A stretch of DNA of 34,797 nucleotides, taken from Thermosinus carboxydivorans Nor1. Lineage in GTDB: Bacteria; Bacillota; Negativicutes; Sporomusales; Thermosinaceae. Location of the stretch: positions 5,001 through 39,797 of the forward strand of contig NZ_AAWL01000022.1 in assembly GCF_000169155.1 (NCBI RefSeq), given 5' to 3'. Numbering within the stretch: the stretch's first letter is position 1; every line of letters starts with the position of its first letter. Position numbers and translations under genes: made by a program. Below, in pieces: positions 1-34,797 of this stretch. The notes beneath the pieces are model-generated. The model was given only the letters and a program-made list of their open reading frames with translations, searched no databases and was not told the origin of the DNA.

Positions 1-108
1 CATGAAATGCTTAAAGAAACATATGACCACATAGCAAGGCAGCTTGCGAGATTCATACAAGTTGTTGAGAAAGCGAAGGTCGAAAGTCGAAAGTCGGCTG
101 TCGAGAAA
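1..108 (+). other. 3' portion of an intervening sequence (IVS) at 23S helix 45
   Basis: In ordinary 23S rRNA the segment just before GGTAGGGGAGCGTTC is the short helix 45, preceded by a conserved CCGAAGCTGCGG-like stretch. Here at least 108 bases of unrelated sequence stand in that place. The insert ends with a 7-base tandem repeat (GTCGAAAGTCGAAAGTCG, 79-96), the kind of sequence expected to form the 3' strand of a long IVS stem. Its pairing partner would lie upstream of the window. In other bacteria such inserts are cut out by RNase III, leaving a fragmented 23S rRNA that still functions. The exact junction cannot be fixed without the 5' side. Confidence 0.7.
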
Positions 109-114
109 GGGTAG
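1..114 (+). CDS. C-terminal fragment of S23-type four-helix-bundle protein inside a 23S rRNA intervening sequence
   Basis: Reading frame 1 is open from the window edge for 37 codons. It gives a helical C-terminus (HEMLKETYDHIARQLARFI, then VVEKA and a basic/acidic tail). It stops at the TAG that is part of the conserved 23S segment GGGTAGGGGAGC (stop at 112-114). Proteins of the S23/four-helix-bundle family are known to be encoded in 23S rRNA intervening sequences, and their last helix resembles this pattern of spaced Leu/Ile/Phe. The start lies outside the window. The last dozen residues come from the stem and rRNA sequence, so they are probably not part of the conserved fold. The identification rests on helix pattern and position only; the expressed protein, if any, has no well-established role. 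Confidence 0.6.
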   Translation, partial: HEMLKETYDHIARQLARFIQVVEKAKVESRKSAVEKG

Positions 115-819
115 GGGAGCGTTCTTACCGGGTAGAAGGTTTTCTGGAAGGGGAGCTGGACTGGTAAGAAGTGAGAATGCCGGTATGAGTAGCGAAAAGA
201 CAGGTGAGAATCCTGTCCACCGAAAGCCTAAGGGTTCCTGAGCAACGATCGTCGACTCAGGGTAAGTCGGGACCTAAGCCGAGGCGGATAAGCGTAGGCG
301 ATGGACAACGGGTAAACATTCCCGTACCGCCCGAAGTCGTTTGAGCGAAGGAGTGACGCAGGAGGTAAGGCAAGCGCGAGGATGGAAAGTCGCGTCTAAG
401 CCGGTAGGGTGCAGTGCAGGCAAATCCGCACTGCGAGAGCCTGAGAGGTGAAGGGGAGCTGAGGGGAGACCCTTGGCGAAGTTGCCTGGGCCAGACTGCC
501 GAGAAAAGCTTCTAGCGAGACGGAGGGCGCCCGTACCGGAAACCGACACAGGTAGGCGGGGAGAGGATCCTAAGGTGCGCGGGAGAACCCTCGTTAAGGA
601 ACTCGGCAAAATGTCCCCGTAACTTCGGGAGAAGGGGAGCCCAAGCCCGTGAAGGCAGGAAGCGGCCGGAGCGGGAGTGGGTCGCAGAGGAGAGGCCCAA
701 GCGACTGTTTACCACAAACACAGGTGCCTGCTAAAGCGAAAGCTGACGTATAGGTGCTGACACCTGCCCAGTGCCGGAAGGTTAAGGAAGGGGGTTAGGA
801 GGAAACTCCGAAGCTCACG

Positions 820-908
<89 letters not shown>

Positions 909-1161
909 TGTAACGACTTGGGCACTGTCTCAACGAGGGACCCGGTGAAATTGAAATACCTGTGAAGATGCAGGTTACCCGCGACTGGACAGAAAGACCC
1001 CATGGAGCTTTACTGCAACCTGACATTGGATTTTGGTAAAGCATGTACAGGATAGGTGGGAGACAGAGAAGCATGGGCGCAAGCTCGTGTGGAGTCGACG
1101 TTGGGATACCACCCTTGGTTTACTGGAGTTCTAACTGGAGGAGTAACGAACCTCAGGACAG

Positions 1162-1197
<36 letters not shown>

Positions 1198-1198
1198 G

Positions 1199-1238
<40 letters not shown>

Positions 1239-1410
1239 TGGAAATCGCGCGGAGAGTGTAAAGGCAGAAGGGAGCTTGACTGCGAGACGGACAGGTCGAG
1301 CAGGGACGAAAGTCGGGCTTAGTGATCCGGTGGTACCGAGTGGAAGGGCCATCGCTCAACGGATAAAAGCTACCCTGGGGATAACAGGCTAATCTCCCCC
1401 AAGAGTCCAT

Positions 1411-1465
<55 letters not shown>

Positions 1466-1466
1466 T

Positions 1467-1500
<34 letters not shown>

Positions 1501-1508
1501 TGGTACGT

Positions 1509-1555
<47 letters not shown>

Positions 1556-1880
1556 GGGCGCAAGAGACTTGAGAGGAGCTGCTCCTAGTACGAGAGGACC
1601 GGAGTGGACGGACCAATGGTGTACCAGTTATACCGCCAGGTGTACAGCTGGGTAGCTACGTCCGGAACGGATAAACGCTGAAAGCATCTAAGCGTGAAAC
1701 CGGCCTTAAGATGAGGTCTCTCACAACGGAAGTTGGTAAGGCCCCTTGCAGAAGACAAGGTAGATAGGCCAGGAGTGTAAGGCGGGCAACCGCTTGAGCG
1801 GACTGGTACTAATCGGCCGAGGGCTTGACCTAAAAAGGGCAAAATACGAAAATGCGTGAAAATCTTCTGTGCAGTTTTGA

Positions 1881-1924
1881 GGGAAAGTAACCACCACTTT
1901 CCGATTACCACTTATTACTTTCCC
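1881..1924 (+). repeat. Inverted repeat with two alternative pairings in the 23S-5S spacer
   Basis: GGGAAAGTAA (1881-1890) is perfectly complementary to TTACTTTCCC (1915-1924), giving a 10-bp stem. Within the same arm, GGAAAGT (1882-1888) can instead pair with a nearer ACTTTCC (1896-1902), giving a 7-bp stem with a 7-base loop. The two structures are mutually exclusive. The spacer lies between the 23S 3' end and 5S, so a role in pre-rRNA processing is possible, but that is inference. Confidence 0.6.
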
Positions 1925-1934
1925 AAAATAAATA

Positions 1935-2051
1935 TCCGGTGTCGATAGCTACGGGGATCCACCTGTTCCCATACCGAACACAGAAGTTAAGCCCGTAAAC
2001 GCCGAAAGTACTTGGCTGGAGACGGCCTGGGAGGATAGGTAGACGCCGGTA
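1935..2051 (+). rRNA. rrf: 5S ribosomal RNA
   Basis: About 117 bases with the 5S signature: GGGGATCCACCTGTTCCCATACCGAACACAG-type loop B/helix III sequence, then AAGTTAAGC, and a helix I formed by CCGGTG (1936-1941) with CGCCGG (2044-2049). It lies about 104 bases after the 23S 3' end and only three bases before the tRNA gene, so all three are parts of one transcript. The exact ends are uncertain by one or two bases. Confidence 0.95.
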
Positions 2052-2054
2052 TAT

Positions 2055-2130
2055 TCCTCGGTAGCTCAGTCGGTAGAGCAATCGGCTGTTAACCGATCGG
2101 TCGCAGGTTCGAGTCCTGCCCGGGGAGCCA
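2055..2130 (+). tRNA. tRNA-Asn (anticodon GTT)
   Basis: A complete 76-base cloverleaf. The acceptor stem is 2055-2061 with the matching 3' strand (one U-G pair), the D stem GCTC/GAGC is 2064-2067 with 2076-2079, and the anticodon stem ATCGG/CCGAT encloses loop CTGTTAA. The anticodon GTT sits at 2088-2090. The T arm GCAGG-TTCGAGT-CCTGC follows, and the 3' CCA is encoded (2128-2130). It sits immediately downstream of 5S, a common tRNA-Asn position in Firmicutes rRNA operons. Confidence 0.97.
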
Positions 2131-2137
2131 ATTTTGG

Positions 2138-2180
2138 AAACAAGCCATGCCACGTCGGGTATGGCTTGTTTTAATTTTTT
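2138..2180 (+). terminator. Rho-independent terminator of the rRNA operon
   Basis: AAACAAGCCAT (2138-2148) pairs perfectly with ATGGCTTGTTT (2161-2171) around a 12-base loop and is followed by TTAATTTTTT. It lies 7 bases after the tRNA CCA, so it ends the rRNA transcript and insulates the hydrogenase operon downstream. Confidence 0.9.
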
Positions 2181-2223
2181 AAAAAACTGAATTAGAAATG
2201 CTTCATGTTTTTTAAGAAAGTTA

Positions 2224-2252
2224 TTGCTGATAGATTAGTTATCCGGTACAAT
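2224..2252 (+). promoter_or_regulatory. Sigma-A-type promoter of the hydrogenase operon
   Basis: TTGCTG (2224-2229) and TACAAT (2247-2252) are separated by 17 bases, close to the housekeeping consensus. The expected start of transcription is near 2259. It is the only good promoter match between the rRNA terminator and the first hydrogenase gene. Confidence 0.7.
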
Positions 2253-2268
2253 AAATAAAGAGAGAGTG

Positions 2269-2284
2269 AGTGAAAGTTTTCACT
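2269..2284. promoter_or_regulatory. Rex-like operator (perfect inverted repeat)
   Basis: AGTGAAAGTTTTCACT is a perfect 7-2-7 palindrome. Its core GTGAA-N4-TTCAC matches the centre of the Rex operator (TTGTGAA-N4-TTCACAA). It sits about 10 bases downstream of the predicted transcription start, where a bound repressor would block elongation. Rex is an NADH-sensing repressor that controls hydrogenase and fermentation genes in many Firmicutes. The outer bases differ from consensus, so another dyad-binding regulator remains possible. Its placement argues that the first gene starts at 2308 and not at 2266. Confidence 0.5.
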
Positions 2285-2307
2285 TTATCCTTGCTGGGGG
2301 CGATAGT

Positions 2308-2550
2308 GTGGTCAAATTATCAATTTGTATTGGGAGTGCCTGCCATCTTCGCGGTGCCCACGGAGTGCTAAGCGCTTTTAACGCCCTAATTGATAAGTAC
2401 CAAGTACAAAGCAATGTCGACCTGGAAGGTAGCTTTTGTCAGGGAAAGTGCACCGAAGGAGTAGTCATCAAGATTGATGACGAGGTTATTACTAATGTTA
2501 CTAAGGATAAGGTGTACGATATTTTTATGGAAAAAATATTGGGGCGGTGA
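2308..2550 (+). CDS. Thioredoxin-like [2Fe-2S] ferredoxin (NuoE C-terminal type)
   Basis: An 80-residue protein starting at GTG 2308, with a G-rich Shine-Dalgarno stretch (GGGGG, 2296-2300). An upstream in-frame GTG at 2266 would place the palindromic operator inside the coding region, so it is less likely. The protein has the cysteine pattern C-x4-C (CIGSAC) near the N-terminus and C-x3-C (CQGKC) in the second half, as in the [2Fe-2S] domain of NuoE/HymA proteins, but lacks the extra N-terminal helical domain of full NuoE. It is the first gene of the hydrogenase operon, with 14 bases to the next start. Likely role: electron carrier or redox partner of the PAS-containing hydrogenase homologue. 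A paralogue lies at 5413-5649. Confidence 0.85.
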   Translation: MVKLSICIGSACHLRGAHGVLSAFNALIDKYQVQSNVDLEGSFCQGKCTEGVVIKIDDEVITNVTKDKVYDIFMEKILGR

Positions 2551-2564
2551 CTTAGGTGACATAT

Positions 2565-4250
2565 ATGAAAGTGCTTACTACACTACAAGCCAACTGCAAG
2601 GATTGTCACCGCTGCGTCCGGGTTTGTCCCATAAAAGCCATTGGCATTAGAAGGGGCCAGGCCAGACTGGTAGATGATAAATGTATCTTGTGCGGCAAAT
2701 GCGTGGTAGAGTGCCCGCAGCAAGCCAAGCAAGTTATTTCGCAAATTCCCGTAATTCAGGATGCTTTGGCGCAGGGACGGCTGGTTGTTATGAGTTTGGC
2801 GCCATCCTTTGTGGGGGCGTTTCCGGCTTTTTCGCCGGAACAATTTTTCGCTGCCGTTCGTAGTTTGGGCTTTACGGTCATTGAAGAAACGGCTGTAGGG
2901 GCAGAAGTTGTTTCGCAAATATACAGCTCACTGATAACCACCGCCGACAAACCGGTTATTTCCGCCTGTTGTCCCGTGGTGGTTAGACTTGTTGAAAGGT
3001 ATTACCCTGAACTGGTTGGTAATCTGGCCCCCGTTGTTTCGCCGATGCAGGCCCATGGGCGCATCCTCAAAAAACGGTATGGGAATAACGCTTTTGTTGT
3101 TTTTGCTGGTCCTTGCATTGCCAAGTTTGCTGAGCTGGCAGAGGCTAACAGCGCGATTGATGCGGTTATTACTTTTCAACAGCTTAATACCTGGCTAAAG
3201 CAGCAAGCGAACCACAATACGCCCTGTCGTTTCCAGACTAACATGGCAAGCAGCGGCCGTTATTTTCCTATTGCCGGCGGCATTCTCAAAACCTGTGGGC
3301 ATACTAGCGCCGTTGATGCCGAGATTGTTGCCGTGGATGGCATCGAAAACTGTATACAGGTCTTTGACGGGATAATTAAAGGGCAGTTTGCGCCTAAGTT
3401 CGTGGAAGCATTAGCCTGTACCGGCGGCTGCATCAATGGTCCAGCTATGGTATCGGGATTATGTTTGCCGGCTCGCCGCGCAAAAGTTATTTCTTTTGCC
3501 GTCCAGGGTGGGCAAAAGCCACTAACAACGCCACCGGATCTCGATTTTAAAAAAGTTCATCAGGCCAAACCAGTCCAGCTGGGGCAGCCATCAGAACAGG
3601 AAATCCGGGAAATATTGAGTCAGATTGGCAAGTTGACGCCGGCCGACGAAAAAAATTGCGGCGCTTGTGGTTATAATTCGTGTCGCGAGAAAGCGATTGC
3701 CGTATACCAGGGCATGGCGGAAATTGACATGTGTGTACCCTACATGCGGTCCCGAGCCGAGTCTTTTGCCAACATGATTGTTGATAATTCGTTGAACGCC
3801 ATTATTGTCGTAAATGATAAGTTAATTATTCAAGAATTTAATCCGGCAGCCGAGCAAATGTTGCAAAAGCGCCAGGATTGGGTCCGTGGTGCCAGCCTGA
3901 CGGAAATTATGGATTGCGCGGAAATTATCAGGGCAATTAATTCAGGCGTAAAAGTGCCCAGACACCGGGTGGAACTTCCTTTATACGGCCTTATTACCGA
4001 ACAGATGATTATTCCGTTGCCGGACGAAGGCTTAGCCATCCTTATAATTTCCGATATAACCGAGCAGGAGAAACGGGCCAAAGAATTGGAACAGGTTAAG
4101 CTGGAGACGGTCGAAAAGGCGACAGATATTATTAACAAACAGATGCAAGTTGCTCAGGAAATAGCCGGTCTGCTCGGCGAAACGACAGCCGAAACCAAGT
4201 CGGCTTTGTTAGAACTTATCTGGTTGCTAAAAGGCAAGGGGGCCAAGTGA
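2565..4250 (+). CDS. PAS-domain [FeFe]-hydrogenase homologue, sensory (group C) type
   Basis: A 561-residue protein. ATG 2565 is chosen because AGGTGA (2554-2559) sits 5 bases upstream; GTG 2556 is the alternative. Domain order: two [4Fe-4S] motifs (Cys 11/14/17/21 and 40/43/46/50); the H-cluster domain with SACCP (133-137), GPCIAK (Cys184, Lys187) and EALACTGGC (Cys285, Cys289); a C-x2-C-x4-C...C cluster domain (Cys 365/368/373/390); a PAS domain (about 405-510); and a C-terminal helix suited to signalling. All four cysteines expected to hold the H-cluster are present, and the proton-path cysteine is kept. The two methionines found near the cluster in catalytic enzymes are Gly and Leu here. 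This architecture matches the PAS-bearing hydrogenases of hfs-type operons (Thermoanaerobacterium), thought to sense rather than bulk-produce H2. The overlap TGATG couples it to the phosphatase gene. Confidence 0.88.
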   Translation: MKVLTTLQANCKDCHRCVRVCPIKAIGIRRGQARLVDDKCILCGKCVVECPQQAKQVISQIPVIQDALAQGRLVVMSLAPSFVGAFPAFSPEQFFAAVRSLGFTVIEETAVGAEVVSQIYSSLITTADKPVISACCPVVVRLVERYYPELVGNLAPVVSPMQAHGRILKKRYGNNAFVVFAGPCIAKFAELAEANSAIDAVITFQQLNTWLKQQANHNTPCRFQTNMASSGRYFPIAGGILKTCGHTSAVDAEIVAVDGIENCIQVFDGIIKGQFAPKFVEALACTGGCINGPAMVSGLCLPARRAKVISFAVQGGQKPLTTPPDLDFKKVHQAKPVQLGQPSEQEIREILSQIGKLTPADEKNCGACGYNSCREKAIAVYQGMAEIDMCVPYMRSRAESFANMIVDNSLNAIIVVNDKLIIQEFNPAAEQMLQKRQDWVRGASLTEIMDCAEIIRAINSGVKVPRHRVELPLYGLITEQMIIPLPDEGLAILIISDITEQEKRAKELEQVKLETVEKATDIINKQMQVAQEIAGLLGETTAETKSALLELIWLLKGKGAK

Positions 4251-5395
4251 TGTACCCGCTGCATGCCGAAGTCGGTGTTGCGCAATTGTCCAAAACAGGA
4301 GAAGAATTATGTGGCGATAAAGTTGAAGTATTACGCACCCCAACAGATACTATTATCGTTCTTTCGGATGGGCTGGGTAGCGGTGTAAAGGCGAACATTC
4401 TCGCCACCCTTACGACGAAAATAGCCTCTTCTATGCTTAAAAGAGGTATTCCGCTCGAAGATGTTGTCGATACCATTGCCAAGACTTTACCGGTTTGCCG
4501 CCAACGGAAAATTGCTTATTCAACTCTCCATATCATCAAGGTTGCTGCTGATGGCTTAACAACCATCGTGGAATTTGACTGCCCGTCTACGTTTTTGCTC
4601 CGCGCCGGCAAGGTAGTTCCTTTTCCTACCACGGAAAAAATTGTCGGCGGCAAGGTCATAAAAGAAGGTCAACTTTATTTGCAGGAAAATGATATAATAG
4701 TTGGAGTAAGTGACGGGGTAATCCATGCCGGTATTGGCGGTCTTTTGAAACTGGGGTGGGGATGGCAGGGAATAGCCAGCGAGCTTGTTGGCGATAGTGT
4801 GGCCATGACGGCTGAAAATATCAGCCGGAAAATTATGGCTTGTTGTGAAGGCTATTATGCCGGCCATCCCGGCGATGACTCGACCGTGGTGGCGGTAAAA
4901 ATCCGTCAGCCGGTGCACGCCACGCTCCTAACAGGACCGCCGGCCGATCCCCGGAGTGACGAAAAAGTAGTAAAACGCTTTTTAAGCCAGCCCGGCAAAA
5001 AAATTATCGCTGGAGGCACAACAGCCAATATTGTCAGTCGCCTGACCGGCAAGCCCCTTATTGTCGCCCTGGATTATCATGACCCGGCAATTCCCCCAAC
5101 GGGGCGTATTGAGGGTATTGACCTTGTGACCGAGGGGGTATTGACGCTTAATGCCGCGGTGGAAAAACTAAAAAATCCGGCGGCGTTGGCCCATAACGGG
5201 CAGGATGGAGCGACCCGGCTGGCGAAGCTGCTGCTGTCATGTGATAAAATAGATATCTTTGCCGGCGGCGCTATTAATCCAGCGCACCAAAATCCCAATT
5301 TCCCGGCCTATATTAATATCAAAGCACAGGTTTTGTCCAAGTTGCAGTCAGTACTGGAGTCAATGGGCAAGCAAGTTAGTATTGAATGGTTTTGA
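4250..5395 (+). CDS. PP2C/SpoIIE-type serine/threonine phosphatase linked to hydrogenase
   Basis: A 381-residue protein. ATG 4250 overlaps the previous stop by one base and has AAGGGGG upstream. Residues 1-215 form a compact PP2C/SpoIIE domain. Metal-binding motifs are visible: CGD (21-23), SDGLGSG (39-45), SDGV in the middle and GDDSTVV near residue 205. A distinct C-terminal domain of about 160 residues follows (IAGGTTANIVSR, later IFAGGAINPAHQNP); I cannot assign it to a named fold. The gene sits between the PAS hydrogenase homologue and the catalytic-type hydrogenase. In hfs-type and other group C hydrogenase operons a PP2C phosphatase occupies the same place, which points to an output role: dephosphorylating an unknown target when the sensor is switched. 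The target is not visible in this window. Confidence 0.85.
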   Translation: MYPLHAEVGVAQLSKTGEELCGDKVEVLRTPTDTIIVLSDGLGSGVKANILATLTTKIASSMLKRGIPLEDVVDTIAKTLPVCRQRKIAYSTLHIIKVAADGLTTIVEFDCPSTFLLRAGKVVPFPTTEKIVGGKVIKEGQLYLQENDIIVGVSDGVIHAGIGGLLKLGWGWQGIASELVGDSVAMTAENISRKIMACCEGYYAGHPGDDSTVVAVKIRQPVHATLLTGPPADPRSDEKVVKRFLSQPGKKIIAGGTTANIVSRLTGKPLIVALDYHDPAIPPTGRIEGIDLVTEGVLTLNAAVEKLKNPAALAHNGQDGATRLAKLLLSCDKIDIFAGGAINPAHQNPNFPAYINIKAQVLSKLQSVLESMGKQVSIEWF

Positions 5396-5412
5396 TTAAG
5401 GGAGGGGACAGT

Positions 5413-5649
5413 GTGAACAATATCGTCATTGAGATTTGTGTCGGTACTTCTTGCTATCTATTGGGTGCTCAGGACTTAATCCGGGCCGTTGAGGAGCTGC
5501 CTTGCGAACAGCGTTCCCACATTGAACTCCGGGGCGTAACTTGTCTCAAAACCTGCGGCAAAGGGCCAAACGTGAGAATTGATGGTGTGGTGTTGGCTGG
5601 TATGACGCCTGAACGCCTGCTCACTATTATTCAGGACAAACTGGGGTAA
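5413..5649 (+). CDS. Thioredoxin-like [2Fe-2S] ferredoxin (NuoE C-terminal type), second copy
   Basis: A 78-residue protein. GTG 5413 is preceded by GGGAGGGG at a normal distance, so the upstream ATG at 5386 (overlapping the phosphatase end) is not needed. Cysteines follow the same C-x4-C (CVGTSC) and C-x3-C (CLKTC) spacing as the paralogue at 2308-2550, although the two differ at most other positions. It lies 17 bases after the phosphatase and 21 bases before the group-B-type hydrogenase, so each hydrogenase-like protein has its own small [2Fe-2S] partner gene directly upstream. Likely an electron-transfer subunit. Confidence 0.85.
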   Translation: MNNIVIEICVGTSCYLLGAQDLIRAVEELPCEQRSHIELRGVTCLKTCGKGPNVRIDGVVLAGMTPERLLTIIQDKLG

Positions 5650-5670
5650 TTGTTTTAGGAGGGAGAAAAT

Positions 5671-7170
5671 ATGTCGCAGGTAACGGAAGTTGTGAAAATT
5701 CGCCGTAAAGTTTTGTCTGAGATTGCGCGGTTAGCCTTTGAAGGTAAACTGCAAGATCACGTCGAGGATATCCTACACACAGTGGTAACGGAGGAAGGTC
5801 CCCGTTATCGCTGCTGCGTGCATAAAGAGCGGGCTGTCTTGAAAGACCGGATCAATCTGGCTCTGAGTCAGCCTATTAACACCGATCTTAAGGTCGCGGC
5901 GCAAAACGCATTAGAAGGCAAAATTGCTGACATGCCTTTTGTTAATGTGTTGCCTGAGGCATGTGACCGGTGTCCTATTGACAAGTTTATCGTCACCGAT
6001 GCCTGCCGCAACTGTGTTGCCCACCACTGCATCAACAGCTGTCCCAAAAAGGCGATTGCGGTAGTGCAAAACCGGGCCTTTATTGATAAGAACCGGTGCG
6101 TGGAATGTGGCCTCTGCAAAAGATCCTGCCCTTACGGCGCGATCATTGAGGTTAGCCGGCCTTGTGAACGGGCCTGCGACTTGAAGGCGGTCGTCGCCGG
6201 CGCCGACCGTCGGGCTGTAATCAATTACGATAAATGTGTACAATGTGGCGCCTGCAAAATCGCTTGTCCTTTCGGCGCTATCGGCGACCGCTCGGTGATT
6301 GTCCAGTTAATTCAGGATCTCAAGCACCACAAAAAGGTTTACGCAATTATTGCTCCTTCTTTTATTGGCCAATTCGGTCTGAAGGTCAGACCAGGACAAG
6401 TAATTAATGCCCTTAAGCAGCTTGGTTTTTACGATGTGCAGGAAGTTTCCTTTGGCGCTGACATTGTCACCGTGGAAGAGACGAAGGAGTTTGCCGCCAC
6501 TGTTCCCGGCGAACGTTCCTTTATGACCACTTCCTGTTGCCCTGCCTTCGTGGGAATGGTCGAAAAGCATTTGCCGGAGCTGAGGGATAAAGTTTCTTCT
6601 ACTGTTTCACCGATGATTGCTACCGGTAAAAGCATTAAAGTTGACGACCCCGAAGCCATTGTGGTATTCATTGGGCCGTGTATTGCCAAGAAGGTCGAGG
6701 CAGCGCGCTATGCCGGCGTCATCGATTACGTTTTGACTTTTGAGGAGCTGGCGGCGATGCTGGTGGGCGCTGGCATCAATGTAACTGAAGTGGCCGACTC
6801 CGAGTATCAGACTACCGCGTCGCGCGATGGCAATATTTTTGCGCGGGCCGGTGGTGTTGCCCAGGCAGTTGTCGATGCAGCCGCCCATCTGGCGCCCGAT
6901 GTTAATATTAAACCCCATCGCTGTGAAGGGCTTGGCAACTGCAAGGCAGCCCTTATCCAAATTCGCGATGGTAAAATTGATGCCAATCTTTTCGAAGGAA
7001 TGGCCTGCACGGGCGGTTGTGTCGGCGGTCCCGGGACGCTCACTGATTTTCGGGTTACCACCAAACTGGTCGAGAATTACGCAGCCACCGCGGCGGTTAC
7101 AACGTCGCCGGAAAACCAGGAAGCAGTTAAGGTTATCGAAAAAGGACCTATTTGGCATCACGGACATTAA
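5671..7170 (+). CDS. [FeFe] hydrogenase, group B type
   Basis: A 499-residue protein with Shine-Dalgarno TAGGAGGGAG before ATG 5671. It has an unusual N-terminal helical region (1-90), then a cysteine-rich ferredoxin part with several C-x2-C-x2-C-x3-C motifs (about 95-205), then the H-cluster domain: TSCCPAF (Cys289, Cys290), GPCIAKK (Cys337, Lys340) and EGMACTGGCVGGPG (Cys446, Cys450). The TSCCPAF / GPCIAK / TGGCVGGPG signatures and overall length fit the group B [FeFe] hydrogenases of clostridia and relatives. All proton-path and cluster-binding cysteines are present, so it is probably the catalytically active enzyme of the operon, oxidising ferredoxin to make H2 or the reverse. No HydE/F/G maturases are in this window; they must be elsewhere. 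Confidence 0.92.
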   Translation: MSQVTEVVKIRRKVLSEIARLAFEGKLQDHVEDILHTVVTEEGPRYRCCVHKERAVLKDRINLALSQPINTDLKVAAQNALEGKIADMPFVNVLPEACDRCPIDKFIVTDACRNCVAHHCINSCPKKAIAVVQNRAFIDKNRCVECGLCKRSCPYGAIIEVSRPCERACDLKAVVAGADRRAVINYDKCVQCGACKIACPFGAIGDRSVIVQLIQDLKHHKKVYAIIAPSFIGQFGLKVRPGQVINALKQLGFYDVQEVSFGADIVTVEETKEFAATVPGERSFMTTSCCPAFVGMVEKHLPELRDKVSSTVSPMIATGKSIKVDDPEAIVVFIGPCIAKKVEAARYAGVIDYVLTFEELAAMLVGAGINVTEVADSEYQTTASRDGNIFARAGGVAQAVVDAAAHLAPDVNIKPHRCEGLGNCKAALIQIRDGKIDANLFEGMACTGGCVGGPGTLTDFRVTTKLVENYAATAAVTTSPENQEAVKVIEKGPIWHHGH

Positions 7171-7192
7171 GGCGGCAAAGCTGTTTTCTCTT

Positions 7193-7221
7193 TTGCGAAA
7201 CGAGCCTTGATATGCTACAAT
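7193..7221 (+). promoter_or_regulatory. Sigma-A-type promoter of yebC
   Basis: TTGCGA (7193-7198) and TACAAT (7216-7221) are 17 bases apart, about 35 bases before the yebC start. It separates yebC transcription from the hydrogenase operon, which ends at 7170 without an obvious strong terminator. Confidence 0.65.
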
Positions 7222-7256
7222 ATTGCCTGATTTAGAATGTCGGAGAGGGGGACATT

Positions 7257-8000
7257 ATGGCAGGACACTCAAAATGGGCGAATATAAAGCACAGAAAAGG
7301 CAAAATGGACGCACTGCGCGGTAAAATCACCACCAAGCTGTCGCGTGAAATTACGGTTGCTGTCCGTATGGGCGGGGCCGACCCGGCGGGGAATATGCGA
7401 CTTAAGCTGGCTTTGCAAAAGGCAAAAGAGAATAATATACCGAAAGAAAACATTCAGCGCGCCATCCAAAAAGGCTTAGGCGCCCAGGAAGGCGGCAATT
7501 ATGAGGAAATGACCTATGAAGGTTACGGCCCCGGCGGCGTAGCCGTCATGCTCGATATCATGACCGACAACCGCAACCGTACTGCTGCCGATATTCGCCA
7601 CCTGTTTGCCAAATATGGCGGTAACCTTGGCGAAACAGGCTGCGTATCCTGGATGTTCAAGAAGAAGGGCTTTTTTGTCGTAAACGCCAGCGAAGCAAAA
7701 GTCAGTGAAGAGGACATGATGATGCTGGTACTGGAGGCAGGCGCCGAAGATTTCCGGAGTGAAGACGGGCAATACGAAATTATTACCGCTCCCGAAGATT
7801 TTGAAGCGGTGCAGCAAGCATTACAAGCACATAATATTGCCACTGCGACCGCCGAAATAACGATGCTCCCCGATACCACGGTAGCTCTTTCCGGCGATGA
7901 TGCCGCAAAGATGATGAAGCTTATGGATGCATTGGAAGAACATGACGATGTTCAGAACGTTTATGCTAATTTCGATATACCGGATGAAATGCTAGCCTAG
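7257..8000 (+). CDS. yebC: YebC/PmpR family protein (TACO1-like)
   Basis: A 247-residue protein with the family's hallmark start [13 protein letters not shown] and the segments [24 protein letters not shown] and TDNRNRTA. Length and order match the full three-domain family. YebC proteins were annotated as transcriptional regulators; more recent work on family members supports a role in relieving ribosome stalling. Start ATG 7257 has GGAGAGGGGG upstream. The gene has its own promoter and terminator, although in related genomes it heads the bofC-ruvCAB block seen here. Confidence 0.95.
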
Positions 8001-8002
8001 TA

Positions 8003-8027
8003 GGCAGGCCGAATGGCCTGCTTTTTT
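8003..8027 (+). terminator. Rho-independent terminator after yebC
   Basis: GCAGGCC (8004-8010), loop GAAT, GGCCTGC (8015-8021), then six T. A compact 7-bp GC-rich hairpin starting three bases after the yebC stop. Confidence 0.92.
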
Positions 8028-8087
8028 GTATGTTTTTTGGCTAATCTGGCAATAATTAAAGCAACGTAGGAATAAGGAGTGTTATCC

Positions 8088-8663
8088 ATGTTGCCTTTGC
8101 CTAAAATTACCAAAAAACGGGCGCTATTTGCGGTCGGTATTATTCTGTGCGGATGTCTTGTCGCCTACTATTTTATTAGTTCGCAGCCACGAGGGCACGA
8201 GCCGCCGCTGATCCCCAAAGAAACGGAAGTAGCGAAACAGGACGCGAAAATCAAGATTACCCCAAATACTGATTTAGTGCAAAAACTCATTTATACCAAA
8301 TGCAATGACGAAGAGGTTTTCCGCACGAAACCGGCTGACAACCTTATAGGTTTGAACTATCAACAGTTCCAGAAAGTTTATTCAGGCTGGACCATCCATA
8401 AGTTCGATAATTTGGAAGTGGAAATGTCGCTAAAAGTGGATAGTTATTGCCGCGAGCACGCCAATAACATGTTTATAGGCATTAAAGACGGCTATGTGGC
8501 CGTGTTTTATGGTAAACCCGGTCCGAAAGCATTGCTCAAGGAAGTAACGAAAATCCCGGTATCTAAACTGGTTCAAGAAGATTTGGATGAGTTAAAACGT
8601 GGGATAGTTGTCCACTCGCGGGAGGAGCTATTACGGACCCTCGAAGGCATGCAGTCGCGTTAA
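8088..8663 (+). CDS. bofC: BofC-like protein (sporulation checkpoint family)
   Basis: A 191-residue protein starting at ATG 8088; AAGGAG (8074-8079) is 8 bases upstream, whereas the GTG at 8079 overlaps that site. There is one N-terminal membrane segment (about residues 12-30), so the rest is outside the membrane. The C-terminal half (KVYSGWTIHKF..., NMFIGIKDGYVAVFYGKPG) resembles the BofC C-terminal domain. In Bacillus, BofC acts in the forespore intermembrane space on the SpoIVB signal for sigma-K processing, and its gene lies next to ruvA. The position beside ruvC here supports the assignment. The N-terminal BofC domain is not obvious, so the function may differ. Confidence 0.7.
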   Translation: MLPLPKITKKRALFAVGIILCGCLVAYYFISSQPRGHEPPLIPKETEVAKQDAKIKITPNTDLVQKLIYTKCNDEEVFRTKPADNLIGLNYQQFQKVYSGWTIHKFDNLEVEMSLKVDSYCREHANNMFIGIKDGYVAVFYGKPGPKALLKEVTKIPVSKLVQEDLDELKRGIVVHSREELLRTLEGMQSR

Positions 8664-8690
8664 CGGAGGCAAAGAAGCCTCCTTTTTCTT
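8664..8690 (+). terminator. Rho-independent terminator after the bofC-like gene
   Basis: GGAGGC (8665-8670), a six-base A-rich loop, GCCTCC (8677-8682) and a TTTTTCTTT tail, directly after the stop codon. The ~100 bases between it and ruvC hold a pyrimidine-rich tract but no clear promoter. Confidence 0.88.
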
Positions 8691-8788
8691 TGTTGACTTC
8701 TTTTTCTTTTTCCGGTCGCTTCGGAGCCACCGGGTAAAGGAATACCGGCGGTTGTTGTCGAATGTTTTAAACACAAGGAGGCTTACGC

Positions 8789-9286
8789 ATGTTGGCTTTA
8801 GGAATCGATCCTGGGACCGCTATTTGCGGGTACGGGTTTGTAGAACTGCGCGGCAGCACGTTGCACGCCGTGGACTGGGGTGCGGTGGAAACCAGTCCCA
8901 AGTTGAGCTCAACCGAGCGGCTAAAAATAATTTTTCAGGACCTGGATAGCTTGATAAAACGGCAACGACCGGATATCATAGGTGTGGAACAGCTGTTCTT
9001 CAACAAGAATGTTACTACGGCTATGACGGTTGGGCAGGCACGGGGAGTTGTGCTGCTAGCGGCAGCCCTCAATAACATCAAAGTGCTGGAATGTACGCCG
9101 CTGCAGGTAAAACAATCCGTTGTGGGCTACGGTCGGGCTACCAAAGAACAGGTTATGTACATGACGCAGCGCCTACTTAACCTTTCGGAGAAACCTCATC
9201 CTGATGACGCTGCTGATGCATTGGCGGTTGCCATTTGCTCTTTGCATGCGGCAGGCGCCGACAGAATGGCGGTGCCTGGCAGATGA
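8789..9286 (+). CDS. ruvC: Crossover junction endodeoxyribonuclease RuvC
   Basis: A 165-residue protein with AAGGAGG before ATG 8789. It resolves Holliday junctions together with RuvAB. The acidic active-site residues are in place: Asp7 (GIDPGT), Glu67 (VEQLFFNKN), Asp140 and Asp143 (HPDDAADALA). Length is normal for the family. The stop overlaps the ruvA start (ATGA, 9283-9286), so the two are translationally coupled. Confidence 0.97.
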   Translation: MLALGIDPGTAICGYGFVELRGSTLHAVDWGAVETSPKLSSTERLKIIFQDLDSLIKRQRPDIIGVEQLFFNKNVTTAMTVGQARGVVLLAAALNNIKVLECTPLQVKQSVVGYGRATKEQVMYMTQRLLNLSEKPHPDDAADALAVAICSLHAAGADRMAVPGR

Positions 9287-9888
9287 TTGGCTACTTGCGT
9301 GGAACGGTGGTCCATCTCGGCGTCGATCACTGCATTTTGGATGTTAACGGCGTGGGCTACCGGGTTTTCGTACCGGCGTCGGGCCGCCAACGGCTTGTGG
9401 CCGGCGCGCAGGCCGCTTTATTTACATACTTGCATGTACGGGAAGATGCCCTCCTTCTTTATGGCTTCCATACTCAGGATGAATATGAGTTATTTTTACT
9501 ATTGATGGACGTTTCGGGGATTGGGCCGAAAGCTGCTTTGAATATCCTTTCAGCGGTAAGTCCGGAAGGATTTCGTCTGGCCGTCAGCCAAAAAAACGTC
9601 AGCCTGCTTACGAAAATTCCGGGCATCGGCAAGAAGACGGCCGAACGCATTATCTTGGAACTCAAAGACAAGGTAGGTACGAGCGGAGAGACCGGCGGGG
9701 ATGCCGGCCTGGCGGCGACCGGTTCGGCTTCGGCAATAGACCAGGCCGATGAAGCATTACAGGCCATGTTGGCTCTTGGCTATAGTCACGCAGAAGTTGC
9801 CCCGGTTCTGAAAAAGGTGCGGCACGAAGCACAATCAGTAGAGGAACTTATCAGACTAGTTCTACGGGAATTTACCAGGAGGTCATAG
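9283..9888 (+). CDS. ruvA: Holliday junction branch migration protein RuvA
   Basis: A 201-residue protein beginning [10 protein letters not shown] at ATG 9283, within the ruvC stop. Three parts are visible: an N-terminal OB-fold, a tandem helix-hairpin-helix region ([13 protein letters not shown] and [19 protein letters not shown]), and a C-terminal RuvB-contact helix bundle ([11 protein letters not shown]). A longer frame upstream overlaps ruvC and is not a plausible start. It binds four-way junctions and recruits RuvB, which is encoded next. Confidence 0.97.
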
Positions 9889-9895
9889 GATCGCA

Positions 9896-10912
9896 ATGGA
9901 GGAACGTATTATCGCCGGCGGCAAGCAGGATGCAGACGACTGGCAGTACAGCCTGCGTCCGCGGCGGCTGGCGGAGTATATCGGACAAGACCAGATAAAA
10001 CATAATCTCACGGTATTTATTCAAGCGGCCATGACCCGCGGCGAGGCATTGGACCATGTACTGCTTTATGGTCCACCCGGGCTTGGCAAGACTACTTTGG
10101 CCAGTATTATTGCCAATGAGTTGGGGGTAAACTTGCGGATTACTTCGGGACCGGCGATTGAACGGCCCGGTGACTTGGCGGCGCTCTTAACCAACCTGGG
10201 CGAAAAGGATGTCCTGTTTATCGACGAGATTCATCGCCTGCCCCGCAGCGTGGAAGAAATTCTTTATTCCGCCATGGAAGATTATGCGCTGGATATTATT
10301 ATCGGCAAAGGTCCCAGTGCCCGGTCCATTCGTCTCGACTTACCCCGGTTCACGTTGGTTGGAGCTACAACCCGGGCGGGGGCGCTCGCGTCGCCGCTGC
10401 GCGACCGGTTTGGCGTTATTTGCCGTTTGGAATATTACGATGTAAAACAGCTCGTGTGTATTGTCAAACGGGCGGCAGATATATTAAATATTGCCATCGA
10501 TGCCCAAGGGGCGGAAGAAATTGCCCGGCGGTCGCGGGGGACGCCCCGGGTAGCCAATCGCCTGCTTAAACGGGTGCGCGATTTTGCCCAGGTAACAGGC
10601 GACGGAGTGATTACGGCCGCTCTCGCTGATGAAGCACTGGCCCGTCTCGACGTTGACCAGTGCGGTCTTGACCGGACGGACCGCACCTTGCTCCGCATTA
10701 TTATCGAAAAGTTTAACGGTGGCCCGGTAGGGCTGGATACATTGGCGGCAGCCATCAGTGAGGAAACTGATACGGTAGAAGATGTTTACGAACCCTTCTT
10801 ACTTCAACTGGGTTTTATTCAACGGACACCCCGCGGGCGGGTGGCTACGCCGGCGGCCTACCATCATTTAGGAATACCATTAAAAAAAGAAGAACAGGAA
10901 AAGCTGTGGTAA
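9896..10912 (+). CDS. ruvB: Holliday junction branch migration ATPase RuvB
   Basis: A 338-residue AAA+ motor. Walker A is GPPGLGKTT (59-67), Walker [11 protein letters not shown], sensor 1 GATTRAG, and the arginine-finger segment LRDRFG. The C-terminal winged helix ends with [22 protein letters not shown] lies inside the end of ruvA, 7 bases downstream of which ruvB begins. Length and motifs are typical. Confidence 0.98.
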
Positions 10913-10955
10913 AAAAGCGGCTTGCGATTAGTCAACGATGAAAGGAGTGATGTGT

Positions 10956-11186
10956 ATGCTGCCCGATGGTACGGATTCTTTTGGCAAAACGATTATGCTG
11001 ATTGGTCTGGTACTTGTTGTTATCGGAGCGGTCTGGCATTTTGGCGCTAAATTCATCAACTTGGGCCGGCTGCCGGGAGACATCCACATCCAAAAAGAAA
11101 ACTTCAGCTTCCATTTTCCGATAGTGACGTCGATCGTACTCAGCATTGTATTGACCATTATTTTAAATTTATTTACAAGACGTTAG
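10956..11186 (+). CDS. DUF2905 family small membrane protein
   Basis: A 76-residue protein. ATG 10956 has AAAGGAG (10941-10947) 8 bases upstream; the ATG at 10938 lies before that site. Two hydrophobic helices (about 12-32 and 54-73) flank a conserved-looking loop FINLGRLPGDIHIQKENFSF, which is the pattern of the DUF2905 family, often found next to ruvB in Firmicutes. The function is unknown. It is probably in one operon with ruvCAB and the SpoIID-like gene. Confidence 0.85.
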   Translation: MLPDGTDSFGKTIMLIGLVLVVIGAVWHFGAKFINLGRLPGDIHIQKENFSFHFPIVTSIVLSIVLTIILNLFTRR

Positions 11187-11198
11187 GTAGAGGAGATC

Positions 11199-12545
11199 AT
11201 GTTTAGACGTATTATTTATCTAACGACGCTACTATGTTTTCTTGTTTCCGCCGCGGCTGGTGCTCAGGTTTCGGCCCAGTCAGCGCGAACGGCGGAGCCA
11301 CTTATCAGGGTAGGTATCTGGACCAATCAACCTAATGTTCTCCTCTCGGCCACTAGTCCTTTTGCGATCGTTGACCGCACGAACGGCCAGGTTTTGGGCG
11401 CTTATCAGGCCGGGGAAAGAGTCAGTCTTGCCTACAAAAACGGTATCATCGCGCTCAACGGCAAGCCGCTGGAAACCAGGAGCATCGGCGTCGTTCTCAA
11501 AGGCAAAGGTGAACAATATATTGAGGTCAATAAACGGCGCTACCGGGGGGACATCGAGGTTCATCCCACCCGCGGCGAAACAGGGTTGACGGTCGTCAAT
11601 ACTTTGCCGGTAGAACAATATTTATATGGTATTATCGCCCGGGAAATTTCGCCGGACTGGGCGATTGAAGCGGTAAAGGCCCAGGCGGTTGCCGCCCGGA
11701 CGTATGCTTTGTATAACTTGGGCAAGCATGCCGACGATGGCTTTGATGTCTGTGCTACTACGGATTGTCAGGTTTACGGAGGACGGGACAGTGAAGTGCC
11801 CCGCGCTATACAAGCGGTGGATGAGACGCGGGGAATGGTTATTCAGTACCGCGGACAGCTTATACCGGCTTACTTTCATAGTAGTGGCGGCGGTTATACG
11901 GAAAACAGCGAGAACGTATGGGGAACATACCGGCCGTATTTGCGGGGAGTACCTGATTTTGACCAGGCCGCCCCCCATTTCAAATGGGAGAAGCAGGTAG
12001 CGGTTACGGAACTGGAAGAGCTTCTTCGCCAGTCCGGCTATGGGATCGGGCGGCTGCAAGCAATTGAGCTTTCCCGGCTAACGGCGCAACCCGTTACCGC
12101 GCCCGACCGAGGTGTATCCGGCCGGGTCAAAACCATCCGCTTTATTGGCGACCAGGGCACAATACAGCTAACAGGGGCGAAACTGCGCAGTCTTTTGGGG
12201 CTGAATAGCACCCTGTTTGATTTAGCCGTCGTTGTGCCTGTTCCGAAAGTCTTTGAGGTAGAAATAACGGATAGCTACGGCGATCACGGCAAAAAGCAGA
12301 TAGAAATCAATCTGCCGCCGCGCCAAGAACAGGGGTGGTTTAGCGATAAACCCAACATCCGCCGTTTGACCGGCCGCCCTGATGAAAAACTTGTTATTAC
12401 AGGCTATGGCTGGGGTCATGGCGTAGGTCTCTCCCAGTGGGGGGCGAAAGCGATGGCCGAAACGGCGCCTCCGGGCGATACCGCATATTTTAAAGAGATA
12501 TTGAAACACTATTACCAAGGTGTGGATATTAACAAGATATACTGA
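11199..12545 (+). CDS. SpoIID/LytB-domain protein (sporulation peptidoglycan lytic enzyme type)
   Basis: A 448-residue protein with GAGGAG before ATG 11199 and a signal peptide or anchor (residues 1-28). The SpoIID domain is clear: [12 protein letters not shown] (Glu149, at the position of the catalytic acid in SpoIID), [31 protein letters not shown] and [15 protein letters not shown]. SpoIID is a lytic transglycosylase that acts with SpoIIP during engulfment of the forespore. This copy sits in the ruv-queA operon, not next to spoIIID or the ATP synthase genes, so it may be a paralogue with a cell-wall role outside sporulation. An inserted region between residues ~100 and 130 resembles the N-terminal part of LytB-like proteins. 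Confidence 0.85.
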
Positions 12546-12555
12546 GGAGCCAAGA

Positions 12556-13575
12556 ATGCTTGTCACTGATTTTGACTATTATTTGCCTGAAGAACTAATT
12601 GCCCAACAGCCCTGTGAGCCGCGCGACCATTCGCGGCTATTGGTGCTGGACCGGCGAACGGGGAACATCGAACATCGCCGGTTTTATAATTTGCCTGATT
12701 ACTTACAGCCAGGGGATACCCTGGTTTTTAATAATACTAAGGTCATCCCTGCCCGACTAATTGGTGCCAAAGCCGGTACGGGTGGAAAAATTGAAGTTTT
12801 TTTGCTGAACCGGCTAACGAGTGATGAATGGGAAACGCTGGTTAAACCGGGTAAACGTGCCCGGCCCGGTACCCAGGTAGTTTTTGGCGACGAACTTTCC
12901 TGCGAGATATTGGCGTCTACCGATTATGGCGGCCGTATTGTCCGCTTTAATTACTCCGGGGTTTTTGAGGATATTTTGGACCGGCTGGGGGAAACGCCTT
13001 TGCCGCCATATATTAAAACCCGCTTAGCGGACAAAGACCGCTATCAGACTGTTTATGCCAAGGAGCGCGGTTCGGCGGCGGCCCCTACTGCCGGGCTTCA
13101 CTTCACGCCTGAGCTGCTCGACCGCATCAAGGCAAAGGGGATTAACCTGGCCTTCATTACGCTCCATGTCGGTTTGGGAACTTTTCGTCCCGTCACGGTC
13201 AGTAATATTACCCAGCATACCATGCACCGCGAGTATTACTCGGTATCGCCGGAAACCGCCGCTTTAATTAACCAAACCAAACAAGCGGGCGGACGCATCA
13301 TTGCTGTCGGCACTACGGCGGTCCGCACGCTGGAAACGGTAGGCGCCGGTGGGTTTGTGGAAAGTGGCAGTGGCTGGACCGATATTTTCATTTATCCTGG
13401 CTACCGCTTCAAAATTGTCGATGCGCTCGTTACCAATTTTCATCTGCCTCAGTCGACTCTGCTCATGTTGGTCAGCGCTCTGGCGGGGCGGGAAAATATT
13501 ATGAATGCCTATCATGTTGCGGTGCGCGAGAAATACCGGTTTTTCAGCTTTGGGGACGCAATGCTTATCTTATAA
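12556..13575 (+). CDS. queA: S-adenosylmethionine:tRNA ribosyltransferase-isomerase QueA
   Basis: A 339-residue protein. ATG 12556 has GAGGAG 6-8 bases upstream; a longer frame overlapping the SpoIID-like gene is rejected. Motifs: [48 protein letters not shown] and [15 protein letters not shown]. It transfers the ribosyl group of SAM to preQ1 in tRNA to make epoxyqueuosine. It works directly after Tgt, encoded next. Confidence 0.97.
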
Positions 13576-13580
13576 GTTAG

Positions 13581-14705
<1,125 letters not shown>

Positions 14706-14761
14706 AGGAGTTTTGTCAGAAAGCGTGGAATATATTGGCGAATAATATGGGAGGTGATTAC

Positions 14762-15067
14762 ATGCCAGAATTTTCTCCGGAAATTCTTCAATTCATTCAG
14801 GCATCGTGGCCAATCGTTCTCATGGGGGTCATTTTCTACTTCCTGTTATACCGGCCGCAGCAAAAAGAACAAAAGAAACGTACCGAGATGCTGAACGCCC
14901 TTAAAAAAGGGGATCGTATTGTTACCATCGGCGGTATCTACGGTACTATTACCGCCATTAACGATAAAGTGGTTACCCTGAAGGTAGCCGATAAGGTGGA
15001 GATTGAGATCGCACGTACTGCCGTAAGCCACCACCAAAATCCGCAGAAAAATGGAAATAATAAATAA
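14762..15067 (+). CDS. yajC: Preprotein translocase subunit YajC
   Basis: A 101-residue protein; ATG 14762 has GGGAGGTGA upstream. One transmembrane helix (about residues 18-36, ending FYFLLYRPQQK) is followed by a basic stretch and a small cytoplasmic domain (KGDRIVTIGGIYGTI). YajC associates with SecDF; the secD and secF genes follow 2.4 kb downstream. The end overlaps the next gene by 17 bases. Confidence 0.95.
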   Translation: MPEFSPEILQFIQASWPIVLMGVIFYFLLYRPQQKEQKKRTEMLNALKKGDRIVTIGGIYGTITAINDKVVTLKVADKVEIEIARTAVSHHQNPQKNGNNK

Positions 15068-15644
15068 CCGGAAAGCTGCATTACGGCAGCATATGTTAGC
15101 GCAGCGGCGCCGTTTGGCGCCGCAGTGGGTCGACGAACAAAGCCGCAAAATCCATAGTCATCTCCTGAATTGGCCGCTCTACCGGGCGGCCCGGACAATC
15201 ATGCTGTATTTAGCTATGGCCGATGAGCCCCAGACCGATGCCATTATTATTGATGCGTTGAAGACTGACAAAACAGTATGTGTACCTGTCTTGGGCCAGC
15301 AGTACGGCATTATGGAGGCTGCGGTAATAAGCGGCCTGGATGATTTGGTTACAGGGCGGCTAGGCCTTAGAATGCCCGATCCGGCCTGCGCGAAGAATAT
15401 CGATCCCGCCAGGATTGACTTGGTATTTGTTCCGGGGGTGGCCTTCGACCGCGAGGGCAACCGGCTTGGAATGGGAGCAGGCTATTACGACCGGTTTCTG
15501 ACGCGGGCGCTGCAGGCGCTGTTTGTCGGCATGGCTTGGTCGTTTCAGGTTGCTGACGCAGTACCCGCCGCCACCCACGACATTTCAATGAACTATCTGC
15601 TGACAGAAGAAGGAATATTCCGTTGCGGCAAAGGCAAAATGTAG
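15051..15644 (+). CDS. 5-formyltetrahydrofolate cyclo-ligase
   Basis: A 197-residue protein that converts 5-formyl-THF to 5,10-methenyl-THF using ATP. The family signature FVPGVAFDREGNRLGMGAGYYDRF is present (quoted in parts: PGVAFDREG and GMGAGYYDRF), together with an N-terminal RQHMLAQRRRL helix. ATG 15051 lies inside yajC and has no strong ribosome site, so coupling to yajC is likely. The stop lies within a perfect hairpin (15630-15661). Confidence 0.93.
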   Translation: MEIINNRKAALRQHMLAQRRRLAPQWVDEQSRKIHSHLLNWPLYRAARTIMLYLAMADEPQTDAIIIDALKTDKTVCVPVLGQQYGIMEAAVISGLDDLVTGRLGLRMPDPACAKNIDPARIDLVFVPGVAFDREGNRLGMGAGYYDRFLTRALQALFVGMAWSFQVADAVPAATHDISMNYLLTEEGIFRCGKGKM

Positions 15645-15661
15645 GTTTACATTTTGCCTTT
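15630..15661 (+). terminator. Perfect 14-bp hairpin at the end of the cyclo-ligase gene
   Basis: AAAGGCAAAATGTA (15630-15643), loop GGTT, TACATTTTGCCTTT (15648-15661). The left arm includes the last codons and part of the stop of the cyclo-ligase gene. There is no clean T run after it (CTATAC follows), although the right arm itself ends in CCTTT. It may be a terminator or attenuator in front of the PP2C gene, or simply a transcript-stabilising structure. Confidence 0.55.
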
Positions 15662-15680
15662 CTATACGGTGGAGAGAAGC

Positions 15681-16385
15681 ATGGAAGTAAAAATCGGCAT
15701 TGCTAAAACAAATAAATATGCGGTAAGTGAGTGCGGTGATAGCGTAGAGATAGCCGAACGACCGCGGGGCGGCATTTCGGTGATTCTGGCCGACGGGCAA
15801 GGAAGTGGCCGGGCGGCAAAAAATACCAGTTCGTTAGTTGTCAACAAGGCGGCATCACTTATCGCCGAAGGCGCTCGCGACGGCGCGGTGGCACGGGCTG
15901 TGCACGACTATCTCTATGCCATGAAGGACGGCAAGGTGTCATCTACCCTTACCATTTTAAGCAGTGATTTAGATACCCAAACAATCCTTTTTTCCCGAAA
16001 CTCAAACTGCCCCGTCCTGGTGAAGAGCCTGTACGGCATTGAGGTATTCGATCAAGAAGTCAGCCCTATTGGCGTACATAAACGGATGAAGCCGCTGATG
16101 CATGAAATGCCACTGGAAGTGGGCATGATTTTAATATCTTATTCCGATGGGATTCAGGCCGCCGGCCGCAAACGCGGACGTGTTTTCGACTTTAACTTTC
16201 TCCTGCGGCTTTTGGAAAAAAATGAACCACGTGATGCCGTCTTCATTGCCGAGAGTATTTTGGAATATGCCTTGGAACTGGATGACAACCGGGCCGGCGA
16301 TGATATGACGGTAATTGTCATGGGCATCTGTGAAGCGGAAAACCACCATAAAATCCGCAGGATTAGCGTCAGCTTTCCCTGCTAG
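15681..16385 (+). CDS. PP2C/SpoIIE-type phosphatase, single domain
   Basis: A 234-residue protein; ATG 15681 has GGAGAG upstream, and the longer frame from 15654 begins inside a hairpin. It contains only the phosphatase fold: CGD (18-20), LADGQGSG (36-43), YSDGIQ and GDDMTVIV, the metal-binding acids of SpoIIE/PP2C enzymes. The layout of these motifs closely follows the hydrogenase-linked phosphatase at 4250-5395, but this protein lacks its C-terminal domain. No sensor domain is fused. It forms a tight cluster with a P-loop protein and an HD-domain protein (spacings 12 and -28 bases). The substrate is unknown. Confidence 0.85.
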   Translation: MEVKIGIAKTNKYAVSECGDSVEIAERPRGGISVILADGQGSGRAAKNTSSLVVNKAASLIAEGARDGAVARAVHDYLYAMKDGKVSSTLTILSSDLDTQTILFSRNSNCPVLVKSLYGIEVFDQEVSPIGVHKRMKPLMHEMPLEVGMILISYSDGIQAAGRKRGRVFDFNFLLRLLEKNEPRDAVFIAESILEYALELDDNRAGDDMTVIVMGICEAENHHKIRRISVSFPC

Positions 16386-16397
16386 TGTGGTGATGGC

Positions 16398-16763
16398 ATG
16401 CGAGTTGTTGTTGTCGGTGTCTGCGCTTCAGGAAAGACTACCTTGGTTAATAGACTAAGAAGCCTGGGGATTGAGGCTTACAACGTAGCGCAGGAACATT
16501 CGGGGATTAAAAAGCTTTGGCAGAAGAAGCACCCGGACATTTTGGTAATGCTTGATGCTACTTTGGACACTATCCGCCGCCGGCGCAGCGTACCCTGGGG
16601 GGAAGAACGACTGGCCGTACAGCGTGAACGGCTCAGGGACGCGCGGGCCAATGCCGATTTGTTCATCCCTACGGACAACTTAACAAAAGAAGAGGTAGCT
16701 CAACTGGTATTATCACATATCAGGAGGCAGCAGCAATGTCAGCAATCACCGTCGCAGACTTGA
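16398..16763 (+). CDS. Small P-loop nucleotide-binding protein
   Basis: A 121-residue protein with Walker A motif GVCASGKTT (7-15) directly at the N-terminus and an arginine-rich segment (TIRRRRSVPWGEERL) in the position of a kinase lid, followed by a short C-terminal helix. This resembles small nucleoside/shikimate-kinase-like ATPases, but it is shorter than usual and a clear Walker B acid is only suggested by ILVMLDAT. No substrate can be assigned. It lies between the PP2C and HD genes and its 3' end overlaps the HD gene by 28 bases. Confidence 0.75.
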   Translation: MRVVVVGVCASGKTTLVNRLRSLGIEAYNVAQEHSGIKKLWQKKHPDILVMLDATLDTIRRRRSVPWGEERLAVQRERLRDARANADLFIPTDNLTKEEVAQLVLSHIRRQQQCQQSPSQT

Positions 16764-17401
16764 AAGCCAATCATGCCGTAAATGTTTATCTTACTCGCAG
16801 CACTGAATATCTTAGTCAAATGGGCTATACGGAGCATGGGCTGCGTCATGCCGGCTTGGTTTCAGTGCGGGCCAGAAAAGTGCTGGCGGATTTGGGCTAC
16901 AGCGCACGTGACTGTGAGCTGGCGGCTATCGCCGGATATTTGCATGATATCGCCAATCTTGTTAATCGTTTCAACCACGGTGGAGCGGGCGCAATCATGG
17001 CCTATAATATCCTTTCCGGCCTTGGTATGCAACCGGAGGAGATTGCTTTGGTCATTTCGGCTATCGGCAATCACGAGGAAGAACGGGGCAACGCGGTAAA
17101 TCATGTGGCATCAGCCCTCATTTTAGCCGATAAGTCCGATGTCCATTGTAGCCGGGTCAGCAAGAAAGATTTTGCGAAATTTGAAATCCATGACCGAGTG
17201 AATTATGCCGCCAAGAGCAGCGATCTCACCGTCAACCGCGAGCAGCGAACCATTACGCTATCCGTTACGATTGATACGAAAATCTGCCCGGTAATGGAGT
17301 ATTTTGAAATCTTTTTAGGACGAATGGTTATGTGTCGGCGGGCGGCAGAATTTTTAAACTGTCGCTTTGGCCTGCGGATAAACGGTAACCAATTGTTGTA
17401 G
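16736..17401 (+). CDS. HD-domain phosphohydrolase
   Basis: A 221-residue protein with AGGAGG before ATG 16736. The HD metal site is visible: His38 (EHGLRHA), His70-Asp71 (GYLHDIAN), a further His in GNHEEE and Asp in LADKSD. The region after residue ~150 (DLTVNREQRTITLSVTID) is outside the HD core. HD proteins of this size hydrolyse nucleotides or phosphoesters; the substrate is unknown. It is translated from within the P-loop gene and is followed by the strong secD promoter, so it ends the PP2C/P-loop/HD group. Confidence 0.85.
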   Translation: MSAITVADLKANHAVNVYLTRSTEYLSQMGYTEHGLRHAGLVSVRARKVLADLGYSARDCELAAIAGYLHDIANLVNRFNHGGAGAIMAYNILSGLGMQPEEIALVISAIGNHEEERGNAVNHVASALILADKSDVHCSRVSKKDFAKFEIHDRVNYAAKSSDLTVNREQRTITLSVTIDTKICPVMEYFEIFLGRMVMCRRAAEFLNCRFGLRINGNQLL

Positions 17402-17428
17402 ACACCAGATGTGATAAAATGGCAATTA

Positions 17429-17458
17429 TTGACAACTTGGCGGCAAGGCAGTTATAAT
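17429..17458 (+). promoter_or_regulatory. secD: Near-consensus sigma-A promoter of secDF
   Basis: TTGACA (17429-17434) and TATAAT (17453-17458) with an 18-base spacer: both hexamers are perfect. It lies 38 bases before the secD start, in the short gap after the HD-domain gene, and makes secDF an independently transcribed unit. Confidence 0.85.
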
Positions 17459-17495
17459 TATGCTCGTGTATATGTAAAGATTGGGGGAGAAACTG

Positions 17496-18702
17496 TTGAG
17501 ATGGGGAAATTTAGCCAAGTTTTTGGTAACAGCGCTGGCAATCGTCGGGATTTTCGGCTATTATATTTCACCCCTCGCTTTATCGATCAAGCAAGGTCTT
17601 GACCTGCAGGGCGGCACCCATGTTGTTCTTGAAGCGGTCGATACGCCGGAAGCAAAGGTAGACGAAGACGCTGTACAACGGGTCGTCAAAATTATCGAAC
17701 GGCGGGTGAACGAGCTGGGATTAACAGAGCCGATTATCCAGCGCCAGGGCGACCGCCGGATTATTGTCGAACTTCCCGGTGTAAAAGATCCGGAAAAGGC
17801 GATTGAGATGTTAGGCAAAACGGCGCTCTTGGAGTTTCAGGATGAAAGCGGCGCTACCGTTTTGACCGGTAAGGATTTAAAAAATGCGCAAGCTCAGATT
17901 GACCAGGCTAATCGCAATTTAGTGGCCCTGGAGTTTTCGGATGAAGGCGCCAGAAAATTTGCCGATTTGACGGCGAAAAACATTGGCAAACGGATTACTA
18001 TTTTGCTTGACAAGCAAGTGCTGACCAGTCCGGTTGTTGAGGAAGCAATTCCCAGCGGCAAGGCGGTAATAACGGGCAACCGCACCATTGAAGAGGCGCA
18101 GCGGTTGGCCATTTTACTGCGCTCCGGCTCATTGCCCGTAAAAGTTGATATTGTTGAGACGCGAACGGTCGGACCTACTTTGGGGCAGGATTCGAAAGAA
18201 AAGAGCAAGGTTGCCTTTGCCATCGGCATCGCTGCCATTCTGTTGTTTATGCTGCTCTTTTACCGACTGTCGGGTCTGGTAGCCAATATTGCGTTGCTTT
18301 TGTATGTACTGCTTCTGCTGGTTGCGTTGAAAATGCTGAATGCCACCCTTACGCTGCCGGGCATTGCCGGCATTATTCTATCCATGGGTATGGCGGTTGA
18401 CGCCAACGTTTTGATTTTCGAGCGGTTTAAAGAGGAAGTGCGCGCCGGCAAAACGCTCCGGGCCGCCATGGACGCAGGTTTTAACCGGGCGTTTATGACG
18501 ATTTTTGACTCGAACGTGACAACCTTGTTCGCCGCTGTTGTTCTGTTTTTCCTGGGCACCGGGGCCGATTAAAGGCTTTGCCATTACGCTTGGCCTCGGT
18601 ATCGTTCTCAGCATGTTTACCGCCATTACCGTTACCCGTTTCATGCTGAAAGCATTGATGAACGCCAATGTTGTCAAGAGCGGCAAAATATTCGGAGCAT
18701 AG
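17496..18702 (+). CDS. secD: Protein translocase subunit SecD, with one frameshift in this sequence
   Basis: A start at TTG 17496 is preferred (GGGGGAG at 17483-17489). The first frame runs to TAA 18570-18572. Family features: an N-terminal membrane helix, GLDLQGGTHVVLEA, a periplasmic domain with ERRVNELGL, and membrane helices with GMAVDANVLIFERFKEE. The frame ends after FFLGTGAD. Removing one G from the GGGG at 18561-18564 continues the expected sequence GTGPIKGFAITLGLG and VTRFMLKALM to a stop at 18700-18702. The repaired protein would be 401 residues, a normal SecD length. The extra base is therefore most likely a sequencing error, or a real but damaging mutation. SecD works with SecF to pull preproteins through SecYEG. 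Confidence 0.93.
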
Positions 18703-18714
18703 GGGGCGGATGTG

Positions 18715-19626
18715 ATGAAGTTCGATATTATCGGTAAACGGTATTGGTGGTTTGCGCTCTCTGCGCTCGTCATTATCCCGGGCCTAGTTTCCATGGCTGT
18801 ACAGGGATTTAATTTAGGTATTGACTTTACCGGCGGGACACTGCTCGACATGAAGTTTGCTCGGCCGGTGACGGTAGCCGAAGTTCGCGATGTTCTTAAG
18901 GACTATCACTTAGAAAATAGTACGATCCAATTGGCAACGGTTGCCGCGCAGACCGAAGCTTCACCCAACGTATTTATCCGCACCCAGGTGCTGGGCGAAG
19001 AAGAACGGCGTGCGGTGCTGAGCGGCCTGGAGCAGAAACTGGGCAAGTTTGATATCCTGCGGATTGAAAAAGTAGGCGCCGTCATTGGCTCGGAACTGAC
19101 CCGCCAAGCCGTACTGGCCGTGGCCGCCGCCTCGGTGCTGATGGTACTGTACATAACTTACCGCTTTGAATTTAAGTTTGCCATTTCTGGTATTATCGCG
19201 CTCTTGCACGACGTGCTTGTTGTCCTTGGGGTATTTTCTCTTTTGCAAAAAGAAGTTGACGCTTCTTTTGTTGCGGCTATCCTCACGATCATCGGTTATT
19301 CCATCAATGACACTATAGTCATTTTTGACCGTATCCGCGAAAACCTTAAGACGCACCGCAAGTCGGAAAGCCTTGCCGAGCTGGTCAACCGCAGCATTTG
19401 GCAGACGATGACCCGTTCTATCTACACAGTGCTGACGGTGCTGTTCGCTGCCTTGTCTTTGTATTTCTTTGGCGGCGAGACAACAAAGAATTTTGCGTTG
19501 GCCCTTATTATTGGTATCACCAGCGGTGCTTATTCTTCGATCTTTAATGCCAGTCCCATCTGGGTGACCTGGAAAGAGATAGAAGAACGCCGCCGTATCG
19601 AGTTCAAAACGCGGGGGGCAAAGTAA
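18715..19626 (+). CDS. secF: Protein translocase subunit SecF
   Basis: A 303-residue protein; ATG 18715 has AGGGGGCGG upstream (a GTG at 18712 is too close to it). Six membrane helices are expected. Signatures: NLGIDFTGGTLLD, GAVIGSELTRQAV, IIGYSINDTIVIFDRIREN and the C-terminal SSIFNASPIWVTW. It starts 12 bases after the repaired secD end. Intact and of normal length, which supports a working SecDF in the real genome. Confidence 0.97.
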   Translation: MKFDIIGKRYWWFALSALVIIPGLVSMAVQGFNLGIDFTGGTLLDMKFARPVTVAEVRDVLKDYHLENSTIQLATVAAQTEASPNVFIRTQVLGEEERRAVLSGLEQKLGKFDILRIEKVGAVIGSELTRQAVLAVAAASVLMVLYITYRFEFKFAISGIIALLHDVLVVLGVFSLLQKEVDASFVAAILTIIGYSINDTIVIFDRIRENLKTHRKSESLAELVNRSIWQTMTRSIYTVLTVLFAALSLYFFGGETTKNFALALIIGITSGAYSSIFNASPIWVTWKEIEERRRIEFKTRGAK

Positions 19627-19642
19627 AAATAGCCGTTATTCG

Positions 19643-19680
19643 GGCTGCTGGCGCGGTGGATGCGCGCTCAGCAGCCTTCT
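19643..19680 (+). terminator. Putative terminator after secF
   Basis: GGCTGCTG (19643-19650) pairs with CAGCAGCC (19669-19676), with an inner GCGCG/CGCGC stem. The tail is only TTCTGA, so the U-tract is weak, but the stem is long and GC-rich and sits directly after secF. Confidence 0.6.
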
Positions 19681-19735
19681 GATTCACCAATGCTTGCGGC
19701 TATTAATAATATAATAGCAGCAGGTGGTGAAGACC

Positions 19736-20749
19736 GTGTGGATTGTGATACCAGCGTTATCGTTAGCTCTTGTTCATATTGCGGGCGATAATGTAGCTGT
19801 TGTTCCCGATATGGCTGGCAACTTGGGACCAAGCATTATCGCCACGACCTTTGTCGCTTATCTAATTTGCGGGACGGCAGTGGCCGGCCTTTCGGCCTGG
19901 ATCGGTGTAACAACAGGGCTGGAACTGATGGTGGTGGTTAAGCGGCTTTTCGGCTGTTCGGGGAAAAAAGTTTTGGCCGGCATAATTCTGACGATTTGTG
20001 TCCCCGCCAGCGCTCTAACCGGCGGCTATTTTGCCGGCTGGGTGCTGCACAGTATGAGTGGGCTACCGCATAGCGTCGCCGTTGGTATTTGTCTTTACAC
20101 TTTTTCCCTGCTGGCCGCGGGCTATGGTGAAGAGGTACTGAAAATCTCTAATTATATGGCTTTGCTGCTGGTGCCTTTTCTCGCCTGCGCCTCAGCGCAA
20201 CTGGAATGGTCACTGCCAGGAGCGAAAGTTTCTTTGGGAGCGGTGGACTGGCCATTGGTTTTTGCTTTGCTTGGCTATAACGCCGGAGGGATGCGGCCAG
20301 CATTGGTGGTCGAAGCAGGAGTTCATCTGGCGAAAAAGGGTTATCGGGCAATAGGTTTAGCCGTGTTGGCCAAATTCATTGAGGGACTAATTACCTTGCT
20401 AATGGCGCAGATTGTTTTGGCCACCGGTGTACAGGGGCCGTTGGCGCTAGCCAGCGCAGTCGATCATGTTTTGGGGTCTGCCGCCGGAGCGTTGTTTAAC
20501 GTTGTTTTGTTCTGCGTGCTCATGAATACAATGGCACCGGCAATGAAAGTTAATGCCTGTCAAATATCCGTGCTTACCGGTCTTGCTTTTTGGCCCGCTC
20601 TATTTTTAGGCGCCACCCTTATTTGGCTTATAAGCTTTGCCGGTTTACGTTCCATACTGTTGACCATGAGCGTCACCGGGCTGTTCATGGCTACCTTTAT
20701 ATTGTACATTGCCTATTTTTTACATAAAAACAAACAGAAAAAAACATAA
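19736..20749 (+). CDS. Multi-pass membrane protein, transporter-like (YkvI/APC-superfamily-like)
   Basis: A 337-residue, strongly hydrophobic protein with about ten predicted membrane helices. GTG 19736 is preferred because AGGTGGTGA lies just upstream; GTG 19724 and 19727 overlap that site. A conserved-looking stretch LLGYNAGGMRPALVVEAG near the middle and an early HIAGDNVAVVPD recall the YkvI-type membrane proteins related to amino-acid permeases, but I cannot name a substrate. It overlaps the following membrane-protein gene by one base (TAATG), so the two are probably co-translated. Confidence in a real gene is high, in the family moderate. Confidence 0.7.
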   Translation: MWIVIPALSLALVHIAGDNVAVVPDMAGNLGPSIIATTFVAYLICGTAVAGLSAWIGVTTGLELMVVVKRLFGCSGKKVLAGIILTICVPASALTGGYFAGWVLHSMSGLPHSVAVGICLYTFSLLAAGYGEEVLKISNYMALLLVPFLACASAQLEWSLPGAKVSLGAVDWPLVFALLGYNAGGMRPALVVEAGVHLAKKGYRAIGLAVLAKFIEGLITLLMAQIVLATGVQGPLALASAVDHVLGSAAGALFNVVLFCVLMNTMAPAMKVNACQISVLTGLAFWPALFLGATLIWLISFAGLRSILLTMSVTGLFMATFILYIAYFLHKNKQKKT

Positions 20750-21291
20750 TGATTAGTGCGGTTGCCCTTGCGGCCAAGCAAGAAGTAGGGAAAGGGCCGA
20801 ACGACGTGGAATGGTTATGGTATTCGCTTGGAATAATCTTACTGTTTTTGCTGATGCTAAGCGGGCTGGTCGGAACACTATCGCCGAAAATTCCGGGCAC
20901 GGTCATTATTTTTGTCGTTACCGTACTCTATGGCGCCGCTACCGAGTTTTCAACCTTTCGGCCATGGCTGACCCTGCTGCTATGCTTGCTAATGCTTACG
21001 GCCGAAGTCGGCGGTAGGTGGCTGCGGGTATACCTCACCCGGCAGGACCGATTGTCCAGGGTGTTTTGTACTAATGCCGCGGTTGGCAATATCGCGGGAA
21101 TTGTCGCGGCCGATGCCATTTTTGGTCCTATTTTTGGCATTTTTCTATGGGAGCTGGTGGCCGGTAAAACATTTATGCCCCGCTGGAATACCGTGGCCAA
21201 GGTGCTTGTCCGCCTGGTGGCTGCCGCAGCCTTGCGTTTTATTTGCGCTATTCTCATGATAATTCTTATTTTCGTTTACATTATTGCTTAA
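20749..21291 (+). CDS. DUF456-like membrane protein
   Basis: A 180-residue protein whose ATG overlaps the upstream stop (TAATG), with no separate ribosome site. After a polar ~25-residue start it has about four membrane segments with short loops. The segment GLVGTLSPKIPGTVIIF and the glycine-rich NIAGIVAADAIFGPIFGIFLWELVAGK resemble the DUF456 family (the paired glycine pattern). No function is known. Its stop codon lies in a 10-base tandem repeat (ATTGCTTAAT twice, 21283-21302). Confidence 0.7.
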   Translation: MISAVALAAKQEVGKGPNDVEWLWYSLGIILLFLLMLSGLVGTLSPKIPGTVIIFVVTVLYGAATEFSTFRPWLTLLLCLLMLTAEVGGRWLRVYLTRQDRLSRVFCTNAAVGNIAGIVAADAIFGPIFGIFLWELVAGKTFMPRWNTVAKVLVRLVAAAALRFICAILMIILIFVYIIA

Positions 21292-21300
21292 TATTGCTTA

Positions 21301-21329
21301 ATGCGGGCGTTCCAAAGGGACGCCCGCAT
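21301..21329 (+). terminator. Hairpin after the DUF456-like gene
   Basis: ATGCGGGCGT (21301-21310), a 9-base loop, ACGCCCGCAT (21320-21329): a perfect 10-bp GC-rich stem 9 bases after the stop codon. The following TCGTATTGT is only partly T-rich, so termination efficiency is uncertain. Confidence 0.6.
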
Positions 21330-21383
21330 CGTATTGTAGGGCGAGGAATGGACACACTAAGAAAAAAGAAGGGAGGGGTTTTG

Positions 21384-22748
21384 ATGCAGCTTTATCATCG
21401 GTTAGTGCGCCACAGTGGGAACCAAAACTTGTTCCAGGCAGTTGAAATGTCGTTAGCGGCTCTGGTTAACGGACATCCTTTTCATATACACGTCGAGGGA
21501 CTGCGCGGCACCGGCAAGACGACCATCATGCGGGCGGCGCGTGAACTTTTGCCGCCTATTGTACGGGTAAAAAACTGTCTATACAACTGTGATCCGGCGG
21601 CACCGCATTGTCCAGAGCATCGCGGCTTATCTGCCGAAACCCTTGCCAAACTCGGCGCCGAAACTGTTCCCCGGCCTTTTCTCGAAATTTCTCATGCCGC
21701 TAAAATCGGCACAGTGGTAGGCAGCATTGATCTGGCCAAACTGACGAATAGCGCTTCCCCGTTGGCGGCGTTTTTGCCCGGCACCATTCCCCAGGCCCAC
21801 CGTGGGATTATTTTTATTGATGAAATTAATCGGTTGGCTGATACCGCACCCGAGCTTGTCGACGTGCTGCTGGACGTAATGGGCACTAAACCGGGGCGTA
21901 TCCAGCTTGAAGAAACAGGTCTGCCGTCCTGTGAATTTCCGGTCAATGTTACCGTTTGGGCAGCTTCCAACCCGGACGAGGAACCAGGTGCACTGGCCCA
22001 AATCCGCAAGCAGCTGGCCGATCGCTTTGATATCGTTGTTGTGATGGGGCGGCCAGGCAGTTATCAAGATGTTTTAGCAATTTTAAACTGCCGTAAGCAG
22101 CGAGAGTCGAGTCAGACCGCTGCAGGTAAACCGCTGGCGTGCGGGGACCTGGCCAGTATGACGGTACCCGTCACAATTCGCGACATTTTGGCCAAGATTT
22201 ATATCGATTTTAGCCTGGAAAGTTTGCGGGCGGTAGAAGCGCTCGAGACTGCGGCGATGTTGGCTGCGTTGTCGGCTGGCCGGCGGGTTGTCGAAATTAG
22301 TGATGTGAGTCGGGTAGTACCGCTGGTACTGAACCATCGCACCGATTACAGCACGATTACTAATATTTTGCGCTATTTGGAAACACTCGCATCTCCCAGG
22401 CCACTGACCATCGGCCATAACGTTGCCGTGACGCCGGCCGCCGAAACAGGGCAAAGCCAGAGCGAAAAAATAAGTCACGCGGGCAAGGGACAAATCTCCG
22501 GTTTGTGGTCGGCTCTTAAAAAGTTATTCGGTACTAAACAGGGCCAAACGACCGAGCCTTCGGCCCCGCCACCGTCAAAAACCATCTTCGGACAGAAGGC
22601 GCCCAAGCACACAACCGTCGGCCGTTCGCCCCAAATTGCCAATCCTGCCGAGACGCCTATTGCTGCGCCCCCTAAGCCTGCTGTGCCGCTCACCAGTTTA
22701 GCCGTGGAACAGTACGTAACCGGTGAGGAAAAATCTTCCCATGGCTGA
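21384..22748 (+). CDS. Magnesium-chelatase ChlI-type AAA+ ATPase
   Basis: A 454-residue protein. ATG 21384 has AAGGGAGGGG upstream; the frame is open further back to 21243 but without a better start. Walker A is GLRGTGKTT (39-47), followed by a Cys/His-rich insert (Cys65, Cys69, His75, Cys76, His79) of the kind seen in some ChlI/BchI homologues. Then come VGSIDLAKL, the loop FLPGTIPQAHRG, Walker B IIFIDEINRL (142-151) and sensor 1 AASNPDEE. A Pro/Lys-rich low-complexity tail starts at about residue 370 and is not part of the ATPase. No porphyrin or cobalamin synthesis gene is nearby, so a chelatase role cannot be assumed; such AAA/VWA pairs also assemble or activate metal-containing proteins. 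It overlaps the VWA gene by 8 bases. Confidence 0.85.
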   Translation: MQLYHRLVRHSGNQNLFQAVEMSLAALVNGHPFHIHVEGLRGTGKTTIMRAARELLPPIVRVKNCLYNCDPAAPHCPEHRGLSAETLAKLGAETVPRPFLEISHAAKIGTVVGSIDLAKLTNSASPLAAFLPGTIPQAHRGIIFIDEINRLADTAPELVDVLLDVMGTKPGRIQLEETGLPSCEFPVNVTVWAASNPDEEPGALAQIRKQLADRFDIVVVMGRPGSYQDVLAILNCRKQRESSQTAAGKPLACGDLASMTVPVTIRDILAKIYIDFSLESLRAVEALETAAMLAALSAGRRVVEISDVSRVVPLVLNHRTDYSTITNILRYLETLASPRPLTIGHNVAVTPAAETGQSQSEKISHAGKGQISGLWSALKKLFGTKQGQTTEPSAPPPSKTIFGQKAPKHTTVGRSPQIANPAETPIAAPPKPAVPLTSLAVEQYVTGEEKSSHG

Positions 22749-24501
22749 AGGGAACTGGCAGGAAGACGCGCGGTTTCTGGCCAAAATTGCTTGGCCGGCC
22801 GAACGGTTGGCCGCGCTGATTAGAGCTGATAAAGGGGCTCGGATCGGTCAAAGCACGGTTGTTAGCCAGAAGCTGCATACTTTCAATCCGGCGATGCCGG
22901 AAGAAATACAGGTATTGCAGGATTTGGACGCCGGCCAAATGTTTTACCGGCGGCGTGATAGGGGGAAGGTCTACCATTTGGATATTTTTCACCAGTGCGG
23001 GTTGGTTGACCACCGGCAGGTGGCAGCGGCAATCAAGGAGGCAGTAAATGCTTATAACTTTCACTTTGCCCTTCATAATGCCGTATTTTTTAACAAAACG
23101 GGTAATGTAGTCAAGGCGGATTGGATTGATGTCCAGACCGGAACCGGCGGCGGCAGAGTCACCGGCAGCCTAAAATTCGGCAAAAAACTATCGCTCCGGC
23201 GCGCACACGAAAATCATGTGCATCTTGCCGTCATGCTCCCGAACGAACACATCGCCTGTCTATTCTACTTGGTAGCGGCAGTAGAACACGTTATCCTGGG
23301 CTGCCAACTCGAACTAAGGCAAAATGAGCGAATTGTTCACAAGCAGGGAGGTGGACATGGCGGCGAATGTGACTTATCCCCTTATGCCGACCAAACAGAT
23401 TCTTTTCTCCGGGATAAAGATACGACGCAGCTTTCCCAGCCGGTTAAAGAACGGCAGTATGTGCAAGATACCGTCGAGCTGGCTGAAGATTTTGATTCGG
23501 TTCGCGAAATGCGGGAAATACTGCAAGAGTTGGCAGAAAACCCGACCCGGACGCAGATGCTCCGTAAGCTTGAGCGCAACGGCAAGAGCGAACAGGTGCT
23601 TGATCGTCTAACCGGCTTAGGCATTGTCGCGGCTGATGGCAAACGGATATCGCTTACCCCCTACGGGCGAGAGTTTAAAGACTATCTAGACCGCCATTTA
23701 CCGGACCTGGAGGCGCACTTACGGCGCGCCATCCGTTTACTCAAGCCCCGTTCTCCCGACCAGGGGCGGTCTAAGGCGCGGATGCAAGCCATGCATGGAC
23801 AGGAGCAGCGGCATGCAAAGCGGTGGACAGTCGGCGGCTCACTAGGTCAATTGGCGGTTGCCGAAACGGTAATCGCGGCTGCACAGCGATGCGCAGCCGG
23901 ACCGGGCGGCCCGTTCACTATTGGCAGCCAGGACATTCATCATTTTATCCGGAAGAAAAAAAGCAAAACCGATATTTGTCTGATTATCGACGCCAGCGCG
24001 AGCATGAGCGGCCAGCGGGTTGGGGCTGCTAAGCTCCTTGCCAAGCATCTCCTTTTGTCTACGTCTGACCGTGTCGCCGTCATCGTCTTTCAGGAAAATC
24101 AGGCCCGGGTTCAGGTACCGCTGACCCGCGATTTCGCCCAGGCGGAGAGTAGTCTTGCCCATATCGAGTCTTTTGGCTCAACGCCGCTCGCATTGGGGCT
24201 CAAAGTTGGCATTGAGTATTTAAAAGAGTCCCGGGCTAAAAATCCGCTTGTTATTCTTATTACCGATGGGGTGCCAACCGTCGGAGATATTACCGGTGAC
24301 CCGCTGGCCGACGCTCTCACCGCGGCGGCCAGTATCAAGAGCCATGGCTACGGTTTTACCTGTATCGGTCTAAAGCCGCACCGGGATTATCTTACCCAGG
24401 TGGCGCAGGCCGCCGGCGGTAATATTTACGTCCTCGATGAACTGGAAAAACAGGTACTGGTACAAACAGCGTGGAGCGAATGCCGGCCGCGCTGGTACTA
24501 A
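22741..24501 (+). CDS. VWA-domain protein, ChlD-like partner of the AAA+ ATPase
   Basis: A 586-residue protein; ATG 22741 overlaps the ATPase stop (GTG 22723 is possible). The C-terminal ~180 residues form a von Willebrand A domain with an intact MIDAS site: DASAS (Asp417, Ser419, Ser421), GSTPL and TDGVP (Asp509). It ends ECRPRWY. The centre carries a winged-helix-like stretch (about 255-330: MLRKLERNGKSEQVLDRL) and a basic linker. The first ~230 residues match nothing I recognise. ChlD-type proteins use the VWA domain to bridge an AAA+ ring and a target. The overlapping gene pair implies a complex; the target is unknown. Confidence 0.82.
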   Translation: MAEGNWQEDARFLAKIAWPAERLAALIRADKGARIGQSTVVSQKLHTFNPAMPEEIQVLQDLDAGQMFYRRRDRGKVYHLDIFHQCGLVDHRQVAAAIKEAVNAYNFHFALHNAVFFNKTGNVVKADWIDVQTGTGGGRVTGSLKFGKKLSLRRAHENHVHLAVMLPNEHIACLFYLVAAVEHVILGCQLELRQNERIVHKQGGGHGGECDLSPYADQTDSFLRDKDTTQLSQPVKERQYVQDTVELAEDFDSVREMREILQELAENPTRTQMLRKLERNGKSEQVLDRLTGLGIVAADGKRISLTPYGREFKDYLDRHLPDLEAHLRRAIRLLKPRSPDQGRSKARMQAMHGQEQRHAKRWTVGGSLGQLAVAETVIAAAQRCAAGPGGPFTIGSQDIHHFIRKKKSKTDICLIIDASASMSGQRVGAAKLLAKHLLLSTSDRVAVIVFQENQARVQVPLTRDFAQAESSLAHIESFGSTPLALGLKVGIEYLKESRAKNPLVILITDGVPTVGDITGDPLADALTAAASIKSHGYGFTCIGLKPHRDYLTQVAQAAGGNIYVLDELEKQVLVQTAWSECRPRWY

Positions 24502-24521
24502 CCGGTACTTTTCTTTTTTGA
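24491..24521 (+). terminator. Possible weak terminator after the VWA gene
   Basis: A short GGTAC/GTACT hairpin spanning the stop codon is followed by CTTTTCTTTTTT. The stem is only 4-5 bp, so this is tentative; the T-rich tract is the stronger part of the evidence. The rest of the 90-base gap to the next gene is AT-rich and may hold a promoter (TATAAA near 24553), which I could not pair with a clear -35. Confidence 0.35.
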
Positions 24522-24590
24522 TAAAAGGATTATCTGTTTATGGCGAGAATAATATAAAATTGTAAATTTCCAGAGATGTGAGTGGTAAGC

Positions 24591-24932
24591 ATGCGTTTTT
24601 TATTTCTATCGTTTGTTTTTGCCCTCTTGGTAGCGATATTTGCCGTGCAAAACTCTTTGCCGGTAACAGTAACGTTTCTCATGTGGAGTTTTCAAACGTC
24701 ACTGGTTATTATTATCCTGGGGGCGGCTACGTTTGGCGCCTTAGTAATAGTGTCGCTGGCTACACTGGCCCAATTCCGTCTGCAGCGCACTATTAGCCTG
24801 CTCACCCAGCGTTTAAGCGACCTGGAAACTGAGAATAATGAACTCAAAGCCAAGTTAAATAGCGGTACCGAGCAAATTGACCCCAACAAACCTGCAGCTG
24901 AAAACCAAGCCACAAATCATGAAAGTTTATAA
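24591..24932 (+). CDS. LapA-like (DUF1049) membrane protein
   Basis: A 113-residue protein starting at ATG 24591 (GTG 24582 is an alternative). Two membrane helices (about 2-19 and 38-62) enclose the FAVQNSLPVTVTFLMWSF stretch that is typical of the LapA/DUF1049 family. A coiled-coil segment (about 72-92: RLSDLETENNELKAKL) and a polar tail follow. In Gram-negative bacteria LapA proteins act in regulation of lipopolysaccharide assembly; a double-membraned Negativicute could share this, but that is inference. Confidence 0.85.
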   Translation: MRFLFLSFVFALLVAIFAVQNSLPVTVTFLMWSFQTSLVIIILGAATFGALVIVSLATLAQFRLQRTISLLTQRLSDLETENNELKAKLNSGTEQIDPNKPAAENQATNHESL

Positions 24933-24970
24933 TTTAGCTGTATACCAGTTACAATTAGGGAGGCAAGTAT

Positions 24971-25483
24971 ATGAATTTTAAGGATAACATCAGGATAATT
25001 CCCGATTTTCCCGAGCCAGGTATTCGTTTTAAGGATATTACCACTTTGCTCAAGGACGGGGCGGTTTTTCACCAGGCTATTGACGCACTTTGTGCTGCAT
25101 ATGCCGAAGAGCAGATTGATTTGGTCGTCGGGCCAGAAGCGCGCGGGTTTGCCGTCGGCGCGCCTGTGGCCTATCGGTTGGGAGCAGGCTTTGTACCGGT
25201 TCGCAAGCCAGGCAAATTGCCGGCGGAAACGCTGCGCTACGAGTACACTCTGGAATATGGAAAAGATGCGCTCGAAATTCACCGCGATGCGATTATACCA
25301 GGCCAGCGTGTGCTGATTGTCGATGATTTGCTGGCTACGGGCGGCACTACCGAGGCGACGATCCGGATGGTAGAACAATTGGGCGGCAAAGTTGTCGGCC
25401 TTGCTTTTCTTATAGAGTTATCTTATCTTAACGGCCGCAACCGGCTGAAGGATTATCGTATCGTTTCCCTGGCCGTTTACTAG
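24971..25483 (+). CDS. apt: Adenine phosphoribosyltransferase
   Basis: A 170-residue protein with AGGGAGG before ATG 24971. Signatures: [18 protein letters not shown] at the N-terminus, [25 protein letters not shown], the flexible-loop YEYTLEYG, and the PRPP-binding [16 protein letters not shown]. It salvages adenine to AMP. Its location just upstream of relA is common in Firmicutes. Confidence 0.97.
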
Positions 25484-25512
25484 TGTAATTTTGGTTTTTG
25501 CGAGGTGTGTCC

Positions 25513-27720
25513 ATGGTTTCGGAAGCCAAAGCAAATATTGAGGAAATCATAAAACAGATACAATCGTATCAACCGGACGCGCCTATTGAACTTGTGCAAA
25601 AGGCCTATGCTTTCGCCGGTGAGGCCCATCGCGGCCAGTACCGGGTTTCCGGCGAGGAATATATTACCCACCCGCTCGGTGTGGCCAAAATTCTCGCCGA
25701 TCTCCAGATTGACGCGCTGACTATCAGTGCGGGTTTGCTTCATGATGTAGTGGAAGATACGCCGGTTACGCTGGAGGAGATAGAAAAACAGTTTGGCAAG
25801 GAAATTGCCATGCTGGTCGATGGCGTTACTAAACTTAGCCGGATGGAATATAAATCAAAAGAAGAGCAACAGCTGGAGAGTTACCGCAAAATGTTTTTGG
25901 CCATGGCCAAGGACATTCGCGTTGTGCTTATTAAACTTGCCGACCGGCTGCACAACATGCGGACGCTCAAATATATGCCGCCGGCAAAGCAAAAGGAAAT
26001 AGCCAGGGAGACTCTGGAAATTTTTGCGCCGCTTGCTAACCGGCTGGGAATTTTCAGTATAAAATGGGAACTGGAAGATTTGGCTTTCCGCTTCCTCGAA
26101 CCGGAAAAATACTACGAACTTGTTGAGAAAGTCAAACAGAAGCGCCAGGAACGGGAAGCCTTGATCAATGAAGCCATCAAGATTTTGTCAGAGCGGCTGA
26201 CGGCGATGGGGATAAAGGCGGAAATTCAGGGGCGGCCCAAGCACTTTTACAGCATCTATAAAAAGATGCAAAAGGATAATAAAGACCTGAGCGAGATTTA
26301 CGATTTGTCGGCGGTGCGGGTCATCGTTGATACGATTAAAGACTGTTATGCCGCGCTGGGGATTGTCCATACGCTCTGGAAACCCATACCGGGGCGGTTT
26401 AAAGATTATATTGCTATGCCTAAATCTAATATGTACCAATCGCTGCATACTACTGTCATCGGGCTTCAGGGCCAGCCGCTGGAGATTCAAATTCGAACTG
26501 TGGAGATGCATCGTACCTCCGAGTATGGCATTGCCGCACACTGGCGCTATAAGGAAGGCGGAAAAGGCACTGACCGCGATTTTGAGCAGAAGTTGTCTTG
26601 GCTGCGCCAGCTTTTGGAATGGCATCAAGAACTGCGGGATCCGCGGGAATTTATGGAAGCCCTTAAACTAGACGTTTTTGCCGACGAGGTCTTTGTTTTT
26701 ACCCCGAAAGGCGATGTCATTGACTTGCCGGCCGGTTCGGTGCCAATTGATTTTGCTTACCGCATTCATACCGATGTGGGACATCGCTGTGTGGGAGCAC
26801 GCGTCAACGGTAAGATTGTGCCTTTGGAATATAAATTAGCCAACGGTGATATAGTCGAAATTATCACCTCAAAGCATTCTAGCGGTCCCAGCCTGGATTG
26901 GCTGAACATTGTGGGTTCGCCCGAAACGCGCAATAAAATCAGGCAGTGGTTCAAGAAGGAAAAGCGCGAGGAAAACATTGCCAAAGGCCGGGAAATGATT
27001 GAACGAGAGAGCAAACGGCTTGGTTATGATTGGCGCGAACTTACAAAGGGTGATCGGCTCAACGAAATCGCCAAGAAAATGAATCTTGCCAATGAGGAAG
27101 ACCTATTAAGTGCTTTAGGCTATGGCGGCGTCACGCTGCATAGTGTAATGACCAAATTGTTGGAAGCGCATAAAAAAGAAATTAAAAGCACGACACCGCC
27201 GGCACTATCCCGATTATTGACCGAACTTAAGCCCAAGCGGCCGCGTAGCAAAAATAGTCATGGTATTCTCGTAAAAGGCGAAGCCGGAGTCTTGGTTCGT
27301 CTGGCCCGCTGCTGCAACCCCATTCCCGGCGACCCCATTGTCGGTTATGTAACCCGCGGTCGCGGTGTTTCCGTTCACCGTGCCGACTGCACTAATATCC
27401 TAAGCCATCCCGAGGAATATGAACGGGTGATTGAGGTGGCATGGGATATTGAAGCGGCCGATATTTACCGGGTGACGGTTGAGGTAACAGCCATGGATCG
27501 TCCGGGTGTGCTGTCAGATATTATGATGGTGGCGGCGGAAACCAAGACTAATGTCAGTGCCGTCAATGCCAGGGTTCATAAAAATAAAATGGCTACCATC
27601 TCTTTAGGCCTTGACATTCATGATTTGACCCAGTTGGAGCACATCATGGCGAAAATGCGGCGGGTAAAAGACGTGTTTAGTGTTCACCGGGCGACACCAA
27701 GTTCGGCAGGAGGGATCTGA
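25513..27720 (+). CDS. relA: Bifunctional (p)ppGpp synthetase/hydrolase RelA/SpoT
   Basis: A 735-residue protein; ATG 25513 has GAGGTG 6 bases upstream (a TTG at 25498 is less likely). It has the long RSH layout: HD hydrolase with His53, HDVVEDT (77-83); synthetase domain with RFKD (295-298) and [20 protein letters not shown] ([17 protein letters not shown]); a zinc-finger-like region with RCCNPIPGD; and a C-terminal ACT domain. The RxKD form of the synthetase motif and the intact HD site mark a bifunctional enzyme rather than a synthetase-only RelA. It sets stringent-response alarmone levels. It overlaps dtd by one base. Confidence 0.97.
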
Positions 27721-28169
27721 TGCGAGCTGTTGTACAACGCACTGACGCGGCTAGTGTTATCGTTGACAATCAGGAAATAGCGAATATTGGCCGCGGACTT
27801 ACCGTTCTCCTCGGTGTTGGGGAGGACGATGATGAGCAAGACGTCCGCTATCTAGCGGATAAAATTGTTAATTTGCGCATTTTTCCAGACAATGCGGGGA
27901 AAATGAATTTATCACTTCGCGATATTAACGGCGAGTTATTGGTAGTATCGCAATTTACGCTGTACGGTGACTGTCGTAAAGGCCGACGGCCCAGTTTTGA
28001 CGCCGCGGCGGCGCCGGAAAACGCTCGCCGGTTGTATGAAATGTTTATTGTCTGCTGCCGGCAGCAGGGATTACGGGTAGCCTGCGGCCAATTCCAGGCG
28101 GAGATGATAGTACGTTTGGCTAATCATGGTCCGGTAACCTTGCTGCTTGACAGCAAGCGAGTTTTTTAA
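27720..28169 (+). CDS. dtd: D-aminoacyl-tRNA deacylase
   Basis: A 149-residue protein whose ATG overlaps the relA stop (TGATG), with GGAGGG upstream. Signatures: [13 protein letters not shown] start, [17 protein letters not shown] and the C-terminal [11 protein letters not shown], which corresponds to the cis-Pro motif of the family. It removes D-amino acids (and mischarged glycine) from tRNA. The relA-dtd pairing is usual in Firmicutes. Confidence 0.97.
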
Positions 28170-28188
28170 CACGAAGGAGTGTAAAATT

Positions 28189-28809
28189 ATGAAGATTATT
28201 GCACTGGAAGTTGGTAGCCTCGGCACTAACTGTTACATTGTTTATTGCGAAAAAACACGGGCCGCTGCCGTGATTGACCCCGGCGGTAATGCGGAAGAAA
28301 TTCTGGCCGTGATAAACGGCGAAAACCTAAAAGTAGAGTGTATTATTAACACCCATGGCCACGCCGACCATATCCAGGCAAACGCCAAAATTAAGCAAGC
28401 TACCTGTGCGCCTATTTTCATTCATCGCGAAGATGCCGATATGCTCACCAGTATTCACCGCAACCTTTCGGTCTTCATCGGCGGTGGGATAAAATGCGAG
28501 CCCGCTGACCGTCTGCTTCAAGATGGTGATATTATTCGTATCGGAGAAATTGCGTTAACCGTAATCCATACACCGGGGCACACTCCTGGCGGTATCTGTC
28601 TGCTGGGTGGCGATGTGCTGTTTAGCGGTGATACTTTGTTTGCCGAGTCCATCGGCCGGACGGATTTTCCCGGTGGGTCTTACCGGCAGCTAATTCACAG
28701 TATTAAAGAAAAACTCATGGTTTTGGACGACAATGTGCGCGTTTTGCCCGGCCATGGCCCGGAAACGACTATCGGTTGGGAACGGCAGCATAATCCGTTT
28801 ATTCAGTAA
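28189..28809 (+). CDS. Metallo-beta-lactamase-fold hydrolase (glyoxalase II-like)
   Basis: A 206-residue protein; ATG 28189 has GAAGGAGTG upstream, so the longer frame overlapping dtd is rejected. The metal-binding motif THGHADH (55-61), later HTPGHTPGG, LFSGDTLFAESIGRTD and LPGHGPETT, are those of the short glyoxalase II-like branch common in Firmicutes. The true substrate is not determined by sequence. It sits between dtd and the AI-2E permease gene. Confidence 0.93.
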   Translation: MKIIALEVGSLGTNCYIVYCEKTRAAAVIDPGGNAEEILAVINGENLKVECIINTHGHADHIQANAKIKQATCAPIFIHREDADMLTSIHRNLSVFIGGGIKCEPADRLLQDGDIIRIGEIALTVIHTPGHTPGGICLLGGDVLFSGDTLFAESIGRTDFPGGSYRQLIHSIKEKLMVLDDNVRVLPGHGPETTIGWERQHNPFIQ

Positions 28810-28832
28810 CGTCTTGCGGCGAGGTGTCGGCG

Positions 28833-29867
28833 GTGTTCCCAGCGCGATGGGTGAAGTTTGGCGTACTTGTTGCCGGTCTTTATTTACTGAGTAAGGCAAC
28901 GGCCATTTATTTGCCCATAATCTTGGCAACCATCTTGGCGTTTGTCTTAAATCCAGTAGTAAATTGGCTGTGTTCATTGTCCTTGGGGCCGAAAAAACAA
29001 GCCTGCTCTCGTCCGGTCGCCATATTGCTCGGGTTTTTCCTTGCGGCCCTGTTGCTGAGCCTTATGGCTACTTATATCCTGTTGCCGTTTGCGCAGGAAT
29101 CTGATAAACTGGCGGACAGTTTGCCGGCGCTGCTTATCAAAATTCGGACATTGACCAGTACTATTGAATATCGTGCCAACATGGCCGAAGTTCCCGACAA
29201 TGTGCGGGTGCTAATTGATGAAGGCCTGGCGCGGGCGGCTGCGTTTTCCGTTGAACTGGCCCAGCGGGCGATAAATGCTTTCATAGGCTTTGCCAGTCAA
29301 GTAGTCGAACTGATTGTCGTTCCCGTTTTGACCTATTATTTTTTGAAAGACTGGCGGGACTTAAAGCGCATGGCCGTAGATCTTTTTCCTGCCGGAATGC
29401 GGGGCAAGGCGACGGTCGTTATTGAGGAAATGGGCACCGTTGTAAGTAAATACGTCCGCGGGCAGGTACTGCTTAGTATCATTATGGGGTTTATCGTTTT
29501 TAGTGGCATGTACTTGCTCGGTCTCGACTATCCCCTTGTTTTGGGATTATTAGCCGGATTGACCGAGTTCATTCCCATCATTGGCCCTATCATCGGCGCC
29601 ATTCCAGCGGTACTGCTCGCCTATGCCACTGAGCCGGCGTTGGCTTTGAAGGTTATAATTTTTTATTTTTTGGCCCAGCAACTGGAAAATCATATCATTT
29701 TGCCCAAGATCATGGGACATACCATTGATCTTCATCCGGTGTTTGTCATGGTCAGTCTGTTGATTGGTGGCCAACTGTACGGCATTATGGGGATGATGCT
29801 GGCCGTACCGGTAGCGGCAATTCTACGGGTGCTTCTAAAGCATCTTTGGTATTACGGCGAAGGATAG
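28833..29867 (+). CDS. AI-2E family (PerM/TqsA-like) membrane permease
   Basis: A 344-residue protein; GTG 28833 lies 6 bases after GAGGTG, while GTG 28824 overlaps that site. About eight membrane helices. The family-typical C-terminal stretch is present: GLDYPLVLGLLAGLTEFIPIIGP, then NHIILPKIMGHTIDLHPVFV and GIMGMMLAVPVAAIL. Members export small molecules or ions; the name AI-2E refers to one member's proposed role and should not be read as proof of quorum-signal export here. Confidence 0.92.
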   Translation: MFPARWVKFGVLVAGLYLLSKATAIYLPIILATILAFVLNPVVNWLCSLSLGPKKQACSRPVAILLGFFLAALLLSLMATYILLPFAQESDKLADSLPALLIKIRTLTSTIEYRANMAEVPDNVRVLIDEGLARAAAFSVELAQRAINAFIGFASQVVELIVVPVLTYYFLKDWRDLKRMAVDLFPAGMRGKATVVIEEMGTVVSKYVRGQVLLSIIMGFIVFSGMYLLGLDYPLVLGLLAGLTEFIPIIGPIIGAIPAVLLAYATEPALALKVIIFYFLAQQLENHIILPKIMGHTIDLHPVFVMVSLLIGGQLYGIMGMMLAVPVAAILRVLLKHLWYYGEG

Positions 29868-29877
29868 GTGATACATA

Positions 29878-30327
29878 ATGATAGATATGGCTGAATTAAG
29901 GCAAAGATTTTCCGAGCGCCAATATAAGCTGACACCGCAGCGCCAGATCATCCTCCAAGCGTTCATTGATCACCAGGATAAACATCTAAGCGCCGAAGAC
30001 GTGTATACCATTGTGCGCAAGCAGTCGCCGGAAATTGGCTTGGCGACGGTCTATCGCACGCTCGAACTCTTAAGCGACCTTGAAATCCTGCAAAAACTTG
30101 ATTTTGGCGACGGGCGCAGTCGCTACGAAATTAATGAGACTAACACGCCGCATCACCACCATCACCTAATCTGTTTGAGTTGTGGCAAGGTTAAGGAATT
30201 TGAGGATGATCTGTTAGAAACACTGGAGGCAGTTATCGCCCGTAAGAGTAGATTTAAAATCGTCGATCATCAAGTAAAGTTTTATGGTTACTGCCGGGAG
30301 TGTCAGGAAGAAAGTGACGATCCATGA
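29878..30327 (+). CDS. Fur-family metalloregulator
   Basis: A 149-residue protein; ATG 29878 has AGGTGA 6 bases upstream. A winged-helix DNA-binding region (LTPQRQIILQAF, GLATVYRTLELL) is followed by the dimerisation/metal domain. Structural zinc cysteines are Cys99/Cys102 and Cys139/Cys142, and a run of five His (TPHHHHHLICLSCG) carries the regulatory-site histidines. The pattern fits Fur/PerR/Zur types; the exact metal cannot be read from the sequence. The stop overlaps the hemZ start (ATGA), coupling a metal-sensing regulator to a heme-pathway gene. Confidence 0.93.
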   Translation: MIDMAELRQRFSERQYKLTPQRQIILQAFIDHQDKHLSAEDVYTIVRKQSPEIGLATVYRTLELLSDLEILQKLDFGDGRSRYEINETNTPHHHHHLICLSCGKVKEFEDDLLETLEAVIARKSRFKIVDHQVKFYGYCRECQEESDDP

Positions 30328-31862
30328 CTATTAAGCGGTTTGTGGTAGCCGGCAACGGCCAGGATGTACCGGTCGTTAATGAAATTATGCAGCTTTTTGG
30401 CCTGGACAACGGAGGTTTTTTTCCGGAAAGGCTAATTCCGGGCGATGGCAGTTTCGCTACAGATACAATCGTGGTGCGCAGTCATACAATACTTGTTCCT
30501 CGGTTTGCCATTCTGACCGAATTATTCTATTGGCGGGAAGATGGCGCTTTGGCCTGCCGGATACGGCGGGCGGAAGCGGAATATGCCGACGAAGACCGGG
30601 CGGCGGCCGCCAAGCGTCTGTTGAAGCTAAACGTTTTGATCTTGATGGAAAAAATCACCAGCTACAAACCGAGCCCGTGGGGTATTCTCCGCGGCGTTCG
30701 TCCGACAAAAATTGTGCATCGCTTGTTTGACGCGGGTCTTGGGGCGTCTGAGGTATTGGGACGGATGACCCGCGCTTATGCTGTTGCTCCCGACAAAGCT
30801 TTGCTTGTAACTGATATTGCCCTAAGGCAGCGCCCTTTCCTGCTGGCGCCAAAGCAGGCGGCCAAGCTGGTCAGCGTTTATATCGGGATACCTTATTGTC
30901 CCTCCCGTTGTCTTTACTGTTCCTTTCCTGCCTATATTCTTCCCAATGACCGGCAGTCAGTGGAGACCTTTCTGCACGCGCTCGCGCGGGACATTGAGGA
31001 AGCGGCGCTGCTGCTAGAGCATTGCCGGTGCAAGGTGCAGACCATCTATATCGGCGGCGGAACGCCTACTAGTTTGGCTGACGAAGATTTTAGCCGCCTG
31101 CTGCGGCTCGTAACGGCCGCTTTTTGGAGCGACGCAACGCGGGAGTTTACTGTGGAGGCAGGGCGGCCAGACAGTGTTACTGATGCGAAAATTGCCGCCA
31201 TGCGGGCCTATGGCGTTACGCGTGTCAGTGTCAATCCGCAGTCGATGCAGGAAAAAACGTTAAATCATATTGGACGAAAACATAGTGTACGGGATATAAT
31301 AGATATATTCCAGAAATTTCGCCGGGCGGAAATCCCTGTTATTAATATGGATATCATTGCCGGGTTGCCAGGGGAAGATGCTGGTGACATGGCGGCGACA
31401 ATGAAGGAGATTGCCGCACTTGCACCTGATAATCTGACGGTGCATACCTTGGCCATCAAGCGTGGTTCGCTACTAAAAGCCAACTTAGCCGACATCCCCT
31501 TGCCTGATGAAAACGAGACGGCCCGCATGCTGGATGTTGCCCGGCAATATGTTGCCAAAATGGGACTAAAGCCATACTATCTTTACCGGCAAAAATACAT
31601 GACCGGCAATTTTGAGAATGTCGGCTATGCCCGCCCTGGGACAGAATGCCTTTATAATATTCAAATCATGGAAGAGCGCCAAACAATTATCGGTATCGGC
31701 CCGGCAGCCGGGACGAAAGCTGTATGGCCGGGGTCGTGGCGGTTGGCCAGCGTATATAATGCCAAAGACGTAACAACTTATATTGCCAATCTTGATAGTT
31801 ATATAAAGCAGCGGCGGCAACTGCTTGCCAATTTGTTTGCCGACGGGAGGAGGAATAGCTAG
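30324..31862 (+). CDS. hemZ: Coproporphyrinogen dehydrogenase HemZ (radical SAM)
   Basis: A 512-residue protein. The radical SAM cluster motif C-x3-C-x2-C is at Cys192, Cys196, Cys199 (YCPSRCLYCSF), with IYIGGGTPTSL and IAGLPGED further on. The N-terminal ~180 residues, including WGILRGVRPTKIVH, distinguish HemZ from HemN and HemW. It is proposed to act in anaerobic oxidative decarboxylation of coproporphyrinogen; the role of HemZ in vivo is less settled than that of HemN. It lies between the Fur-family gene and hisS, as in other Firmicutes, with one-base overlap to hisS (TAGTG). Confidence 0.93.
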   Translation: MTIKRFVVAGNGQDVPVVNEIMQLFGLDNGGFFPERLIPGDGSFATDTIVVRSHTILVPRFAILTELFYWREDGALACRIRRAEAEYADEDRAAAAKRLLKLNVLILMEKITSYKPSPWGILRGVRPTKIVHRLFDAGLGASEVLGRMTRAYAVAPDKALLVTDIALRQRPFLLAPKQAAKLVSVYIGIPYCPSRCLYCSFPAYILPNDRQSVETFLHALARDIEEAALLLEHCRCKVQTIYIGGGTPTSLADEDFSRLLRLVTAAFWSDATREFTVEAGRPDSVTDAKIAAMRAYGVTRVSVNPQSMQEKTLNHIGRKHSVRDIIDIFQKFRRAEIPVINMDIIAGLPGEDAGDMAATMKEIAALAPDNLTVHTLAIKRGSLLKANLADIPLPDENETARMLDVARQYVAKMGLKPYYLYRQKYMTGNFENVGYARPGTECLYNIQIMEERQTIIGIGPAAGTKAVWPGSWRLASVYNAKDVTTYIANLDSYIKQRRQLLANLFADGRRNS

Positions 31863-33127
31863 TGTTGACAACTGGGCCGCGGGGAACCAAGGACATACTG
31901 CCGGATACGAGCGGCTACTGGCAGTATATCGAACAAGCCGCGCGTGATCTTTGCCGCTTGTACGCTTATCAGGAAATTCGCACCCCGATTTTTGAACATA
32001 CCGAACTTTTTTTACGCGGCATCGGCGAGACGACCGACATTGTATCCAAAGAGATGTATACTTTTACCGATCGGGGTGGACGGAGTATTACGCTTCGTCC
32101 GGAAAATACGGCCGCTGTCGTACGCTCCTATTTGGAGCATAAGTTGTATACGGCGCCACAGCCGGTAAAAGTTTTTTATATCGGGCCTATGTTTCGTTAT
32201 GACCGCCCTCAGGCGGGCCGACTTCGCCAATTCCATCAGTTTGGCATTGAGGCCATCGGGGCGCCGGGACCGGCGGTAGACGCCGAAATAATCGCCTTGG
32301 CGGTGCAGTTTTTTGAACAATTAGGACTAACAGGACTCGAGCTCAATATTAATTCAGTGGGGTGCCCTCGGTGCCGGCCCATATACCGGGAAAGACTGCA
32401 GAACTTTTTACGGGACAAGCTGTTTGAGCTTTGCCGTGATTGCCAGTCCCGGTTTGAACGCAACCCGCTGAGAATACTGGACTGCAAGAATGAGACGTGC
32501 GGTGCACTTTCCCAGGGAGCGCCCCGCATTGTTGATTGTCTCTGTGACGAGTGTACAAGTCATTTTGTGAAACTGCAAGAAATGTTAGCGGCCGCAGGCA
32601 TTCGCTATACGCTCAACCCGCGGCTGGTCCGTGGTCTTGATTACTACACGAAAACCGCTTTTGAAATTCAGTATCCCCTGCTGGGTGCCCAGAGCGCCAT
32701 ATGTGGCGGGGGGCGTTACGACGGCCTTATTGAAGAGTGCGGCGGCCAACCTACGCCGGCTATTGGTTTCGCCATTGGCCTGGAGCGGGTACTGTTGGCC
32801 CTGGAAAAACAGGCGCTATTGCCGATGACGGCCGGCGGCATTGATGTTTTCATCGCTCCGATTGGTGAGAGGGCACAGGCGGTTGCGTTTGAACTGCTTT
32901 GCCGTCTGCGCCGGGCTGGGATTACCTGTGACATGGATTTCATGAGCCGTGGTATTAAGGCGCAAATGAAACATGCCAATAAATATCCGGCCCGCTTTGC
33001 CGCTATTATCGGTGACGATGAAGTGGCGCGCGGACAGGTAACACTTAAGAATATGGAGTCAGGTGAACAAGAGGCTGTCGCGTTTGGCGACGTAGAGCAA
33101 AAGTTAAGAGCGGAGACGGGGGATTAA
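31862..33127 (+). CDS. hisS: Histidyl-tRNA synthetase
   Basis: A 421-residue class II synthetase starting at GTG 31862, with GGGAGGAGGAA upstream inside hemZ. Signatures: GPRGTKDILP start, LRPENTAAVVRSY (motif 2 region), FRYDRPQAGRLRQFHQFG, LVRGLDYYTKTAFEI (histidine-binding), AICGGGRYDGL and the motif 3 GFAIGLERVL; a C-terminal anticodon-binding domain follows. There is no room for a T-box leader before it. Confidence 0.98.
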   Translation: MLTTGPRGTKDILPDTSGYWQYIEQAARDLCRLYAYQEIRTPIFEHTELFLRGIGETTDIVSKEMYTFTDRGGRSITLRPENTAAVVRSYLEHKLYTAPQPVKVFYIGPMFRYDRPQAGRLRQFHQFGIEAIGAPGPAVDAEIIALAVQFFEQLGLTGLELNINSVGCPRCRPIYRERLQNFLRDKLFELCRDCQSRFERNPLRILDCKNETCGALSQGAPRIVDCLCDECTSHFVKLQEMLAAAGIRYTLNPRLVRGLDYYTKTAFEIQYPLLGAQSAICGGGRYDGLIEECGGQPTPAIGFAIGLERVLLALEKQALLPMTAGGIDVFIAPIGERAQAVAFELLCRLRRAGITCDMDFMSRGIKAQMKHANKYPARFAAIIGDDEVARGQVTLKNMESGEQEAVAFGDVEQKLRAETGD

Positions 33128-33128
33128 C

Positions 33129-34797
33129 ATGGATACGATGGCTGGAATTAAGCGAACACATTATTGCGGTGAATTACGCAAAGAGCATGGCGGACAGGAA
33201 GTAGTACTATGCGGCTGGGTTGCCCGACGGCGTGACCATGGGGGCTTGATTTTCATTGATCTGCGCGACCGTTCAGGCATTGTCCAGGTGGTGTTTGCGC
33301 CGGAAATGGATCAGGAAGCTTTCCGTAAAGCAGAGTTGGCCCGCAATGAATATGTGCTTGCGGTGCGCGGTACGGTTAAGGTTCGCTCCGAGGCGACAGT
33401 CAATCCTAATATCCCGACCGGTGAAATTGAAGTTTACTGTCGGGAAGTGCGCCTGCTCAACGCGGCCAAGACGCCGCCCTTTTATATCCAGGACAATATC
33501 GACGTCGACGAACTGCTCCGTCTTAAATACCGTTATTTGGATCTCAGACGGCCGGAAATGCAGCGCAACCTCATTTTACGGCACCGTGTTACTAAAGCGA
33601 TGCGGGACTTTTTTGACCGGCACGGGTTCGTGGAAGTGGAAACGCCCATGCTGACGAAGAGTACACCGGAAGGCGCCCGCGATTATCTAGTTCCCAGCCG
33701 GGTCAACCCGGGTAAGTTTTATGCGTTGCCACAGTCGCCGCAGATTTTTAAACAAATTCTGATGGTGGCAGGTCTAGACCGTTATTTTCAAATTGCCCGT
33801 TGTTTCCGGGACGAGGACCTGCGCGCTGACAGGCAGCCGGAATTCACACAACTCGATGTCGAAATGTCGTTTGTTGAGCGCGATGATGTTCTTAATCTTA
33901 TGGAAGAAATGATCGCCTTTATTTTCAAGGAAGCTATCGGCGCTACCGTGCCGCTGCCGTTTCCGCGGCTAAGTTATGACGAAGCGATGGCCCGGTACGG
34001 TACGGATAAGCCGGATACCCGGTTTGGCATGGAACTTATTGATATTTCGTCGGCCGTCCAAGGTTCGGACTTTAAGGTCTTCCAGTCGGTTCTGGACCAA
34101 AACGGCCAAGTTAAAGCCATTAATGTCAAAGGTTATGCCAATATTCCGCGGCGTGAACTTGATGGTTTGGTTGAATATGTGGCCAATTTCGGCGCTAAAG
34201 GTCTCGCCTGGATTTGTTATACTGACGAAGGCATCAAATCGCCGATTGCCAAGTTTTTTTCCGATGATATTATGCGGCGGATTACCGAGGTTACCCAGGC
34301 GCAGCCGGGAGACCTGCTGCTAATGGTTGCCGACCGGCCCGCGGTGGTAGCTACCGCTCTTGGCCAATTGCGCTTAGAAATGGCCCGGCGGCTTAATCTC
34401 ATTGACCCCAATAAATTATCTTTCCTGTGGGTTCTTGATTTTCCCATGTTTGAGTATGACGAAGAAGAACGCCGGTGGGTGGCTATGCATCACCCCTTCA
34501 CTTCGCCGCGTGACGAGGATGTGGAGTTTTTAGGCAGCGATCCCGCCAGGATTAAGGCTAAGGCTTATGATATGGTGCTTAACGGGACGGAAATCGGCGG
34601 CGGCAGCATTCGGATTTATAACCGCGACTTGCAGGAGAAAGTCTTTGCCGCCATTGGTTAACCCCGGAGGAGGCCGTCGAGAAGTTTGGCTTCCTGCTGG
34701 AAGCGTTCGAGTATGGTACACCTCCCCACGGTGGTATTGCCTTCGGTCTGACCGGCTCGTGATGCTGATGGCTAAGCGGTCATCCATTCGCGATGTT
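33129..34797 (+). CDS. aspS: Aspartyl-tRNA synthetase, 3' end cut by the window and two apparent frameshifts
   Basis: Starts at ATG 33129, one base after hisS. Bacterial-type features: N-terminal OB anticodon domain ([21 protein letters not shown]), motif 2 region [18 protein letters not shown], a GAD insertion, and [11 protein letters not shown]. The first frame stops at TAA 34659-34661 after KVFAAIG. Adding one T near 34656-34659 continues [20 protein letters not shown] and PPHGGIAFG; adding one G near 34750 then continues DRLVMLMA and KRSSIRDV to the window edge, matching the usual C-terminus. Both losses lie in the last ~140 bases, so sequencing error at a contig end is the simplest explanation. 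Only the last few dozen codons would be missing. Confidence 0.93.

Follow-up and report, generated by a model that had tools for sequence, protein, structure and literature searches.

An hfs-type operon of Thermosinus carboxydivorans and a conserved sensor tail as the candidate link between a putative hydrogen sensor and a SpoIIE-type phosphatase

The HydS/HfsB protein is the accepted candidate H2 sensor. The sensing of H2 by fermenting anaerobes and their switching between H2/acetate and ethanol constitute an old and practical question. In Thermoanaerobacterium saccharolyticum, the hfsABCD genes include those for a PAS-bearing [FeFe]-hydrogenase (HfsB), a serine phosphatase-like protein (HfsC) and a ferredoxin-linked hydrogenase (HfsD) (PMC5707799, PMC11837493). 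Knockouts of homologous hfs genes in Thermoanaerobacterium yielded more ethanol when hfsA or hfsB was deleted, but not when hfsC, hfsD or the whole set of four was removed (PMC5707799, PMC11837493). These published genetics fit a model in which HfsAB holds HfsC/D in check. The introduction of hfsD alone into a strain lacking hfsABCD brings back the high-ethanol phenotype (PMC11837493) and HfsC therefore is dispensable for this phenotype when HfsD is supplied, which counts against an HfsC-centred mechanism. "Phosphatase-linked" sensory [FeFe]-hydrogenases form the putative group C3 of HydDB (PMC5037454). An eight-gene cluster of Ruminococcus albus was 111-fold down in co-culture with an H2-removing partner, and the phosphatase is explicitly mentioned in that study (PMC6776011).

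The window analyzed here, a stretch of 34,797 nucleotides from T. carboxydivorans Nor1 (contig NZ_AAWL01000022.1), contains an hfs/HydS operon of this already described kind (PMC5707799, PMC11837493, PMC6776011, PMC5037454). A preliminary description had proposed five genes in the order [2Fe-2S] protein, PAS/H-cluster sensor, PP2C phosphatase, second [2Fe-2S] protein and group B-type hydrogenase, with hfs-type operons as relatives. All five open reading frames were found on the + strand in this order and their domains were confirmed with Pfam and TIGR04105; the relationship also was borne out by the hfsABCD genetics, the R. albus transcription data and HydDB group C3. The features are as follows.

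2308..2550, + strand: HfsA-like [2Fe-2S] thioredoxin-like ferredoxin of 80 aa, at the head of the core trio (PF01257, E 8.7e-9)
2556..4250, + strand: HydS/HfsB-type sensor (Pfam: two Fer4, PF02906 with E 4e-52, PF04060, PAS)
4122..4223, + strand: sensor tail, residues 523-556 (KQMQVAQEIAGLLGETTAETK...), candidate phosphatase-docking or switch helix (column identity)
4247..5395, + strand: HfsC-type SpoIIE/PP2C serine phosphatase of 382 aa (PF07228 SpoIIE, E 8.7e-15)
4910..5392, + strand: phosphatase C-terminal domain, residues 222-382, predicted Rossmann-like alpha/beta (structural matches)
5386..5649, + strand: second small [2Fe-2S] protein (PF01257, E 2.8e-10)
5671..7170, + strand: HfsD-type group B [FeFe]-hydrogenase (TIGR04105, FeFe_hydrog_B1)

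The GTG start at position 2308 of the HfsA-like gene agrees with homologues of 80 aa. The sensor comprises two [4Fe-4S] clusters, the H-cluster domain, a C-terminal [4Fe-4S] region (PF04060), the PAS domain, a coiled segment and the conserved tail, and its gene overlaps that of the phosphatase. HfsD scored 601.5 bits against NCBIfam TIGR04105 (cut-off 450), which places the enzyme in group B; sensor, phosphatase and ferredoxin-type hydrogenase are combined in one operon as in hfs (hfsABCD). The operon is preceded by 23S, 5S and a tRNA and followed by yebC-bofC-ruvCAB, with a terminator-like site at 8002-8023 after yebC. A Rex operator upstream of the operon was considered and rejected, as the window has four matches when 3 mismatches are allowed, against a chance expectation of 2.0, and promoter-like sites in the window were not commoner than in shuffles. 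No kinase gene was present within the operon.

Compared with the published description of the T. saccharolyticum operon, five genes are present here versus four named genes, the extra [2Fe-2S] gene lying between hfsC and hfsD. With an H-cluster domain that includes the cysteine ligands, a C-terminal PAS domain and a linked Ser/Thr phosphatase gene, the window sensor may be assigned to group C3 on the basis of domain content and gene linkage, and no difference from that group of phosphatase-linked, sensory-type hydrogenases was found. The homologous locus of R. albus 7 (pRUMAL01) has the composition Rex-adhE-phosphotransferase-2x[2Fe-2S]-HydS-PP2C-hydrogenase, which matches the eight-gene cluster described previously (PMC6776011). 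The [2Fe-2S], HydS, SpoIIE phosphatase and hydrogenase genes follow the same order in both organisms, but Rex, AdhE, an APH/RIO-type phosphotransferase and a second [2Fe-2S] gene are located upstream in R. albus, none of which stands there in the window operon.

The five-gene order recurs across the class and phylum of the host and is beyond chance. Among Bacillota-type genomes, sensors with the FeS-PAS-tail region occurred in 119 of 398, and a PP2C gene was situated directly 3' on the same strand in 140 of the 142 PAS-type sensors with this region, mostly with a 4-nt or 1-nt overlap at the junction. Long sensors (open frames of 730-890 aa) aligned to the FeS or FeS-PAS part only, and not to the tail. 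The HfsA-like [2Fe-2S] gene was 5' of the sensor in most loci surveyed. The hydrogenase beside these genes varied (group B HfsD, trimeric HydABC, or none), with HfsD often missing; the second [2Fe-2S] gene accompanies the group B hydrogenase and sits between PP2C and HfsD in window-type loci. The conserved core is the [2Fe-2S]-sensor-PP2C trio, and the five genes do not always travel together. Thus, the chain from sensor to phosphatase beside a hydrogenase that was proposed initially is sustained by the conserved order and by an intact PP2C active site, but not as a five-gene unit, and the operon is not self-contained as had been suggested: the output enzyme is freely exchanged, the operon includes no kinase and only its first three genes are conserved together. 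When the neighbors of ~96 loci were clustered in search of a recurrent kinase, no kinase family was found in at least five loci. Recurrent neighbors were Rex, which frequently adjoined the trio, housekeeping genes (yebC, ruvCAB), AdhE and transporters. The APH/RIO-type phosphotransferase adjoined the module in nine fetched loci as well as in R. albus, and produced no match in the genome of the window in a search that included no positive control.

Conservation within the sensor was assessed with 87 homologues. The H-cluster ligands C139, C187 and C288 were conserved in 100% and C292 in 98%, and the proton-relay position, C138, was Cys in only 52%. Loss of the proton-relay Cys alongside retained H-cluster ligands has been reported for sensory enzymes (PMC10055695). 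The window sensor retains the SACCP motif, including the proton-relay Cys, and some catalytic turnover therefore may be possible. The PAS domain was detected at the cut-off (PF13188, 21.8 bits, E 1.8e-4, residues 408-454). The tail, with the consensus KQMxVAQEIAGLLGETTAETK within ~34 residues at the C-terminal end, was the most conserved segment of the sensor (mean column identity of 0.73 versus 0.47 for the H domain and 0.46 for PAS). Two loci possess different inputs: L180, from a metagenome-assembled genome without any PF02906 match, has the order [2Fe-2S], Cache-HAMP-receiver-PAS-tail, PP2C, with a phosphatase 46% identical to that of the window, and L189 has the order [2Fe-2S], PAS-tail only, PP2C. 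The tail thus stays beside the same phosphatase where the H-cluster domain is replaced or absent, and is a candidate for the physical link to the phosphatase, although it could serve in dimerization instead of PP2C contact. This kind of operon is not new, having been described as hfsABCD, in R. albus and as HydDB group C3; for the sensor-phosphatase connection, the sequence now offers a candidate. In a related group D sensor that lacks PAS, the redox state of the C-terminal [4Fe-4S] cluster was unchanged by H2 (PMC13104023); because of this behavior, the relay from sensor to output may be conformational.

The PP2C metal ligands D24, D41, D156, D210 and D211 were invariant in 91 phosphatase homologues and the active site is intact. 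An AF2 model of the phosphatase (mean pLDDT of 92.7) matched 3pu9 (Z 25.9, rmsd 2.8 over 216) and 5ucg (Z 25.4, rmsd 2.6 over 213), which indicates that the modeled fold is SpoIIE-like. The protein resembles SpoIIE, RsbU and RsbX in its PP2C fold and invariant metal-binding aspartates, but differs in an additional C-terminal Rossmann-like domain and in having no STAS or anti-sigma partner nearby. This second domain of ~160 aa, which was overlooked in the preliminary description, matched no Pfam family in the window protein and nothing consistently in 93 sequences. It includes conserved GGTTA, GIDLVTEG and NPAHQNP stretches. When modeled separately (pLDDT of 90.4), the domain yielded nothing in Foldseek at E <= 0.001, and the top structural match was FhcB (6s6y; Z 9.8, rmsd 2.8 over 114), with further matches to FwdB (Z about 8.4-8.9) and NuoG (7nz1; Z 8.6, rmsd 3.4 over 119). 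The model thus resembles molybdopterin-oxidoreductase-type domains, a resemblance and not a family assignment because these matches (Z 9.8 to about 7) barely exceed generic Rossmann folds (Z 5-6).

The reading that we favor, and consider reasonably probable, is an hfs-type H2/redox signaling operon in which the sensor tail gates the phosphatase. The H-cluster of HydS (HfsB) would sense H2, the presumed ligand, or a redox state that depends on H2 and ferredoxin, and the HfsA [2Fe-2S] protein probably relays electrons to or from HydS. The state of the sensor would pass via the C-terminal [4Fe-4S] cluster and PAS to the conserved C-terminal helix, which would bind and gate the SpoIIE-type PP2C from the overlapping next gene; both this contact and the direction of gating are putative. 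The phosphatase would dephosphorylate a Ser/Thr-phosphorylated regulator as its supposed target, and this regulator would control both the nearby H2-evolving enzyme (HfsD in this operon) and the ethanol branch, in amount or in activity.

Other explanations were weighed against this gating model. That HydS is a catalytic subunit acting with HfsD, and PP2C an incidental neighbor, would agree with the proton-relay Cys of the window sensor, but this residue is gone in about half of the homologues, and the adjacency of PP2C coupled with the frequent absence of HfsD largely refutes the proposal, which we regard as very improbable. It is rather unlikely that HydS uses its accessory clusters together with the [2Fe-2S] protein to sense the redox state of ferredoxin or NAD(H), rather than H2: the [2Fe-2S] protein persists in the core even with the non-hydrogenase sensor of L180 and Rex commonly adjoins the module, but the near-complete conservation of the four H-cluster ligand cysteines and the attribution of the R. 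albus differences to the H2 level (PMC6776011) argue otherwise. It is unlikely that the direct substrates of the phosphatase are enzymes (hydrogenase, ferredoxin oxidoreductase or AdhE) and not a regulator. Deletion of hfsB elevated hydrogenase activity as well as NADH-ADH, but not NADH-ALDH, a pattern read by the authors as hinting at post-transcriptional control (PMC5707799). However, transcripts of adhE, rex and other genes also shift (PMC5707799), and the freely exchanged neighboring hydrogenase argues against a dedicated enzyme substrate.

A kinase encoded in trans also was considered. The SpoIIAB/RsbW-like kinase of a hydABC operon, in which a second H-cluster protein (without PAS) and DRTGG are also encoded, would phosphorylate the protein that the HydS-gated PP2C dephosphorylates; DRTGG may be this common target. 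The hyd operon in the genome of the window reads DRTGG, HATPase (143 aa), H-cluster protein, DRTGG, PHP, HydC, HATPase, [2Fe-2S], HydB, HydA, Rex. The 143-aa HATPase matches SpoIIAB structures (1th8, E 5e-10), retains the N-box residues E51/N55 plus D80, G82 and G84, and is one of two small single-domain ATPases in the genome above the PF13581 cut-off, the other of which adjoins a STAS gene. An H-cluster protein and/or DRTGG gene was beside the kinase in all 19 fetched relatives. Of the 121 genomes with the PP2C, 91 had the kinase, versus 78 of 277 without, and the odds ratio was 4.6 among 316 genomes with any PF02906 match. This co-occurrence is inflated as both modules track hydrogen metabolism and phylogeny. 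Against this proposal, kinase and PP2C module are in separate operons, 30 PP2C-bearing genomes are without this kinase, and a classic partner-switch substrate appears to be missing because the sole STAS protein over the cut-off adjoins a sporulation-type kinase; the choice of DRTGG as the substrate is guesswork based on S35 and T49, which are both invariant. Overall, we view the participation of this kinase as improbable.

A broader proposal, which we advance as speculation and consider unlikely, is that the [2Fe-2S] protein, the PAS-tail and the PP2C with its ligand-binding-like domain comprise a portable output cartridge that takes varied inputs (H-cluster, Cache/receiver, or none), and that in most carrier genomes works against a kinase of SpoIIAB type associated with a second H-cluster protein. 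Gene linkage and the loci with different inputs single out one short tail as the candidate connector between sensor and phosphatase, and one kinase candidate encoded in trans came out of the genome survey. With these two candidates named, the missing half of the pathway is directly testable. If the cartridge proposal is true, cartridge and kinase together would constitute a hydrogen-controlled phosphorylation switch in anaerobes.

Five open reading frames are present on the + strand at 2308-7170 in the order assigned by the preliminary description, with short or overlapping junctions. The Pfam/NCBIfam assignments are as follows:

Gene 1, + strand: [2Fe-2S] thioredoxin-like protein.
Gene 2, + strand: sensor (HydS) of 564 aa with two [4Fe-4S] motifs, an H-cluster domain, a C-terminal FeS domain and PAS.
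Gene 3, + strand: SpoIIE/PP2C phosphatase.
Gene 4, + strand: second [2Fe-2S] protein.
Gene 5, + strand: group B [FeFe]-hydrogenase (TIGR04105, 601.5 bits).

The 5′ end of the window lies inside 23S rRNA, followed by 5S rRNA and a tRNA, and the reading frames called in the first 2.1 kb therefore are not genes; yebC-bofC-ruvCAB is located 3′ of the operon. A second SpoIIE-family phosphatase (15654-16385, +; 243 aa; PF07228, E 2e-20), with no evident partner, is encoded upstream of secDF, where it is flanked by a 5-FTHF cyclo-ligase gene and an AAA_18-like reading frame.

The [FeFe] C3 class in HydDB is phosphatase-linked and putatively sensory (PMC5037454). Deletion of hfsA or hfsB from hfsABCD of T. 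saccharolyticum raised ethanol about 1.8-fold; deletions of hfsC and/or hfsD gave about the wild-type yield, and loss of the whole operon had no high-ethanol effect (PMC5707799). In T. thermosaccharolyticum lacking hfsABCD, hfsD alone restored the ethanol phenotype (PMC11837493). An R. albus cluster with adhE, a hydrogenase and a sensory hydrogenase was reduced 111-fold in co-culture with an H2 consumer in a study whose authors named the phosphatase subunit (PMC6776011). The gene order on R. albus pRUMAL01 is homologous to that of the window module. Taken together, the HydDB class, the hfsABCD genetics and the R. albus cluster place the window operon among systems of an already described kind: it is real, conserved and mostly explained. 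The H2-responsive R. albus cluster (L299:2706-11623) resides on the 420-kb plasmid pRUMAL01, typed as mobilizable; in this cluster an APH/RIO-type phosphotransferase gene separates adhE from the [2Fe-2S] genes.

Searches for the phosphatase covered 398 genomes across the phylum and 380 genomes of the class. Matches that were full-length or covered at least the C-terminal domain were found in 121 of the 398, weaker matches being ordinary SpoIIE-type proteins that were left out of this count. In the class set, 38 of the 380 matched, chiefly in the order of the host and allied families. Conservation of the five-gene order held only in part: the exact order was contiguous in 11 of 96 fetched loci (seven in the class of the host, four outside) and nearly identical in a few more, but the constant part was the trio [2Fe-2S] protein, HydS and PP2C. 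The hydrogenase varied: 23 predicted operons had group B HfsD and 34 had HydA, usually accompanied by HydB and HydC, and many had none; Rex was encoded within 20. Another set, comprising 80 named loci in GTDB genomes, agreed, although some organisms occur in both sets and the counts are not additive. The closest named matches were Selenomonadales, Sporomusaceae and Negativicutes MAGs, pointing to a Negativicutes-type anaerobe as host.

When the FeS-PAS-tail region of the sensor was searched against the same 398 genomes, 142 strong matches (E 5e-24 or better) were spread over 119 genomes, and a PP2C gene lay directly downstream on the same strand in 140. The exceptions were the first of two tandem sensors ahead of a single PP2C, and a sensor whose genome has a partial PP2C on another contig. 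The commonest junction was a 4-nt overlap (35 cases), followed by 1 nt (16). Longer H-cluster sensors (open frames of 730-890 aa) aligned solely in the FeS or FeS-PAS part and lacked the tail. Four phosphatase genes were split over two frames or interrupted by internal stops, with the upstream sensor retained (genome:contig:positions G274:C1:148128-149277, G341:C1:1980783-1981921, G250:C10:29006-30173 and G115:C10:4704-5600). These could reflect decay, frameshift control or sequencing error; two of the genomes are single-contig assemblies.

Two loci, both on MAG contigs, have a different input. In L180 (1473-5193), from an uncultured Desulfomonile, an 82-aa [2Fe-2S] protein precedes a Cache-HAMP-receiver-PAS-tail protein (767 aa) and a PP2C with 46% identity to that of the window. 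The last 78 residues of this sensor are 53% identical to the end of the window sensor, and PF02906 had no match in the 2.7-Mb MAG, for which completeness was not given. L180 thus has the same output module behind a different input. In L189, from a Planctomycetota MAG, a 187-aa PAS-tail protein that lacks an H-cluster domain lies between the [2Fe-2S] protein and PP2C. These two cases show that PP2C goes with the PAS-tail rather than with the hydrogenase domain. Another candidate, L166, was ruled out as an ordinary HydS is present in another frame.

Across an alignment of 87 sensors, the most frequent residue in each column had a mean identity of 0.73 in the tail (residues 523-556), compared to 0.69 for FeS, 0.56 for the N-terminal clusters, 0.47 for the H domain and 0.46 for PAS. 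The H-cluster ligands were 98-100% conserved. The proton-relay cysteine, reported as typically lost in sensory enzymes (PMC10055695), was present (C138 here, C299 in CpI) in 52% of the 87, including the window sensor.

The metal-binding aspartates D24, D41, D156, D210 and D211 of the phosphatase were invariant across 91 homologues, and its AF2 model (pLDDT 92.7) matched 3pu9 (Z 25.9, rmsd 2.8 over 216) and SpoIIE 5ucg (Z 25.4, rmsd 2.6 over 213). A distinct alpha/beta domain with no Pfam match spans residues 222-382. Modelled alone (pLDDT 90.4), it aligned with FhcB (Z 9.8, rmsd 2.8 over 114) and NuoG (Z 8.6, rmsd 3.4 over 119); its predicted fold most resembles the Rossmann-like domain of molybdopterin-oxidoreductase-type subunits, by a modest margin over generic folds. 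Its conserved loops, rich in glycine, point to a possible small-molecule ligand. Two genomes, both of one genus, encode the domain as an independent gene of ~155 aa directly 3′ of hydABC (L083:7623-8102, L084:7445-7915), and hence it can act without PP2C.

A recurrent kinase partner, for which a synteny survey had been envisaged, did not emerge: no kinase lay beside the module in most loci. An APH/RIO-family phosphotransferase adjoins it in R. albus and in nine of the fetched loci, AdhE and Rex being its usual companions. In the T. carboxydivorans genome, a single gene belongs to the Pkinase family and a single STAS protein exceeds the cut-off, the latter adjoining the sporulation-type kinase. 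Within its hydABC operon, a 143-aa SpoIIAB-like ATPase with an intact N-box is encoded with a DRTGG protein on one side and a second, PAS-less H-cluster protein on the other. At least one of these neighbors was beside the ATPase in 19 of 19 fetched relatives, and both in most. The ATPase was present in 91 of 121 genomes with PP2C vs. 78 of 277 without, with an odds ratio of 4.6 among the 316 genomes with any PF02906 match (by family, 38/49 vs. 22/92), all as raw counts uncorrected for phylogeny. The hydABC operon as a whole (L113:6470-15549, −, contig 4), which also encodes a second DRTGG protein, PHP, another HATPase and Rex, constitutes a regulatory set that recurs and has been little described. 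A further [FeFe]-hydrogenase-domain protein of 462 aa (L114:6788-8176, −, contig 13), beside a pyruvate/oxaloacetate carboxylase-type gene, brings the PF02906 proteins of this genome to five in three loci.

To the described system, this analysis adds, as proposals rather than proof, a candidate sensor-phosphatase connector, a core of three genes whose inputs and hydrogenases can be exchanged, a second phosphatase domain without family assignment, and one trans-encoded candidate kinase.
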